Source: Bernardetiaceae bacterium (GTDB lineage Bacteria > Bacteroidota > Bacteroidia > Cytophagales > Thermoflexibacteraceae). Taken from it: DNA of 64,000 nt. Positions 1-64,000 of the stretch are shown piece by piece. A program made the position numbers and the translations under genes. Each line of letters starts with the position of its first letter. Position 1 is the first letter of the stretch. The stretch covers positions 5,001 through 69,000 of the forward strand of contig JANWVT010000005.1 in the NCBI GenBank assembly GCA_025056255.1, written 5' to 3'. The notes beneath the pieces are model-generated. The model saw nothing but the letters and a program-made list of their open reading frames with translations, was not told where the DNA came from and ran no database searches.

Positions 1-140
1 TAAAATACTTTCTCTATTCTATCCTAGCGTGAACCTTACTCTCGTATGCCATCCTGTCAATGAACCTCCGCTAGCCCTATCAACTAGCCTTGACAACCCC
101 AAAACCTCATCCCCTCTTATCTCCCCCCTCTCTAACTTTT
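1..140 (-). other. Probable leader of an rRNA operon lying left of the window
   Basis: This non-coding stretch follows two tandem consensus promoters reading leftward. On the minus strand it contains GTTCATTGACAGGATGG (49-65), which resembles the GTTC-TTGACA box that I recall in front of 16S genes in Bacteroidota. No convincing open reading frame is present. The identity is inferred from promoter strength, tandem arrangement and this box; the 16S gene itself is not visible. Confidence 0.45.
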
Positions 141-146
141 GGGCTG

Positions 147-178
147 CAAAATTAATCACCCTAATGTCAACCTCCAAA
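147..178 (-). promoter_or_regulatory. Leftward promoter P2 of the inferred rRNA leader
   Basis: Read on the minus strand there is a perfect Bacteroidota -7 box TAATTTTG (147-154) with TTTG (175-178) 20 bases upstream. Just upstream on that strand lies a direct repeat of GTTATAAAAAA (about 181-206), which could act as an AT-rich upstream element. It lies about 70 bases inside the transcript of the upstream promoter at 249-279, so the two form a tandem pair. No protein-coding gene starts on this strand between here and position 1. Confidence 0.6.
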
Positions 179-248
179 TTTTTTTATAACTTTTTTATAA
201 CTTTTTTCTCCCCACTCGCCTAACCCCCCTACTCCCAAAACGGGAGTG

Positions 249-279
249 CAAAGGTATAACTCGATTTCAAAACAACAAA
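249..279 (-). promoter_or_regulatory. Leftward promoter P1 of the inferred rRNA leader
   Basis: On the minus strand TACCTTTG (249-256) sits exactly 19 bases after TTTG (276-279), a perfect match to the Bacteroidota primary sigma consensus. The predicted transcript begins close to a small hairpin, CTCCC-GTTTT-GGGAG (about 232-246). Transcription leaves the window on the left. Confidence 0.65.
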
Positions 280-702
280 TGTTTTTTTAATTTTTTTGGT
301 CTTTTATTTGGAGTGATAAAAGCAGCCAGTCAAAGTCAATGAGCTTGATTTTATTTCCCGTTAATCAGGGCTACAAAGTTGTAAAGAGCGCATGAATTAT
401 GCAATAGTCGTCTCGATTTTTTTTAATTTTTTTATTAAAAAATTGATTTTCAATTAGTTGATATTGTGGTTATGAAACGTGTAGCAAATGGCGTTCTGGC
501 TTAAATCGAATAAACATTAGGCTCGTTGCGTGGTATTATATGATTCCTTTTTATCGCAATAAACTGACTATCAGGTATCAAAGATTTGTGTTATATTGAA
601 CTGATTTCTCAAAAGAGCCTCTTCATAACAAACCATGGGATGGTTAGAGGTTATGCTGATAAACAGTATTTTTGTAGGCAACTGATTAAATAGCATTCTA
701 AA
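280..702. other. AT-rich intergenic region before ftsK
   Basis: This region separates the leftward promoters from ftsK. It contains long A/T runs around 281-300 and 417-445. I found no gene, no clear terminator and no consensus promoter for ftsK in it. Confidence 0.5.
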
Positions 703-3183
703 ATGGCTGCTAAACGCAACTTATATAAGAAGAAAAAAAAAGCGTCGTTTGTGGAATTAAAAGATTTAGTAGCTTTCTTACAAGACAGACGCTTCCATAT
801 TACTCTTGGGCTTTTGCTGATAGCTTTTTCTTTCATATTGGCACTTTCATTTATCTCTTACTTTTATACAGGTGAAGCAGATCAAAGCATCATAGAGTCA
901 TGGGATTCTTCTAATACTACTGCCCAAAATTGGTTGGGTAGGTTTGGTGCTGTGCTTTCTTACTACTTCATTTATCGCTGGTTTGGTATTGCTTCTTTTT
1001 TGTTTATTCCTATTTTTCTGAATGGTGGTTGGCTGTTAGTGTTTCGTCGCAGTATATTCACAGGCTGGCAGTCAGCTAAAATTTTCACCTTCTTCTTATT
1101 TTGGCTCAGCACTTCGTTTGGCTATTTAGTACTGGTTACCGAGTCGGAAAGTCACTACAGTTTTTTGTGCGGCGCTATTGGTTACGGACTTGCCCAAGGA
1201 CTGTATAATTTTATGGGGTGGGCAGTACTGCTGTTATTACTAATAGCCTTTATTGTATTCATGGTGTACAGCTTCGACCTTGATACGCTGCTGAATTTCC
1301 AACAAAAGGCTCAACAAACCGCTCAACAAATTAAGCATAAAGCAGCAGTAGCAACCGAAGAAGTACGCAACAATTTTAACCCGGCAGAGATTATCATGAA
1401 TAGTTTGCGACAAACGCCACCTAGAAATGATAAGCCTACCCAAGAAAATACAACAAACTTTCAGCCGGTAGTGGAAAGCGCAACCATTCGCACTAAAGAA
1501 AAAGCAGATACCCTTCAAAAGGAAACCCTATACGACAATACAACCAACACGACAAGTGTGCCACCTTTGGAGAACAATCCTGCTTTTAGCATTGAGGATA
1601 CTACGCTGTCTGAGCCTACCGCTGAATTATCGTACGAGGAGGAAGAAGAGCTTTCACAAGAACCAGCCTATGTTCGCTTTGGCTTATACGACCATACCTT
1701 AGAACTGAGTTCTTATAAATACCCAACCCCAGACTTACTCGACCCTCCCGAAGTTAGCAAGGTACGCGTAACCAAAGAAGAACTTGAACAAAACAAAGAT
1801 AAAATAGTAGAAACCCTGAGCAATTTTCGCATTGGTATTTCCAGCATTAAGGCAACTATTGGTCCTACGGTAACGCTGTACGAAATTGTTCCTCAGGCTG
1901 GAGTAAAAATTTCACGCATTAAGACTCTGGAAGATGATATTGCGCTGAGCCTATCTGCTTTGGGCATTCGCATCATTGCTCCTATCCCAGGACGCGGCAC
2001 CATTGGCATAGAAGTGCCTAATAAAAATCGGGAGATAGTAAGCATGAGCTCTGTTATTACGCATGAAAAATTTGTCAATAGCGACAAAGCGTTACCTATT
2101 GTATTGGGTAAAACTATTTCTAATGAAGTGTTTGTAACCGACCTTGCCAAAATGCCGCATTTGCTGATGGCAGGTGCCACAGGACAAGGCAAATCGGTAG
2201 GGTTGAATGTGATTCTTACTTCGTTGCTGTACAAGAAACATCCCTCAGAGCTCAAGTTTGTACTGGTAGACCCTAAAAAAGTAGAACTTACTTTGTTCAA
2301 CAGAATTGAGCGTCATTTTTTGGCTACGCTGCCTAACTCGGAAGAACCTATCATTACCGATACGCGCAAGGTGATTCATACGCTTAATTCGCTTTGTATT
2401 GAAATGGATGTGCGCTATAATTTGCTCAAGGAAGCTGGTTGCCGCAACATTAAAGAGTATAACCACAAGTTCACCCACCGGATGCTTAATCCGCAGGAAG
2501 GGCATCGCTTCTTGCCTTATATTGTGCTAATTATTGATGAGTTAGCAGACTTGATGATGACAGCGGGGAAAGAGATAGAAACCCCTATTGCGCGTTTGGC
2601 TCAACTGGCACGGGCTATTGGTATTCACTTGGTAGTGGCTACGCAACGTCCTTCGGTAAACGTTATTACTGGTATTATTAAGGCTAATTTCCCTGCACGC
2701 TTGTCTTTCAAAGTTTCCTCACGAGTAGATAGCCGCACCATTTTAGACAGCAACGGAGCCGAACAACTTGTGGGACAAGGGGATATGCTGCTTTCGAATG
2801 GTTCTGATATCATTCGATTGCAATGTGCCTTTATTGACACGCACGAAGTAGAGCGAATTTGCGAGTTTATCGGTGAACAACGCGGCTATGATACCTCTTA
2901 TTTGCTACCTGAATATGAAGACGAAGGAGCTGAAACTAAAACAGTTGACCTAAACAATCGCGACTCGATGTTTGAAGATGCTGCCCGATTAGTGGTAGCA
3001 CATCAGCAAGGTAGCACTTCGCTCATTCAGCGAAAATTGAGCTTGGGATATAATCGCGCCGGACGCATCATGGATCAGCTTGAAGCAGCAGGCGTAGTAG
3101 GTCCTTTTGAAGGAAGTAAAGCCCGCAAGGTTTTGATTCAAGACGAATACGCTTTGGAACAATTATTGAAATCCTTGTCGTGA
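703..3183 (+). CDS. ftsK: DNA translocase FtsK/SpoIIIE
   Basis: Septal DNA pump that moves chromosome termini through the closing division septum and helps resolve dimers. The 826-residue protein has about four hydrophobic membrane segments within residues 30-190, a polar Gln/Thr-rich linker to about residue 330, then the RecA-like motor. Walker A GATGQGKS is at residues 491-498, Walker B LIIDELADL near 609-617, followed by the conserved ATQRPSVNVITG stretch. The C-terminal winged-helix gamma domain (about 760-826) contains the SLGYNRAGRIMDQLE helix that reads KOPS-like sites in the family. Length and order are typical for Bacteroidota. The ATG at 703 gives a lysine-rich cytoplasmic start. 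lolA follows after 26 bases, a common pairing in this phylum. Confidence 0.97.
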   Translation: MAAKRNLYKKKKKASFVELKDLVAFLQDRRFHITLGLLLIAFSFILALSFISYFYTGEADQSIIESWDSSNTTAQNWLGRFGAVLSYYFIYRWFGIASFLFIPIFLNGGWLLVFRRSIFTGWQSAKIFTFFLFWLSTSFGYLVLVTESESHYSFLCGAIGYGLAQGLYNFMGWAVLLLLLIAFIVFMVYSFDLDTLLNFQQKAQQTAQQIKHKAAVATEEVRNNFNPAEIIMNSLRQTPPRNDKPTQENTTNFQPVVESATIRTKEKADTLQKETLYDNTTNTTSVPPLENNPAFSIEDTTLSEPTAELSYEEEEELSQEPAYVRFGLYDHTLELSSYKYPTPDLLDPPEVSKVRVTKEELEQNKDKIVETLSNFRIGISSIKATIGPTVTLYEIVPQAGVKISRIKTLEDDIALSLSALGIRIIAPIPGRGTIGIEVPNKNREIVSMSSVITHEKFVNSDKALPIVLGKTISNEVFVTDLAKMPHLLMAGATGQGKSVGLNVILTSLLYKKHPSELKFVLVDPKKVELTLFNRIERHFLATLPNSEEPIITDTRKVIHTLNSLCIEMDVRYNLLKEAGCRNIKEYNHKFTHRMLNPQEGHRFLPYIVLIIDELADLMMTAGKEIETPIARLAQLARAIGIHLVVATQRPSVNVITGIIKANFPARLSFKVSSRVDSRTILDSNGAEQLVGQGDMLLSNGSDIIRLQCAFIDTHEVERICEFIGEQRGYDTSYLLPEYEDEGAETKTVDLNNRDSMFEDAARLVVAHQQGSTSLIQRKLSLGYNRAGRIMDQLEAAGVVGPFEGSKARKVLIQDEYALEQLLKSLS

Positions 3184-3209
3184 GATCTTGTATACCCCAA
3201 ATTAATATC

Positions 3210-3857
3210 ATGAAGCATATTTTCACCATTCTCTTATTGGCTTGTATACCGCTTGTTATTTGTGCTCAGAACACACGCGACCCTAAGGCAGAAGCTATCT
3301 TAAATGCAATGAGCGAGCGCTACAAGAAAATGAGCGCCTTTCGGGCAGAGTTTAGCTACCATTTGCGCAGCCCGCAAGAAAAATTAGATGAAACTTTTAC
3401 CGGTGTGATTACTGTGAAAGGGGCTAAGTTCCGCCTCCAGTTAGGTAACCAAGAAATATACAATAACCAAACAACTGTTTGGACGTATTCCAAAGAAGAC
3501 AACGAAGTAACTATTACTGAATACGACCCCGAAAGCGGCGATATTAACCCCGCCGAAGTGTACAACATGTACAAAAAAGGGTTCAAATACTATTACATGG
3601 AAGAAAAAAAAGAAAACAACGAGTTGTTCGACGTAATTGACCTTATTCCCGACGATAAAAATCTGAACTATTTCAAAATCAGGCTAACTATTAACAAACG
3701 TACGCGTGAATTGAAAAGCTGGCAGATTTTCGAAAAAAACGGAAGGCGCTCGCTCTACACCATCAATAAGTTTCAGCCCGATATTGTTGTGGCAGATGCT
3801 TTCTTTAACTTTGATAAGTCGCAGTATCCAAAAGTAGTAGAAGTTGACCTGCGTTAA
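3210..3857 (+). CDS. lolA: Outer-membrane lipoprotein carrier protein LolA
   Basis: Periplasmic chaperone that takes lipoproteins from the inner-membrane Lol complex to the outer membrane. I place the start at the ATG at 3210, which gives a clean signal peptide (MKHIFTILLLACIPLVICAQ); an earlier in-frame codon overlapping the ftsK stop would add ten residues before it. The 215-residue product has the family's half-barrel pattern, including early YKKMSAFRAEFSY and later LDETFTGVITVKGAKFRL segments and a terminal LVYTI-like strand (RRSLYTINKF). It lies in a tight rightward cluster: ftsK ends 26 bases before it and the SUI1-type factor starts two bases after its stop, so co-transcription is likely. 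Confidence 0.9.
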   Translation: MKHIFTILLLACIPLVICAQNTRDPKAEAILNAMSERYKKMSAFRAEFSYHLRSPQEKLDETFTGVITVKGAKFRLQLGNQEIYNNQTTVWTYSKEDNEVTITEYDPESGDINPAEVYNMYKKGFKYYYMEEKKENNELFDVIDLIPDDKNLNYFKIRLTINKRTRELKSWQIFEKNGRRSLYTINKFQPDIVVADAFFNFDKSQYPKVVEVDLR

Positions 3858-3859
3858 CA

Positions 3860-4201
3860 ATGGCAAAATCATATAAAAATCGTTCCGGAGTTGTTTTCAG
3901 TACTAACCCCGACTTTGTCTATGAAGAGCATGTCCCGCAACAGCCGGAGACACTCGCACCGGCTCAACAAAACCTCCGAGTTATCATAGACCGCAAAAGG
4001 GCAGGTAAAACAGCTACTTTGATAGAAGGATTTGTTGGAAAAACGGCTGATTTAGAAGCACTTGGCAAGCAACTAAAAACTCAATGCGGCACAGGTGGAA
4101 GCGTTAAAGACGGTATCATCATTATTCAGGGCGATTGGAGAGAAAAAATCTGCGAATGGCTGCTCAAACAAGGCTACAAAGTAAAAAAAGTAGGCGGCTA
4201 A
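3860..4201 (+). CDS. SUI1/YciH-type translation initiation factor homologue
   Basis: A 113-residue member of the SUI1/eIF1 superfamily (bacterial YciH group), which in other bacteria influences start-site fidelity on the 30S subunit. The SUI1 fold covers about residues 40-113, with the typical basic R-RAGKTATLIEGF strand, the ALGKQLKTQCGTGGSVKDG segment and the closing IIIQGDW...LLKQGYKVKKVGG. The N-terminal 40 residues are a variable tail. The start is two bases after lolA stops. The downstream PorE-like gene starts inside its last codons, suggesting coupled translation. Confidence 0.9.
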   Translation: MAKSYKNRSGVVFSTNPDFVYEEHVPQQPETLAPAQQNLRVIIDRKRAGKTATLIEGFVGKTADLEALGKQLKTQCGTGGSVKDGIIIIQGDWREKICEWLLKQGYKVKKVGG

Positions 4202-6297
4202 TAAGCACTGCATGCTGGTACTGGTGCATAGTTATTGCTTTTGCAGGAATAACCAGCTCATTGCAAGCCCAAAAGCCTTCGCTTTTTGAAGAAGCCATGA
4301 AGGCTTATCGTGCTAAAAAATATGCCGATGCAGTTCTGTTGTTTGAAAACATATTGGCTGAAAAACGACAAGATGAACAAGCTTTGTATTATGCAGCTCT
4401 TTGCTATTTGCACTTGCAACAAGCTACTACAGCCTATGATTACTTAAAGATGATTCCTAAGTCGCAAGCCACTTTTTTAGATGAATACTACTATTGGCTC
4501 AGTAGAGCTGCTTACATGCAACATTTGTTTGAAGAAAGTAAAACCATCCTCAACTCTTACTTAAACGAACGCGGCAGTAGAAAATTTATCAAAGAGGCAA
4601 CTACATTGCTCACTCACATCAATTACGCCTTAGAGCTACAACAAAAGCCCGTTTTATTTAATATAGAAAATATCCGAAACATTAACTCTCTAGCCAATGA
4701 AAGTGTGCCCGTAGGCTATGCTGGCACACAACGATTTTGGTTTATTAGAAAAAAAAGAAATCAGCCTTCTGAATCGAAAACAGCTCCGGAAAAAGAAGGA
4801 TGGTTCATAGCTCAACAACAAACCAATGGACAATGGACGCGTCAGCTAGAAGACAATATCAACAAAAACAATTTTGCAGTATTACAATGGATTGAACACG
4901 AACGCAGTGTACTGGTTCTTAAGGGGGGCAAACTGTACATGGTAAAACCTTCTCCAACAGGTTGGCAGGTTTTACGCGAGTTAGATGTGCCTTTTCGCGA
5001 AACAAGCCGTCCCTTAGCTGCTACGCTGTACGACCAAAGCCGTAAACTGATTTTCTCGGCATTCAATCCCGAAACAAGCAGTTTAGACCTTTTTTATACT
5101 GAGTTGAAAACCGATGGTGTGTGGAGTGTACCCTATCCTATCGTAGAAATCAATAGCACGCGCGACGAATATACACCTTTCTTTGCTAATGATACCCAAA
5201 CGCTCTATTTTAGCTCTAAAGGTTGGAACAGCATAGGCGGATTCGATATATTTACAACCCGATACGACCCCGCCAAAAAACGTTGGACTATGCCGGAAAA
5301 TATCGGCTTCCCCATTAACTCTGCAGGCGATGATTATTGGATGCAAATCTATGGACAAAAAGGGCTTTTAGCTTCTAATCGCTCGGGAAGTGTTGGCGGC
5401 GAAGACATTTATCTGTTCTTTCCTCTCACTAAAATACTATTAACAGGAAAAATTACTGGTAGGCGCGGCGAACCTCTTAGCAATACAACTATCCAATTCT
5501 TATATCAAAACAAAAGTATTCAAGTACGCACAGATGCTTTCGGTTATTACAAAATAGAACTTCCCGTAGAAACAGACATACAAGCGCGCATTTGGCTACA
5601 AGGCAAAATCCAATACCAAGAAAATTTTCGCATTAGCAACCCCGAAACAGGCAGCAATACCCAAACCTTGCAAAGGCACTTCAACCTGCAAACCAGCCAA
5701 GCAACTGATGCAAAACCAACAAGCGAGCAACAAGAAACTACTGCCTTTGTATTTACTATCAACGGAAACGTGAAAGATGCAATACAAAAACAACCCTTGC
5801 GAGCTACTGTTAAGCTAATAGACGTAAGTAGTGCTAAGACCGTTAAATTTACTTCCACAGACGCTAACGGCAAATTCAACTTCTACTTAGAAAAGCCCGT
5901 GGAAGCCTACTTTATCGAAGTAATAGCCCGTGGATTTCTTTCCTACTGGCAGACGGGTGAACAACTCGGCAAAGAGGAACATACCATTACCTTGCAGCCA
6001 ATTGCAAGTGAAACTAATTGGCACATTCCAGCAATAAGTTTCGATGCACAAAGCGACAAGTTCAAACACTCTGCTATACCTGTGTTGGATAAACTAAGCA
6101 TGTTTCTTTTAGAGAACGGCACATTGAAAGTACAAGTTAGATGCCCAGAGGGTACTGCACAAATGGGTGAAAAACGTGCTGCTAGCATAGCTTCATATTT
6201 GATACAAAAAGGAGTTTCGCCCACACGCATCAGTACCGGCACCATTTCTAACTCTTCGTTGATTGATACGGGTATTGAACTATATATTTTGCCGTAA
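4156..6297 (+). CDS. PorE-like OmpA-family protein (TPR, propeller, CRD, OmpA)
   Basis: A 713-residue secreted envelope protein. After a signal peptide (basic MAAQTRLQSKKSRR, hydrophobic run, cut near SLQAQ) come TPR-like helices (about 35-150), a WD40/PD40-type propeller (about 190-420, with TLYFSSKGWNSIGGFDIF and LLASNRSGSVGGEDIYLF blades), two carboxypeptidase-regulatory-like beta domains (about 428-500 and 540-610), and a C-terminal OmpA-like region. This order matches PorE of the type IX secretion system, but Cytophagales also encode paralogues. The OmpA end is degenerate: the peptidoglycan-binding motif is weak (CPEG replaces GHTD). The ATG at 4156 was chosen for the signal peptide; ATG 4135 is also in frame. 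The start overlaps the preceding gene by 46 bases. Confidence 0.75.
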   Translation: MAAQTRLQSKKSRRLISTACWYWCIVIAFAGITSSLQAQKPSLFEEAMKAYRAKKYADAVLLFENILAEKRQDEQALYYAALCYLHLQQATTAYDYLKMIPKSQATFLDEYYYWLSRAAYMQHLFEESKTILNSYLNERGSRKFIKEATTLLTHINYALELQQKPVLFNIENIRNINSLANESVPVGYAGTQRFWFIRKKRNQPSESKTAPEKEGWFIAQQQTNGQWTRQLEDNINKNNFAVLQWIEHERSVLVLKGGKLYMVKPSPTGWQVLRELDVPFRETSRPLAATLYDQSRKLIFSAFNPETSSLDLFYTELKTDGVWSVPYPIVEINSTRDEYTPFFANDTQTLYFSSKGWNSIGGFDIFTTRYDPAKKRWTMPENIGFPINSAGDDYWMQIYGQKGLLASNRSGSVGGEDIYLFFPLTKILLTGKITGRRGEPLSNTTIQFLYQNKSIQVRTDAFGYYKIELPVETDIQARIWLQGKIQYQENFRISNPETGSNTQTLQRHFNLQTSQATDAKPTSEQQETTAFVFTINGNVKDAIQKQPLRATVKLIDVSSAKTVKFTSTDANGKFNFYLEKPVEAYFIEVIARGFLSYWQTGEQLGKEEHTITLQPIASETNWHIPAISFDAQSDKFKHSAIPVLDKLSMFLLENGTLKVQVRCPEGTAQMGEKRAASIASYLIQKGVSPTRISTGTISNSSLIDTGIELYILP

Positions 6298-6697
6298 ACA
6301 GACAACTGCACGGGCTTGTGTGTAGGGAAATCATCAACAAGCAAGCGATGCACGATGCTAGGTTCGCATTTTCATACGCTGCCAGCATTGGCTTGCAAGA
6401 CATGAGCAACCTGTGGAGCAATCGAATTTTTCAAACGCGCCTAGCCTTGTAGAAAAAGGTATGCCTGCTAATGCTTGCAATGGCAGCATGCAATGGTAGC
6501 ACCAAAATGATATTTTTCTGTTTAATTGCCTCTCTCACCTTAGTGCTTGTATGGCGTTCAAGCACAACCCAAGCGGTTACTAGCAAAAAGCCCTACAAGT
6601 TTTTGAAAATTTGTAGGGCTCATTAGTCAGCTTGCTACTATTAATTAATGCGCTCCATTGCCCGATAAAATTAACACTCGTTTGCGGATTTGGTGGC
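6298..6697. other. Intergenic region between convergent genes
   Basis: About 400 bases between the PorE-like gene and the leftward S41 protease. Apart from the terminator at 6589-6620 I see no gene, only short stretches rich in GCAATG-type words around 6470-6500. Confidence 0.5.
6589..6620 (-). terminator. Rho-independent terminator of the S41 protease gene
   Basis: A perfect 10-base stem AGCCCTACAA (6589-6598) pairs with TTGTAGGGCT (6611-6620) around a 12-base AT-rich loop. On the minus strand it is followed by TTTTT, so it serves the leftward gene ending at 6698; the plus-strand side lacks a T run. Confidence 0.75.
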
Positions 6698-7984
6698 TTA
6701 TTCTAATTTACCGATAATGGGTAAGCGTCGAATAGCATTATCTTCTGCATAAAGCAGTTGCTCGTCTATCCTATCATCTTCTAGGCGAGCAGTTTGCACA
6801 TAGCCGCTGAACGAGCCGTTAGCGATGAAGTGTAGTGCTGCCGCCAATAAGTTTTCATTCAAATCCCCAAAGGGACGCGTGCGGTCATCGGTAGCGCGAA
6901 AGGAAGGTTCAAAACCATTGGCGAAAGTATCACCATTGGCATTGACACTTTGAAAACAAATAGGCACCAGCGAATAGCCCTCCCGATGTGTAAATACATA
7001 TCCGCCTACAAACTTGCCATGCGTAGTGGTGCCAATGGTCTGAACATTGATGAATGGATGCAACCCGTTGATAATCAATTCACTTGCTGAGGCGGTATTG
7101 CTAGTAGTTAGAATAAACACGCGGTTTAGGTTTAGCCCGTTGGTAACAGTTTTGAAAACAAGTTCGGTATTTCGCTGCGTATTGCGACTGTTGTGCTGAT
7201 ATTGTAGAAAGCGTCTTCCTGCCGCATTAGGCGCAATCAGGCTTGCCAAATGCAGAGCCGCTTCGGGGGTTCCACCGCCGTTGTAGCGCAAATCCAGCAC
7301 TAATTCATTTACATTTTCGCTGCGGAAAAAACTGAACGCCTCGTCTAATTCTTGTACAGACGACTGGGTGAAAATAGAAAACACCAAATAGCCTACTTTT
7401 CTGCCTGCCACTTGTTTTACTTCGCGCAATGTAACGCCTCGCATGTTAAAATTGCGCGCCTGCAACTCCACTTGGCGAATAGCTCCCGAGGCGTCTTGTA
7501 CCGAAAGCACCACCGTATTGTCAAAGCGAGGGATATTAGTAGCGCCTTGATTAATCACTGTGCCATTTACGCTCAACACACGCATGCCGCGCACTAAGCG
7601 GGCATCTTCGGCTGGGGAGTTAGGATGTACTAATACCAGTCGCAAATTTTGCTCGCGGTCTAACCCCCAAACAAATCCAAAGCCTTGCGTAGAACCTGTT
7701 TGCAGTTGGGCGGCAGTAGCTCCGTTATCTCTTACAATATAGCTCCATCGGTCGGTTGGACGGAACAACATGGCTTCCAACAGAGCTTCTGGCGTGCTAA
7801 AATTGTTAGGGTTGATATTTGTCGGTATTCTATCGTGCCACAAATAAAAAAACTTCATTACTTCGTAAACATACTGCCTAATGGGCAAGGCATTGACGTC
7901 GGTAATGGGTTCTTGTTTTTGATTACGGCAGGCTACTGTAAATAATATCAACAGCCCTGTCAACCATAGATTTACACGTTTCAT
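6698..7984 (-). CDS. S41-family (C-terminal processing) peptidase, lipoprotein
   Basis: A 428-residue serine protease of the CtpA/tail-specific type. It begins with a short signal peptide ending in a lipobox-like TVAC, so it is probably lipid-anchored. A helical N-terminal region (to about 100) precedes a PDZ-like domain (about 100-190, GFGFVWGLDREQNLRLVLV and GMRVLSVNG). The S41 domain follows, with strand ELVLDLRYNGGGTPEAA, the catalytic serine in NTASASELI, and the catalytic lysine in HGKFVGG. These Bacteroidota S41 lipoproteins are usually envelope proteases of unknown substrate. It lies 13 bases downstream of the dienelactone hydrolase gene and is probably in its operon, with a good terminator after it. 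Confidence 0.9.
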   Translation of the reverse strand: MKRVNLWLTGLLILFTVACRNQKQEPITDVNALPIRQYVYEVMKFFYLWHDRIPTNINPNNFSTPEALLEAMLFRPTDRWSYIVRDNGATAAQLQTGSTQGFGFVWGLDREQNLRLVLVHPNSPAEDARLVRGMRVLSVNGTVINQGATNIPRFDNTVVLSVQDASGAIRQVELQARNFNMRGVTLREVKQVAGRKVGYLVFSIFTQSSVQELDEAFSFFRSENVNELVLDLRYNGGGTPEAALHLASLIAPNAAGRRFLQYQHNSRNTQRNTELVFKTVTNGLNLNRVFILTTSNTASASELIINGLHPFINVQTIGTTTHGKFVGGYVFTHREGYSLVPICFQSVNANGDTFANGFEPSFRATDDRTRPFGDLNENLLAAALHFIANGSFSGYVQTARLEDDRIDEQLLYAEDNAIRRLPIIGKLE

Positions 7985-7997
7985 TGTTCATGTAGGA

Positions 7998-8885
7998 TTA
8001 TTTTGTTGATGACATGCGTTGCCTGAAATAGTCTAACGACATAGCATAAGCCTCATCGGCAGCTTGTTTGACAAATTTCGGGTTGCTTGGGTTGGCAAAA
8101 GCATGGTCGGCATCAAAAATTTTGTAGGTCAATTGCTTGCCAGCTTGTTTCATGTTCGCATCAAACTCTGCTACCACTTTGGGTGAAATCCACTGCTCTT
8201 GCCCAGCAAAAATGCCTAATACATCGGTTTGCAGTGTTTTAAGGCGTTCCACATTTCGCTCGGGCATGCCGTAATACATAACGCAACCTTTAGCTTGCTT
8301 ACCTGCTAACAGGGCTGTTTGCAGTGACCAACTGCCTCCCATGCACCAACCTATGGTGAAAATGTTCGCTTTTTTACCCGCATAAGCAATAGCCCCTTTT
8401 ACAATGGCTACTGCTCGTTCCTGATTAAGCGCTTGCATTTGTTGAGCTGCCTGCTCGCGCGTAGTAGCTACCTGTCCGTCGTATAGGTCGAGACACAAAA
8501 CGTTGATATTAGGCAAATCGTGATAAAATTTTTCAGCTTCTGCTTTAATATGATCATTGAGTCCCCACCATTCGTGAAACACAAATAGATACTGGTTGCT
8601 TTTCTTCTTGGCAGGAATCAACCACGCTTGGGCGGTTTTGCCATCGGCAGTTGGATAGCTAATCATTTTGCCCCCCGCCTGAGAAACAAAGTTGAAGGAA
8701 AGCGGCTCTATATGCTTATCAATAAATGCACGGTCGGAGGCAAAAGCAGCGAACGAGCTGATAGCAGGCATTTTCAGCTGACAACAAACAGTAGTAGACG
8801 GCTCATTGTGATGCATAAAGTAAGACGCAACGGCAGCCACCGCACCCATGATGCAAACAGCTACCCCACTCAGTATTTTTAGCAT
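7998..8885 (-). CDS. Dienelactone hydrolase family protein, exported
   Basis: A 295-residue alpha/beta hydrolase of the dienelactone hydrolase group. It begins with a hydrophobic segment (residues 4-25) that looks like a signal anchor or signal peptide. The nucleophile elbow is GWCMGG with a cysteine, as in this family, and the histidine lies in DADHAFANPS. The usual acidic residue in the G-x-D motif appears as glutamate (FAGQEQWISP), a conservative change. FHEWWGLNDHIKAEAEKF is the family's oxyanion-side segment. The true substrate is unknown; most exported members are not chlorocatechol enzymes. It is followed after 13 bases by the S41 protease gene. Confidence 0.85.
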   Translation of the reverse strand: MLKILSGVAVCIMGAVAAVASYFMHHNEPSTTVCCQLKMPAISSFAAFASDRAFIDKHIEPLSFNFVSQAGGKMISYPTADGKTAQAWLIPAKKKSNQYLFVFHEWWGLNDHIKAEAEKFYHDLPNINVLCLDLYDGQVATTREQAAQQMQALNQERAVAIVKGAIAYAGKKANIFTIGWCMGGSWSLQTALLAGKQAKGCVMYYGMPERNVERLKTLQTDVLGIFAGQEQWISPKVVAEFDANMKQAGKQLTYKIFDADHAFANPSNPKFVKQAADEAYAMSLDYFRQRMSSTK

Positions 8886-8975
8886 GAGTCCTGTTTATTT
8901 TTTGTGATGTTCTCATTAACATTAACCCGCATAAATAACACAAAGTTTAAGATTTTTACAAGCCTCTTTACTGTA

Positions 8976-9620
8976 ATGGAAACTTTAAGCCAACATATCG
9001 AGCACACCTTGCTTTCACCGGTGGCAACATCGGACGATTTTGAGCGACTGGTAGAAGAAGCTATCCAGTATCAATTTGTAGGCGTATGCGTACCACCTTA
9101 TTGGGTTAAAAAAGTGCGCCGCGACATTGGTGCTCGTCCTGTTCAACTGGCAACAGTAGTAGGTTTTCCGCTGGGATATAACCGTTCGGAAACAAAAACA
9201 CGTGAAACAGAAATTGCTCTTACAGACGGTGCCACAGAAATAGATGTGGTGATGAATCTAAGTGCTTTTAAAACTGGTGTAATGAGTTGGGTAAAAGGCG
9301 AAATTGCTCAATTAGCCAAAATGTGCCATGAAAGCCATGCTATCTTGAAAGTAATTTTAGAGATTAGCTACCTAAATGATGAGGAAATTGTGAGAGCATG
9401 TAAAATTGCGCAGGATGCAGGAGCAGATTTTGTGAAAACTTCTACCGGATTTGGCAGTAGCGGCGCTACTGAACACGCCGTGCGGCTAATGCGCCAAACC
9501 GTAGGAGAGTATATGGGTATCAAGGCGTCAGGTGGCATTCGCACCAAAGGGCAAGCACTCGCCATGATTGCCGCTGGCGCCGACCGCATTGGCTCTTCCG
9601 CAGGCACTGCACTGCTATGA
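8976..9620 (+). CDS. deoC: Deoxyribose-phosphate aldolase
   Basis: Cleaves 2-deoxyribose-5-phosphate to glyceraldehyde-3-phosphate and acetaldehyde in deoxynucleoside catabolism. The 214-residue protein is a class I aldolase TIM barrel of normal length. The Schiff-base lysine is in ADFVKTSTGFGSSGA, the second conserved lysine in GIKASGGIRT, and EIDVVMNLSAFK matches the family's central strand. I chose the ATG at 8976 because METLSQHIEHTLL aligns with the family start; the longer in-frame extension from 8904 has no matching sequence. It stands alone, divergent from the hydrolase gene. Confidence 0.95.
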   Translation: METLSQHIEHTLLSPVATSDDFERLVEEAIQYQFVGVCVPPYWVKKVRRDIGARPVQLATVVGFPLGYNRSETKTRETEIALTDGATEIDVVMNLSAFKTGVMSWVKGEIAQLAKMCHESHAILKVILEISYLNDEEIVRACKIAQDAGADFVKTSTGFGSSGATEHAVRLMRQTVGEYMGIKASGGIRTKGQALAMIAAGADRIGSSAGTALL

Positions 9621-9755
9621 GTATTTCCCATAATGAGGATAGGCACACAAAAACTTGCATTTGCTACCTAACAAAAATATTCACCATTACTTTGAGTTTT
9701 TATGTACAAACCGATTAGATTTAAAGCAATCAATCTTTAACAAAACTATTTTGCT

Positions 9756-12749
9756 ATGAAATTTTCTACGTTCAATCGTCTCATCCACTATGGAGTTACA
9801 TTAGCTTTTTGGTGGGCAAGCCATGCTGTTTTTGCCCAGTACACGGTGCAAGGTACAGTAAAAGATGCTGCAAGTGGGAACCCTCTGCCCGGGGTAAACA
9901 TTGTGGTAAAGGGTACTACGGCGGGAACCATTTCCGATGCTAATGGTGCATACCGAATCAATATTAGCAGCGGCAGTAGCGCTACATTGGTATTCTCTTA
10001 CATTGGTTATCTTTCCAAGTCAGTCGAGGTAAATGCTAACAGCGGAACGGTAGATGTAGCTCTTACCGAAGACGTAACTCGACTGGAAGAAGTAGTAATC
10101 ACTGGCTTGGCATCTTCTATTAAACGAAGCAACCTAGCCAATGCCGTTTCTACGGTTTCTGCCAAAGAGCTCATAGGTACTACACAAATTCAAACGGTAG
10201 ACAACGCCCTGTATGGGAAATTGACGGGGGTCAATATTAATGTAAACGGAGGGGCTCCGGGTGGTGGAGTTTCGGTGCAGTTGCGCGGTATTTCTTCCTT
10301 AGTAGGAGCTTCTCAACCGCTGTATATTGTAGACGGCGTGTATGTTAACAATGCTACTAACCGCAACGGTCGTGCTGCTGTGTCAGGCGCAGAAGCAGGT
10401 GCGGGTGTAGGCGCTCAGGATGATGCCCCCAACCGCCTTGCCGACCTGAACCCTAACGATATTGAAAGCATAGAAGTATTGAAAGGACCTTCTGCCGCTG
10501 CTATTTATGGTACTCGTGCCAATGCAGGGGTAATTATCATTACTACAAAAAAAGGTGCAGCAGGACGCACCAAAGTTTCCTTTGCACAAGACGTAGGTTT
10601 TGCCCGTGCACAACGCTTGCTGGGAGTGGACGATTGGACTGAAGAAAAAATCAACTTTTTCTTTCCGGCTGCCCGCCGAGCTATTGAATTAGAGCGCTTT
10701 CGGGCATCCGGCGGTCAGCGCTACGACTATGAAAAATATTTCTACGGCAACACAGCCACTTTGCTCAACAGTAGGGTAGCTGTTTCTGGTGGGAATGAAA
10801 AAACCAAGTTCCTCATTTCCGGAGCACTTACCGACGAGGACGGCATTGTGCGCCGCACAGGCTTTAAACGCTACTCCATTCGTTCTAACATTGACCACAA
10901 ACTCAACGACCGCATCTCTTTTGGAGTAGGTTCTAATTACATCCGCACCATCACCGACCGCGGCTTCACAGGTAACCAAAACAATACTGGCGCAAGTATT
11001 GGTTACAACATCGCTTATGTACCTAACTATTTCAACCTGTTTCCTAATGAAAACGGCGTATATCCTGATAACCCCTACTTTGCAGAGAACCCTATTGCTG
11101 TTACCGACCGCGGCATCAACAATTCAGTGGTTGACCGATTCATCCAATCGTTCAATTTTGGAGCAGACTTAATTAAAACCGACAAGTCCCTGTTGAAGTT
11201 TATTGCACAAGGCGGCTTAGACTTCACGCAAAATGCTACACTGGTGTATTTGCCTGAAGACCTACAATACCAACGCGCACAAGCAAACCCCGGCGATGCC
11301 ATGTGGGGCGAAACCCGCAATTTTAACACCAACATTCAGTTGGCTCTTACTTACAATTTCAACATTGGCAAGGTAAATATGAATTCCCAAGTGGGTACTG
11401 TTCGGCTAAACTTCCGCGAAAATAGCTTGCTGACCCGCTCACGCGGCTTAGCACCCGGACAAAAGAACCTCCGACAAGGAACAGTGCAAGAAATCTTCCA
11501 ATCTTTGCAGAGCAACATTACCGACGTAGGTTTGTTTGCTCAGCAAGAAGCCAACTGGGACGACAAAGTAGTAGCTACGGTAGGAATTCGTTGGGATAAA
11601 TCTACCTTAAATGGTGATGCCAACAAGTTTTATGCCTTCCCCAAAGCTTCACTGGCTGTAAATGTAGCTAACTTCGATTTTTGGAGTTTTAAAGAAGTTG
11701 TCAATCAGGTGAAACCACGCATTGCGTATGGAGAGACTGCCGGCTTGCCTGCTTTCGGACAAACGTTTACGGCGCTCAATGCAGCTAACATTGGCGGATT
11801 TCTAGGCTCAGTAGTTACTACAGCGGCAGGTAATGCCTCACTGGAACCAGAGCGTGCCAGTGAGTTGGAAGTAGGTATAGATGCAGGTTTTTTCAACAAC
11901 CGCTTGCAGTTGGAACTGACCTACTACGACAAACAAACTCGCAATAATATTCAAAACCTCAGCTTAGCACCTTCTACGGGTATCAATACCATACCCAGCA
12001 ACTTAGCACAACTTTCTAACAAAGGCTGGGAAGTTTCTTTGGGTGCTACGCCTGTTCAGCAAGAAAACTTCCGCTGGTTTACACGCGTAATGTACTGGCA
12101 GAACCGCCTGCTCACGAAGCGCTTAGGAGTTCCTGCCTATTTCACAGGAGGCTTTGGTACGGCACTGGGCACTTTCTGGATTCGCGAAGGCATTTCGCCC
12201 ACTACCATTATTGGTACCCCACAAGTATCGCCGGGAGTATTTACTGTTTGGGGCGACCAGCAACCCGACTTCCAAATGTCATGGTTCAATGAAATCTCCT
12301 TCCTGAAAAATTTTGAATTTACCATGCTGTGGCATTGGAAGCAAGGCGGCGATAACATTAACCTCACCGCATTCCTCACCGATGCAGGTGGCACCACGCC
12401 GGGCTGGTTCCGCGACGACGACGGCGACGGTATTCCTAATGGTCGTCAGCGCCCGCCTGCTCCGTTCAACAACGCCGGTCGCTGGGTACAAGATGCGAGC
12501 TACGTGCGCCTCCGCGAAATAGCGCTGTACTACAACCTGCCTAAAAATGCCTTAACGCAATGGTTCGACGATAAGATAAGCCGCGTGCGAGTGGGAGTTT
12601 CTGCCAACAACCCGCTTACTTTCACCAAGTATGAAGGTTACGACCCTGAAACCTCTACTTTCGGTCAACGCTCTATTGGCTCAGGTATTGATGTTACCCC
12701 TTATCCAACTTCCAAGCGTTTCTTTGGGCATCTGATTGTTGAATTTTAA
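9756..12749 (+). CDS. SusC/RagA-type TonB-linked outer-membrane transporter
   Basis: A 997-residue outer-membrane barrel that imports a glycan or peptide with its SusD partner, powered by TonB. After the signal peptide (cut near HAVFAQ) comes a carboxypeptidase-like N-terminal domain (about 29-110), a TonB-box region (TRLEEVVITG), then the plug with GKLTGVNINVNGG and the family hallmark IEVLKGPSAAAIYGTRANAG near residues 230-255. The rest is a beta barrel ending in a terminal phenylalanine (LIVEF). A short D-rich loop (DDDGDGIPNG) occurs late in the barrel, as in many SusC proteins. susD follows after 27 bases. No glycosidase is nearby, so the substrate cannot be read from context. Confidence 0.95.
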   Translation: MKFSTFNRLIHYGVTLAFWWASHAVFAQYTVQGTVKDAASGNPLPGVNIVVKGTTAGTISDANGAYRINISSGSSATLVFSYIGYLSKSVEVNANSGTVDVALTEDVTRLEEVVITGLASSIKRSNLANAVSTVSAKELIGTTQIQTVDNALYGKLTGVNINVNGGAPGGGVSVQLRGISSLVGASQPLYIVDGVYVNNATNRNGRAAVSGAEAGAGVGAQDDAPNRLADLNPNDIESIEVLKGPSAAAIYGTRANAGVIIITTKKGAAGRTKVSFAQDVGFARAQRLLGVDDWTEEKINFFFPAARRAIELERFRASGGQRYDYEKYFYGNTATLLNSRVAVSGGNEKTKFLISGALTDEDGIVRRTGFKRYSIRSNIDHKLNDRISFGVGSNYIRTITDRGFTGNQNNTGASIGYNIAYVPNYFNLFPNENGVYPDNPYFAENPIAVTDRGINNSVVDRFIQSFNFGADLIKTDKSLLKFIAQGGLDFTQNATLVYLPEDLQYQRAQANPGDAMWGETRNFNTNIQLALTYNFNIGKVNMNSQVGTVRLNFRENSLLTRSRGLAPGQKNLRQGTVQEIFQSLQSNITDVGLFAQQEANWDDKVVATVGIRWDKSTLNGDANKFYAFPKASLAVNVANFDFWSFKEVVNQVKPRIAYGETAGLPAFGQTFTALNAANIGGFLGSVVTTAAGNASLEPERASELEVGIDAGFFNNRLQLELTYYDKQTRNNIQNLSLAPSTGINTIPSNLAQLSNKGWEVSLGATPVQQENFRWFTRVMYWQNRLLTKRLGVPAYFTGGFGTALGTFWIREGISPTTIIGTPQVSPGVFTVWGDQQPDFQMSWFNEISFLKNFEFTMLWHWKQGGDNINLTAFLTDAGGTTPGWFRDDDGDGIPNGRQRPPAPFNNAGRWVQDASYVRLREIALYYNLPKNALTQWFDDKISRVRVGVSANNPLTFTKYEGYDPETSTFGQRSIGSGIDVTPYPTSKRFFGHLIVEF

Positions 12750-12776
12750 ACCACCAACTCTAAAATCTTGAAAGCC

Positions 12777-14150
12777 ATGTTAAAAAAATCGATATATGCC
12801 GCTCTTTTTACTGTTGCTTTGCTAGGCAACAGCGGCTGCAATTTCTTTACTTTGGAAAATGCCATAGACCCTAACAACCCTTCTTTGCAAAGCGTTAAGC
12901 AGAATGCTACTCGCAACCAAATTCAATCATTGATTACGGGTTTAGAGTTTCGCCATCGGGCACATGTATTTACCGTAACGGCTGCTTTCGGCTGCTTTGG
13001 TCGCGAAATTTGGTACCTGAATGCATCTGACCCTCGTTGGCAGACCGACTGGCTTGGACAAGGTGGACGCCGCCCCGACGGACAATTTTTTGCCGTAGGT
13101 CCAGCCTATGATGCACCTTACCAAACTATTAAACAAGGCAATATATTGTTGCAGGCTATTCGCAACACCAACGTAGTTACAGAACAAGAACGCCTTGCCG
13201 TTAGCGGTTTTGTAAAGACCATTCAGGCATACCAATACATGATTGTAGCCAATGGGCAGTTTCAAAACGGTATTCGCATAGACGTAGCCGATGAGCTAAA
13301 CCCCGGACCCTTTGTCCCTTACAATGAAGCGCTTGCTCGCATCAACGCTTTACTCAACGAAGCGAATGATGAACTGGGGCGTGCCGGAACAGGCAACTTC
13401 CCATTCCGCCTCACAGCAGGTTTTACAGCTAACGGCTTTGGAACCATACCCGCTATTCGCCAGTTAAACCGCGCTATCGCTGCCCGTTTGGCTATCTACC
13501 GGCAAGATTGGCAAGGAGCCCTAAATGCACTCAGCCAATCTTTCATGAACATTGATGGGGATTTAGAGGCTGGTCCTACTTTTGTCTATGGTCTGCCTCC
13601 CGACTTATTCAATCCGCTCTTCTTTGTGTTAGATGCTCCCGTAAACACCATGATTGTAGTGCATCCGTCGCTCATTAGCGATGCCCTACCTGGCGACTTG
13701 CGGGTGCAGCGCAAATTTTTCCGTCGTCGCTCACCTGTAGTAGTTACTACTGATAACATTCCACTAGCTGGCGAATGGCAAGATTTGCGCTATCCAACCA
13801 ACACCTCTCCTATCAAATATTTGCGCAACGAAGAATTGGTGCTCATCTATGCCGAGGCAAATGCACAAACTGGCAACACAGCCGAAGCAGTGCGTGCCAT
13901 TAATCGCATTCGCACAGCCGCTGGGCTGCCCGCTTACTCGGGAGCCACTACCCGCGATGCCTTGATTAACGAAATTCTTTTCCAACGCCGCTACTCGCTA
14001 TGGTGCGAACCTTGGGGGCATCGTTGGGTTGATGCACGTCGCTACAACCGCCTCAATGAGATTCCAGTAGCTTTGGACAGGGGCACCGTATTTACGCAAT
14101 TGGAACGCCCAATTGCCGAAGTAAACTGGGAGCTATTGCAAGGCAGATAA
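12777..14150 (+). CDS. SusD/RagB-type nutrient-binding lipoprotein
   Basis: The surface lid that binds substrate over the SusC pore. The 457-residue protein starts with a lipoprotein signal (MLKKSIYAALFTVALLGNSGC). TPR-like helices make the scaffold, and the C-terminal part carries the typical LRNEELVLIYAEANAQ, AVRAINRIRTAAGLP and EILFQRRYSLWCEPWGHRW segments. It is somewhat short for the family. I chose the ATG at 12777; an upstream in-frame TTG adds only three residues. It is paired with susC and ends before a strong terminator, so the transport unit is just these two genes. Confidence 0.92.
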   Translation: MLKKSIYAALFTVALLGNSGCNFFTLENAIDPNNPSLQSVKQNATRNQIQSLITGLEFRHRAHVFTVTAAFGCFGREIWYLNASDPRWQTDWLGQGGRRPDGQFFAVGPAYDAPYQTIKQGNILLQAIRNTNVVTEQERLAVSGFVKTIQAYQYMIVANGQFQNGIRIDVADELNPGPFVPYNEALARINALLNEANDELGRAGTGNFPFRLTAGFTANGFGTIPAIRQLNRAIAARLAIYRQDWQGALNALSQSFMNIDGDLEAGPTFVYGLPPDLFNPLFFVLDAPVNTMIVVHPSLISDALPGDLRVQRKFFRRRSPVVVTTDNIPLAGEWQDLRYPTNTSPIKYLRNEELVLIYAEANAQTGNTAEAVRAINRIRTAAGLPAYSGATTRDALINEILFQRRYSLWCEPWGHRWVDARRYNRLNEIPVALDRGTVFTQLERPIAEVNWELLQGR

Positions 14151-14176
14151 GTCACGTGAAGCCACATTAAATACTC

Positions 14177-14207
14177 GAAATTCCACTTCTGCCAGAAGTG
14201 GAATTTC
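14177..14207 (+). terminator. Rho-independent terminator after susCD
   Basis: A perfect 14-base stem GAAATTCCACTTCT (14177-14190) pairs with AGAAGTGGAATTTC (14194-14207) across a 3-base loop and is followed by a run of seven T residues. Confidence 0.9.
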
Positions 14208-14264
14208 TTTTTTTATCCTCTATTTTTGGCAAGCCTACATCTGTAATCATTAAACTGGATTGCT

Positions 14265-15992
14265 GTGTCGTCATTAGATTGGTTAGTTTTGGTATTTACC
14301 ATTGGCTTTATTACCGCCTACGGTATTTGGAAAACGCGTGGCAGCAAAAACACAAAAGAGTATTTACTCTCCAAAAGAATGAATTGGTGGACAATTGGCT
14401 TGTCCATTATGGCTACCCAAGCTAGTGCTATTACTTTTCTGAGCACCCCCGGGCAGGCTTTTTCCGACGGTATGCGCTTCGTACAATTTTACTTTGGGTT
14501 GCCACTGGCAATGATCGTACTTTGCATCACTGCCGTTCCTTTGTATCAGCGCTTACACGTGTACACGGCATACGAATTTTTAGAAAAACGATTTGATGTT
14601 AGAACGCGCTCGCTTGGCGCATTTTTATTTCTCATCCAACGCGGATTAGCAGCCGGGCTCACTATCTACGCCCCAGCATTAGTGCTTTCTACTATTTTGC
14701 AATGGGATATTTTTTATGTCAACTTTTTATTAGGCGGCGTAGTAGTGCTTTATACGGTCGTAGGCGGAACAGAAGCAGTAAGCGTTACCCAAAAACAACA
14801 GATGTTTGTCATTTTCATAGGGCTCATAGTGGCATTATATATGGTTTTTCACTTAATGCCACAAGAAGTAGGAGTATGGCAAGCCATGCAAATAGCCGGT
14901 AAGGCAGGCAAACTGGAAAGTATTGATTGGAGTTTTGACTGGAACAATCGCTATAATATTTGGTCGGGTATTATTGGAGGATTTTTCCTACAGCTTTCTT
15001 ATTTCGGCACCGACCAATCGCAAGTGCAGCGCTATTTAGGCGGTAAATCTACCACTGAAAGCCGTTTAGGTCTCATTTTCAATGGCTTCATCAAAATCCC
15101 GATGCAATTTCTAATTTTGTTCATTGGCGCAATGGTATTTGTTTTTTATCAATTTCATCAGCCCCCCTTGTATTTCAATCAGGTAGAGGCACAAAAGGCG
15201 CGCCAGTCGGAACAAGGGGCTACCTTCCGAGCCTTAGAAGAGAAATATCAGCAGCTTTTTTGGGAAAAACGCCAACAAACCCTTCGGCTGGCAGAAGCTC
15301 TACGGCAAAACAATCCTGCCGAAATAGCCCAAACGCAACAACTACTAAAACAGCAAACGCAAATAGCAAATGCTATTCGTCAACAAGCGCAAGCTATTAT
15401 TCACCAACAAAATGAACTAGAGGGCAAGGGAAAATCTGCTGATACTAACTACGTATTCCTCACTTTTGTTATTCAAAACCTTCCCAAAGGATTAGTGGGT
15501 TTGCTCATTGCCCTTGTGATTTGTGCTTCTATGTCATCCACCTCTTCCGAACTCAACGCACTTGCCTCCACTACTGTAATAGATGTATACAAACGTTCTA
15601 TCAAGCCTAATGCAGACGAATCGCACTATTTAAAGGTGTCCAAATGGATGACGCTTGCATGGGGAGCATATGCCATTTTGTTTGCAGAACTTGCCAGTTC
15701 GCTTAGCAATAATTTGATTGAAGCAGTCAACATTTTAGGCTCGCTCTTCTACGGTACTATCCTCGGTATCTTTTTAGCAGCTTTCTACGTTAAACGCATA
15801 AAAGCCAAAGCAATATTTCAGGCGGCTATCCTTGCCGAGTTAATAGTACTGGGATGTTGGAAATTGACTACAATTTCTTACCTTTGGTTCAATGTAATTG
15901 GCTGCATAGCTGTCGTATTGCTGGGGCTTTTGTTGCAACTATTTCACAAGCAGCATTTGGATGGTACAAGTTTTGCACATCTGAATAAATAA
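14265..15992 (+). CDS. Sodium:solute symporter (SSS family)
   Basis: A 575-residue polytopic membrane protein that couples Na+ entry to uptake of a sugar, amino acid or similar solute. The SSS core is clear: early SLDWLVLVFTIGFITAYGIW, YLLSKRMNWWTIGLSIMATQ, then SYFGTDQSQVQRYLGGKS and the ICASMSSTSSELNALASTT Na+-site helix. Between about residues 305 and 395 sits a soluble, Gln-rich coiled-coil-like insertion. The start appears to be GTG at 14265; no ATG gives the full first helix. It follows susCD after a terminator and so is probably transcribed separately. The substrate is not evident. It could use a Na+ gradient made by Nqr. Confidence 0.9.
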   Translation: MSSLDWLVLVFTIGFITAYGIWKTRGSKNTKEYLLSKRMNWWTIGLSIMATQASAITFLSTPGQAFSDGMRFVQFYFGLPLAMIVLCITAVPLYQRLHVYTAYEFLEKRFDVRTRSLGAFLFLIQRGLAAGLTIYAPALVLSTILQWDIFYVNFLLGGVVVLYTVVGGTEAVSVTQKQQMFVIFIGLIVALYMVFHLMPQEVGVWQAMQIAGKAGKLESIDWSFDWNNRYNIWSGIIGGFFLQLSYFGTDQSQVQRYLGGKSTTESRLGLIFNGFIKIPMQFLILFIGAMVFVFYQFHQPPLYFNQVEAQKARQSEQGATFRALEEKYQQLFWEKRQQTLRLAEALRQNNPAEIAQTQQLLKQQTQIANAIRQQAQAIIHQQNELEGKGKSADTNYVFLTFVIQNLPKGLVGLLIALVICASMSSTSSELNALASTTVIDVYKRSIKPNADESHYLKVSKWMTLAWGAYAILFAELASSLSNNLIEAVNILGSLFYGTILGIFLAAFYVKRIKAKAIFQAAILAELIVLGCWKLTTISYLWFNVIGCIAVVLLGLLLQLFHKQHLDGTSFAHLNK

Positions 15993-16086
15993 AATTGGCA
16001 AATTACCCCTTGCCTTTTCAATAACAATAGTTTTTATTGGCTTTGTACACCCTGATTATAGGCAGGATGATAGCCCCTATGCAAGT

Positions 16087-19000
16087 ATGAAACATAGCAT
16101 TTTTACGACAATTTTATTTCTTTGCTCGCTTTCAGCAGGGGCACAAATTGATGGTGCAGTGCGAATGCGAGGCGGGAAAAATATTACCAATGATCCAGAC
16201 GGCCTTGTTGTACTTGAACTTTTTGGACGCGGTGCTACCGAAATGATGGTATCTAATGACCCAAGTTTCCCCAATCAGCGGTGGCGTCCTTACGAAACCT
16301 CTATTAAGTGGCGATTGAAAACTACTGACGGAGATGGCTTGAAAAACGTGTACGTCATGTTTAAAGACAACCAAGGTAACGTTTCAGATGTTATTGAGAC
16401 TGTAATTGAATTAGACCGGCAGCCCCCTACCGATTGTAGCATCACTATCAACGGAGGGGCTAAATATACTAATGCACGCGACCGCCTCGTGAGCGTAGAG
16501 CTTTATGCCCAAGAAGCAAAAGAAATGCAAATCAGCTTGCGTAGCGACTTTGTAGGTGCCCAATGGGTACCCTATGCTGAACGCCGCAAAATGCAACTAT
16601 TGGGTGAAGACGGGGAGAAAATAATATATGCGCGTTTCCGCGACGTAGCAGGTAATGTTTCACAACCTGTTAGCGCCCGTATTATTTTAGACGCATCGCC
16701 TCCACTTAATCCTCGCGTATTAATTAATAATGGCGATGCTTACACTAATAAAGAAGAAGTTACGCTTTTTTTGAGTGCACAAGGAGCCAAAGAAGTGTTT
16801 ATTCGGGGAGGGTCGGAGTGGCTACCGATGCAAAATACCATCCAATGGAAGTTAGAACCTCCCGGAGACGGTGAGCGAGTAGTACAAGTGCGCTTTCGCG
16901 ATGAAGCCGGCAATTATTCAGCCGTAGCGCAGGATGCTATTATTGTAGATACAGAACCCCCTCTTATGCCTCGCATCTCTATTGATGGCGGCAATCGCTA
17001 CACCAAGTCTAATTCAGTTGTGTTGCGACTTTCTGCCATAGGCGCCCACGAAATGCAAATTGCCAACGATAGCTCTTTTCAAAATGTCGCTTGGCGCCCT
17101 TACAATGTTTCTTCTGCATGGACCCTGCCCGAAAGAGACGGTGTGAGAAGAGTATATGTTCGCTTCCGCGACCAAGCAGGTAATCTTTCCGAAACGGCTT
17201 GGTCTGAAATTATTTTAGACAGGGTGCCGCCTACCAAACCGCACATAGAAATCGTAGGCGACATGACCAAAATTTCTAATGACACAAGTGCTACAGTCAA
17301 TCTGAAAATTTCTGCCGAAGGAGCTAAGTACATGATGCTGAGCAATACGAGCAACTTTTACAATGCCCGCTGGGAAGTGTACCGTACAGAGGTAAAAAAC
17401 TGGAAACTGGGCAGCCCCGGCGATGACGGTGAAAAAGGAGTATATGTCAAGTTTCGCGATGAAGCCGGCAATGTTTCCGATATTGCCAGCACTAAAATTA
17501 AACTTGACCGCACCAAACCAATAGACTGTCGTATTGTAATAGACAATAACCGCGAGTTTACTACTCACCCTGATAAAAAAGTAAACTTAACCCTGTTTGC
17601 CAGAGGGGCTACTGAAATGATGATTTCCAACAACAGTACTTTTGTTGGTGCTAAGTGGCAACCCTACAACACTTCCATAGAATGGACGCTGGAAGGGGAG
17701 GACGGCTTAAAAAACGTAGTAGCTAAGTTTCGCGACCAAGCAGGTAACGAGTCGGACATAGTGGCTGACAACATCATCTTAGACCGCAAACCACCCTTCG
17801 ACTGTAGCATCGTCATTAATCGAGGCGACTCCATCACCAACGACCCCGACAAAGTGGTGGTAGTAAAAGTGAAAGCTAAACAAGCTGCTTTAATGATGAT
17901 TTCTAACTCCCCCGACTTTGCCGGAGAACGCTGGCGCGGTTACTCAGAACTCAATATCAATTGGGCATTATCAGGAGGCGACGGGGTAAAAACCGTTTAT
18001 GCTAAGTTTAAAGATGAAGCCGGCAACGAATCTCATGTTTACTCCGACGACATCATCTTAGATAGAACTCCACCTAAGAAAGGTTCCGTAAAAATTTTAG
18101 CAGAAAATCAGCAAGTAAAATTCCAACAAGTAAAACTCGAGCTGCTCGCGCAAGATGCTGTAGAAATGATGATATCCAATTTCTACGACTTCCGAAATGC
18201 TAAGTGGGAGCCCTATACTACTACAAAAGATTGGACACTGATTGGTGAAGACGGCGTAAAAATGGTATTCGTTAAATTCAAAGACCGCGTTAACAACATA
18301 TCGCAAGTAGCTTATGATAAAATTGGTTTAGATATGACCGCTCCCCGAGGAGGCGACATTAAAATCAATAACGGAGCAAGATATTGTACAAACATCAACA
18401 AACTCGTCACCCTAAAACTTTCCGTACAAGATGCTGTAGATATGATGATAAGCAACAACAAAGATTTTAAAGATGCTAAATGGCAACGCTATGAGCCTTA
18501 TATTTACAATTGGAAACTTGAAGGAGAGGATGGCGAAAAACAAGTATTTGCTAAGTTCCGCGACCGTGCTGGCAATGAAACACAACCCGTAGTAGCTTCT
18601 ATCATTTTAGACCGTCAAGAACCTATCAACGAGAAAGTGATTATTAACAACAATGAAGAATGTACCAACGCCGCCAATGGCAAAGTAAAACTCGATATTA
18701 GTGCAGAAGGTGCAAAAGAAATGATGATAAGCAACAATAAATACTTTAACAACGCAAGCTGGGAACCCTACAAAGAAAGCAGAGAATGGATTCTGTCGCC
18801 TAGCGATGGCGAAAAAACTGTTTTTGTCAAGTTTCGCGATGAAGCCGGTAATGAGTCTGGCATAGCAAGCGACAATATTTTGTTAGATACCGATGCCCCC
18901 ATTCCCGGAGCTATCAAATTTGCAGGAAACAATCAAACACTTACAAAAACAACCTTGGTAACACTTGAATTCAATGCCCGTAAAGCCAACTTTATGATGA

Positions 19001-19176
19001 TTTCCAACTCGCCAAGATTTGACGACGGAGCTATTTGGGAACCTTATCAGGCTTCTAAAAAATGGAGCCTACGCGATGGCGCCGGTCTTAAACGCGTTTA
19101 TGCCAAGTTTAAAGACAATTGCAACAACGAGTGCCAGCCCATTAGCCGGGAAATCACACTTGTGTACGAGAATTGA
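16087..19176 (+). CDS. Secreted protein of eleven Ig-like repeats
   Basis: A 1029-residue exported protein of unknown function. A signal peptide (MKHSIFTTILFLCSLSAGAQ) is followed by eleven tandem units of about 86-95 residues that fill the whole protein. Each unit has an opening strand with NNG..YTN, a central EMMISN, a W-PY element, then the strongest block DGEK-VFVKFRDEAGN, and ends in IILDRTPP before the next unit. The layout suggests a string of beta-sandwich domains like a surface fibre or adhesin. No catalytic motif, lipobox or clear type IX sorting domain is visible at the end (REITLVYEN). Repeat 3 has a short middle and repeats 1 and 11 are the most diverged. It stands alone, ending before a two-way terminator. 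Confidence 0.75.
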   Translation: MKHSIFTTILFLCSLSAGAQIDGAVRMRGGKNITNDPDGLVVLELFGRGATEMMVSNDPSFPNQRWRPYETSIKWRLKTTDGDGLKNVYVMFKDNQGNVSDVIETVIELDRQPPTDCSITINGGAKYTNARDRLVSVELYAQEAKEMQISLRSDFVGAQWVPYAERRKMQLLGEDGEKIIYARFRDVAGNVSQPVSARIILDASPPLNPRVLINNGDAYTNKEEVTLFLSAQGAKEVFIRGGSEWLPMQNTIQWKLEPPGDGERVVQVRFRDEAGNYSAVAQDAIIVDTEPPLMPRISIDGGNRYTKSNSVVLRLSAIGAHEMQIANDSSFQNVAWRPYNVSSAWTLPERDGVRRVYVRFRDQAGNLSETAWSEIILDRVPPTKPHIEIVGDMTKISNDTSATVNLKISAEGAKYMMLSNTSNFYNARWEVYRTEVKNWKLGSPGDDGEKGVYVKFRDEAGNVSDIASTKIKLDRTKPIDCRIVIDNNREFTTHPDKKVNLTLFARGATEMMISNNSTFVGAKWQPYNTSIEWTLEGEDGLKNVVAKFRDQAGNESDIVADNIILDRKPPFDCSIVINRGDSITNDPDKVVVVKVKAKQAALMMISNSPDFAGERWRGYSELNINWALSGGDGVKTVYAKFKDEAGNESHVYSDDIILDRTPPKKGSVKILAENQQVKFQQVKLELLAQDAVEMMISNFYDFRNAKWEPYTTTKDWTLIGEDGVKMVFVKFKDRVNNISQVAYDKIGLDMTAPRGGDIKINNGARYCTNINKLVTLKLSVQDAVDMMISNNKDFKDAKWQRYEPYIYNWKLEGEDGEKQVFAKFRDRAGNETQPVVASIILDRQEPINEKVIINNNEECTNAANGKVKLDISAEGAKEMMISNNKYFNNASWEPYKESREWILSPSDGEKTVFVKFRDEAGNESGIASDNILLDTDAPIPGAIKFAGNNQTLTKTTLVTLEFNARKANFMMISNSPRFDDGAIWEPYQASKKWSLRDGAGLKRVYAKFKDNCNNECQPISREITLVYEN

Positions 19177-19199
19177 TAACCGCAACACCAGTTGCTAAA

Positions 19200-19258
19200 A
19201 GTTTAACCTCCACGCTGCCGCTGTATGCTACCCTTGTTCGCGTCTTCATGAACAAATA
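19200..19258 (+). repeat. Dispersed intergenic repeat, copy A
   Basis: Contains GTTTAACCTCCACGCTGCCG followed by TTGTTCGCGTCTTCATGAAC, matching the order of words in the copies at 44338 and 33668. Confidence 0.5.
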
Positions 19259-19445
19259 GTTTGCAGAGATGCATGCTTAGCAAAAAATTTATTTTCTCTG
19301 AAAACAGCCCCATAAAAACGCAATCTTTTGGCTTATCCCTTCTTGTAAGAAGTTGATTCTCAATGTCAAGTTAAGTGGAGTCATGAAAAGTTACATACTC
19401 TCTCCTACTTGCCAACAGCAGCACAAAAAAATCAGCCAATAAAAA

Positions 19446-19471
19446 AGCCCGATAGGGAAATCTATCGGGCT
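19446..19471. terminator. Bidirectional terminator between the repeat protein and lpdA
   Basis: A perfect stem AGCCCGATAG (19446-19455) with CTATCGGGCT (19462-19471), loop six bases. An A run before and a T run after let it stop transcripts from both convergent genes. Confidence 0.85.
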
Positions 19472-19503
19472 TTTCCAGCTTCTTCATTTTCTAAGCCAAA
19501 CAC

Positions 19504-20901
19504 TTAGATATGAATCACTTCGCCATAGGCTGCGGCAGTAGCCTCCATAATAGCTTCCGACATAGTGGGGTGCGGATGCACTGCTTTAATAATTTCATGC
19601 CCCGTAGTTTCTAATTTACGCGCTACTACTACTTCGGCAATCATTTCAGTAACATTAGCACCAATCATGTGGCAGCCCAACCACTCACCATATTTGGCAT
19701 CAAAAATCACTTTAACGAAGCCTTCTTTTGCACCTGCTGCACTTGCCTTTCCGGATGCTGTAAAGGGGAATTTACCTACTTTGATGTCGTAGCCAGCTTC
19801 GCGGGCAGCTTTTTCAGTCATGCCTACAGAGGCTATCTCAGGACTGCAATAAGTACATCCGGGAATGTTGCCATAATTGAGCGGCTCAGGATGATGACCG
19901 GCAATTTTTTCTACACAAATAATGCCTTCTGCTGAGGCTACATGCGCCAGTGCTGGACCTTTCACAATATCGCCAATGGCGTAATAGCCGGGTATATTGG
20001 TGCGGTAAAACTCATCTACTAGCACTTTACCCTTATCGTGTGCAATACCTACCTGTTCTAAGCCAATGCCTTCCAAATTAGTAGTAATGCCTACTGCAGA
20101 AAGCACCACATCGCAATGAATTTCCTCGTAGCCATTGGCAGTTTTTACTTTTACTTTGCAACCCTCACCCGACGTATCAACGGCTTCTACAGTGGAAGAG
20201 GTCATAATGGTCATCCCAGCTTTTTTGAAGACTTTTTCCAAGTGTTTAGATATTTCCTCGTCTTCCAGTGGCACAATGTTAGGCATATACTCCACAATGG
20301 TAACTTTTGTGCCAATAGTATTATAAAAATAAGCAAACTCCACTCCAATAGCGCCCGACCCGATAATCACCATGCTCTTAGGTTGCTTTTCCAGAGCCAT
20401 TGCTTTGCGATAGCCAATAATTTTTTTATCATCTATTTTCACACCGGGCAGCTCACGGCTACGCCCTCCGGTTGCCAAAATAATGTGGTCGGCGCTGTAT
20501 TCGGTCTTAGAGCCATCAGCAGCTGTTACTTCTACTTTTTTGCCGGGTTTTACCTTACCAAACCCCATGAGTTTGGTGATGTTGTTTTTGCGGAATAGAA
20601 ATTCAATACCCTTGCTCATGCCACCGGCAACACTGCGGCTGCGTTTAATCATGCCTTCAAAATTGACTGCATAATCTTTCACCTCTATACCGTACTCTTT
20701 GGCATGTTGGATGTATTCAAACACCTGAGCACTCTTCAACAAGGCTTTCGTAGGAATACAACCCCAGTTAAGACAAATACCGCCAAGTTCTTCTTTTTCA
20801 ACTACGGCTACTTTCATACCTAATTGAGAGGCACGAATGGCAGCCACATAGCCTCCAGGACCGCTGCCGATTATAATCACATCATATTTTGCGGAAGACA
20901 T
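19504..20901 (-). CDS. lpdA: Dihydrolipoyl dehydrogenase (E3)
   Basis: Flavoenzyme that reoxidises the lipoyl groups of 2-oxoacid dehydrogenase complexes and the glycine cleavage system, using NAD+. The 465-residue protein has the N-terminal FAD motif GSGPGGYVAA, the redox disulfide in GGICLNWGCIPTKALL, the NAD-binding GSGAIGVEFAYFY (about residue 180) and the C-terminal dimerisation domain with the catalytic HPHPTMSEAIMEA near 435-450. Length is standard. No E1 or E2 gene is adjacent, so this copy probably serves complexes encoded elsewhere. A consensus promoter lies about 30 bases upstream. Confidence 0.97.
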   Translation of the reverse strand: MSSAKYDVIIIGSGPGGYVAAIRASQLGMKVAVVEKEELGGICLNWGCIPTKALLKSAQVFEYIQHAKEYGIEVKDYAVNFEGMIKRSRSVAGGMSKGIEFLFRKNNITKLMGFGKVKPGKKVEVTAADGSKTEYSADHIILATGGRSRELPGVKIDDKKIIGYRKAMALEKQPKSMVIIGSGAIGVEFAYFYNTIGTKVTIVEYMPNIVPLEDEEISKHLEKVFKKAGMTIMTSSTVEAVDTSGEGCKVKVKTANGYEEIHCDVVLSAVGITTNLEGIGLEQVGIAHDKGKVLVDEFYRTNIPGYYAIGDIVKGPALAHVASAEGIICVEKIAGHHPEPLNYGNIPGCTYCSPEIASVGMTEKAAREAGYDIKVGKFPFTASGKASAAGAKEGFVKVIFDAKYGEWLGCHMIGANVTEMIAEVVVARKLETTGHEIIKAVHPHPTMSEAIMEATAAAYGEVIHI

Positions 20902-20932
20902 ATTAATTTGAAGATAGATGTTAAACGTTTTG

Positions 20933-20962
20933 CAAAAATAAGTCTAATTTCACAGTTGCCAA
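20933..20962 (-). promoter_or_regulatory. Promoter of lpdA
   Basis: On the minus strand TATTTTTG (20933-20940) follows TTG (20960-20962) with exact 19-base spacing, matching the Bacteroidota consensus, about 30 bases before the lpdA ATG. Confidence 0.6.
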
Positions 20963-21033
20963 CGGATTTAACCTGTGCAGCTAAAATTGCGTTAATCCTA
21001 TAAATTACATCTTTCAACAATCCAAACAGACAT

Positions 21034-22611
21034 ATGCGAATTCTGTCTATATGCTTTTCTTCTAGCATCGGGATACTTGCATTTACTTTAATAGCAAACG
21101 GACAAAACATATCTCCCGGCGCCTTAGGCTACTACAACGATGCACTGCGCTTTTCGCAAACTCGCTTTGGTGGTACAGCGCGGTTCCAGGGTATTGCTGG
21201 TGCAAACACTGCATTAGGAGCAGATGCTACAGCAGCTTTTATCAATCCGGCAGGACTGGGGCTGCTGCGCAAGTCGGAAATGACTTTTAGTTTTGCTGGC
21301 AATACAGCCAATACAAGCAGTACTTTCTTAGGTGAAAACACTACTGCCGGTAACTTCAACCTGAATCTGAACCATTTAGGCTTGCACTTTTCAACGGACA
21401 AAGGGGCAGAAGGCACCATTCGCGGCAATACCTTCGCCATCACCATGACGCGAAACAACGACTTTCAAGAACTAATCAACTACCGTGGCACGAATACGCG
21501 TAACTCCATTGTGGATTACTTTTTAGACCGCACCGACGGACGCGTGCCTTGGAGTGAGTTAGACGATGAGTTACGCAATGGCATTTTCAGCCTTGAAGGA
21601 TTAGCATATGCCACTTATCTGATTAATCCATTTTTTAGAGATAATACTACGCGCAATTCTTACGAATCATTTGTACCTCTGGCGCCTACTGTACAGGCAG
21701 AAAATATCCGCCGAAGTGGTGCGCAAAGCCAATGGAATGTTGCTTACGGAATTAACATCAAAGACAAATTTTATTTGGGTGCAGGCATTGGCATTGCTAC
21801 CTTGCGCTATGCACAAGACAAGGTTTACACTGAAAACGTGATTAACAGCACTACTCCCCTGCCAAGTGGGCAGCGCCTGCCACTCAATCGCTTAGAACTA
21901 ACCGAAAAAAACCGCCAAAATGGAACTGGTATCAATGCTAATATAGGCATGATCATTCGCCCAAACGACTTTTTCCGCATTGGCGCATCGCTTACTACGC
22001 CAACTGTTTACCGTATCACCGACATTTATGAGGCAGAACTTGCTGTGCTATACAACAACTATCCGTTTACAGAATTTCGGAATGGACAACCTGTCATTCG
22101 CGTACTTTCTAATGAGCGGGCTCGCACCGATGTAATTGAGTCGCGCTATACCATGAGAACACCTATGCGCATCAATGGTGGAGCTGCCTTTTTACTAGGT
22201 AAACGTGGTTTTGTTTCAGCCGATATAGAAATGATAGATTACAGCACCACGCGTTTTTCTAATCCTAATCCTGACTTTTCTTTTGCTGGCGACAATGCTA
22301 CCATCTCCTCTATTTATCGCAATGCACTCAATATTCGATTAGGTGCAGAAGCCCGACTGGGTAACTATCGCCTACGGGGAGGCTATGCACTCTACCAAAA
22401 CCCTATGCGAGACAACAACGACAACCGAAGCCGAACATTTATCACTTTTGGAGGAGGCATCCGCAAGCAGGACTTCTTTTTAGATGCTGCTCTGATAACC
22501 AACTTTTTTGATAGCCAGTACCGCGTTTATCGGTTGCCACAAAACGAACCAATCGTCAATATGAGCAGCAGCCGCATCGGTTTGGTTGTAACAGCAGGCT
22601 TTTCTATTTAA
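21034..22611 (+). CDS. FadL/OmpP1/TodX-like outer-membrane transport protein
   Basis: A 525-residue predicted outer-membrane barrel of the hydrocarbon and fatty-acid transporter group. A signal peptide (cut near LIANGQ) precedes the conserved N-terminal region: FGGTARFQGIAGANTALGAD followed by the NPAGL motif (FINPAGLGLL) that is typical of FadL-type proteins. The rest alternates polar and hydrophobic residues as expected for strands and ends with the aromatic-type strand VVTAGFSI. Bacteroidota members rarely have known substrates. It stands alone and ends before a terminator. Confidence 0.8.
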   Translation: MRILSICFSSSIGILAFTLIANGQNISPGALGYYNDALRFSQTRFGGTARFQGIAGANTALGADATAAFINPAGLGLLRKSEMTFSFAGNTANTSSTFLGENTTAGNFNLNLNHLGLHFSTDKGAEGTIRGNTFAITMTRNNDFQELINYRGTNTRNSIVDYFLDRTDGRVPWSELDDELRNGIFSLEGLAYATYLINPFFRDNTTRNSYESFVPLAPTVQAENIRRSGAQSQWNVAYGINIKDKFYLGAGIGIATLRYAQDKVYTENVINSTTPLPSGQRLPLNRLELTEKNRQNGTGINANIGMIIRPNDFFRIGASLTTPTVYRITDIYEAELAVLYNNYPFTEFRNGQPVIRVLSNERARTDVIESRYTMRTPMRINGGAAFLLGKRGFVSADIEMIDYSTTRFSNPNPDFSFAGDNATISSIYRNALNIRLGAEARLGNYRLRGGYALYQNPMRDNNDNRSRTFITFGGGIRKQDFFLDAALITNFFDSQYRVYRLPQNEPIVNMSSSRIGLVVTAGFSI

Positions 22612-22660
22612 CAACTAAAGCGTTGATAAACGAGCAACCTACTTCTGTTCATAAAAAAGC

Positions 22661-22688
22661 AACCCAACAAGCTAATACTTGTTGGGTT
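22661..22688 (+). terminator. Terminator after the FadL-like gene
   Basis: A perfect stem AACCCAACAAG (22661-22671) with CTTGTTGGGTT (22678-22688), six-base loop, followed by TAATTTT. An A run just upstream may also let it work on the minus strand. Confidence 0.8.
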
Positions 22689-22808
22689 TAATTTTGAGTG
22701 ATATTAAAAAAATAGCAAGCACCTGCAAAATGGAATGAACAGTTCAAACTGATTAGCTGCTGTTTGTATTTACAAGAATCAACTTGCTACAATACAAGTT
22801 ATGCAATT

Positions 22809-22866
22809 AAACACTTGAAAAATTCAACCTGCACACTGCCGTTGCACGTCGCTTGTCTTTACTTCT
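22809..22866 (+). repeat. Dispersed intergenic repeat, copy B
   Basis: Starts with AACACTTGAAAAATTCAA, identical to copy D at 44338, and continues with the core CTGCCGTTGCACG. It lies between convergent genes. Confidence 0.65.
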
Positions 22867-22886
22867 CTAAGGTTTTATAGCATATA

Positions 22887-23840
22887 TTACAGCACTGCTT
22901 TTAATGCTTCGTTCAGCTTAGGTACTACCTCAAAAGCATCTCCTACGATGCCATAATCAGCAGCCTTAAAGAAAGGCGCTTCTGGGTCTTTGTTAATTAC
23001 TACGATTACTTTGGAAGAGTTGACACCCGCCAAATGCTGAATAGCACCAGAAATACCAACTGCTATGTACAGGTTAGGACTTACTTTAATACCAGTTTGT
23101 CCTACGTGTTCGTGGTGAGGACGCCAGTCCATGTCGCTGACTGGCTTAGAGCAAGCAGTAGCGGCTCCCAGAGTTTTTGCCAATTCTTCTATCATACCCC
23201 AGTTCTCAGGTCCTTTCAAACCACGCCCACCAGAAACTACAATGTCGGCTTCGGGCAGTAATACTTCTCCGGTTTGTTTTTTAACCTCTTTTACCACAAT
23301 GCTACTGGGCTGAATGCTAATGTTGAAGGGTTCTACCACCACAGGTTTGTCGTAGTGTTTCGTACCTGAGGCGTTCTTTTTAATGCTTAACACCTTGATG
23401 TTACCCTCAAGGGCAACCTTGGTGATAGCCTTGCCGCTATAAGCTGAACGGGTTACTACAAAGCCGTTGCTCAAATCAGGAAGAGCCGTTACATTGGTTG
23501 CCACAGCAGCCTGTAGTTTCACCCCAATCATAGGCACTGCCAAATCAGCCACAATAGACTTGGCAGTAACTACTACAGCTGCTTGCTCTTGCATGGCAGC
23601 TGCGGCTACTAATTGAGCAACTTCACTGCTTTGAACGGCATGACCGCCAAAATGCAATATTTTGTCTGCACCAAATTTGGCTAACTCGCCAATATTTTCG
23701 GCAGCCAGATCTGCCGTAGCAAGGGCAACCGCCCTACCGCCCAGCATTTCGGCAATAGCAGCACCATAGCTCACTGCTTCCAGAGAAGTTTTTTTGGCAG
23801 CATTGTTTTCTGCTTCTACGTATATCAGCACGTTGTTCAT
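22887..23840 (-). CDS. etfA: Electron transfer flavoprotein, alpha subunit
   Basis: The FAD-carrying subunit of ETF, which passes electrons from acyl-CoA and related dehydrogenases to the quinone pool. The 317-residue protein has the nucleotide-binding-like N-terminal domain and the conserved C-terminal FAD domain: [20 protein letters not shown], then [20 protein letters not shown] and AIQHLAGV, which bind the flavin in the family. It is downstream of etfB with 25 bases between, forming an operon. No ETF:quinone oxidoreductase gene is nearby. Confidence 0.95.
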
Positions 23841-23865
23841 TGCTATAAATTTTATCGGTTAAAAC

Positions 23866-24597
23866 TTAAATTACTTTAGCTTCTTCGCGCAACAAGCGCA
23901 CTAACTCAGCTACGTTGTCTTTGTCAATCATTTTAACGCTGCTGCGTTGTGGAGGCATTTCATATTGAACAATGTGAGTATATTTTTCTACATCCACCGG
24001 TTCTACCACTTTTAGTGGTTTGGTCTTAGCCGACATAATGCCGCGCATATTTGGAATTTTCCACTCGGCAATAGGTTCTTGGCAGCCGGCTACAAATGGC
24101 GTTGCTACTTCTACTATTTCTTTACCGCCTTCTATTTCGCGTTGCATTGTGGCAATATTGCCGTTCAGGTCGAGTTTCATACAAGGCACTATACAAGGCA
24201 GCCCCAGCATTTCGGCAACCATGCCGTGAACCTGACCGCCATTAAAGTCGCTGCTTTCGCGCCCCATTAAGATCAGGTCGTAGTTTTCTTGCTTGGCAAT
24301 AGCTGCAATTTGAGAAGCCACATAAAAGGCATCGTGCGGGTGAGCATTCACCCGAATGGCATCATCTGCACCAATAGCCAGTGCCTTGCGGATGGTAGGC
24401 TCTGTATCTGCCAACCCTACATTGAGTACTGTGAGCTTCCCCTTGGTTTGGTCGCGCAACTCTACAGCACGTGCTAAGGCAAAGTCATCATAAGGCGCAA
24501 TAACAAAACTAATACCGTTCAAATCGGGCTGCCCATTCTTAAACGGAATTTTAGCATTGGTGTCTGGAACGTGACTGATACAAACAAGTATTTTCAT
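23866..24597 (-). CDS. etfB: Electron transfer flavoprotein, beta subunit
   Basis: The AMP-binding partner of EtfA. The start is the ATG at 24597 (MKILVCISHVPDTNAKI), the usual family beginning; an in-frame TTG four codons earlier is unlikely. Family landmarks include ALAIGADDAIRV, the NYDLILMGRESSDFNGGQVH signature and the terminal REEAKVI. The product has 243 residues, a normal length. It is first in the etfBA operon. Confidence 0.95.
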   Translation of the reverse strand: MKILVCISHVPDTNAKIPFKNGQPDLNGISFVIAPYDDFALARAVELRDQTKGKLTVLNVGLADTEPTIRKALAIGADDAIRVNAHPHDAFYVASQIAAIAKQENYDLILMGRESSDFNGGQVHGMVAEMLGLPCIVPCMKLDLNGNIATMQREIEGGKEIVEVATPFVAGCQEPIAEWKIPNMRGIMSAKTKPLKVVEPVDVEKYTHIVQYEMPPQRSSVKMIDKDNVAELVRLLREEAKVI

Positions 24598-24733
24598 ATG
24601 ATTAGGCAAACAAAAGAGTGAATTTTCGGTGTCCTATATTTGCTTTGCGAATTAAGATAACCTTTGGGTTAAATCAAAGAATTTGCTCTAAAATATTATG
24701 CTTGCATAACATTTTATGATACCGTATTGTTCA

Positions 24734-25063
24734 ATGAAAAGTGAGGAAAGATTGCAACAATTATTGCAAATGCTTGAAAGCGAGCCTAATGATGCTTTTT
24801 TAATCTATGCAGTAGCCATGGAATACCGAAAAACAGCTCCTGAAAAATCCCTGCTAATGCTGGAACAGCTTGCCACTACCCATCCTAACTATACAGCAAC
24901 TTACTACCACTTGGCAGCCATGTATAGGGAAGCCGGGCGCCACCAAGAAGCAAAAGAAACCTACGAAAAAGGCATTGCCATATGTCAAAACATGCAAGAC
25001 TACCATGCCCTTAGTGAACTGCAACGCGCCTACCAGCAATGGCAAAATGAAACAGAGGAGTAG
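24734..25063 (+). CDS. Small tetratricopeptide-repeat protein
   Basis: A 109-residue soluble protein made of two or three TPR helical hairpins: a first half around FLIYAVAMEYRK and a clear TPR unit at about 50-95 (ATYYHLAAMYREAGRHQEAK, then YEKGIAICQ). No signal peptide or other domain is present. TPRs mediate protein contacts; the partner is unknown. The ATG at 24734 gives MKSEERLQQLLQ, preferable to an upstream in-frame ATG at 24716. Confidence 0.75.
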   Translation: MKSEERLQQLLQMLESEPNDAFLIYAVAMEYRKTAPEKSLLMLEQLATTHPNYTATYYHLAAMYREAGRHQEAKETYEKGIAICQNMQDYHALSELQRAYQQWQNETEE

Positions 25064-25085
25064 CCCCGAAGTAATTTTTGCATGA

Positions 25086-25454
25086 ACCATTCAGGTCTCT
25101 TTTGCTTGTAAGGCTACTAACCTCAATCATGAGCTAATACTTCAACATCGCTTCGGAGCAGTGATGGCAGTGGAGAGCACGGAGAGTGGGCGGAGGCACA
25201 ATTTCAAAGAAGTGGAAACATTAGAAGAGAAACGGTTAAACATGGCGGTTACTTTTTTACATTGGAAGTAGGTCATTGAGATGAAAATGTGGCGAGGGGA
25301 ACAGCCTCGCAAGTGAGGTTTAGAGCAGTTAGTACACTACTTAGACATCCACAGCCTTATACAGGGCTGGCTGCTGATATTTGATGACCGCTAAAAAACC
25401 ACTTGGCAAGCGCAAACCATACACTACAAAGGCAAAGAAATTTTTGCCATGTAG
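25086..25454 (+). pseudogene. Decayed C-terminal part of an AAA-ATPase-like PD-(D/E)XK protein
   Basis: One frame runs through 25086-25454 with three internal stops (TAG 25269, TGA 25314, TAA 25392) and no frameshift. Read through, it gives KRLNMAVTFLHWK, stop, VIEMKMWRGEQPRK, stop, GLEQLVHYLDIHSL, IQGWLLIFDDR, stop, KTTWQAQTIHYKGKEIFAM. The E-x-K next to WRGE, the GLEQL..YLD helix and the GWL-IFD-R strand are the hallmarks of the C-terminal nuclease-like domain of the Bacteroidota AAA-ATPase family (DUF1703 type). The ATPase part is gone. The match is from memory of the family. Confidence 0.6.
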
Positions 25455-25510
25455 GTGTGAAATAAAACAATTTAACCTTATCTTCACGCTGAGGCAAAAA
25501 AGTTATCACT

Positions 25511-26650
25511 TTGTCTAAACACAGTAAAATACCACGTCCTCAAATAGGCACTTTTCACAGGTACGAGCTTTCGGTAGTAGGTACGCCTTGCAATAAAATA
25601 GTGCAATTGGCTAAGGCATTGGCAACGGCTTTGCCGGAGCTAAATATGGTCTATGCCGATGCTGACCACCATGCCGACAGCAACAGCCTCCCCGAAGTGA
25701 TGCAGGCGGGTGGCTGGGGCGCGTTTTCAGACAAAATTGCCTTCACTCGAGTGGATTTTACAGGGCAACTTACTGATTTTCAGAAAAAGCAAATGCTAAC
25801 TGCTGCCGACTGGGTGTTGGTCAATGGCAATCATTTTGATGCTGCTGCTCAAATTGCTGTAATAGACCCTGTTAAGCCACTGGAAAAAAAGTTGCACAAG
25901 CTAACCAATGTGCAGCTGCTGCTCAAAACCGCTGATGATATGGAAATCCCTCATTATTTGTCAGCATGTTTGGAGGGGCGTAGTGTTCCTGTGCTCTGTT
26001 TTAACGATGCCGTTGCTATTGCAAAATGGGTGCGCAATTATCTCAATAGCTGCCGAGCCCCACTGTACGGACTGGTGTTAACAGGCGGCAAAAGCGAGCG
26101 CATGGGAACAGATAAGGCTCAGTTAAACTATCATGGCAAGCCACAGCAACAACATGTTGCCGATCTTCTGGCATCTTATTGCGAGCGTGTATTTATTTCT
26201 TGCCGCACCGACCAATTGGCAAGCGTGCCAAAAAGCTACGAAGCATTACCCGATACATTCGTTGGTTTAGGACCTTTGAGTGGCATTTTATCGGCATTTC
26301 AGCAGCATCCCAATGCTGCATGGCTGGTGTTAGCTTGCGACTTGCCACTCATACAGCCTGCTACTTTGGAACAACTGATAGCAGCGCGAAATCCGCTAAA
26401 AATGGCAACTGCTTTTCAAAGCCCCCACGACAACCTCCCCGAACCATTGGTTGCTATCTGGGAGCCCAAGGCATACGCTATTCTGCTTCAATTTTTGAGC
26501 ATGGGTTATCATTGCCCGCGCAAAGCGCTGATCAACAACAACATAGCAATCGTTTTGCCTCAATTCCCCGAACAACTAACCAACGTGAACACACCAGAAG
26601 AAGCAACTGTTGCTTTGCAAAAGCTACAAAAAAGTATGGAGAACAAATGA
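25511..26650 (+). CDS. MobA-type molybdenum cofactor guanylyltransferase with MobB-like N-terminus
   Basis: Expected to attach GMP to molybdopterin to make the guanine dinucleotide cofactor. The C-terminal half (about residues 185-375) is a MobA domain: LVLTGGKSERMGTDKAQLNY is the nucleotide-binding loop, followed by GLGPLSGILSAF and LVLACDLPL with the metal-binding aspartate. The first 180 residues resemble a MobB-like GTPase, but the P-loop place reads VVGTPCNKIVQLAKAL, without GKT/S, so GTP binding there looks lost. The start seems to be a TTG at 25511, because an in-frame stop lies 21 bases upstream and the next ATG is about 45 codons in. No molybdoenzyme or other moa/moe gene is in the window. 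Confidence 0.8.
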   Translation: MSKHSKIPRPQIGTFHRYELSVVGTPCNKIVQLAKALATALPELNMVYADADHHADSNSLPEVMQAGGWGAFSDKIAFTRVDFTGQLTDFQKKQMLTAADWVLVNGNHFDAAAQIAVIDPVKPLEKKLHKLTNVQLLLKTADDMEIPHYLSACLEGRSVPVLCFNDAVAIAKWVRNYLNSCRAPLYGLVLTGGKSERMGTDKAQLNYHGKPQQQHVADLLASYCERVFISCRTDQLASVPKSYEALPDTFVGLGPLSGILSAFQQHPNAAWLVLACDLPLIQPATLEQLIAARNPLKMATAFQSPHDNLPEPLVAIWEPKAYAILLQFLSMGYHCPRKALINNNIAIVLPQFPEQLTNVNTPEEATVALQKLQKSMENK

Positions 26651-26704
26651 TTCAGCTTGTTTGTTAAGTATAATTAAAGAAATTTGACTGTATTTTTTGC
26701 TGAT

Positions 26705-27565
26705 ATGGAAATCATCAATGCAGTACAACCTTTGGTGAGGGTGGCTATTTTAGATTTGTATGACAATTTTCCCAATCAGGGAATGCGTTGTATTAAGCAA
26801 ATTATTCATGAGCAAAGCGGTGTGCATGATGGCGTGTTGTTGGATTTTGATGTTTTTGAATGCCGTTATCGAAACGAGTTCCCTAATGCTGAACAATACG
26901 ACATTTATATTTCCACCGGCGGACCGGGGAGCCCCTACGATGGCGAAGGCAAACAATGGGAGAAGAATTATTTTAAGCTGATTGAAAAACTTTGGGGGCA
27001 TAACCAAAACCAGAACGACAATAAGAAACACGTTTTCTTTATTTGTCATTCATTCCAGATGGTAGTACGGCTATTCGACTTAGGGCATGTTACCCAACGC
27101 CGCTCTACTTCATTTGGCGTATTTCCTGTTCACAAAACCATCGAAGGAATGAACGATAGCATCATGGGCTTGTTGCCAGACCCCTTCTATGCAGTAGACT
27201 CACGCGACTGGCAAGTAGTACAACCCAACTTTAACCGCATGCGCGAGATAGGAGCACAAATACTTTCGTTGGAAAAAATTCGTCCACACGTGAATTTAGA
27301 GCGCGCTGTGATGGCAATGCGTATCTCCAATGAATTTTTTGGTACACAGTTTCACCCCGAAGCAGACCCTATTGGCATGAGCATCTATTTCCAACAAGAG
27401 GAAAGGCGCGAGCAAGTCATTAAAAATCATGGCTTGCAAAAATACCAGGACATGATTGAGCACCTCAACGACCCCGATAAAATTATGCTTACCTACAGCA
27501 CGCTCATTCCTGCATTTCTCAACCAGGCGATTATGCAAAACAATATATGCTTTGCCAAATTTTAG
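26705..27565 (+). CDS. Class I glutamine amidotransferase-like protein
   Basis: A 286-residue stand-alone GATase1-fold protein, similar to the GMP-synthase-like amidotransferases. The nucleophile lies in FFICHSFQMVV, and the histidine and glutamate in TQFHPEADP complete the Cys-His-Glu triad. YISTGGPGSPYDGEG is the usual oxyanion-side loop. There is no synthetase domain, so the ammonia acceptor or alternative peptidase-type role is unknown. The ATG at 26705 is used; an in-frame TTG at 26684 adds seven residues. It follows the MobA-like gene by 54 bases and may be co-transcribed. Confidence 0.85.
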   Translation: MEIINAVQPLVRVAILDLYDNFPNQGMRCIKQIIHEQSGVHDGVLLDFDVFECRYRNEFPNAEQYDIYISTGGPGSPYDGEGKQWEKNYFKLIEKLWGHNQNQNDNKKHVFFICHSFQMVVRLFDLGHVTQRRSTSFGVFPVHKTIEGMNDSIMGLLPDPFYAVDSRDWQVVQPNFNRMREIGAQILSLEKIRPHVNLERAVMAMRISNEFFGTQFHPEADPIGMSIYFQQEERREQVIKNHGLQKYQDMIEHLNDPDKIMLTYSTLIPAFLNQAIMQNNICFAKF

Positions 27566-28100
27566 CAAAGCTACTCTGAAAGATAAGTGCAACGGCGGCG
27601 CGCAACGGCGGCGCGCAACAGCGACGTAAATTGTCCTCATCAACTTTTGATTCACTCAAAATGGGAGCGCTTGGCTGGCAGCCATGTGGTTGTAAGTCGG
27701 AGTTAGAAGGCGAAGAGGAGACACCATTGCCCAGTGCATCGGTAAGAATGATGAAATAGCGCGTACTGTCTAACAGCTTGTCTTTTCCTCCTACATAGCT
27801 CACTAAATCTTCCGATTTGCCAGTAAAGTAGGTCGCAAACAGAATAACATTGCTTTTGGTTGCGTTGAACTTTCCCAAAGTGCGGTAGCCGATGCGGCAA
27901 TTTTGAATGACTTGTTGGTTTTCAAGCACAAAATCGCCTGACTCACAAAAACGTTGTTGTGCAACAGCTGCTCCATTACCAACAGACCAACTAACAATAG
28001 TTGAAAAAAAAGCGCCGTATCCGATGCAATAGCTTTGCTTTTTTACGATGAATTTAGACGGCTTATTGCTTCTTCTGCGGTTTGTAGCCAGAGTTTTCAA
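27531..28100 (-). pseudogene. Truncated homoserine O-acetyltransferase-like alpha/beta hydrolase
   Basis: The minus-strand frame encodes a signal-like N-terminus (about residues 17-48) and then a good MetX-type start: FVLENQQVIQNCRIGYRTLG, KFNATKSNVILFATYFTGKS and DALGNGVSSSPSNS. Homology stops about 140 residues in, just after SPSNS, before the nucleophile serine; the remaining frame (RRCCAPPLRAAVAL and on) is translated dispersed-repeat sequence. The catalytic Ser, Asp and His are therefore absent. The frame overlaps the end of gldB. Intact relatives are about 350 residues, so the second half seems to have been lost or replaced. Confidence 0.65.
27585..27645 (-). repeat. Dispersed intergenic repeat, copy I
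   Basis: Reading leftward: GACAATTTACGTCGCTGTTG then GCGCGCCGCCGTTG twice in a row, an internal tandem duplication of CAACGGCGGCGCG on the plus strand. It sits exactly where the MetX-like frame loses homology. Confidence 0.5.
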
Positions 28101-29064
28101 AAATTTTTTGGACGTCTTTTTCTGCCATTAGTTGAGGAAGGCTCAGCTCGGGGTGCTTCTGCAAATAGGCACGCACGATTTGCCAGCCCAGCCAAGTACC
28201 TACCCTGCCGGGGCATTCGTCGCCTATTTCAAAAGTATGAGGGCGCTGCTCAATATAGCGCTTAGCGGCAATTTGACTGGTTTCAAAAAACAGGTTATTT
28301 TTTACAAAATGTGCCCATATTACATCTTGATTGGCGTAACAATCTGCTATTTCTTGGGCAGTATAGCGAATAATGAGTGAATCGGGGACGTGAGGTAGTA
28401 TTTGTGAGGTAAACTCATAAGCTTTTCCGTAGGCAATCATTTGGTTGAGCATCGTGTGATTGCCTTCTTGGAGTTGGTTGTAGCGCGCCGAAAGCATGAG
28501 TACTATGGCTGGCACTACTAATTCTTTGCGATAGTGGTTGAAAATGTAGTTAGGGTCTGGCGAACGATAGCGCGAAGCCTTTCCCATGAAGTAATCTAAA
28601 CCAACAAAAATAGCAGAGTCGGTAATAGTTAGGTCGTTGCCGTAACCGGTTACCATAGTATATATTACAGGAGGCTGAAAATCGGGGTAGTAGTACTTGA
28701 TGCGGCGAAAAGCCTCTTCCAATTCAGCCTGAATGCTTGCCATGTTGCCGAAGTGCTCGGTTGCTTCCATAGCAAGGGTGTCTATGTAGGTGCTTCTTCC
28801 CAGTCGCACCATGTCGCTGATAGGCACCGCCTCGTCGCGCAAGCGATTGTAGAACAAGAAAGCATTGGCAAAGGCAGGATATTTTTCTATGAAACGGCGC
28901 GCCGCTTGTTCGTTGTCAATAGCAGCTATTTCTTGCTCGAGCCGCACCAACTTAATTTGCATCGGAATGTGCGATACATCGGGTACCTCGCGCTCTTGCG
29001 AGCAAGCAAGTAAAAGCAACAACAACATACCCGGCAAAAAATGCCGATTTAAGGTTTGCATCAT
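28063..29064 (-). CDS. gldB: Gliding motility lipoprotein GldB
   Basis: A 333-residue lipoprotein of the GldB family, required for gliding in Flavobacterium and widely kept in Bacteroidota. The start carries a lipobox (LLLLLLAC-SQ). The body shows family landmarks: KYYYPDFQPPVIYTMVTGYG, the TDSAIFVGLDYFMG stretch, YRSPDPNYIFNHYRKE, and the C-terminal GRVGTWLGWQIVRAYLQKH followed by FENSGYKPQKK. The ATG at 29061 would shorten it by one residue. A consensus promoter lies upstream at 29099-29128. The MetX-like pseudogene overlaps its 3' end. Confidence 0.85.
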   Translation of the reverse strand: MMQTLNRHFLPGMLLLLLLACSQEREVPDVSHIPMQIKLVRLEQEIAAIDNEQAARRFIEKYPAFANAFLFYNRLRDEAVPISDMVRLGRSTYIDTLAMEATEHFGNMASIQAELEEAFRRIKYYYPDFQPPVIYTMVTGYGNDLTITDSAIFVGLDYFMGKASRYRSPDPNYIFNHYRKELVVPAIVLMLSARYNQLQEGNHTMLNQMIAYGKAYEFTSQILPHVPDSLIIRYTAQEIADCYANQDVIWAHFVKNNLFFETSQIAAKRYIEQRPHTFEIGDECPGRVGTWLGWQIVRAYLQKHPELSLPQLMAEKDVQKIFENSGYKPQKKQ

Positions 29065-29098
29065 GAACTAAAACAAGAGCGTAGTTTTACTTCATTTG

Positions 29099-29128
29099 CA
29101 AAGTTACCTATTTGCCTGAGGTTGCAAA
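29099..29128 (-). promoter_or_regulatory. Promoter of gldB
   Basis: On the minus strand TAACTTTG (29099-29106) follows TTTG (29125-29128) with 18-base spacing, about 35 bases before the gldB start. It overlaps the end of the upstream STAS-like gene. Confidence 0.6.
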
Positions 29129-29535
29129 CTTTTCTGTTTGAGCCAAATACCTGCTTCGCGCGTATTTTGGAAAGAAGCCAACTCCAAACGATTGCCACCT
29201 AAACTAACTTGCACATTGATAGGGTGCGCTACTGTTGAACTGCCAGCTTTTTCCGGATTGATAGCCAAAGCATAAGCATGGACGCCATTTTTCACCAACT
29301 GTCGAGCCTTCTCGTGAATTAAATACGAGTAAGCATCTTCACGCAACAACTTGAGCTTTGTTAGATCTGAAAATACTAAATGGGCTCCGGTTTGTTGAAT
29401 AGCTTTGAGTACAATTGGAGTAGCTGTTACAAAACGCGCATAATCCACAAATCCATACCAATTTTCAATCAATACGTTTTCGTCGGGCAGAAAATCAAGT
29501 TGCAAAAAGTCATCATTAAAAAGCGTCTGATTCAT
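29104..29535 (-). CDS. STAS/SpoIIAA-like hypothetical protein
   Basis: A 143-residue soluble protein of unknown function. The alternation of strands and helices (DENVLIENWYGFVDYARFVT, then HLVFSDLTKLKLL and YALAINP) suggests the STAS/SpoIIAA-like fold found in small Bacteroidota proteins. No signal peptide or catalytic motif is seen. It lies upstream of gldB in the same direction, but gldB has its own promoter inside its end. Confidence 0.6.
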   Translation of the reverse strand: MNQTLFNDDFLQLDFLPDENVLIENWYGFVDYARFVTATPIVLKAIQQTGAHLVFSDLTKLKLLREDAYSYLIHEKARQLVKNGVHAYALAINPEKAGSSTVAHPINVQVSLGGNRLELASFQNTREAGIWLKQKSLQPQANR

Positions 29536-29657
29536 AAGAAAGGTACAGTCTTCATATCACTGAAATGATTAGGATGGTTAAGTTTGCCGGTTGGAGTTTA
29601 GTAGTATAGCTTGCTTTGCTATATATAAAACGCAAACAAGGACGCAAATATTGCACA

Positions 29658-30287
29658 TTATAAGTATAGTTCAAAATTTCCCAGACCTTCTCTTACAATT
29701 TCCATGCTGCCGTCGTGGTTGCAGAGAACAACTGTAGAAGGAATATTCCCGCCGTAGCCCGAGTCAATCACCATATCTACCAGATGTTCATACTGTTCAT
29801 GAATAAGCTCAGGGTCGGTCATATACCGGATCACTTCGTCTTGGTGTTTGATGGAAGTAGTGAGAATAGGGTTGCCCAATTCTTTCACAATAGCGCGCGG
29901 CACTGGATGATTGGGTACGCGAATACCTACTTGGTTTTTCTTATGCCCTACAATTTTGGGCACTTCACTACTGGACTCTAATATAAAGGTAAACGGTCCG
30001 GGAAGCGCTTTCTTCATTACTCGAAATACTGGGTTTGGGATTTGGCGGACATAATGGCTGATATCGGAAAGGTCGTAGCAAATAAAAGAAAGATGCATTT
30101 TTTGCGGCTTCACGCCTTTGATGCGGCAGATGCGTTCAATGGCTTTGGCACTGTACAAGTCGCAACCAATGCCATAAACTGTATCGGTAGGATAAACAAT
30201 CACACCGTCTTCGCGCAGGCATTGCACTACCCGGCGAATTTTATGCGGCTCAGGATTTTGTGGATGAATTTGAATAAGCTCTGCCAT
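29658..30287 (-). CDS. L-threonylcarbamoyladenylate synthase (TsaC/Sua5/YrdC family)
   Basis: Makes the threonylcarbamoyl-AMP used for t6A37 in ANN-reading tRNAs. The 209-residue protein carries the YrdC fold: IVYPTDTVYGIGCDLYSAKA near the start, the ICRIKGVKPQKMHLSF segment, the GPFTFILESS strand, VGIRVPNHPVPRAIVKELG, and STVVLCNHDG near the end. There is no Sua5 C-terminal domain. I chose the ATG at 30287; an upstream in-frame TTG adds ten residues. It is divergent from folD. Confidence 0.92.
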   Translation of the reverse strand: MAELIQIHPQNPEPHKIRRVVQCLREDGVIVYPTDTVYGIGCDLYSAKAIERICRIKGVKPQKMHLSFICYDLSDISHYVRQIPNPVFRVMKKALPGPFTFILESSSEVPKIVGHKKNQVGIRVPNHPVPRAIVKELGNPILTTSIKHQDEVIRYMTDPELIHEQYEHLVDMVIDSGYGGNIPSTVVLCNHDGSMEIVREGLGNFELYL

Positions 30288-30387
30288 GCGCGAAGTTAGC
30301 TTGGTGGCACTTCCCAAAAAATAGTCTGCAAGTATTTTTCACAAACAAAGTTTGATGAAAGCGCTAATTTCGCACAAATTTTAATGT

Positions 30388-31257
30388 ATGGTTATCATAG
30401 ACGGCAAGGCTGTAGCCGAACTTATTCAACAACAAATTGCAGCAACCGTAGCCGCCCGCCGGGCAAGTGGCAAACGCATTCCTCATTTGGCGGCAGTGTT
30501 AGTGGGGAATGATGGTGCCAGCCAAACTTATGTAAGCAATAAAGTGCGTACTTGCGAGCGCGTAGGGTTTCGCTCTACCCTCATTCACCTACCAGCAACT
30601 ATTAGCGAAGCACAGCTGCTCGAACAAGTACACAGCCTCAATGCCAATCCAGAGGTGGATGGCTATATTGTACAGCTACCCTTACCCAAACATATTGATG
30701 CTCAGAAAATTATCCATGCCATCAGCCCCGAAAAAGATGTGGACGGTTTTCACCCTACCAATGTAGGCAAAATGGCATTAGGCTTGCCTACTTTCATTCC
30801 TGCCACGCCTTTGGGCATTATTCAACTATTGGAACATTACCAAATTTCCACAGAAGGCAAACACTGCGTAGTGATAGGCAGAAGCCACATCGTAGGCATG
30901 CCAATGGGGTTGTTGATGTCGCGCAATGCCTACCCCGGCAACTGCACAGTTACCATTGTACACAGCCGCACTGCTAACTTAGCCGAGGAAACCCGCCGTG
31001 CCGATATTCTAATTGCCGCTATGGGAAAACCTGCATTCATTAAGGCAGATATGGTCAAGCCCGGTGCTGTGGTGATTGATGTGGGTATTACCCGTGTGCC
31101 AGATGCTTCTAAAAAGTGCGGATACAGCATTAAAGGCGACGTAGCATTCGACGAGGTAGCCCCCAAATGCAGCTATATCACGCCTGTCCCCGGAGGAGTG
31201 GGACCTATGACCATTGTCTCGCTGCTGAAAAATACTTTGCTTGCTTGTAGCGTTTAA
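30388..31257 (+). CDS. folD: Methylene-THF dehydrogenase / cyclohydrolase
   Basis: Bifunctional one-carbon enzyme interconverting 5,10-methylene-, methenyl- and 10-formyl-tetrahydrofolate with NADP+. The 289-residue protein has the catalytic [14 protein letters not shown] segment with its lysine, [28 protein letters not shown], the Rossmann motif [14 protein letters not shown] and the closing [16 protein letters not shown]. Length and order are standard. The start of the DNA methyltransferase lies 11 bases past its stop. Confidence 0.97.
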
Positions 31258-31267
31258 TGTTGTCTCT

Positions 31268-32800
31268 ATGGGTTCGTTGACAAAAACTTATAATAACCAA
31301 AAATTATTGGGAAAAGTTTATACGCCCACTTGGGTAGTCAACAAAATTTTGACCGACGTAGGGCTTACTGGCAATAAAGTATTAGGCAAAACCATTTTAG
31401 ACCCCTCTTGCGGCGACGGGCGTTTTTTGGTTGCCATCGCTGAAACAATGATTGCTTGCCTACCACCAGAGCACTTGAAGACCCATTTAGAAAACATATA
31501 TGGTTGGGATGTTGACGCCGAAGCAGTAGCCCATTGCATCCGAAAGTTAGACCAATTGATAGCCCCCCTTGGTATTCAGGTAAGGTGGAATATTAGTGTA
31601 CAGAATGCATTACAAAAAATTCTCGACCCTACTGAGCAAAAATTTGATTTTATTGTTGGCAATCCGCCCTATATTAGGATTCAGCACTTACAAGCACAAG
31701 AACGCAAGTTTATCCAACATTACTACGACTTTTGCAAAAGCGGTTCTACCGATGCCTACATTGCTTTTTTTGAATTGTGCAATCACCTACTTAGCACGAA
31801 GGGCATATGCGGGCTTATTACCCCCAATACTTTTTTTTACAACCAAACTGCTAAACAACTACGCACCTATTTTGCTACCAACCAGAGGCTTATTAAAATC
31901 ACTAACTACGGACATCACCAGCTTTTCAACAATGCAACTACTTACAGCGCCATCACCATTTTCGGCAAACAAAAGCGCGACAGTTTTCTGTTTGAACAAG
32001 CCGACGCGTTGGGCAATGTGCAAACACGTATAATTAGCTTTCAGGAAATCAAAAATTCGCAAGTATGGCGTTTTGAAATACATCCAACTGCTGCTGAAAA
32101 CAAAGGTGTCCGTTTGAAAGACATTTGCCGCATTCATGTAGGCATCACAACCCTTTGCGACAAAGCCTATATTTTTACAGTTGAACCCTTAGCCGACCAA
32201 CCAGATTACGTATGGGCAAATACACGCCTAAAAGGTAAGGTTAAAATGGAAAAAGCCATTCTGAAACCCATTATCAAGGCTTCTCGGCTAAAAAAGAGCA
32301 CAGACCCGATTACAGAGTACATTTTATTTCCCTACCAAAAAGTAGCCAACAAGCACCAAATTATTGCGGAAGAACAGCTCCGTCAGGAATTTCCATACGC
32401 ATATAGCTATTTACAAAGCATCCGAACAGAGTTAGATAAACGAGACAATGGCAAGCCCAATCCAGTAGCCTGGTATGCTTTTGGCAGAAGCCAAGGCTTA
32501 GATACCAGCTTTGGCAAGAAAATATTATTTGCACCTATGAATGTCCGCCCCAATTTTGTTTTGGTAGAAAACCAAGAGGCAACTTTTTACTCTGGCTATT
32601 GTATCAAATATGAGGGCGACTATGGCGTTCTGTTAGAGCAATTAAATTCGCAGCGCTTAGCCAACTTCATAGCTGTTTCCAGTCGCGACTTCCGCAGCGG
32701 ATGGAAAGCCTATAACAAAAAGGTATTAGAAGAGTTTACCATTGTGTTGCCTTCAGATGAAAACGCGGCGCCGGCGGGCTGTACAAACACCAAACAGTAA
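31268..32800 (+). CDS. N6-adenine DNA methyltransferase, orphan (Eco57I/TaqI type)
   Basis: A 510-residue class I adenine methyltransferase. Motif X is KVYTPTWVVNKI, motif I (AdoMet) is ILDPSCGDGRFLVA, motif IV (catalytic) is NPPYIR. The second half (about 280-500) should be the target-recognition region, with GVRLKDICRIHVGITTLCDK opening it as in related enzymes. I see no PD-(D/E)XK motif at either end and no restriction gene beside it, so it is probably an orphan regulatory or protective methylase. The ATG at 31268 gives MGSLTKTYNNQ; an earlier TTG overlaps folD. It is likely co-transcribed with folD. An acquired gene is possible but base composition does not stand out. Confidence 0.85.
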   Translation: MGSLTKTYNNQKLLGKVYTPTWVVNKILTDVGLTGNKVLGKTILDPSCGDGRFLVAIAETMIACLPPEHLKTHLENIYGWDVDAEAVAHCIRKLDQLIAPLGIQVRWNISVQNALQKILDPTEQKFDFIVGNPPYIRIQHLQAQERKFIQHYYDFCKSGSTDAYIAFFELCNHLLSTKGICGLITPNTFFYNQTAKQLRTYFATNQRLIKITNYGHHQLFNNATTYSAITIFGKQKRDSFLFEQADALGNVQTRIISFQEIKNSQVWRFEIHPTAAENKGVRLKDICRIHVGITTLCDKAYIFTVEPLADQPDYVWANTRLKGKVKMEKAILKPIIKASRLKKSTDPITEYILFPYQKVANKHQIIAEEQLRQEFPYAYSYLQSIRTELDKRDNGKPNPVAWYAFGRSQGLDTSFGKKILFAPMNVRPNFVLVENQEATFYSGYCIKYEGDYGVLLEQLNSQRLANFIAVSSRDFRSGWKAYNKKVLEEFTIVLPSDENAAPAGCTNTKQ

Positions 32801-32825
32801 AATAAACACACTGCTTTTTTATGCA

Positions 32826-32849
32826 CTTTCTACATTTTTATTAACTTTG
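32826..32849 (+). promoter_or_regulatory. Promoter of the Ric/YtfE gene
   Basis: TAACTTTG (32842-32849) matches the -7 consensus 17 bases before the ATG at 32867. The upstream element is weak, only a T-rich stretch around 32815-32829. Confidence 0.45.
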
Positions 32850-32866
32850 TATACAAGCTATAAGTT

Positions 32867-33625
32867 ATGTTGTCGCGCGAGAAAAGTCTTTCCGAGTTGG
32901 TAGCTGAAAACCATGCTATTGGTGCAGTGTTGCATGTTTTCGGGATTGACTTTTGCCAACATGCTCACAAAACATTGGAAACCGTGTGTCGCGAGAAGCG
33001 GATGAGTACAGCTCCTATTTTAAAGGAGTGGGAGTCTTTGCGACAGCAAGAACGCATTGCCTTGCCCGAACTGCTGAAAAGCTACACTGTTGATGCTATT
33101 ATAGATCACCTTAAACACGCGCATCGTATTTTCATGCGTCGTAGGTTGCCTTACATGCAACATTTGGTTAGCCAGGTGCAGGTGCAAAGCCTTTCCCAAG
33201 ATATGCAAGAAACCATAGCAGACCTGAAAATGGCTTTTCCACTATTTGCAGAAGATTTCGCACGACATATTTTAGAAGAAGAAAATCAAACTTTTCGCTA
33301 CATTTTACTTTTAGACGATGCGCTGTATCGCCGTGGTGGGCTGGGAAAAGCCTTTTTTGCTATGCAAAAAAACACAATGGAAAGCATTGCTGCTCATCAC
33401 CACGACGACGATGACGACATGCGCGGCATTCGGGAACTAACCTGCAACTATGCTACCGATGCTACTACCCCTTTGGTGGTTCGCGTATTGTATTCTGAAT
33501 TGCAGCGCTTTGAAGCCGAACTGCAAACACACGCTGCTATTGAAAACCGCATCTTGCTGCCCAAAGCCCTTGCCTTAGAAAGCAAAGTAAAACGCCTGAT
33601 ACAGGAAAAAGCAAATTTGAATTAG
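32867..33625 (+). CDS. Iron-sulfur cluster repair di-iron protein (Ric/YtfE/ScdA family)
   Basis: Repairs Fe-S clusters after nitrosative or oxidative damage using a hemerythrin-like di-iron site. The 252-residue protein has the short N-terminal ScdA domain (about 5-60, FGIDFCQHAHKTLETVC) and a four-helix hemerythrin domain. Likely iron ligands are the histidines in DHLKHAHRIF, RHILEEE, AAHHHDDDDD and the His-x3-Glu in LQTHAAIENRILLP. In most relatives the N-terminal motif is FCC-GG; here one cysteine is kept and the glycines are replaced by HAH. A HHHDDDDD run is unusual. A promoter sits just upstream, so it is a single-gene unit. Confidence 0.88.
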   Translation: MLSREKSLSELVAENHAIGAVLHVFGIDFCQHAHKTLETVCREKRMSTAPILKEWESLRQQERIALPELLKSYTVDAIIDHLKHAHRIFMRRRLPYMQHLVSQVQVQSLSQDMQETIADLKMAFPLFAEDFARHILEEENQTFRYILLLDDALYRRGGLGKAFFAMQKNTMESIAAHHHDDDDDMRGIRELTCNYATDATTPLVVRVLYSELQRFEAELQTHAAIENRILLPKALALESKVKRLIQEKANLN

Positions 33626-33667
33626 TACGGCTTCACCAAGCATCTATACGTCTGGGGCAATTTTTTT

Positions 33668-33722
33668 TCAATTTAGCCTTGTGTTGTTTGTGCTTCCGTT
33701 GTTCGTCTCTTCACAAATAGCC
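33668..33722 (+). repeat. Dispersed intergenic repeat, copy C
   Basis: CAATTTAGCC then CCGTTGTTCGTCTCTTCAC and AAATAG, closest to copy A in its second half. A weaker copy may begin at about 33748. Confidence 0.45.
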
Positions 33723-33836
33723 TATCGGTTTTGTTTAAAAAGTGCAAAATGAAAATTTACTTCTGCGGCTCATCTTTACTTTTTTAAGTGTTACTGATAA
33801 AAGCTGATTATTGACGCAATGGCGCCTAAACTAAAA

Positions 33837-33864
33837 AGCCCAAGAGGTCTACCGCTCTCGGGCT
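33837..33864 (-). terminator. Terminator of rplU-rpmA
   Basis: AGCCCAAGAG (33837-33846) pairs with CTCTCGGGCT (33855-33864) with one mismatch; read leftward it is followed by TTTTTAG. It lies 23 bases past the rpmA stop. Confidence 0.7.
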
Positions 33865-33887
33865 CAGGTGTTTTGTCTCCTGCTACA

Positions 33888-34148
33888 TCAGCCTTGTACA
33901 ACAGGCTCAACCGATACATAAGAACGGTCTTTGTTGCGCTTGAATTTGACAATACCGTTTACCAACGCATAAAGCGTGTGGTCTTTGCCCATACCCACGT
34001 TTTTTCCGGGATGATGCTTAGTGCCGCGCTGGCGAACAATGATATTGCCAGCTATCACTTGCTGACCACCGAAAATTTTCACGCCGAGGCGCTTGCTTTC
34101 CGATTCGCGGCCGTTTTTGGAGCTACCTACCCCTTTCTTGTGTGCCAT
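33888..34148 (-). CDS. rpmA: Large ribosomal subunit protein bL27
   Basis: An 86-residue ribosomal protein near the peptidyl-transferase centre. It starts [20 protein letters not shown] and carries the hallmark [20 protein letters not shown] and [11 protein letters not shown] stretches. It follows rplU by 21 bases in the usual rplU-rpmA operon and ends before a terminator. Confidence 0.98.
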
Positions 34149-34169
34149 AGTCGTATCAGAGTTTAAACG

Positions 34170-34481
34170 TTACGCATTAATTTCTTCAATGAGTACTTTG
34201 GTAAATTGCTGGCGATGTCCGTTGCGTTTTACGTACGTTTTGCGGCGCTTCTTTTTAAATACGATAATTTTTTCGCCTTTCACGTGGGCAAGCACTTTAC
34301 CTGTTACTTTCGCACCCGATACGGTCGGGGTTCCAACGTTGACGGTGCCGTTGTTTTCTACTAACAACACGCGGTCGAAGGTGAGCGTGTCTCCTTCGGC
34401 AGCCTCTAAGCGGTGTGTGTAGATGTAACGGTCTTTTTCTACCTTGAACTGTTGTCCAGCGATTTCTACAATTGCGTACAT
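34170..34481 (-). CDS. rplU: Large ribosomal subunit protein bL21
   Basis: A 103-residue 50S subunit protein. MYAIVEIAGQQFKVEKDRYI is the canonical start and FKKKRRKTYVKRNGHRQQFT the 23S-binding C-terminal signature. It heads the rplU-rpmA operon, with a consensus promoter about 30 bases upstream. Confidence 0.98.
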   Translation of the reverse strand: MYAIVEIAGQQFKVEKDRYIYTHRLEAAEGDTLTFDRVLLVENNGTVNVGTPTVSGAKVTGKVLAHVKGEKIIVFKKKRRKTYVKRNGHRQQFTKVLIEEINA

Positions 34482-34512
34482 CTTAGCTTATTTTAAAATG
34501 GAAAAAGTGGGG

Positions 34513-34544
34513 CAAAATTAGCCCGATTATTTGGAACCACCAAA
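34513..34544 (-). promoter_or_regulatory. Promoter of rplU-rpmA
   Basis: On the minus strand TAATTTTG (34513-34520) follows TTTG (34541-34544) with 20-base spacing, about 32 bases before the rplU ATG. Confidence 0.6.
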
Positions 34545-34555
34545 ACAGAGTTGGA

Positions 34556-36487
34556 TTAAATTTTATGTCGCACAAAGGCTTCAATTGCTTCATATTCAGC
34601 TAACCCGAGTTTGTCGTACATAGCAGCAGTGGCGCGGTTGCGGTCTTCGGCACGTTGCCAGAATTCGCGGGCATCGGCGCCGGGAAATAGCGGACGGTCT
34701 TTTTGCGACTGGTGTTTAAAAATAGCACGACGTTTGCGCAACAATTCCTGTGGACTAATAGGAACAGCCATTTCTATTTGGTCAATATCCCACTCTTGCC
34801 AAGCACCCCGATAGAGCCAAATGTAGCAGTCTTTCATCCATTTTTCGTTTTTTAACCGTTTACAGGCTTCAAAAACGGCTTGTAGGCACACCCGATGGGT
34901 ACCGTGTGGGTCGGACAGGTCGCCTGCAGCATAAATTTGGTGTGGTTTGATGCTTTGCAGCAAGTCGATAGTAATTTGGATATCTGCTTCGCCGAGTGGA
35001 TTTTTTTTGACGCGTCCTGTTTCGTAGAACGGCAGGTCAAGGAAGTGCGTGTTGCTATCGGGTACGCCGCAGTAGCGACAGGCAGCCTTCGCTTCTCCGC
35101 GCCGAATCATGCCTTTAATCAGCTGCACTTCGGGAATATCTACTTGACCGGGTTGCTTATTGCGGATAAAATCTACTATTTGGTTAAACCAATTTTTGAT
35201 TGCATCGCCTTGTATGTTAATAGATTTACTAATGTCGTTCACAAAATCGGCAAAGCGGATGGCGTCGTCGTCAAAAACTGCTATATTGCCTGAGGTTTGA
35301 TAGGCTACGTGTACATCGTGTCCTTGGTCAACTAATCGCAGGAGCGTTCCTCCCATCGAGATAACGTCGTCGTCGGGATGCGGGCTAAAAATCACTACGC
35401 GTTTGGGGAAAGGCTTGGCGCGCTCGGGGCGGTTGCTGTCGTCGGCGTTAGGTTTGCCACCAGGCCAACCCGTAATAGTATGCTGCAATTGGTTAAAAAC
35501 TTGGATGTTGATGTTATAAGCCGGTCCGTGTTCGGTAACCAGTTCACTCATGCCGTGTTCGGTGTAATCATTGTCGGTAAGTTTTAGGATAGGTTTGTTG
35601 ACCTGCTGGCAAAGCCAAACCACAGCACGGCGAATGAGGCGGGGGTCGTTCCAGCGACAAGGTCCTATCAGCCAAGGCGTTTTGATGCGGGTTAATTGGG
35701 CTGCTGCCGCATCGTCTAACACTACTACGCTGTTAGGATGCGATTGCAAGAAAGAGGCTGGTAACATCTCGGTCATCTGTCCCTCAACGGCATGCTTAAT
35801 AATTTTAGCTTTGCCTTCTCCCCAAGCCATCAAAATGATTTTGCGGGCTTTTAGAATAGTGCCTACGCCCATCGTAATAGCACGACGCGGTACGTTTTCT
35901 TCACTGAAAAAATCACTGGCAGCATCTATGCGCGTCAGGCGGTCTAAGGTAATCATGCGCGTTACCGACTCCCGAGAAGAGCCCGGTTCATTGAAACCAA
36001 TGTGTCCTGTGCGCCCAATGCCCAGTAGTTGAAGATCGATGCCACCGGCAGCGGCAATTTTCCGCTCATATTCGTGGCAGAAAGCATCTACTTGCTCTAC
36101 GGGAATAGTACCGTCGGGAATATGGATATTTTCTCGCGGGATATCTACGTGGTCAAACAAGTATTCATGCATAAACCGGACGTAGCTTTGCAATGCATCC
36201 GGCTGCATGGGGTAGTATTCGTCTAAATTGAAAGTAATTACATTAGAAAAACTCAACCCCTCTTCGCGGTGCATACGAACTAATTCGCCATATACCTTAG
36301 TGGGAGTGGAGCCGGTGGCAAGCCCCAGTACTGCTATTTCGCCTTTTTTCTGCTTAATTTTAATCAAGGCTGCTATCTCTTGGGCAACTGCCTTAGATGC
36401 TTCTTCTGCATCAGGATAGATTTCCACTGGAATTTTTTCAAATTTTCGCAGTTGTCCTAATTCAGCAGTAGTTTTATATTGTGCCAT
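34556..36487 (-). CDS. nagB: Glucosamine-6-phosphate deaminase fused to a PIG-L deacetylase domain
   Basis: A 643-residue two-domain enzyme for amino-sugar use. The N-terminal half (about 15-270) is NagB-like: LATGSTPTKVYGELV binds phosphate, TFNLDEYY holds the catalytic aspartate, and GIGRTGHIGFNEPGSS is the family signature. The C-terminal half (about 360-620) is a PIG-L/LmbE zinc deacetylase with SPHPDDDVISMGG and the HxxH in DPHGTHRVC, suggesting that one chain deacetylates and deaminates related substrates. The fusion is known in Bacteroidota. The ATG at 36487 (MAQYKTTAELGQ) is preferred; a longer frame upstream overlaps the divergent gene's leader and has no homology. Confidence 0.92.
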   Translation of the reverse strand: MAQYKTTAELGQLRKFEKIPVEIYPDAEEASKAVAQEIAALIKIKQKKGEIAVLGLATGSTPTKVYGELVRMHREEGLSFSNVITFNLDEYYPMQPDALQSYVRFMHEYLFDHVDIPRENIHIPDGTIPVEQVDAFCHEYERKIAAAGGIDLQLLGIGRTGHIGFNEPGSSRESVTRMITLDRLTRIDAASDFFSEENVPRRAITMGVGTILKARKIILMAWGEGKAKIIKHAVEGQMTEMLPASFLQSHPNSVVVLDDAAAAQLTRIKTPWLIGPCRWNDPRLIRRAVVWLCQQVNKPILKLTDNDYTEHGMSELVTEHGPAYNINIQVFNQLQHTITGWPGGKPNADDSNRPERAKPFPKRVVIFSPHPDDDVISMGGTLLRLVDQGHDVHVAYQTSGNIAVFDDDAIRFADFVNDISKSINIQGDAIKNWFNQIVDFIRNKQPGQVDIPEVQLIKGMIRRGEAKAACRYCGVPDSNTHFLDLPFYETGRVKKNPLGEADIQITIDLLQSIKPHQIYAAGDLSDPHGTHRVCLQAVFEACKRLKNEKWMKDCYIWLYRGAWQEWDIDQIEMAVPISPQELLRKRRAIFKHQSQKDRPLFPGADAREFWQRAEDRNRATAAMYDKLGLAEYEAIEAFVRHKI

Positions 36488-36539
36488 GAGTTCCTGTTTT
36501 TGCCTAAAATTTATGATTGTAAAACTAACAAAACCAGCC

Positions 36540-37808
36540 ATGAAAAGTACGCAAAGAAGCTTGCTTGTTTTTATAATATTTTTGTTAACCACTACTATGA
36601 AAGGGTTAGCACAAGCCGATAATCTGATTGAAACTTTGCTCAAAAGCCGCCCTGACTTGTTTGGCACTGTTTTGACTGACCCTGCCAAATACGAATTGCA
36701 AATCATTTACACACAAATAGACCGAGACAAGAAAAATCGTCCTGTGCTCACTCATTTTACCTATCGGTTAAACGACAACCAGTATTTCTATCCTGCCAGT
36801 ACGGTCAAACTACCCACTGCTATTGTAGCATTAGAGAAAATCAATCGGTTACATATCAAAGGGCTTACCCGCGATACACCTTTGCGCATAGACAGTGCCT
36901 ATACACGACAAACAGCTGTCAGTCGCGATGAAACAGCCCCCAACGGACTGCCTTCTGTGGGGCACTATATCAAAAAAATACTGCTTGTGAGCGATAATGA
37001 TGCCTACAATCGGCTGTATGAATTCATTGGACAAGAAGAGCTCAACGAATCGCTTCGCAACAGGGGGTTTAACTTGCGCATTGTTCACCGCCTCTCGGTA
37101 GGAGATACTCCAGAAACCGCACGCTATACAAACCCCATCACTTTTTATCAGGACAATAAAATCATCTACCAACAGCCTTTGGTCAAAAACGAAAAAAACT
37201 ATCCGAATACATTAACCACTACCCGCAAAGGCAAAGGCTACATCAGTTTTCGCAATAATCCTCAAGGCGAACTAATTGCAGAACCTATGGATTTTGCAGA
37301 TAAAAACTACTATCCGCTTTCTACTATGCACCGCGTGCTGCAAACCCTCATATTTCCCGAAACTGTACCACCTGCACAACGCTTCCAACTCACCAAAGAT
37401 GACTACCGGTTCTTATATCGCCATATGAGCATGTATCCCAAGGAGAGCGGCGGCTACCCCACCTACACCGATACCTGCTGCAATTACGACAGCTACTGCA
37501 AGTTCTTCATGTATGGCAATACTAAGCAACCTATTCCCAACCATATTCGCATTTTCAACAAAGTAGGCGATGCCTACGGCTATTTGTTAGACAACGCTTA
37601 TATTGTTGACTTTAAGAACGGGGTAGAGTTTATGCTCAGCGCTGTCATTCATGTGAATGAAGACGGCATCTTCAACGATGACAAATATGAGTATGAAAGC
37701 ATCGGTTTTCCTTTTATGGCAAATCTGGGACAAGTTATTTATGCGTATGAACTAAAACGTAAACGTCAAAACAAACCTGATTTAAGCAAATTTAAATTTA
37801 CTTACTAA
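36540..37808 (+). CDS. Beta-lactamase-like serine hydrolase, exported
   Basis: A 422-residue exported protein with the penicillin-binding/class A beta-lactamase fold. A signal peptide (MKSTQRSLLVFIIFLLTTT, cut near GLAQA) precedes the SxxK motif STVK in YPASTVKLPTAIVAL, an SDN triad in LLVSDNDAYNRL, and a KTG-like box reading KVG in FNKVGDAYG. It is longer than true class A enzymes and lacks a clear Omega-loop ExxLN, so it is more likely a peptidase or esterase relative than a resistance enzyme. The NuiA-like gene starts two bases past its stop, so the two are surely one transcript. Confidence 0.8.
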   Translation: MKSTQRSLLVFIIFLLTTTMKGLAQADNLIETLLKSRPDLFGTVLTDPAKYELQIIYTQIDRDKKNRPVLTHFTYRLNDNQYFYPASTVKLPTAIVALEKINRLHIKGLTRDTPLRIDSAYTRQTAVSRDETAPNGLPSVGHYIKKILLVSDNDAYNRLYEFIGQEELNESLRNRGFNLRIVHRLSVGDTPETARYTNPITFYQDNKIIYQQPLVKNEKNYPNTLTTTRKGKGYISFRNNPQGELIAEPMDFADKNYYPLSTMHRVLQTLIFPETVPPAQRFQLTKDDYRFLYRHMSMYPKESGGYPTYTDTCCNYDSYCKFFMYGNTKQPIPNHIRIFNKVGDAYGYLLDNAYIVDFKNGVEFMLSAVIHVNEDGIFNDDKYEYESIGFPFMANLGQVIYAYELKRKRQNKPDLSKFKFTY

Positions 37809-37810
37809 CC

Positions 37811-38191
37811 ATGTTACCTATTGATACACAACACACTAACGGTGCCATCATTAGCGAGTTGCAACAACTTTCCCAAGGGTTGTTGTTAATTAGCGAGTCG
37901 GAAGCGCCTTTTGAAATAGTAGCCCTCAGTGCCTTTCCCGACCGCCCCGACGATATGGAAGAGGTTAGCTTAGATGATGTTTTGGGCTATGCCGCCACAG
38001 TGCAAGAATGGCATACCGAAGAAGACAAAGCCGTTGTAGCGCGCTTTGCCGCGTTGAAAGCCGCCATAGAAAGCCACTTGCAAAACATCCGCGTTTATAA
38101 AACCATCAGAGGTGGCGAAAAACAAGTTTGGATTATTGGCAACAGCCAAGAAGGGGTAATTGGAATTATCACCCGCGTAGTGGAAACGTAA
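37811..38191 (+). CDS. NuiA-like nuclease inhibitor family protein
   Basis: A 126-residue protein resembling NuiA, the Anabaena inhibitor of the sugar-non-specific nuclease NucA. The match lies in the opening helix and strand (LQQLSQGLLLISESEAPFEI), the acidic LGYAATVQEWHTEED stretch and the terminal QVWIIGNSQEGVIGIITRVV. Bacteroidota homologues are common and not shown to inhibit nucleases. It is joined to the upstream serine hydrolase gene by a two-base gap. No matching nuclease is nearby. Confidence 0.75.
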   Translation: MLPIDTQHTNGAIISELQQLSQGLLLISESEAPFEIVALSAFPDRPDDMEEVSLDDVLGYAATVQEWHTEEDKAVVARFAALKAAIESHLQNIRVYKTIRGGEKQVWIIGNSQEGVIGIITRVVET

Positions 38192-38497
38192 TAAAACACC
38201 ATTGAACGCGAGTTATGTAACCGCATATTAAGAAAATTTAACTTCTATTGCTGTTGTTCATTGCTCCACATGCAGATTACGTAACGCGTTAGTAACTCGA
38301 CAAGTTTTGAAAATTTTTGGGCTTAGAGTCCTACTGGAAGTGTGTTGCTCGACATGCCGTAAGTGTTTTTTTGTGAGACACGAAAACCTGTTAGGAGTAT
38401 CGGCTTAAAATTTCGTGCTGCTGGCTCTTTCTATTGCGGCAGTTTTATCTTCATAAAAAACATTTTTTACTTATGTTAGCATACTTTGCTAACAACC
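38192..38497. other. Intergenic region before the PAS-domain gene
   Basis: About 300 bases without a gene. Two stretches (around 38230-38275 and 38405-38455) loosely resemble the dispersed repeat (AAAATTTAACTT then TTGCTGTTGTTC), too diverged to call. A 7-base inverted repeat lies at its right end. Confidence 0.4.
38475..38493. promoter_or_regulatory. Inverted repeat four bases before the PAS-domain gene
   Basis: GTTAGCA (38475-38481) and TGCTAAC (38487-38493) form a perfect palindrome with a 5-base spacer, ending four bases before the ATG at 38498. It could be an operator or an RNA hairpin masking the start. Confidence 0.4.
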
Positions 38498-41400
38498 ATG
38501 CACCAACCTATCCCCCTTCCGCCGTCGTTCTCCTCTTTTGCCGCCATTGCTATGGCAATGGCTGTTGCTTTGATTATCTGCCTTTTGTGGTTGTTAGGCG
38601 AGCCGCTCTTGCCCGCTTGGAGCATTCCGCTGACTGCCGTTGCAGGCGCACTTGTCGTAGGCGGAGTGCTTTGGCGACAGTTTCAGGCTATCAACACCCA
38701 CGTGCAACAACAGCAACACGAGTGGCAACAACTCTACCAAGCAACCGCTCAGACTTTTGAGCATCGCATCAGCATTTTACAGAGCCAATCGCAACAGTTG
38801 GAGGAAACATTGCGCATGGTTTATACCAAGCTTGCAGCGGCATCGGTACTACAAAATCTACCTGAACAATTGCAGCAGCTAACAGCACAGGCAGCGGCAG
38901 CTTTTGAAGTATGGATATTGCAAGCCGATGGGCTGCAATGGTTAGGTGGAACAACAACAAGAACCTACGACAAACTGCCCGTAATTGCACCGCAAACCCT
39001 TTGGCATTGGTTAGAGCAGCAGCCGAAAGGCTTTACATGGCACAGCCCCGCTGAAACTTTCCCCGAACAGGTGCAGCATTTTCAGGCAGCTGTTGTGTTG
39101 CCGTATCAAATTGCTGAGGGGAAATTGCTTGCATGGCAACTGTCTTCGGGCGAAAAAGGCTTTTTTCTGCTGGAAAAAGTCGCCGATGAGTTGCTTGTGG
39201 ATGCCTGTTTGCAATTGGTACACATGGCGCTGGAACAGCATTTTACCCAAGAGCAAGCCCAAAAAAATGCCACCAAAATAGGAGAACAGGCAGCACAAAT
39301 AGCCACTCTTAAAGAGCAATTGCGGCAAAAAGAGGCGACCATGCAGCAATTGCAGCAAAAAGAGGCGACCATACAGCAATTGCAGCAACTCATCGGCGAC
39401 ACGCGCACCGAGCTGCATGCTCAGAAAAACAAGTACAAACTGCTGCAAGACGAATATGCGCTTATCTACGAAGGCGCACCCGGCGGACTTGCCTATTTTA
39501 CAGCCGATGAGCCGATTGGTCTATTTTATGAAACCGATACACAGGTGCGACTGCTGCACCAACGGCTGAAACTCAAATTCTGCAATCGGCAATTTGCCCG
39601 CCAATGGGGGCAAGAACAGCCCCAACAAATGGAAAGCACGCGATTTGAAACACTTTTCCCAAACCCCAACGGTCGGGATACGATGGCAGTTTTGGGGCAC
39701 ATGCTCAAAAACGGACACTTTGCCGAAGAAACACTGGAACAAGACAGAGACGGCAATCTTTACCGCTGTTACAAGCAATACCGCGCCGTAAAGGCGGAAA
39801 ATCATTTATTGGGCGTGCTGGTAGCGCACTTGCGCTTTGCCAAACTCAGCCCCGATGTGTCGCAAGCTGCACTGCACGAGCGGCAACTGCGCGCTTGGGT
39901 AACGCGGCAGCCCGTTCTTTCGGCACTGGCAGATGTTTCAGGCAATGTGAAAGAGCTTTCCCTTATGCTGGAAACCTTCACGGGTTTGCAAAAAGGGCAA
40001 AACCTGTTCAGCCTCATTCACCCCGAAGATTTGGCGGAAGTGCAGCAACAATATTATGCCGGTGCAGCTGCTTTGGACAGTATCCGCACCTTTGCGGCGC
40101 GTTTCCGCAATCGGGAGAATCAATGGCGCGAAGGCAATTTTGTGTTGCAAAATGCCAATGATGAGTCCGTTGGCGGAGGTATGATTATTGCTATTTGGGA
40201 TGCTACCCACGCCAACGAGCAACAGCGCAGCCAACAGGCGCGAATAGCACTGCTTACTGCCACATTGGACAGCATTGCCGACCCCATAGCAGCAATAGAT
40301 GCCAAACATACCTTCCTCTACGCCAACCCTGCCATGAAGGCGCTGGCAGGCAACAACCACCTGCCGATAGAAGCATTGGCGCAACCGCCCGAAATAGCGG
40401 CGCACTTACTCTACAAGGGCGGCAAGGCTGAAATTCGCTGGCGCAATCAGGCTTTGCAGCAAACGCAGCGCATGGAAACGCAGGTAGTCAAGTTGCCGAT
40501 GAATGCAGCGGGTGGGCATACCGTCATTCACTTGCACGACGTAACCCGCAGCCGTGAACAAGCAGAGCGGTTGCAGTTGCAACTCAACAAGTTCTCCGAG
40601 ATTGCCATGCAAACACAAGCAGCTATTGCCCTTTGTGCACCCGACGGGGAAATCAGATGGGCAAATGCAGCGTTCCGGCAGGTGTTAGGCTTTGCGGAAA
40701 ATCAAAAAATCAACCTATTGCAATTAGCTGACGATGAATCGGATACCCACCCGCAGGCGCTGTTAGAAGAGATAATTTCACAGCCCGAACAGACCTTGTG
40801 CGCAGCATTTTCATTCATCAATGCCAAAGGCAAAAAATGCTGGGGCGAGTGGACGTTCCGCAATTTGGTGCGCCGCGAGGCAATTGGTGCAGTACTCATC
40901 ACCCTGCACGAATGTACAGGGGCAAAAATGCACGCCGAAAAGTTAGCCCGCCACTACCGCCACACCCAAGCCCTGCTCAACCTGACCCGACAGGCAATCG
41001 TTCTGACCGACAAGGAAGGGTACGCACTGCTGTGGACTGCCGCCGCCGACTTTCTGCAACTGCGCGAAGGGCAGCGCATCCAACGACTGCACGAAGCTGA
41101 CTTTTGGGAAATCGAAAACGGACAAACCTTCCGCCACAGGCACACGCGGGCAGGCGAATATGCCACTGCCGATGTGGAAAACATCACCCCATTAATAGCA
41201 CTGCGCGAAGCATTGGAAGAATCCATAATCGCCGAAAAAGCACAGGTGCAGCACACTTGCGATGTTATTGCTCGCTTTGAAGCTATCATTGCTGACATGC
41301 AAACCCGCATGGATGCACTGGCACATACCACCGACTTGGCAATGCAGACTGCTGTTTCGGGTGCGCAGGCAATAGCCGAAGCCCGCGCCCTGCTGCCCGA

Positions 41401-41662
41401 AATAGCATCAGCAAGCAACTTGCTGCCCGTTTTGCAACACGCCATCCAAGACTGGGCAGCACTGCTGGAACGGTATGAAGAAATTGGTGAAACCACCGAT
41501 ATTGTAGCCAAATTGTTGGAAATCAACGCTTTTCGCACCACCGTATCAGGCGACGAACTGCCCGAAAAAACACAGCAACTCATTGGCTCATTGGCAGAAA
41601 AGTTAGGGGCTATCCATCAGGTAATCAATCACTTGCAGCGTTTAGAGCCGGCTTTAAAATAG
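38498..41662 (+). CDS. Large membrane-anchored PAS-domain sensor without kinase
   Basis: A 1054-residue sensor-like protein. Two hydrophobic segments at about 12-35 and 42-60 anchor it; a coiled coil follows. A GAF-like domain may span about 115-250 (PEQLQQLTAQAAAAFEVWIL onward). A second coiled coil with a near-duplicated LRQKEAT-QQLQQKEATIQQLQQ run lies at about 265-320. Three or four PAS-like domains fill about 330-870 (for example GEIRWANAAFRQVLGF and IAAIDAKHTFLYANPAMKAL). The last 130 residues are helical (ETTDIVAKLLEINAFRTTVS) and recall a shortened chemoreceptor-type tail. No histidine kinase, GGDEF or phosphatase domain is present. The start is the ATG at 38498; a TTG at 38486 is in frame. 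Confidence 0.7.
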   Translation: MHQPIPLPPSFSSFAAIAMAMAVALIICLLWLLGEPLLPAWSIPLTAVAGALVVGGVLWRQFQAINTHVQQQQHEWQQLYQATAQTFEHRISILQSQSQQLEETLRMVYTKLAAASVLQNLPEQLQQLTAQAAAAFEVWILQADGLQWLGGTTTRTYDKLPVIAPQTLWHWLEQQPKGFTWHSPAETFPEQVQHFQAAVVLPYQIAEGKLLAWQLSSGEKGFFLLEKVADELLVDACLQLVHMALEQHFTQEQAQKNATKIGEQAAQIATLKEQLRQKEATMQQLQQKEATIQQLQQLIGDTRTELHAQKNKYKLLQDEYALIYEGAPGGLAYFTADEPIGLFYETDTQVRLLHQRLKLKFCNRQFARQWGQEQPQQMESTRFETLFPNPNGRDTMAVLGHMLKNGHFAEETLEQDRDGNLYRCYKQYRAVKAENHLLGVLVAHLRFAKLSPDVSQAALHERQLRAWVTRQPVLSALADVSGNVKELSLMLETFTGLQKGQNLFSLIHPEDLAEVQQQYYAGAAALDSIRTFAARFRNRENQWREGNFVLQNANDESVGGGMIIAIWDATHANEQQRSQQARIALLTATLDSIADPIAAIDAKHTFLYANPAMKALAGNNHLPIEALAQPPEIAAHLLYKGGKAEIRWRNQALQQTQRMETQVVKLPMNAAGGHTVIHLHDVTRSREQAERLQLQLNKFSEIAMQTQAAIALCAPDGEIRWANAAFRQVLGFAENQKINLLQLADDESDTHPQALLEEIISQPEQTLCAAFSFINAKGKKCWGEWTFRNLVRREAIGAVLITLHECTGAKMHAEKLARHYRHTQALLNLTRQAIVLTDKEGYALLWTAAADFLQLREGQRIQRLHEADFWEIENGQTFRHRHTRAGEYATADVENITPLIALREALEESIIAEKAQVQHTCDVIARFEAIIADMQTRMDALAHTTDLAMQTAVSGAQAIAEARALLPEIASASNLLPVLQHAIQDWAALLERYEEIGETTDIVAKLLEINAFRTTVSGDELPEKTQQLIGSLAEKLGAIHQVINHLQRLEPALK

Positions 41663-41775
41663 GATGTGCGGTTTTTTGTGTATTTTTATTACGAAGCAAG
41701 CAACATCCTTTGCTTTCAATTTATCAGCTATCGGCAAGGTATTTTAGTTTAACCCATGACAAAAAGTCTTGATTT

Positions 41776-42384
41776 ATGGAAAAAATCATCACCGATATAT
41801 CCCAATTAGACCCGAACGGCATTTATACCTACGCTGACTATTTGCGTTGGCAATTTGAGGAACGCATAGAGTTAATCAAGGGTAAAATTTTCAAAATGTC
41901 GCCCGCGCCGAGTGCGAAGCATCAACAAATAGCTTTAAAACTCAGTTCGCGGCTATTGTACGAAGTTCAAAGAGCCGGATACTGTAAGGTATATCCCGCC
42001 CCGTTTGACGTTCGTTTATTAGACAAAAGGAAGACAACCCGAGCCAATGGGGAGGTTTACACGGTCGTGCAGCCCGATATTTCGGTTATATGCGACAAAT
42101 CTAAAATTGACGAACGCGGCTGCATTGGTGCACCCGATTTGATTGTGGAAATCCTTTCACCGGGCAATTCCAAAAAGGAGATGAAAACCAAATACGCGTT
42201 GTACGAAGAGAGTGGGGTGCGCGAATATTGGGTAGTCTATCCGTCGGAACAAAGTTTGTTTCAGTTTATTTTGAACGAAGAGGAAAAGTTTGTGTTGAAG
42301 GCGGTATTTGCCGAAGACGAAGTTTTCAATGCACACATCTTCCCTGATTTACAGATAGATTTGGCAGAAATATTTGCCGAGTAA
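41776..42384 (+). CDS. Uma2-family (DUF820) PD-(D/E)XK protein, copy 1
   Basis: A 202-residue protein of the Uma2/DUF820 family, predicted restriction-like nuclease fold, common in cyanobacteria and Bacteroidota, with no settled function. The fold's acidic core is visible in VYTVVQPDISVICDKSKIDE and DLIVEILSPGNSKKEMKTKY, where D, E and the following lysines fill the PD-(D/E)XK pattern. The C-terminal REYWVVYPSEQSLFQF is also typical. It is followed after 13 bases by a near copy. Confidence 0.85.
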   Translation: MEKIITDISQLDPNGIYTYADYLRWQFEERIELIKGKIFKMSPAPSAKHQQIALKLSSRLLYEVQRAGYCKVYPAPFDVRLLDKRKTTRANGEVYTVVQPDISVICDKSKIDERGCIGAPDLIVEILSPGNSKKEMKTKYALYEESGVREYWVVYPSEQSLFQFILNEEEKFVLKAVFAEDEVFNAHIFPDLQIDLAEIFAE

Positions 42385-42397
42385 ACACTTGTAGGAA

Positions 42398-43003
42398 ATG
42401 GAAAAAATCATCACCGATATATCCCAATTAGACCCGAACGGCATTTACACCTATGCCGACTATCTGCGCTGGCGATTGGAGGAACGCATAGAGTTAATCA
42501 AGGGTAAAATCTTCAAAATGTCGCCCGCGCCAAGTGCGAGGCATCAGAAAATAACAGGTAGGCTACACGGAAACATGTTTGTATATTTTCGCCAAAGCAC
42601 TTGTGAACTGTACCCCGCCCCGTTTGACGTTCGCTTATTAGACAAAAGGAAAACAAGCCAAGCCAACGAGAAGGTTTACACGGTTGTTCAACCCGACATA
42701 TGTGTGATATGCGACAAGTCTAAGATTGATGAGCACGGCTGCATTGGTGCACCCGATTTGATTGTGGAAATCCTTTCGCTGGGCAATTCCAAAAAGGAAA
42801 TCAAAACCAAGTATGCCCTCTACGAAGAAAACAGCGTGCGCGAGTACTGGGTAGTTTATCCGTCGGAACAAAGTTTGTTTCAGTTTATTTTGAACGAAGA
42901 GGAAAAGTTTGTCTTGAAGGCGGTATTTGCCGAAGACGAAGTTTTCAATGCGCACATCTTCCCTGATTTGCAGATAGATTTGGCAGAAATATTTGCCGAG
43001 TAA
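42398..43003 (+). CDS. Uma2-family (DUF820) PD-(D/E)XK protein, copy 2
   Basis: A 201-residue tandem duplicate of the preceding gene. The first 30 and the last 60 residues are almost identical to copy 1, while residues about 58-75 differ (RLHGNMFVYFRQSTCELY in place of KLSSRLLYEVQRAGYCKVY). The acidic core is kept (VVQPDICVICDKSKIDE, DLIVEILSLGNSKKEIKTKY); PGN is changed to LGN. The stop is followed by a truncated third copy of the unit's beginning. Confidence 0.85.
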   Translation: MEKIITDISQLDPNGIYTYADYLRWRLEERIELIKGKIFKMSPAPSARHQKITGRLHGNMFVYFRQSTCELYPAPFDVRLLDKRKTSQANEKVYTVVQPDICVICDKSKIDEHGCIGAPDLIVEILSLGNSKKEIKTKYALYEENSVREYWVVYPSEQSLFQFILNEEEKFVLKAVFAEDEVFNAHIFPDLQIDLAEIFAE

Positions 43004-43010
43004 GTAGGCA

Positions 43011-43050
43011 CAAAAATCATTACCGAGTATATCGCAGTTAGACCTGTTGC
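43011..43050 (+). pseudogene. Remnant of a third Uma2 copy (5' end only)
   Basis: AAAAATCATTACCGAGTATA then TCGCAGTTAGACC aligns with the first 40 bases of the two Uma2 genes (AAAAATCATCACCGATATAT, CCCAATTAGACCC). The 7-9 bases between the copy 2 stop and this remnant also match the spacer between copies 1 and 2 (GTAGG). Homology ends at about 43050. Confidence 0.6.
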
Positions 43051-43115
43051 AAGTAAAAACATGCATTACGATGTAGCAAGCCTGTTTTTCCAGCTATTCA
43101 ATACTGAAACCCTAT

Positions 43116-43277
43116 TCATCCTGCTATCCTGTCTAAGTAGTGATTTAGGTTTTTCTTCATCATGTTTGCCGCTGTAAAACCTAAACATCCTCTTAACTTT
43201 TTCAATTGTAAGCCATTTACCATCAAGCTCATCGTGCACATAACGCCTGTAGTGCGCTCCCAAAGGTTTTGATAGGG
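43116..43277 (-). pseudogene. C-terminal gene fragment related to the one at 51775
   Basis: A leftward frame without ATG, ending at a TGA (43116-43118), reads LKKLRGCLGFTAANMMKK then NLNHYLDRIAG. It matches 51775-51860 (RKLSACLGLIGANVIDKK, LNNYLDKMSR) in protein and DNA, and both end at the same place. The style recalls the C-terminal end of some transposases, but I cannot identify the family. A dispersed repeat lies just upstream in both cases. Another minus-strand frame over the same bases (43066-43263) has no support. Confidence 0.4.
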
Positions 43278-43282
43278 GTACT

Positions 43283-43318
43283 CAGCAGTGCAGCAGCGCG
43301 CAACAACAAAATTTTAAA
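43283..43318 (-). repeat. Dispersed intergenic repeat, copy J (partial)
   Basis: Reading leftward AAAATTTTGTTGTTGCGCGC then TGCTGCACTGCTGAG; it keeps the repeat's central core only. It precedes the gene fragment at 43116-43277. Confidence 0.4.
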
Positions 43319-43365
43319 TCGTTTCGAAGCATCTCAAAACCTTGCGCATTTTATTGGTTCATTTC

Positions 43366-44010
43366 TTAGCCCCCAATACCTACCAGCACCATTGCCATCA
43401 GGTTGCCTGCTGCCAATACCCACAAAGGAAACGGCGAGGGTTGCAACAAGCCAATATTTGTACGTGCATCTAACTGCTGTGCTGCTAAGCGACTAAGCAC
43501 TATCAAATTTTCCTTGGTAATTTTTTGATTTTGAATAACTTCCTGTAAAACTTCATTAAGCGGTAAATAGTTGACAAGCGCACTCATGACCCACTTGACA
43601 GGTGCAGGCATGCCGACAAACCATTGGCGACTTTGTAATAAGCTCTGCTGTATTTTGGGGTTGTCTGAAGTTTTAGCTTGTACTGCTGTTAGCAATTGGT
43701 GCATGATATATTCCAGTAGAGTGGTTTTGTGCGTAGTTGTCAATTCATAGATACCTTGCCGCAAACCATATGTTTTGCCCAATAGCAACCATGCTATTGG
43801 AAAGCCCACTACAAACACAAGCACTATTGCTACAAATTTGATAACAGTCCAATTTGACAGCGTAATAAACATTATCAGTACAAACAACCAATTTATACTT
43901 GTACCTCCTGCCACAATCCAAGCTATGCGCCGCACAATAGCAAAGCAGGTGTGAAGAATTAAATGGAAAGTGGCTTTGAGGCTCATAAGTTCAAGTGCTC
44001 GATAATGCAC
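43366..44010 (-). CDS. Hypothetical membrane protein
   Basis: A protein of up to 214 residues without a family I recognise. Hydrophobic segments lie at about 13-35, 40-75 (LFVLIMFITLSNWTVIKFVAI, continuing VLVFVVGFPIAWLLL) and at the C-terminus (LWVLAAGNLMAMVLVGIGG), with a soluble helical middle of about 100 residues. The ATG at 43986 (MSLKATFHL) is an alternative start eight codons in. It is flanked by decayed sequence on both sides and has no operon partner. Confidence 0.55.
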   Translation of the reverse strand: MHYRALELMSLKATFHLILHTCFAIVRRIAWIVAGGTSINWLFVLIMFITLSNWTVIKFVAIVLVFVVGFPIAWLLLGKTYGLRQGIYELTTTHKTTLLEYIMHQLLTAVQAKTSDNPKIQQSLLQSRQWFVGMPAPVKWVMSALVNYLPLNEVLQEVIQNQKITKENLIVLSRLAAQQLDARTNIGLLQPSPFPLWVLAAGNLMAMVLVGIGG

Positions 44011-44562
44011 AATTATGCTATAGCGGCTTAATAACTGGCTACCTATTAATTGTACTTTTTAAGGAAAATGCTTTTTGCCACACAACATGGCTCTACCCAT
44101 GACAAATTAATACAGATTTTGATTGATGTAGGCGATTTTCTCTGAAAATTTTTTACCCGCCTACGCCCACTGAAACAAGGCAAATATGATGTACTTGCCA
44201 AGTGGCATCTCTCATCTCCATCAGCTTGGTTGCACGAATAACTTTAAAACCTATTCGCAAACGCTTAATCTGGTGCTGTTTCTTAAACGTTGATTTGTGC
44301 AGTGGCGCACAACAGAAAAGTTTTGTTAGAACTATTGAACACTTGAAAAATTCAATTTACATGCTGCCGTTACACGCTGCCCGTTGTCTGCATCTTCACG
44401 AATAACCATTGGCTGCCTTTGAAGAAAGTTCTTGTATTACTTGCAGTTGACCCAGAAACTCAGTCAATTCACATTTTTTTGATTAAAAGTCCCTCGAGCC
44501 AATGCTCGTATAAACAAAAGGAAACTTATCAATAGCAATGGTATCAAGGGATAAAAATCACT
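44011..44562. other. Gene-poor stretch with a dispersed repeat
   Basis: About 550 bases with no supported gene. It holds the best dispersed-repeat copy (44338-44406). Short frames here show no family features. Confidence 0.45.
44338..44406 (+). repeat. Dispersed intergenic repeat, copy D (most complete)
   Basis: Order of words: AACACTTGAAAAATTCAA, then CATGCTGCCGTTACACGCTG, CCCGTTG, and CATCTTCACGAATAACC. I used it as the reference for the other copies. Confidence 0.65.
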
Positions 44563-45281
44563 ATGAAACTATTGCTATTCATCTGGTTACTATTCTTGAC
44601 TTGCGCGTTTACTGCCTCTAATCCGCGACCTTTTTTGCGCAATCAGTTTACTTCCGATAAAATGAAAGATTCTGCCCGTGAAGTACAGCGGCAAGCGCTA
44701 CACTATCCCAACAGTTATTTTTCTTGAAAAAATGACAGATAGGAAAGTATTGGCTATCACTTTTGATGATGGTCCAGACAGCCTCTGCACGCAGCAAGTG
44801 CTGGCAATATTGGCAAAGGAAAACATCAAAGCTACTTTTTATGTAACAGTCGACAGCGTTATTAAATGGGGGAAGATATTGGAGCGCATGGTTGCCGCCG
44901 GACACAGCATCGGTATGCGTGGACAAAGCCATCGCAACTTACGCTAACTGACTGCCCACGAATGGCAGGCAACCTATGTGGTTGCGAGCGCCTTTTGGAG
45001 CTATTACCGATGAGCAGATTGAATGGTGCGTCGCCCATAACATCCGCAGAGCAAATACTGCCCAAGCTATCAGTCAACGCGTGTTAAAATATGTGCACCT
45101 GGGAGCCATTATTTTGTTGCACAGTGCAGGCAGATACAAAAAACAAACTATGGAGGCATTACCTGCCATCACTGGGGGGATACACAAGAGAGGGTATGCG
45201 TTTGTTACAGTCCCACAGTTGCTCAAGCTGCCAGATAATATACCTTCAACAGGCTCAGCAGCGGAAGGTAAACAAAAATAG
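44563..45281 (+). pseudogene. Ruined polysaccharide deacetylase (CE4/NodB family)
   Basis: Fragments of one secreted deacetylase in more than one frame. A signal peptide at 44563 (MKLLLFIWLLFLTCAFTAS) leads to a stop at about 44725. The NodB start follows in another frame: KVLAITFDDGPDSLCTQQVL, ending ERMVAAGHSIG with the HxxxxH motif reduced to RGQSH and a stop at 44947. The end of the domain appears from 44976: LRAPFGAITDEQIEW, then GAIILLHSAGRYKKQTMEAL and RGYAFVTVPQLL. The segment between, with the usual W-x-D strand, is mostly missing. Frameshifts, a deletion and a lost metal histidine together mean it is inactive. Confidence 0.75.
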
Positions 45282-45287
45282 CAGGAG

Positions 45288-46262
45288 CTATGTCTTTTCT
45301 ATTTCTTGCCATACCAACGCGCTTGCCCCTAGTACAGCCGCATTCCGTCCTTCCAATGCCGAAATGAGCAATTTCACTTTGTTGCGATAAATGGGGAACA
45401 GGTTGGCTTCCATGTGCTTTTTAATAGGATTGAGCAACAGGTCGCCGGCTTTGGTAGGACCGCCAAAGAAGATGATAGCCTCAGGGCTAGTGTAGGCAAC
45501 TGTATCGGCTAGTTTGATGCCTAAAATACGACCTGTGTATTCGTAGGCTTCCAATGCAATCTTGTCGCCGCGTTGGGCAGCAGCAGTGATGTGTTCGCCA
45601 GTCATTTCGTGAAAACTTAGGTTGCGCAATTCGCTTTCGTCGGGATATTCTGCTAGTAATTGAAATACGGTGCGTTTAATACCCGTTGCCGAAACGTAGG
45701 TTTCCAGCGCGCCGCGCCTGCCGTTAGGATGCATCCTGCCGTTAGGGTCTACAATAATGTGACCCAATTCACCTGCAAAGCCATCGTGCCCGTAAATTAG
45801 TTGTCCATTGGCAACCAAGCCACTGCCCAAACCCGTTCCAAGTGTAATCATGATAAAATCTCGCATGTTTTGGGCAGCCCCGAATCTCATCTCGCCGATG
45901 GCTGCTGCATTGGCATCGTTAGTAATCACAACTGGGATGCCTTTGTAATATTTGCTGAGTTGCCCAACTACATCTACATCGCCCCAGCTCAGGTTAGCCG
46001 GCTTTTCTATCCGACCAGTGTAATAGTTGGCATTAGGCGCGCCCATGCCAATGCCGCGCAGTTGAATGGGATAACCTAAATTTTGACGAGTTTCTTCTAC
46101 GGCTTGTACCAAGCGCGCTACGAAGTGGCTAAAAGGCTCATCAGCGTGAGTAGGCAGGCTATTTTCGCCAATACACTCGCCCTGCCGGCTGACAAATCCG
46201 TATTTGGTGAAGGTTCCGCCTATATCTACTCCTAAAACAAATTCGGGTGCGCCTGTTTGCAT
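45288..46262 (-). CDS. ROK-family sugar kinase (glucokinase-like)
   Basis: A 324-residue ROK protein, probably a glucose or N-acetylhexosamine kinase. The phosphate motif GVDIGGTFTKYGFV starts it, ITNDANAAAIGEMRFG and TLGTGLGSGLV follow, and GELGHIIVD has the conserved histidine. The usual zinc motif C-x-C-G-x2-G-C-x-E is replaced by PNGRMHPNGRRGALETY: all cysteines are lost while flanking residues stay. No DNA-binding domain is present, so it is a kinase and not a NagC-type repressor. It is divergent from the ABC exporter. Confidence 0.88.
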   Translation of the reverse strand: MQTGAPEFVLGVDIGGTFTKYGFVSRQGECIGENSLPTHADEPFSHFVARLVQAVEETRQNLGYPIQLRGIGMGAPNANYYTGRIEKPANLSWGDVDVVGQLSKYYKGIPVVITNDANAAAIGEMRFGAAQNMRDFIMITLGTGLGSGLVANGQLIYGHDGFAGELGHIIVDPNGRMHPNGRRGALETYVSATGIKRTVFQLLAEYPDESELRNLSFHEMTGEHITAAAQRGDKIALEAYEYTGRILGIKLADTVAYTSPEAIIFFGGPTKAGDLLLNPIKKHMEANLFPIYRNKVKLLISALEGRNAAVLGASALVWQEIEKT

Positions 46263-46383
46263 AGCTTGGTCAATTCATGATTGATGCACAGCAATATTCT
46301 AATTTTGCATGGATTTATACAAATAATTAAGGAACGATTCGCCCGTTTTTAGTTTTACTTTGTAGCTCAAATCACATTAATAA

Positions 46384-48177
46384 ATGGCACGCAAAGACTT
46401 ACCTGACCGCGAGAAAGGCAAAATCAACAAGCATACCCTCAAACACTTGGTTGGCATCTACCGATTTATGTATCCTTATCGCAGTCATTTTTTTGCTGGT
46501 ATGTTCTTCCTATTTTTTTCCAGTACAGTAGTACTGGCGTTTCCCTTCCTAACAGGCAAGCTTGTAGATGCCGCCACTGGCAATGCATCCGAACTGTTGC
46601 CCAATATCAACACTATTGCACTGGTGCTAATGTGTGTGTTAGTGATACAGGCTGTATTTTCATTTTTGCGCGTTTATTTTTTTAGCCGCGTTAGCGAACG
46701 CAGTATGGCAGATATTCGCAGAAGCCTCTACGAAAAGCTCATGCACCTACCTATGCGGTTTTTCGACAGCCAGCGAACAGGCGAGTTGATGAGCCGCATT
46801 ACAGCAGACATTGCACTTTTACAAGACACTTTTTCAGTTACGCTGGCAGAATTTTTCAGACAGTTCTGCGTACTGCTCATTGGTTTGGGCATTTTGTTCT
46901 GGCATACGCCCAAACTTACATTCTTCATGCTGGGCGTCATTCCTGTGTTAGTTATTTCCGGCTTGCTCTTTGGCAAGCATATCCGCAAAATGTCTAAGCA
47001 AACTCAGGACGAACTTGCCAAAGCTAATGTGGTAGTGGAAGAAACGCTGCAATCTATCAGCATGGTAAAAGCCTATACCAATGAGGCATACGAAGTGAAT
47101 CGCTATCACACTTCTCTGCAAAGGGTGGTAATCACAGCACTTCGCACAGCGCGCTATCGCGGTGCTTTTGTTTCATTTATCATTTTGGCACTTTTTGGCG
47201 GCATTGTAGTCGTACTTTGGTATGGTGCTAGGCTGGTTGCCTCAGGTGAAATCACTATTGGCGACCTAACTTCGTTTGTCATTTATACCATGTTCATTGG
47301 GGGTAGTATTGGAGGATTGGGCGATATCTACGGGCAATTACAGCGTGCCGTAGGTGCTTCGGAGCGCGTCCGCGAAATTTTGGAAATGGAAGACGAACTT
47401 GCACATGCCCCAACTACGGCGGTCACGCCGCGCTTCAAAGGCGATATTTCCTACAAAAATGTTACCTTCCGATACCCTACCCGCGAAGATGTGCTAGTGC
47501 TCAACAATCTTTCGTTTCACATCAAAGCAGGTGAGAAAGTAGCATTAGTGGGGCACAGTGGGGCAGGAAAATCCACTATTGTACAACTGCTGTTGCGGTT
47601 CTACGAGCCGCAAAGTGGACAAATTATAGTGGACAACCAACCTATTACCAACTATAACTTAACCGACTATCGCAGCAACATTGGTATTGTGCCACAAGAG
47701 GTTATCTTGTTTGGAGGCACCATTCGTGAAAACATTGCCTACGGCAAACCTCATGCAAGCCAAGAAGAAATTATAGAAGCAGCCCGCAAAGCCAATGCGT
47801 GGAACTTCATTCAGAGCTTTCCCGAAGGTCTGGATACAGTGGTTGGTGAGCGAGGTGTTAAACTTTCGGGCGGTCAGCGGCAGCGCATTGCCATTGCCCG
47901 TGCCATCCTGAAAAATCCTGCTATTCTGGTGTTAGACGAGGCGACTAGTTCATTAGATGCCGAGTCGGAGTATTTGGTGCAGGAAGCACTTGAAACCCTC
48001 ATGAAAGACCGCACTACCCTGATTATTGCCCACCGATTGGCAACCATCAAAAAAGTAGATAGAATCTATGTGATTGACAAAGGTCAAATTATTGAGCAAG
48101 GCACTCATGAGGAACTCTTGAACGACAACTCGGGTACCTACAGCAATCTGATTCGCCTACAAATGCTGGAAGCCTAA
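46384..48177 (+). CDS. ABC exporter, fused permease and ATPase (MsbA-like)
   Basis: A 597-residue half-transporter that would work as a homodimer. Six membrane helices lie within about 30-330. The nucleotide-binding domain has Walker A GHSGAGKSTIVQLL (about 397), Q-loop GIVPQEVILF, signature LSGGQRQRIAIARA, Walker B ILVLDEATSSLD and H-loop IIAHRLATI. It resembles MsbA and lipid or multidrug exporters; substrate is not determinable. It stands alone. Confidence 0.93.
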   Translation: MARKDLPDREKGKINKHTLKHLVGIYRFMYPYRSHFFAGMFFLFFSSTVVLAFPFLTGKLVDAATGNASELLPNINTIALVLMCVLVIQAVFSFLRVYFFSRVSERSMADIRRSLYEKLMHLPMRFFDSQRTGELMSRITADIALLQDTFSVTLAEFFRQFCVLLIGLGILFWHTPKLTFFMLGVIPVLVISGLLFGKHIRKMSKQTQDELAKANVVVEETLQSISMVKAYTNEAYEVNRYHTSLQRVVITALRTARYRGAFVSFIILALFGGIVVVLWYGARLVASGEITIGDLTSFVIYTMFIGGSIGGLGDIYGQLQRAVGASERVREILEMEDELAHAPTTAVTPRFKGDISYKNVTFRYPTREDVLVLNNLSFHIKAGEKVALVGHSGAGKSTIVQLLLRFYEPQSGQIIVDNQPITNYNLTDYRSNIGIVPQEVILFGGTIRENIAYGKPHASQEEIIEAARKANAWNFIQSFPEGLDTVVGERGVKLSGGQRQRIAIARAILKNPAILVLDEATSSLDAESEYLVQEALETLMKDRTTLIIAHRLATIKKVDRIYVIDKGQIIEQGTHEELLNDNSGTYSNLIRLQMLEA

Positions 48178-48306
48178 GGAGTGCTGTTTGCTGCCCATTA
48201 AAAAAAACTTGCAACACCTGAACAGTAAACTCAAAAATACATCCTGCCAAGCGTTATGTTACTTCTTGTTTAAACAAGCCAAATGCTTATCAACCAACTT
48301 TAATGC

Positions 48307-48818
48307 TTAACTAACTGGCGGCGGGAATGCATGATAGCGGTAATTTTGGAGAAAAAAATAATTCTTCTGGGTAGCAAACCCTTCCCAGTTATCAGTGTGA
48401 TTTGCAAATGTTTGAGTTGTTGATACAGTTTCCTGACCGTAGCTGTATTTCCCTTCCCTGTCACATATGACAGTATTTCTCAGAGGAGCATTAACAGCAT
48501 ATGGATTACCAAGCTTTTGTTTGATGGCAGGATTAGCTTCTCGATACCAAAGATAAACTACGTTATTCATGGGAACACGACCAACGGCGAGGTGGCTCTG
48601 AAATTGCTTGCCGCAAATCCCGCGTAAAAAGTTTTGCGCTGGGTCTTTTTTACAACCTTCATACCAAGACAATCCAAGGCAATTTGCTTTTTATTTTGCT
48701 CATAATGCAGAAGTGAAGTCTTGTTCTGCTTCCCCAAACATTCATCATACATTTTAGACCACAACGAACTAACTTTCAGCAATATCTGTCCACCTCTGCC
48801 CCAAATGGGTTTTACCAA
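48307..48818 (-). pseudogene. Uncharacterised broken reading frame
   Basis: Two overlapping minus-strand frames, 48567-48818 (83 codons) and 48307-48672 (121 codons), together look like one gene with a frameshift. The later one reads MNNVVYLWYREANPAIKQKL and NAPLRNTVICDREGKYSYG; the earlier has IALDCLGMKVVKKTQRKTF. I recognise neither. Compositions are protein-like but no partner or family supports them, so a chance open frame is possible. Confidence 0.3.
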
Positions 48819-48996
48819 TGTGTTCCTTCAATTGCACTAGTGCATTGAGAAATAATTAAATAAGGTTCTACTTGCCGAGTTTCTTAGGCAGGAAATTTGT
48901 TTTTCGTTTATCTAACAGTATGCTTTGCAAAAACTACTCATTATTTTCAACCTTTGGCAAAAAATGATGTTCTTCCAATATCATGCTTCAACAACC

Positions 48997-50541
48997 ATGA
49001 AAAACATTGGTAAACAAACGTTCACATGCCTTTTATTGGCTTGGCAGATGTACAGCGGCTATGCGCAAGAATTTCAGTTAGAGCGTACGCTGCAAGGTCA
49101 TGAAGGACAGGTACAAAACATCCGTTTTAGCCCCAATGGAAAAATGATTGCCGGCGGCGGCTCAGATGGACAAATTATCTTGTGGGACGTAGCAACCGGA
49201 CGTGTGCTGCGCAAAATGAAAGGGCATACGAAAACTGTTTATGAAGTAACCTTTAACAAAGATGGCTCTTTACTGGCCAGTGCAGGTGAGGATGGCATAG
49301 CTTGCGTATGGGAAGTAGCTACCGGAAAAAACATCGGTTGTTTTCAAAACAAACCTTTCCCCATTTTTTCTGGTATTTTGAAACAAGATTTAGTCTCAGT
49401 TTCCTTTGTTGTATTTTCGCCTAATAGCCGCTACATCTACTTTAGCGGCGACAATGGCTATATCATGAAAGCCGACATTAAAACAGGTGTTCCGGGAAAA
49501 ATACAACCTGCCGAAATGATTCACTCTACCAATGAGCCTAGTGGCAGATGGTACAGCACTGTAACAGGTGGGACGGTTTCGCAAGATGAAAAATACTTGG
49601 TTGTAACGGTAGGGAACTTAGTCAAATTCATTGACCTGAACGATGGGCTCATGGTACGCTATTTCCGTTATGAGGGCAATTACCTGAATGATGTAGTAAA
49701 CGGACCTTTCCCCAACAGCATTGCTACTTGGAGCTACGACGGCAAGGTTACCATTTGGAATGCTACCAATGGACGCATTTTAAGCAGCTTTCAAGTTTCA
49801 GACCCAGAGAATTATAGCGGTGCGTCCTTCAGCCGCGACGGCAAACTGATGGTTACAGCTGCTTATGGCACCTCTGTGCGCGTGTGGGACTTAACTAATG
49901 GCAAACTCATTGCTACTTTGGGTGGGCATCGGCAGATTGTACGCATGGCGCGTTTTAGCCCTACCGAAGACTTGATTGCCTCGGGTAGTTACGACGGTAG
50001 CGTGAAACTCTGGCGAATGAAAAAGCCAGAACCCGAAGAACCAGTAATAGCTAAAAAAACAGAACCTACACCTCCCAAACCAGATGCTAAGCCTAACAAT
50101 GAACCCGAACGAGCTACTGAAAATAAATCGGACAACAGCTCTACCAATAAAGACAACAACAGCGGTATCGTATTTAAGAACGAGAAAGTAGAAGTGGGCA
50201 AAACCATTCAGCTTTCCAACATCTTGTTTGAACAAAGCAGTTTTGTGCTCCGGCGTGAGTCCTACGCTGAGTTAGACAAGTTGGTTGCTTTTCTAAAAGA
50301 AAATCCCAATGTTGTAATTGAGTTACGCGGACATACCGACAACGTAGGTAATCCCCAAAAAAATCAGACCCTTTCCGAGCGACGTGTAGCTGCAGTAAAA
50401 AATTACCTTACCCAGCGAGGCATCAGCGAAGACCGCATTTTAACAGCTGCTTTTGGAGGCTCACAACCTATTGCCGACAACAGCACCGAAGCCGGAAGGC
50501 AGAAAAACCGTCGCGTAGAGATGAAAATACTTAAACTCTGA
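48997..50541 (+). CDS. WD40-repeat protein with C-terminal OmpA domain
   Basis: A 514-residue exported protein. A signal peptide (cut near YSGYAQ) is followed by WD40 blades over about 25-345 ([57 protein letters not shown]), a Pro/Glu/Asn-rich linker (about 350-395), and a full OmpA-C domain (about 400-514) with [15 protein letters not shown] and [13 protein letters not shown], which should bind peptidoglycan. The ATG at 48997 gives the signal peptide. A possible promoter, TTTG-N19-TATGCTTTG, lies at about 48897-48928 with one extra base in the -7 box. It ends before a terminator. Confidence 0.85.
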
Positions 50542-50559
50542 GCGAACTCAAAATGCACG

Positions 50560-50582
50560 GGCTTCGTTAATACAACGAAGCC
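50560..50582 (+). terminator. Terminator after the WD40-OmpA gene
   Basis: GGCTTCGTT (50560-50568) pairs perfectly with AACGAAGCC (50574-50582) and is followed by A and seven T residues. The dnaJ-like gene starts 20 bases later. Confidence 0.85.
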
Positions 50583-50602
50583 ATTTTTTTAACGCAAAAA
50601 AT

Positions 50603-51544
50603 ATGGAGTATAAGGACTATTACAAAATTTTAGGGGTGCCTAAAAATGCAACTGCTGAAGATATTAAAAAGGCTTACCGTAAATTAGCCAAACAGTATCA
50701 CCCAGACAAAAACCCGGGAGATAAGGCTGCGGAAGCCAAATTTAAAGAAATTTCAGAAGCCAACGAAGTATTGAGTGACCCCGAAAAACGCAAATATTAC
50801 GACCAACTAGGCGCCGACTGGGCAAAGTATAGCCAATATGGTGGCAATCCCGAAGACTTTATGCGTGGCTATACTTATGGCGATGGTCGCTCATGGCAAC
50901 AACAGTACCGTACGCAGCGAGAAGGCGGATTTAGTTTTGATGATATTTTTGGCGAAGGTGGCTTCTCAGATTTTTTCAAATACTTTTTCGGTGGTAACGA
51001 GTATGCCTCTTCGCGCCGTGCTACTGCCACACGCGGGCAAGACTATGAAACCGAAATGGAAATTTCTTTGGAAGATGCTGCTAACGGTGCTACTCGTATC
51101 TTATCGGTAATGGACAAAAAGTTGCGCATCAAAATTAAACCCGGTGTAGCCGACGGGCAAGTGCTCAAACTTACTGGACATGGCGGAGAAAGTAGCGTAC
51201 CCGGCGGACCCAAAGGCGACCTTTTCGTGAAAATCAAAATAAAACCTCACAAAAATATTGAACGAAAAGGTAACGACTTGTACTACACCCTACCAGTAAA
51301 CAGCTTTGCCGCCATGCTGGGAGAAAAAGTTACTATGCATGTATTAGGAACAGACATTGCTTTTTCTATCCCCAAAGGCAGCGACAGCGGCAAAGTATTT
51401 CGTTTGAAAGGTAAAGGAATGCCTGTTTACGACCAGCCTGAGCAGCGCGGCGACTTGTACGTAACGCTTCAACTTTATTCGCCTAAAAACATTAGCGAAG
51501 AAGACTTGGCAATCATTCGACGATTAGCAGAAAAATACAAGTAA
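50603..51544 (+). CDS. CbpA-like DnaJ co-chaperone
   Basis: A 313-residue Hsp40 without the zinc-finger domain, like CbpA. The J domain (about 4-70) contains [12 protein letters not shown] with the HPD that stimulates DnaK. A Gly/Phe-rich linker follows (about 75-135, [16 protein letters not shown]). The C-terminal substrate-binding barrels (about 145-313) start at [18 protein letters not shown] and include [18 protein letters not shown] and [19 protein letters not shown]. No CbpM regulator is adjacent. Confidence 0.92.
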
Positions 51545-51599
51545 ATTGAGCATTAGCAGTTGTTTCAATTCTTGTAAGATTCATTTTGCCAAATTCATA

Positions 51600-51642
51600 T
51601 TCATGAAGGCAAACTCGCCGTTGTTCGCGTCCTCATAAGCCA
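51600..51642 (+). repeat. Dispersed intergenic repeat, copy E (partial)
   Basis: GCCGTTGTTCGCGTCCTCAT then AAGCC matches the second half of copies A and D. Confidence 0.4.
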
Positions 51643-51699
51643 CCTAATTCAACATTTATCGCACGTGTGGACACGCGCAACGGCGTAATTATTAATATC

Positions 51700-51749
51700 C
51701 TGCCATTTAGTCTCCCTTGTTCCGTTATTTGCATCCTCACAAGCCAAGG
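51700..51749 (+). repeat. Dispersed intergenic repeat, copy F (partial)
   Basis: CTGCCATTTAGTCTCCC, then TTGTTCCGTTATTTGCATCC and TCACAAGCC; it overlaps in style with copies C and E. Confidence 0.4.
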
Positions 51750-51774
51750 TTGCTTTTCAGCTACCAAATCCTGT

Positions 51775-51860
51775 TTATCTTGACATCTTGTCTAAATAGT
51801 TGTTTAGTTTTTTATCTATAACATTTGCCCCTATCAAACCTAAACATGCGCTAAGCTTTC
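51775..51860 (-). pseudogene. C-terminal gene fragment related to the one at 43116
   Basis: A leftward frame ending at 51775 reads RKLSACLGLIGANVIDKK then LNNYLDKMSR; 13 of 28 residues match the fragment at 43116-43277, and the DNA is roughly three-quarters identical over about 85 bases. A longer frame to 51969 runs into repeat copy G and is not homologous upstream. Family unknown, possibly transposase-derived. Confidence 0.4.
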
Positions 51861-51905
51861 TACAAAGAATGCACTTTTTCCATGCTACTGAAACAGTTGT
51901 TTGAG

Positions 51906-51957
51906 AGAAACAAACAACGGCAACGCGCAACAGCAGTGCGCAAACTGAATTGCTCAC
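51906..51957 (-). repeat. Dispersed intergenic repeat, copy G
   Basis: Reading leftward GCAATTCAGTTTGCGCACTG then CTGTTGCGCGTTGCCGTTG, aligned with copies D and H over the whole core. Confidence 0.55.
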
Positions 51958-52080
51958 ATGTTTATCCACATCTTTTGCATTAGTAAGCTATTAGCTGCCC
52001 CAATAGGCTTGTGAAAAATCTATCGTTTTTTTTTGCATATGAAAGAGTGGCTATTTTGCTTGGCGCACCAATCAATAAAT

Positions 52081-52110
52081 AAAGCCCTATGCCAAACGAC
52101 ATCGGGCTTT
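52081..52110 (-). terminator. Terminator of the ECF sigma factor gene
   Basis: AAAGCCC-T-ATG (52081-52091) pairs with CAT-C-GGGCTTT (52100-52110) with one internal mismatch. Reading leftward it follows the sigma gene by 24 bases and leads into TTTATTTATT. Confidence 0.6.
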
Positions 52111-52134
52111 GAGCTGGTTGAAGTGCTTTGCTTG

Positions 52135-52650
52135 CTAATTCATATTTGTAGAATAGACGCTCAGTTTTTCCTTTAGCTCTTTGCGGGCAATATGAATACG
52201 GTTTTTCACCGTTCCGATAGGTATTTGGAGCTTATCGGCAATTTCGTGGTATTTAAATCCTCGAAAATGCATCACAAACGGCACACGGTAGGCATCATCC
52301 AAATTTTCGATAGCCTTGTTAATGTCTGCTAAGGCAAAAGCTGAAAAGGCTAAGTTATGTGTAATATTAGATGAAGAATTGATATAGTGCAAGTTCTCAG
52401 TAGAATCTATGAATGTATTCCGACGTACCAAGCGCTGATAGTTAGTAATAAAAGTGTTCTTCATAATCGTATAAAGCCATGCTTTCAAATTAGTGCCTTC
52501 GGCAAACTTATCACGATTAATGAATGCTTTAAGCATAGTTTCTTGCAACAGGTCATTGGCTTCTTCTACATCTTTTGTAAGCTTCATTGCAAAAGGTTTG
52601 AGTGAAGAAGTCATGTCTTTGATTGAATGGCTAAATTCTGATGCGGTCAT
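52135..52650 (-). CDS. ECF-type RNA polymerase sigma factor
   Basis: A 171-residue group IV sigma factor. Region 2 covers about 15-80 (DVEEANDLLQETMLKAFINR, then LKAWLYTIMKNTFI binding the -10-like element) and region 4 about 115-165 (LDDAYRVPFVMHFRGFKYHE, the helix-turn-helix EIADKLQIPIGTVKNRIHIA). No anti-sigma gene is adjacent, so control is probably transcriptional or by partners elsewhere. A consensus housekeeping promoter lies just upstream. Confidence 0.93.
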   Translation of the reverse strand: MTASEFSHSIKDMTSSLKPFAMKLTKDVEEANDLLQETMLKAFINRDKFAEGTNLKAWLYTIMKNTFITNYQRLVRRNTFIDSTENLHYINSSSNITHNLAFSAFALADINKAIENLDDAYRVPFVMHFRGFKYHEIADKLQIPIGTVKNRIHIARKELKEKLSVYSTNMN

Positions 52651-52673
52651 GGCTATATACTTGTTTGTTAAAG

Positions 52674-52703
52674 CAAATATAGCGAAAATTAAACAAAATC
52701 AAA
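52674..52703 (-). promoter_or_regulatory. Promoter of the ECF sigma factor gene
   Basis: On the minus strand TATATTTG (52674-52681) follows TTTG (52700-52703) with 18-base spacing, about 24 bases before the ATG. Confidence 0.6.
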
Positions 52704-52760
52704 ATATCTGTTTAAGTTTCGCTTAAAAAAGTTTAACAAAAAAAGTAATGAAGGAGAGGC

Positions 52761-53969
52761 TTAAGCAGTTGTTATTCGCGCAAGGCTAAACAATGTTTCT
52801 ATTGGCTTGGCACCGGTTATAATTTGGGCAGCCCATTCACCCAGCGCCGGTCCGTGTTTGTAGCCATGCCCGCTTCCGCCGCCCAAGAACCAGCAATTAT
52901 TGGCTTCTGGGTGGCAGTCTAAAATAAAATTGCCATCAGGAGAGTTTTCATACTGACATACACGTGCTTCTACCAAAGGAGCATGTGCCATTGCTGGGAA
53001 GCGATGTGCCAAAAAGCGACGCGATTGTTCTACTAACGAGGCAGTTGGCTGCCGGTCCATATGTGTAGGATGTATTATTTCGCCTCGCTTATCATATGCT
53101 ACCTTAAATCCACGGTAGCCACTTCCGGGAATACCATAAAAAAATTCCTCCCCCCTACTCCAATCAATCCATACAGGCAAAGCCTCCCAGGCAGCAGCGT
53201 GCGCCTCTGGCATACCAAAATAGTACACTTCTTGCCGGGTAGCAGTAATGACGTTTCCTAATATCTCTGGGAATAAATACCCCAGCCATGCCCCACACGC
53301 CCATACATACGCCTGCGCCTGTACGATGCTGCCAGTAGAAAGAACAACGCCCGGCAACTGCCCATTTTTAATGGGTAGCGGCAAGGCTTGTGCCTGTATG
53401 TAATGCCCACCTGCCTGTATAAAGGCAGCTACTACTGCCTTACAACCTTCCCTTGCCATCAGATAACCTGCTTCTCTGTCCAATACTGCATGATGCAAAT
53501 CATCGAAAAAAATCTGGGGATAGCGATAACGCGCCTCGTCAGCCGAGATGTATTCGTAGGAAAGCCCGTGTTTTTTCATGTAAGGCAAGGTAGCATCAAT
53601 AAATGGTACCTCTGGTTGGTAACAGAGCCACAGCACGCCTGTTCGATGCAACAGTTTAACTCCCCACAATGCTTCATAATTTTGCCACAGTTGCCATGCC
53701 CGTCTGTTGAGGTCAAAATAAGTTTCGTTGCTACCGTATGTACTACGGATTACCCGTGTTTCATCACCCGAGCTCGAACGCGAGTTGCCTGGTCCAAATG
53801 CATCTATTAAAGTTACCCGATATCCCAAAAGTTGCAAATGCAGGGCTGTCCATCCCCCAAAAGCTCCAGCTCCTACTACTACTATTTCCGATTTGGCTTT
53901 CAACAGTGGCACAGCTTTTAACAATACCACAGGACGTTCGGAAGGCGGAGCAAAAGTTCTGATTTCCAT
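52761..53969 (-). CDS. FAD-dependent oxidoreductase, monomeric sarcosine oxidase-like (DAO family)
   Basis: A 402-residue flavoprotein that probably oxidises an N-methyl or other secondary amine. The FAD motif VVVGAGAFGGWTALHLQLLG lies at about 30-50, followed by the MSOX-like GPGNSRSSSGDETRVIRSTY loop. The C-terminal end has GGGSGHGYKHGPALGEW, close to the family's flavin-binding GFSGHGFK motif, though the covalent-flavin cysteine is replaced (NNCWFLGGG lies before it). The ATG at 53969 is used; a TTG two codons upstream is in frame. It stands alone. Confidence 0.85.
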   Translation of the reverse strand: MEIRTFAPPSERPVVLLKAVPLLKAKSEIVVVGAGAFGGWTALHLQLLGYRVTLIDAFGPGNSRSSSGDETRVIRSTYGSNETYFDLNRRAWQLWQNYEALWGVKLLHRTGVLWLCYQPEVPFIDATLPYMKKHGLSYEYISADEARYRYPQIFFDDLHHAVLDREAGYLMAREGCKAVVAAFIQAGGHYIQAQALPLPIKNGQLPGVVLSTGSIVQAQAYVWACGAWLGYLFPEILGNVITATRQEVYYFGMPEAHAAAWEALPVWIDWSRGEEFFYGIPGSGYRGFKVAYDKRGEIIHPTHMDRQPTASLVEQSRRFLAHRFPAMAHAPLVEARVCQYENSPDGNFILDCHPEANNCWFLGGGSGHGYKHGPALGEWAAQIITGAKPIETLFSLARITTA

Positions 53970-54101
53970 AAGCAATGATTTTCAAATACAGTAAAAGTCC
54001 GATAAACAAACTTAGTGAAGAGTCAATATTTAAAATGTAATGTTGTGCGGGTTATTTCCTATGTTGTGTCTAACATACTTGCCATGTTGAAGGCTGTAAA
54101 A

Positions 54102-54155
54102 AACACAAACAATGGCAGCAGGCAACAGCAAAGTGGAAACTGAATTTTTCAGATG
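54102..54155 (-). repeat. Dispersed intergenic repeat, copy H
   Basis: Reading leftward CTGAAAAATTCAGTTTCCAC then TTTGCTGTTGCCTGCTGCC and ATTGTTTG; aligned with D over about 50 bases. Confidence 0.6.
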
Positions 54156-54217
54156 CTTACATTTGTATTGAAAAGCATGCTTGTTACTATAAGCTACTTG
54201 CACACATCAACAAAAAA

Positions 54218-54246
54218 ACCCGACAGATTATTAACGTCTGTCGGGT
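54218..54246. terminator. Terminator after nqrE
   Basis: ACCCGACAGA (54218-54227) pairs perfectly with TCTGTCGGGT (54237-54246), flanked by an A run and a T run, so it may work both ways. It closes the nqr operon 35 bases past nqrE. Confidence 0.85.
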
Positions 54247-54281
54247 TTTTTTGAACAACAAAATATTGGCACGAGTACCTG

Positions 54282-54893
54282 TTACAGGGTAATGCCCATG
54301 AAACTCAAAAAGCCAAGCGACATCAGTCCTACTAAAATAAAGGTAATGCCGAGTCCTTTCAAGGGTTTAGGAACATTGGAGTAGCGCAACTTTTCGCGAA
54401 TAGCTGCCAATGCCACAATAGCAATCATCCAGCCGATACCAGAGCTAAAACCATACACTGTGGCTTCGGCAAAACTGTAAGGACGACCTTGCATAAACAA
54501 GGCAGCCCCTAAAATAGAACAGTTCACCGCAATCAAAGGCAAGAAGATACCTAAGGCATTGTAGAGTGCAGGAGCAAATTTTTCTACTGCCATCTCAGTT
54601 AATTGAACAAAACTGGCGATAACGGCAATGAACACAATGAAGGAAAGGAAAGACAAATCTACCTCAGCAAAAGCTGGGCTAATCCAAGCCAGTGCACCGG
54701 GTTTGAGCAAGTAGTTGACAATCAACCAGTTTAATGGAACGGTGGTAGTCAGTACAAAAATAACAGCCATACCCAAACCCAAAGCGGTGGGCACCTTTTT
54801 GGATACCGCCAAATAAGAGCACATGCCTAAGAAATAGGCAAATATCATATTGTCTATGAATATAGAGCGGATTCCTAAGCTAATCAGTTCCAT
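54282..54893 (-). CDS. nqrE: Na+-translocating NADH:quinone reductase subunit E
   Basis: A 203-residue membrane subunit with about six helices, paired with NqrD around an inner Fe centre in the complex. Landmarks: [20 protein letters not shown] near the start with the conserved cysteine, [20 protein letters not shown] with the second, and [18 protein letters not shown]. Last gene of the operon present here; the expected nqrF does not follow. Confidence 0.95.
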
Positions 54894-54919
54894 GTTTTTG
54901 AACAGTTTTTAATTCAACA

Positions 54920-55594
54920 TTAATGTTCTTCGGCATATCCATTGCGCGCACGCTGCGCCCAAATCAGCAAGCCTATCACAATACATGCTCCGGCAGGTAA
55001 CATCATCAATCCGTTACCTTGGTAAGGCAAACCTGTGAGGCTGTCGGCACCTAGTATTTTTACTCCAAATACAGAGCCTGAACCTAACAATTCACGGAAA
55101 AAGGCAACAATAATCAAAATGACGCCATAGCCCAAGCCGTTTCCGATGCCGTCGAGAAAAGAAGGCCAAGGTTTGTTGCCCAATGCGAAAGCTTCCAAGC
55201 GCCCCATGATGATGCAGTTGGTAATAATGAGCCCTACAAATACCGAGAGCTGCTTAGAAACATCATACACATAGGCTTTAAGCACCTGGTCTACAATTAC
55301 TACCCAGCTTGCTACTACTGCCAGTTGAACAATAATGCGGATGCGCGTAGGAATAGTATTGCGAAGCAATGAGATAAACAAACTTGAGAAACTGGCTACG
55401 AAAATTACCCCTAAGGACATCACCAGAGCAGGCTTCATTTGTACGGTTACAGCTAGTGCAGAGCAAATGCCTAACACTTGCACTGTAATGGGGTTATTGC
55501 CGTCTAATGGATCAACCAGAAGTTTGCGGTTCTTTTTTGAAAAAAGCGGCTCAGCAGATTGAACTTTTGCTGCCGTTTCAGTTTGTGTGCTCAT
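54920..55594 (-). CDS. nqrD: Na+-translocating NADH:quinone reductase subunit D
   Basis: A 224-residue membrane subunit, homologous to NqrE. After a short polar N-terminus, [20 protein letters not shown] and [20 protein letters not shown] hold the conserved cysteines in matching positions. [19 protein letters not shown] is typical. It starts two bases after nqrC ends and precedes nqrE by 26 bases. Confidence 0.95.
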
Positions 55595-55596
55595 AA

Positions 55597-56328
55597 TTAT
55601 TGGTTGAAACTGATTTTGTTGTTGCTTTTAGACTTAATGAAATTGTAATATCCCTCGAAGTATTCCAGCAACATTTTATTCACACCCTTGCCTGTTATGG
55701 TAGCACCAGACATGCCATCCACTTGGTGCGGATTGTTGCTGTAGTCTTGTCCTTCGCCTTTTTGCATCACTACCGATACTACTTTGTCGCCTTCAAATAT
55801 TTTTTTGCCAACATAGCGCGCTTGTATTTCTTCGGTGGCAATGCGCGCCCCTAATCCCGGGGTTTCGCCTTTGTGTTCAAATTTAACTCCTTTAATGGTG
55901 TTGAGGTCGTCTTGGAGCGCTACAAACCCCCAGATATTGTCCCACAATCCAAAGCCATACACCGGAAACACATAGTACTCTGTCTTAGCTGGATTGGTTT
56001 CCGATAGAATTTCGTAAACCGGATAGAGGCGGTCTTCTTTGTTTTTCTTGTATTCTTCTGCTACTGCTACTTGCTCCGCTTTAATTCCCTGTTTGACTTC
56101 GCCCTCAAAATCAACCACGTAAGACTTCACTCGTTTTTCGTAGATACTTTTGATGTCGTCTGTGGGTTGCAAGGTCATTACGGAGGCAAGAATGTTTTTC
56201 TTTTGCTCTAAGGCAATGTTTTCTTGCTGACGGGGCTTCAATCCGGTAGCTGTAACGGCTAACAACAGACCGCAGATAATAGTTAGCCCAGCAGTGTATG
56301 CTATTACGTAAAAATTAGACTGTTGCAC
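55597..56328 (-). CDS. nqrC: Na+-translocating NADH:quinone reductase subunit C
   Basis: A 243-residue subunit with one N-terminal membrane helix and a periplasmic FMN domain. The flavin is attached to a threonine in the motif [10 protein letters not shown] near residue 215 ([10 protein letters not shown]). [18 protein letters not shown]-like sequence ([20 protein letters not shown]) is conserved. It overlaps the end of nqrB by 14 bases. Confidence 0.95.
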
Positions 56329-57529
56329 GGCTCAATCTCCTGTTTTTGTTTGCTTGAACTACATAATAATCGATTAGTGGGGCAAATACATTCATGAGCA
56401 GAATTGCCAACATAATGCCCTCTGGATAAGCAGGGTTGAATACACGAATCACGACGGTAAAGAAGCCAATCAAAAAACCGTAAATCCACTTGCCGGTTTC
56501 AGTATGAGCAGCCGACACAGGGTCGGTTGCCATAAATACAGCTCCAAATGCCAAACCGCCAATGACCAAATGGTAGTGTGCTGGTAAATCCATGTAAGCA
56601 TTTAAAGCTACTGCATTCACCAACAGTCCAGTCAGATAGGCTCCAGCAAATACACTTAGGATGATTTTCCAACTGCCCACGCCGGTTGCAATTAAAATGG
56701 CGGCACCAATTAAGCACATCAGCGTGGAGGTTTCGCCAATAGAGCCCGGAATAGCCCCCCAGAACAAGTTTTCAAAAGAAAACAAGCCGGGCGCCCAAGA
56801 CACGTTGTTGAGTGCTGCCACAGCCGCTCCGGGTGTGAAGTTGCTCTTCAATGCTTCAGAGGTTTCTGCAATAATTGCCAGAGCAGTAGCGCCGGAGTAG
56901 CCATCTACTGTGGTTGCTCCTTCGCCTAAGTAAGTCCATACAGAGCCAGAAATTTCAGTAGGATAGGCAAAATACAGAAAAGCGCGTGCTGTAAGAGCTA
57001 CATTCAACACGTTCATGCCTGTTCCTCCGAAAACTTCTTTGGCTACTAATACAGCAAAAATGGTAGCTACGGCTACTTGCCACAACGGAATGGTAATAGG
57101 CATCACCAATGGAATTAACATGCCTGTTACCAAAAAGCCCTCGTTGATGGGGTGTTTACGCATGATAGCAAAAATTACTTCCACCAAACCACCAGAAGCA
57201 TAAGCTACCAAAATAATCGGGAGTGTATGTTGCAGACCTAACAAAAACTTGGTCATGAAATCTGCTTCTTGACCAATAGCCAAGTAGTGTTGATGACCTG
57301 CGTTCCACATACCAAACAGCAAGCATGGCAACATGGCAATTACCACAGTCATCATCATGCGTTTTAAATCTATAGCATCGCGAATGTGCGCACCACGTGC
57401 AGGAGTAGTAGAGGGCGGCGTAAATAAAAAAGTCTCTGCCGCCTCAAACACATAATAGAAGCGTTCAAATTTGCCGCCTTTTTCAAAAAGCGGACGTTGC
57501 TTTTCCAAGAGATGGTGTAAGAAATTCAT
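56315..57529 (-). CDS. nqrB: Na+-translocating NADH:quinone reductase subunit B
   Basis: A 404-residue membrane subunit with about ten helices, forming the Na+ path and holding riboflavin and a covalent FMN. The FMN motif is DGYSGATALAII near residue 220. PINEGFLVTGMLIPLVMP and GGTGMNVLNVALTARAFLYF are family signatures, and the C-terminal FMATDPVSAAHTETGKWIYG is highly conserved. It starts 19 bases after nqrA ends. Confidence 0.95.
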   Translation of the reverse strand: MNFLHHLLEKQRPLFEKGGKFERFYYVFEAAETFLFTPPSTTPARGAHIRDAIDLKRMMMTVVIAMLPCLLFGMWNAGHQHYLAIGQEADFMTKFLLGLQHTLPIILVAYASGGLVEVIFAIMRKHPINEGFLVTGMLIPLVMPITIPLWQVAVATIFAVLVAKEVFGGTGMNVLNVALTARAFLYFAYPTEISGSVWTYLGEGATTVDGYSGATALAIIAETSEALKSNFTPGAAVAALNNVSWAPGLFSFENLFWGAIPGSIGETSTLMCLIGAAILIATGVGSWKIILSVFAGAYLTGLLVNAVALNAYMDLPAHYHLVIGGLAFGAVFMATDPVSAAHTETGKWIYGFLIGFFTVVIRVFNPAYPEGIMLAILLMNVFAPLIDYYVVQANKNRRLSRATV

Positions 57530-57548
57530 AGCTTTATTGCCGGTTTAC

Positions 57549-58922
57549 TTAAGATTCCCGCATCATATTGATGCCTTCACGAATAATTTTTTGGATAGGT
57601 TGTTTCGATACGTCTATGAACTCGCAAAGAGCAAAGTCTTCTTCAGCCACTTCGTAGATACCCAATGCTTCCATGCCATCGTAGTCGTTTGCTAAAATAG
57701 CTTTGATCAAGTGCATGGGCAAAATATCCATAGGCACTACTTGTTCAAATGTACCCGTAGCTACAAAGGCTCTTTCTTCTCCGTTGGTACTGGTATCTAA
57801 CACATACTCTTTTTTGCTGCTGTTCAGAAAAGAAAGTAGTCCAAGTGCCCGATGGAAGCTCAGGCGCTTAGCAATAGGTGCTAACCAGCCCTCTGTTAGG
57901 AAAAAGCGAGGTTTGTCGCCTTCTGGGATAACAGTGACCATGTGGTCGTAGAAGCCCATGTGTCCGTCGGCAGTTATCTTTTGCCCTACCAGTACATTAC
58001 CACTAATATAGCGCACGTGGTCGCTTTTTACATTATGAGCAACCAACTTGCTGATGTTTGCGCCCAATACAGTTTTGTAATATTGTGGTTGTTTCACTTC
58101 CGAACCCACCAAGGCAATGGTCTTAGAGGCATCGTAGCGACCCTCTAAAAATAATTTGCCAATTTGGATCACCCCATAAGGATGTAGTGTCCATACTACA
58201 TCTCCTTTATTGATAGGGGCGATGTGGTGAATTTGCACCCCCACATTACCCGCCGGATGCGGTCCGATGAATTTGTGAAATTGCACGTTCTTTACAGAAC
58301 CAAATATTTTGGAGACCTCTGCTGCGGCATTTAAACCGATGTGAACTTCGCACTTACCTACTTTGCGCAGCACATCGACACCCACCTGAAAAAATTGCTC
58401 TTGACCTTTGAAAACAAACTCAAAATCGGGTGCCAGCGGACTGGTATCGAATGTGGAAATGAAAATGTTTTTAGGGGCTACGTCTGGGTTGGCAACAATA
58501 GCGTAGGGGCGTTGGATGACCTGAGGCCATACGCCACTGGCAACCATGTGATTTAGCGCATCTTCGGGACTGAGGTTAGCAATTTCGGAAACAGTAAATC
58601 TGCGATGCTCAACGTACTCTGTTTGCTTGTCGCACAAAATCACAATTTCTATTGGTTTACGCTTTTCTCCGCGCCTTACCGCTACTACTTCACCACTTAC
58701 AGGAGCAGCATAGATGACCTTCTCCATTGCCTTGTCGAAAAATAGAGGAGAACCAGCTTTTACAGCATCTCCTTCTTTGACAAGAATTTTGGGACGATAT
58801 AGACCCGGAAAATCATCAAATTTGATGGCAACTGTTTCGGGAGTGTGTTCCGCAAGTTGGGTAGTTGCTTTACCTGCTAAGTTAATATTGAACCCTTTTT
58901 TGAGTTTGATTACTTTTGACAT
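57549..58922 (-). CDS. nqrA: Na+-translocating NADH:quinone reductase subunit A
   Basis: A 457-residue soluble subunit at the quinone side. It starts KLKKGFNINLAGKA as in the family, with KVLVKEGDAVKAGSPLFFDK-like biotinyl-fold sequence (PKILVKEGDAVKAGSPLFFD), HKFIGPHPAGNVGVQIHHI, and a C-terminal CEFIDVSKQPIQKIIREG. First gene of the nqrABCDE operon. A TAGATTTG box lies about 27 bases before the ATG, but its -33 partner is poorly spaced. Confidence 0.95.
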   Translation of the reverse strand: MSKVIKLKKGFNINLAGKATTQLAEHTPETVAIKFDDFPGLYRPKILVKEGDAVKAGSPLFFDKAMEKVIYAAPVSGEVVAVRRGEKRKPIEIVILCDKQTEYVEHRRFTVSEIANLSPEDALNHMVASGVWPQVIQRPYAIVANPDVAPKNIFISTFDTSPLAPDFEFVFKGQEQFFQVGVDVLRKVGKCEVHIGLNAAAEVSKIFGSVKNVQFHKFIGPHPAGNVGVQIHHIAPINKGDVVWTLHPYGVIQIGKLFLEGRYDASKTIALVGSEVKQPQYYKTVLGANISKLVAHNVKSDHVRYISGNVLVGQKITADGHMGFYDHMVTVIPEGDKPRFFLTEGWLAPIAKRLSFHRALGLLSFLNSSKKEYVLDTSTNGEERAFVATGTFEQVVPMDILPMHLIKAILANDYDGMEALGIYEVAEEDFALCEFIDVSKQPIQKIIREGINMMRES

Positions 58923-59008
58923 CGTAAAGTAAGTTCTTTTTTAGCATGCAAATCTAATAAAGAGACGCTATCAAAACTAATGATTATATGAGTATGTTTG
59001 CTTGGCGT

Positions 59009-60718
59009 TTATTTTTTACGCATGCTTTTTCGGGTTGATAACCAAGCTTGTATCTCTGCCAAAGAAAATGCGTTGAGAATGTGGCGACGTTCGGCTCCTC
59101 CTTTTCGCGCTATTAGCCAACCATAGCGCATGTCTTGCAGTCCATCTATTTCGTGCGCATCTGGATTAATGCTTAGTAAGCAGCCCGCCTCAATAGCGCG
59201 ATGTACCCAACGCCAGTCCAAATCTAAGCGCCAAGGGTTGGCATTGATTTCTATGACTACTCCATAAGTGGCACAAGCAGCTATAACCTCCTCATAGTCG
59301 ATAGGATAACCTTCGCGCTGCAGTAACAGCCTTCCAGTAGGGTGCCCCAAAATGGTAGTGTAGGGGTTTTCAATGGCTTTAAGCAAGCGACGAGTGGCTT
59401 TTGTTTTATCCATTTTCAACCCCGAGTGAACAGAGGCTACTACATAATCAAAAGTAGCCAGTATTTCTTCGGGATAGTCTAAACTGCCGTCCGCTAAAAT
59501 ATCTGATTCGATGCCTTTTAATATTTTGAAGGGGGCTAACTGTTGGTTGAGTTGTTCTATTTCGGCATGTTGGCGCTGCAGGCGCTCGACACTTAGTCCG
59601 TTGGCATAATAGGCTGAAACTGAGTGGTCGGCAATGCCCAAGTATTCGTAGCCCATGTTGCGGGTAGCCTCTGCCATTTGCAGCAAGGTATGCTTGCCGT
59701 CGGAGTAGGTAGAGTGGTTGTGTAAGATGCCTTTTAGGTCGTGCCACTCCACCAACCGAGGCAGCTGATGAGCTTTTGCCAAAGCAATTTCAAATGTGCC
59801 TTCGCGCAGTTCGGGCGGTACAAAAGGCAAACCAAGTGCTTGATAAACTGCTTCTACCGAGGCAAATTGGTTTTGTTTCTTAACAAGCGTAAAAATGCCT
59901 AAGCCACTCCAATGAGCAGGTGCAGCACTGTTTTTGAGATTGATGAGGGCAAATGATTCAGCCGATGTCCACTTGATTTCAGCGGGGATGATGCTACTGC
60001 CTGTGTTTTGGTCGAGCAAATACCCGCGCCATGCAAAAGGCGAACAAGCAGTCCAGTCGGTAGCAATGTGGGGGTTGCCGGTAGTCCACAGGTCGAAAGC
60101 TACTGGCAAGTCTTCCACAGCAGCCGTTATTTGTAGCCCTTCCACTACTTCCATACAACGGGCGAGCTGTCCTGTAATTGCTATCTGCAAAGGCTTCACT
60201 TTTTGCTCTACTAACCGCAGCAGATACGCTGCCCAAGGCTCTGCATCGGCATAGCGCCACTTCTCAGCATTGGCTTGTATAAACTGAATCTGTTCTGCAA
60301 TGGCTGCTTGTGTTTTTTCGCCAAAACCTTTTAGTTCAGCCACTTTGCCAGAGCGGCAGGCTTCAGCAAGCTCATAGATGCTGGTAATACCCAGCTCTTG
60401 CCAAAGTGCACGCACTTTTTTAGCACCTAAGCCTTTGATAGTAAGCATTTCTACTACCCCTTCTGGGGTTTTTGCTTTGAGCTCTTCCAGTTCATCAAAA
60501 GAGCCGCTGGTGAGTATTGCCATTGCTTTTGCTGCCATTTGCTCGGTAAGTCCGGCAGCGAGTAGGTTGGCAATATTTACTTCGCTATCGGGTAGTTCGG
60601 CTTTTTCCAAAGCAAAAACAGCATTTTGGTAGTTGCGAATTTTAAATGGGTTGGCTTGGTGCAAGTCCATCAGTGCAGCAGCCAATCGGAAGTTTTGAAT
60701 AATTACTTTTTTAGACAT
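59009..60718 (-). CDS. PolX-like protein: HhH region, degenerate pol-beta core, PHP domain
   Basis: A 569-residue member of the bacterial PolX family, whose typical form is a gap-filling polymerase with a PHP 3'-5' exonuclease. Helix-hairpin-helix modules cover about 15-150 (MLTIKGLGAKKVRALWQELG, ELKGFGEKTQAAIAEQIQFI). In the nucleotidyltransferase position (about 160-310) the expected GS-x-RRG and D-x-D are missing (QIAITGQLARCMEVVEGLQI). The PHP domain (about 330-560) is intact: LHNHSTYSDGKHTL, GIADHS, GIESDIL, VASVHSG, LGHPTGRLL and INPDAHEID supply the metal ligands. So nuclease or phosphatase activity is plausible and polymerase activity doubtful. It is divergent from the FecCD gene. Confidence 0.85.
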   Translation of the reverse strand: MSKKVIIQNFRLAAALMDLHQANPFKIRNYQNAVFALEKAELPDSEVNIANLLAAGLTEQMAAKAMAILTSGSFDELEELKAKTPEGVVEMLTIKGLGAKKVRALWQELGITSIYELAEACRSGKVAELKGFGEKTQAAIAEQIQFIQANAEKWRYADAEPWAAYLLRLVEQKVKPLQIAITGQLARCMEVVEGLQITAAVEDLPVAFDLWTTGNPHIATDWTACSPFAWRGYLLDQNTGSSIIPAEIKWTSAESFALINLKNSAAPAHWSGLGIFTLVKKQNQFASVEAVYQALGLPFVPPELREGTFEIALAKAHQLPRLVEWHDLKGILHNHSTYSDGKHTLLQMAEATRNMGYEYLGIADHSVSAYYANGLSVERLQRQHAEIEQLNQQLAPFKILKGIESDILADGSLDYPEEILATFDYVVASVHSGLKMDKTKATRRLLKAIENPYTTILGHPTGRLLLQREGYPIDYEEVIAACATYGVVIEINANPWRLDLDWRWVHRAIEAGCLLSINPDAHEIDGLQDMRYGWLIARKGGAERRHILNAFSLAEIQAWLSTRKSMRKK

Positions 60719-60769
60719 GCTGCTAAAATAACATATCCAAGTCTGTTTCCTCGCTTTAATTTTGCGCTT

Positions 60770-61783
60770 ATGCGCTTAAATTGTTTGCTTGCGCTCGTAT
60801 TTGTTTTGCTGCTGTTACTATGCGTAGCCGATGTAGCCATAGGCAGCGTATACATTTCGTTTCAGGAACTACTAAGCTTTTTTGGAAAAAGAGCGCAACA
60901 AACCAATCATTACCTAATTATCAAAGAGTTTAGACTTCCTAAGATGTGCACTGCCGTATTGGCGGGCGCTGCGCTTTCCGTTAGCGGTTTGCAAATGCAA
61001 ACGCTTTTTCGCAATCCATTAGCAGGTCCTTATGTACTGGGAATCAGTTCTGGGGCAAGTTTAGGAGTAGCAGTAGTTGTATTAGGAGAAAATTATTGGG
61101 GAGTTGCCCCGTGGAGCAACCTCTGGGGCAGCTGGCTGACAATTGGAGCAGCCGTTAACGGAGCAGTGATTGCACTGTTGGTAATGATGCAAATTGCCGC
61201 ACGACTACCCGCCGGACAAAATACAGCTCTGCTGATTGCAGGGCTCATGCTGGGGAGTGCAGTAAGCGCCTTGGTCGGTTTGTTGGAATATTTCAGCTCT
61301 TCGGAAGAGTTGCAACGCTACGTAATGTGGGGGTTTGGTAGCCTCACCGCAGTAGACTGGCAAAAAATGCAAGTGCTTGCTCCTGTTATTGCAACAGCAC
61401 TGATGTTTTCTATGCTGTACTTTAAACCCTTAGATATGCTGCACTTGGGCGAAGTGTATGCTCAAACAGCGGGATTAGATGTGCGCAAGGTGCGCCGCCA
61501 CTTAGTGCTTCTTTCGGGTTTATTAGCAGGAAGTATCACTGCATTTTGCGGTCCGATTGGTTTTATTGGGCTGGCAGTACCACAAATGGCAAGGCTGCTG
61601 TCGCGAACTTCTCGCAACAATGTATTACTGCCGCTTAGTGCTTTACTGGGAGCTTGTGTTTTGCTATTCTGCGATATACTCTGCTACTTGCCACCTAACG
61701 GGCAAGTGCTGCCTATTAATGTCATCACTTCTCTCATTGGTGCACCGGTAGTGATATGGCTCGTTCTCAGGGCTCGCAGATAG
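60770..61783 (+). CDS. FecCD-family ABC permease (iron-siderophore or cobalamin)
   Basis: A 337-residue membrane protein with about ten helices, the permease of type II importers such as FecCD, FhuB and BtuC. Typical stretches are FRLPKMCTAVLAGAALSVSG followed by LQMQTLFRNPLAGPYVLGIS, the MWGFGSLTAVDW loop, and GPIGFIGLAVPQMARLL, the ATPase-coupling EAA-like loop. The ATG at 60770 (MRLNCLLAL) gives the first helix; a longer frame upstream overlaps polX. No ATPase or binding protein gene adjoins in the window; its stop abuts the convergent gene at 61784. Confidence 0.9.
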   Translation: MRLNCLLALVFVLLLLLCVADVAIGSVYISFQELLSFFGKRAQQTNHYLIIKEFRLPKMCTAVLAGAALSVSGLQMQTLFRNPLAGPYVLGISSGASLGVAVVVLGENYWGVAPWSNLWGSWLTIGAAVNGAVIALLVMMQIAARLPAGQNTALLIAGLMLGSAVSALVGLLEYFSSSEELQRYVMWGFGSLTAVDWQKMQVLAPVIATALMFSMLYFKPLDMLHLGEVYAQTAGLDVRKVRRHLVLLSGLLAGSITAFCGPIGFIGLAVPQMARLLSRTSRNNVLLPLSALLGACVLLFCDILCYLPPNGQVLPINVITSLIGAPVVIWLVLRARR

Positions 61784-64000
61784 CTATTCCAATAGCTCAA
61801 TAACAAAGCCCATCACTAACACATCGTCTTGCTGGAAACAGTCGCCTTTCCACTCCTCAAATACGTGCTTTATCTGTTTTTCTTGTTCTGCCATAGGCAA
61901 AGTGGAAAGCTCTTGCAACATGGCTTTGAATTTTTTTGAAGAGAACTTTTTGCCTGATGCGCCACCAAATTGGTCGCGAAACCCGTCAGAAAAAATGTAG
62001 AAGATATTTTTGCCTTGTTGAAGGTCAATGTGATGAGTTGTAAACTGCTGGCTATCTGTATATGGCACACCACCGATAGATTTGCGGTCAGCTTTAATTT
62101 CCGTAAATTCATTATTGTGAAAGTAGTACAGAGGGCTTTTTGCTCCGGCAAAACAAAGCTGCCGAGCTTGTATATCTAATGTGCACAAGGCAATGTCCAT
62201 TCCATCTTGGTTATCAGTATGATTCTGGTTCAACACTGTATTAATACGTTCGTGGAGTTTGCTTAGTATCTCACCTGGGTTTGTTACTTGGTCTGCCAGT
62301 ACAATTTCATTTAAAAGGTCATAAGCAATTAAAGACATAAATGCTCCCGGCACGCCGTGTCCGGTGCAATCTACTGCTGCAATTAGGCGTAGTCTTTCCA
62401 ATGAAGCACACCAGTAAAAATCGCCACTGACCACGTCTTTGGGACAATAAAACACAAACACATCGGGAAAAATTTGTCTCAATTTGTCGTAACTGGGCAA
62501 CATAGCATCTTGAATGCGCTTTGCATAGCGAATGCTTGCCATTATTTTCTGATTCTGTTGCTCTAATAAAGCAGACTTTCGGTGTAGCTCCTCATTTCTT
62601 GCTTCTATTTCTTCTTTTTGTTCTTTGATTTGTTTTGTACGAAACGCTACAATTGCTTCTAATCGCGCTTTTTCTTTCCTGAGCCTGATGTTGTAAATTC
62701 TTGCTGCAAGAACAACAATCCCAGTAAGGATTAAAAGATAAGTCAAAATAGCCCACCATTGTAAGTAAATAGGGAAGCTTACTTTTAATCGCAATTGCAA
62801 AGGCTGGCTGTAAAGAAAAGCACCTTGTTGAATAGCACGAATTTCTAACGTGTAGTTACCACTTTTTAATTGAGAAATGAACAATTCTTGCCCAACAGGT
62901 TGCCAAGGTTCGTTGCCTTTCTGCATCAAGCGGTATTCATATCTGACCTTATTTGCAGGATAGGACAATGTGGCAAAAGCAACATGCAAATAGGTACTAT
63001 GCTCGAAATGATAGATGCTATCTGCATGAAAATACACTTTCTTACCATCATTTTCAATTCGCAGGAATACTGGTTTAGGAGTAGGCTGATTTGTTAGATG
63101 CCATTGCTGAGCATAGGCTATGCCATTAGCAGTTCCTACCCAAAGCCGCTTGTCGTTATCGGTCAACAAACAACGATGAGAGATATTTTTAGAAGGCAGC
63201 CCATTGGTTTCGTCAAAAAGCCGCATTTCTCCTTTATGATACTGCAAAAGTCCAATATTGGTTCCTAACCAAATGCTACCATTACTACCTTGGGCAATGG
63301 CATGTACATCTGTGTCCATTGGCAGCGGTATTCTGCGCGTAGAATCTTCACCGTATTGCCATAAACCATAGCTGCCCCCTATCCAGATGGACTGTTTGCT
63401 GTCAATCAGGATATCTTCTACCAAAAACTCTGTTTGCCCTTGTGTTACTAAGGGTTTACTAATGTTGATAAATCTATCGCGGATAGAGTCGTATTGGTAT
63501 AAATAGGTTGTTATGCCACTTCCTCCGGCTAAAACTCCCTTTGTGGGGCTCACTCTTACAATTTGTACATTGGTAAGAATGCCTTCGCTTTTGCCATAGC
63601 GCTTTATGGTAAGTTTTGGCGTAATTCTCACCAGTTCTGCATTAGCACAAACCCATATGTGGTTGTGGTTATCTTTTGTAAAGTGCGTCACTCTGGGTAT
63701 CATGTGAGACAAATCCAAAGTATCCACTTTGTTAGCCGTTATTCGAAAAACACGAGCATCGGAAGTACCTATCCACAGAGCATCATTGGTTTTTAAAATA
63801 GCGAAAATATCTTTTGTATTCAACTGAGTAGCTTGTAGCAGTATTTGCCCTTGGCTCATGATGCGATTATTGATGCTACACAAAATAGCTCCCTCAGTTG
63901 CATAAATGGCACCATCCTCCCCTGTTGATATGGACAATACGTAGCTTCGTTCAAAAGGCAGTGTTAAGGGGGCAAAGTAGGTGCGATACAACAAGGCAAC
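61784..64000 (-). CDS. Two-component-propeller / SpoIIE (PP2C) phosphatase, N-terminus cut by window
   Basis: At least 738 residues; the frame stays open to the right edge, so the true start is outside. The visible order is: beta-propeller repeats (about 1-310, with IWIGGSYGLWQYGED, IWLGTNIGLLQYHKGE and LWVGTANGIAYAQQW), a Y_Y_Y domain (about 320-405, VRYEYRLMQKG and SGNYTLEIRA), one membrane helix (about 415-435), a coiled coil (about 440-500) and a SpoIIE/PP2C phosphatase (about 520-735) with VSGDFYWCASLE, AAVDCTGHGVPGAFMSLIAY and YIFSDGFRDQFGG carrying the metal aspartates. It probably senses an envelope signal and acts on an anti-anti-sigma-type partner. The first codon before the edge is not an ATG. 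Confidence 0.88.
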   Translation of the reverse strand, partial: VALLYRTYFAPLTLPFERSYVLSISTGEDGAIYATEGAILCSINNRIMSQGQILLQATQLNTKDIFAILKTNDALWIGTSDARVFRITANKVDTLDLSHMIPRVTHFTKDNHNHIWVCANAELVRITPKLTIKRYGKSEGILTNVQIVRVSPTKGVLAGGSGITTYLYQYDSIRDRFINISKPLVTQGQTEFLVEDILIDSKQSIWIGGSYGLWQYGEDSTRRIPLPMDTDVHAIAQGSNGSIWLGTNIGLLQYHKGEMRLFDETNGLPSKNISHRCLLTDNDKRLWVGTANGIAYAQQWHLTNQPTPKPVFLRIENDGKKVYFHADSIYHFEHSTYLHVAFATLSYPANKVRYEYRLMQKGNEPWQPVGQELFISQLKSGNYTLEIRAIQQGAFLYSQPLQLRLKVSFPIYLQWWAILTYLLILTGIVVLAARIYNIRLRKEKARLEAIVAFRTKQIKEQKEEIEARNEELHRKSALLEQQNQKIMASIRYAKRIQDAMLPSYDKLRQIFPDVFVFYCPKDVVSGDFYWCASLERLRLIAAVDCTGHGVPGAFMSLIAYDLLNEIVLADQVTNPGEILSKLHERINTVLNQNHTDNQDGMDIALCTLDIQARQLCFAGAKSPLYYFHNNEFTEIKADRKSIGGVPYTDSQQFTTHHIDLQQGKNIFYIFSDGFRDQFGGASGKKFSSKKFKAMLQELSTLPMAEQEKQIKHVFEEWKGDCFQQDDVLVMGFVIELLE

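Follow-up and report, generated by a model that had tools for sequence, protein, structure and literature searches.

An exported protein of eleven predicted Ig-like domains whose length and domain order are kept across three families of Cytophagales

The gene located at positions 16087-19176 (+ strand) of the window, the 64,000-nucleotide stretch of a Bernardetiaceae bacterium genome analysed in this work, encodes a 1029-aa protein in which a predicted 19-aa signal peptide is followed by eleven units, R1-R11, of 86-96 aa each. Because length and domain order are nearly constant among the full-length relatives sampled from three families of Cytophagales, the protein gives the impression of a stable structural element of the cell envelope, and not of a variable fibre. 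Plausibly, it is a membrane-associated, probably surface-located, semi-rigid structural or adhesive protein of eleven Ig-like domains, exported by Sec and acting like Leptospira OmpL47, a reading to which we assign a probability of roughly 0.55. The domain type is already known, and is a widespread module in bacteria; the noteworthy point is the fixed eleven-domain layout.

Results

The open reading frame starts with an ATG, and resides in an assembly of 3.39 Mb (G000:C63). Features of the region are as follows.

15997-16014, + strand: possible, weak terminator between the upstream symporter gene and the repeat gene; sites of this kind are as frequent in shuffled sequences
16087-19176, + strand: gene for the eleven-domain Ig-like exported protein of 1029 aa, stop included (ORF; Big_13; all-beta model, pLDDT 83.7)
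16087-16143, + strand: Sec/SPI signal peptide, predicted cut before Gln20 (AGA|Q) (sequence, by eye; orthologue pattern)
16138-16413, + strand: R1, residues 18-109, the first two being the end of the signal peptide (repeat comparison; full-length model)
16414-16689, + strand: R2 (repeat comparison; R2-R4 model)
16690-16947, + strand: R3, the shortest repeat, without MMISN (repeat comparison; R2-R4 model)
16948-17217, + strand: R4 (repeat comparison; R2-R4 model)
17218-17505, + strand: R5 (repeat comparison; full-length model)
17506-17781, + strand: R6, with EMMIS strand 510-514 and FRD Asp550 (repeat comparison; Asp conservation; full-length model)
17782-18060, + strand: R7 (repeat comparison; full-length model)
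18061-18330, + strand: R8 (repeat comparison; full-length model)
18331-18609, + strand: R9 (repeat comparison; full-length model)
18610-18885, + strand: R10 (repeat comparison; full-length model)
18886-19173, + strand: R11, with four residues from the last strand (1019-1025) to the protein end (repeat comparison; full-length model; Pfam)

The organization in eleven units, noticed in the first-pass annotation, holds. An HMM derived from R1-R5 scores R6-R11 at 71-117 bits (E 4e-21 to 2e-35), far above the best of 1200 shuffled controls (8.3 bits). Identity between units ranges from 27 to 53% (mean 42%), and TRF finds no tandem repeat at the DNA level, so that the duplications within the gene look old. 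The same genome hosts a 410-aa paralogue made of four repeats, and a more distant Ig-repeat protein (ORF of 629 aa).

Export by Sec, which had been proposed as secretion, is well supported at the sequence level by a signal of the Sec/SPI type, whose predicted cut is followed by Gln in 30 of 31 orthologues (pattern scored: [AGS]Q within residues 15-40; for the Q-rule of Bacteroidetes signal peptides see PMC5837995). The repeat-only make-up of the protein was likewise confirmed, as neither an anchor, nor an enzyme domain, nor a type IX tail gave a Pfam match above cut-off. Pfam models of the T9SS C-terminal sorting domain, such as PF18962, do not match the protein at E<=1; the tail model has 20 matches in the same genome, and tails are present in 140 of the 148 genomes searched. 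The only non-Ig Pfam matches at E<=1, MetallophosC (E=0.094) and DUF4941 (E=0.12), are both far under cut-off, and cold-shock protein models of NCBIfam, the best reaching 24.5 bits against a cut-off of 137, were taken as spurious. No exit route across the outer membrane was recognized for the protein.

It had been suggested that the protein may be a novel component, but its units correspond to a known Ig-like domain with solved fold relatives. Pfam Big_13 (PF19077) recognizes the whole protein with E=5e-26 and 91.6 bits, against a cut-off of 27, over five stretches. The OmpL47-type domain of NCBIfam (NF047446) scores 54.1 bits on the whole protein, above the curated cut-off of 40, though none of the single stretches passes at E<=1. 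The function had been given as unknown, and no match over full length to a characterised protein was found, the OmpL47 equivalog (NF047441), whose cut-off is 250, reaching 55.2 bits (E=8.5e-15; strongest over residues 350-570). In a six-frame search the OmpL47-type model scores above cut-off in 45 of 148 genomes; the matches listed for the genome under study sit in another protein, on contig C107, and no match was obtained in G003, which carries an orthologue 88% identical. Sequence scores thus hint weakly at membership of the protein in the OmpL47-type family. The Ca_tandemer repeat model of NCBIfam gives 28.7 bits, below its cut-off of 50.

The AlphaFold model of the full protein, built with six relatives, is all-beta (pLDDT 83.7, pTM 0.32), and at this pTM the domains are clear, while the overall shape is left undefined by the model. 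The segment R2-R4, modelled from 61 rows (61 of the 62 listed triples), is nearly all beta as well, with pLDDT 95.7 and pTM 0.77. Foldseek retrieves fragments of GhpA from Aureispira (E 3.7e-11 to 5.5e-9, TM 0.45-0.50, 10-13% identity) and Salmonella SiiE (best E 7.2e-11, 16-18% identity), the top solved matches having an rmsd of at least 6.5 Å across three domains. By VIA-align, GhpA has Z 10.3 and SiiE Z 8.7, eukaryotic FN3/Ig chains are interleaved with them, and a eukaryotic receptor in rank 2 (Z 10.1) is tied with GhpA; given such mixed ranks, the matches speak for the fold and not for a particular relative. In a profile search of solved structures the best match is again SiiE (E=0.15, not significant alone), and a search with the single protein sequence gave none of note (best E=1.8). 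In the predicted models, the units all take the form of a beta-sandwich of the bacterial Ig-like type.

A very conserved block including FRDEAGN, and an EMMISN motif, had been pointed out in the repeats. The motif is less uniform than claimed, EMMISN being exact in three of the eleven units (R6, R8 and R10), and MMISN in six (R6-R11). The variants EMMVSN, EMQISL, EVFIRG, EMQIAN and YMMLSN are found in R1-R5. For R6, a strand is predicted at EMMIS (residues 510-514), and Asp550 of FRD falls in the turn after strand 540-549; in the model, EMMISN is a core strand and FRDEAGN a turn, both parts of a known domain type. Among the 31 orthologues, the first Asp of R2-R11, located at the junction, is conserved in 307 of 310 cells, and the figure for the FRD Asp of the same units is 305 of 310, the exceptions being a Lys in R8 of four sequences and a single gap. 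In R1 the junction Asp is missing, and 26 of the 31 sequences retain the FRD Asp of this unit.

A search of the whole order yielded matches of any kind in 53 of 390 genomes, and full-length ones (query start <=20, end >=1016; at most two candidates scored per genome) in 38. All 38 fall within three families, which together comprise 42 genomes and were searched whole (f1 11/13, f2 11/11, f18 16/18). In G011 the orthologue is cut by the contig end, G004 carries partial pieces, and G528 (77% complete) a piece at a contig edge; no such match was found in G533 (84% complete) in the family-wide search. The other 348 genomes of the order contain no full-length match, and 11 of them partial or weak ones. 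Named relatives nearest to the protein are found in MAGs titled Cytophagales (88% identity) and Bernardetiaceae bacterium (82%); identity between genera across the three families is roughly 45-60%, and a full-length relative at 35% identity occurs in a MAG titled Cyclobacteriaceae (L037). In a sample of the phylum, 4 of 395 genomes besides the one under study gave weak partial matches. A phage or viral origin was considered and rejected, as the protein has no match in phage records, and none could be confirmed in viral contigs. Two plasmid records match at 28-31% identity, and are annotated as Ig-like and FN3. The Ig unit of the protein also occurs once, at the C-terminal end, in TIR proteins of two genomes.

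It had been suggested that the number of repeats may vary among strains. In a comparison based on one genome per species, length, number and order of the repeats turned out to be kept over the three families. Orthologues are 1029-1070 aa long in 30 of 31 sequences, the remaining one (L011, 983 aa) being cut by a contig end. Starts in this set were chosen by script; L032-L036, apparently the same genomes as G entries, and L038 and L002, which are four-repeat proteins, were left out, and one further analysis of the set took in 25 of the 31 sequences. When repeats are compared between genomes, the best partner of repeat k is again repeat k in 8044 of 10200 comparisons, chance being about 9% (about 1 in 11), although the rows compared are related, and the figure is no count of independent events. 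The window protein matches 18 orthologues of f2 and f18 position by position in 161 of 198 cases; R5-R10 find their own counterpart in 16-18 of 18 each, and the match is weaker for R1 and R4 (8/18 each) and R3 (11/18). In the gene tree, which includes some long branches, the sequences of each family group as a single clade. Five of six pairs are saturated, and a dN/dS of 0.10 in the sole unsaturated pair shows purifying selection on the gene in that pair. Taken together, fixed size, k-to-k matches and family clades indicate that the eleven-domain layout probably arose before the three families, and was retained thereafter. For the species compared, a variable repeat array is disfavoured by the lengths, the one-to-one correspondence of the repeats, the TRF result and the order-wide search. 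Paralogues of other sizes feature 4, 2 and about 15 repeats.

Discussion

OmpL47, the nearest characterised protein by sequence, was found to be surface exposed, and a membrane-associated, probably surface-located protein is therefore favoured. OmpL47 of Leptospira is described in PMC2698987 as an SPI-exported non-lipoprotein with no TM helix, membrane associated and surface exposed by several methods, which its discoverers read as an outer-membrane-spanning beta-barrel. It is reported as the 29th most abundant cell protein, binding several host matrix proteins, more weakly than OmpL37 (PMC2935396), and its digestion by external protease is found again in PMC3544172. The two proteins share the SPI-type signal and the similarity over residues 350-570. 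They differ in that the OmpL47 model has 336 positions and comes from another phylum, whereas eleven repeats and 1029 aa are found here. Moreover, both the NCBIfam name and the first paper refer to a beta-barrel, in contrast to the Ig-like sandwich modelled here; the analogy may thus be imperfect. One may suggest that the NCBIfam label of OmpL47-type beta-barrel covers Ig-like sandwiches. The Big_13 matches, above cut-off over five stretches, define the domain family only, and are silent on role.

In the mechanism that we infer, which takes in rod shape, calcium, outer-surface location, partners and an adhesive or scaffolding role, Sec would export a non-catalytic protein into the envelope, where eleven Big_13-type domains in tandem would make a semi-rigid rod of fixed length. 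The F-x-D-x-A-G-N turn and the junction Asp probably set the angle between neighbouring domains, possibly with Ca2+ as in SiiE. Non-covalent contacts would hold the protein in the envelope, as for Leptospira OmpL47, and the rod, each unit of which is individually conserved, would serve as scaffold or adhesive surface. The MpAFP repeat spans 45 Å per 104 aa (PMC4083281); by simple arithmetic, at about 4-4.5 nm per domain, the chain may perhaps measure 40-50 nm if fully extended.

Both SiiE and MpAFP RII are tandem Ig-like beta-sandwiches, as the protein is in the predicted model. The type I calcium site of SiiE is described as made by one Asp from the end of the preceding domain, and two from the next domain (PMC5466336); in MpAFP RII, calcium is bound by junction residues of both repeats, and rigidifies the chain (PMC4083281). 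The two nearly invariant Asp, at the junction and in the D-x-A-G-N turn, match two of the three Asp positions of the SiiE type I site. A third conserved acidic position was not seen in the unit alignment (own reading of 45 of the 69 listed units); since the third Asp has no conserved acidic counterpart, binding of calcium at the domain junctions is put forward by analogy, as a hypothesis. The role of the two Asp may be confined to shaping the turn and the linker. SiiE differs in its low identity to the protein (16-18%), in the profile E of 0.15 and in that Ca_tandemer stays below cut-off; at 595 kDa (PMC5466336), it is also far longer than a protein of 1029 aa.

The rod might lie elsewhere. 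A periplasmic structural spacer or scaffold, stretched out along the envelope or connecting machines of the envelope via conserved single repeats, is the main rival, possible if less probable. It would agree with the absence of a T9SS tail in a genome in which the tail model has 20 matches, and with the TIR proteins, where the Ig unit follows a membrane segment and would be periplasmic (topology by eye). It would also agree with a protein combining PD40 and an OmpA domain, a type that attaches to peptidoglycan on the periplasmic side, which directly adjoins the gene in L046 and L048; these belong to two families, yet two of 20 neighbourhoods may reflect chance. Surface exposure of OmpL47, which has the same type of signal, argues against the periplasm, as does an extended chain of 40-50 nm, which exceeds the width of the usual periplasm.

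More doubtful is the notion that the protein is a clade-specific envelope ruler or scaffold, core in the three Cytophagales families, with both domain number (eleven) and domain identity under selection. If so, each domain would dock a particular partner, or a spacing within the envelope would be set by the total length. The Ig chains of bacteria are more familiar as extenders or adhesins of variable length, and to our knowledge, which is not exhaustive, no ruler-type Ig chain of fixed number and domain identity has been described. With repeat number and order unchanged over three families, the protein is a plausible lineage-defining envelope component, and lends itself to asking, in a simple setting, how the length of an Ig chain is fixed. 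Among the papers listed by literature searches, none deals with this protein family in Cytophagales, which does not prove that none exists.

An extracellular fibre or matrix protein varying in copy number, with arrays that expand and contract, is unlikely, though a fibre or matrix role as such is conceivable. Such a protein could well be secreted and made of repeats only, the paralogues with 4, 2 and about 15 repeats would be in keeping with it, and the Ig arrays of A. baumannii BAP are reported as highly polymorphic (PMC4647330). Against this, 30 of 31 orthologues fall within 1029-1070 aa, their repeats match one-to-one, TRF detects no tandem array, and the gene tree follows the families. Less probable still is a role as subunit of an appendage outside the cell, comparable to the grappling hook of Aureispira. 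Fragments of GhpA, an Ig-like chain, are the top fold matches, and GhpA comes from the same phylum. Such hooks are reported to consist of seven copies of a protein secreted by the T9SS (PMC11205867). In turn, identity to GhpA is only 10-13%, no GhpA chain appears among the profile matches at E<=1, the protein under study has no T9SS sorting tail, and is much shorter than GhpA, whose residue numbers go up to 5009. Fold likeness among Ig chains is common, as illustrated by the eukaryotic receptor tied with GhpA by Z (10.1 vs 10.3).

A SusC-like receptor, a SusD-like protein and a sodium:solute symporter are encoded upstream (locus 9756-15992), and the gene starts 94 bases past the symporter stop. 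That the protein is a surface accessory of this uptake locus appears as improbable as the hook. In the four genomes examined from the genus, the genes lie side by side in one orientation, and the symporter adjoins the gene in L043 too, a further genome of the family; SusC and SusD, however, adjoin it in 4 of 20 neighbourhoods, all within one genus, and for the symporter the count is 5 of 20. The link to SusC, SusD and symporter was hence set aside as genus-limited, except for the symporter in one more genome. Terminator-like sites number four in the stretch, against a shuffle mean of 4.1, and a promoter scan (10 sites vs 6.6 expected) was uninformative. No neighbour is consistently shared across the 20 neighbourhoods. 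SpoIIE-type phosphatase genes lie beside the gene in L058 and nearby in L046, and the few other neighbours shared between genera are a 525-aa ORF (L039 and L043) and c34 (L043 and L044).

Paralogues and associated genes

Some genomes of f18, one of the three families hosting full-length eleven-repeat orthologues, contain additional long paralogues (about 1030-1405 aa) made only of Ig-like repeats; paralogues, therefore, do vary in repeat number.

Long Ig-repeat-only paralogues, family f18
L076 6658-10872, +
L075 7535-10690, -
L077 7327-10428, +

Two further Ig-repeat proteins are encoded by the window's own genome.

L002 (G000:C74) 1366-2598, +: four-repeat paralogue, 410 aa
L084 (G000:C107) 8201-10087, -: third Ig-repeat protein, ORF of 629 aa

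The former aligns with the stretch R4-R7 in the window protein (residues 295-658), and comparable four-repeat proteins are present in many genomes carrying the eleven-repeat protein. Several of its matches in a six-frame search extend across one or two stop codons, among which those in genomes G002 (C18:39957-41072) and G003 (C13:32394-33509), but perhaps these merely mark the natural end of the gene within the aligned region. The L084 protein is a more distant one. Since the OmpL47-type model (NF047446) also matches in other families of the order, relatives seem to be widely spread.

In two genomes of different families the eleven-repeat gene is directly adjoined by a gene encoding PD40 and OmpA domains, an architecture which we take to be reminiscent of the T9SS component PorE.

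L046 6090-8168, -: PD40 plus OmpA-domain protein
L048 11753-14395, -: PD40 plus OmpA-domain protein

Single C-terminal Ig-like repeats, of the MMISN type found in the window protein, reside on TIR-domain proteins in two f18 genomes; a membrane segment was recognized in these proteins by eye.

L090 681-2915, +, and 3659-5500, -: TIR-Ig protein and adjoining VWA plus OmpA-domain protein
L091 2384-4651, -: TIR-Ig protein

The L090 neighbours may possibly form an envelope-sensing or defence pair.
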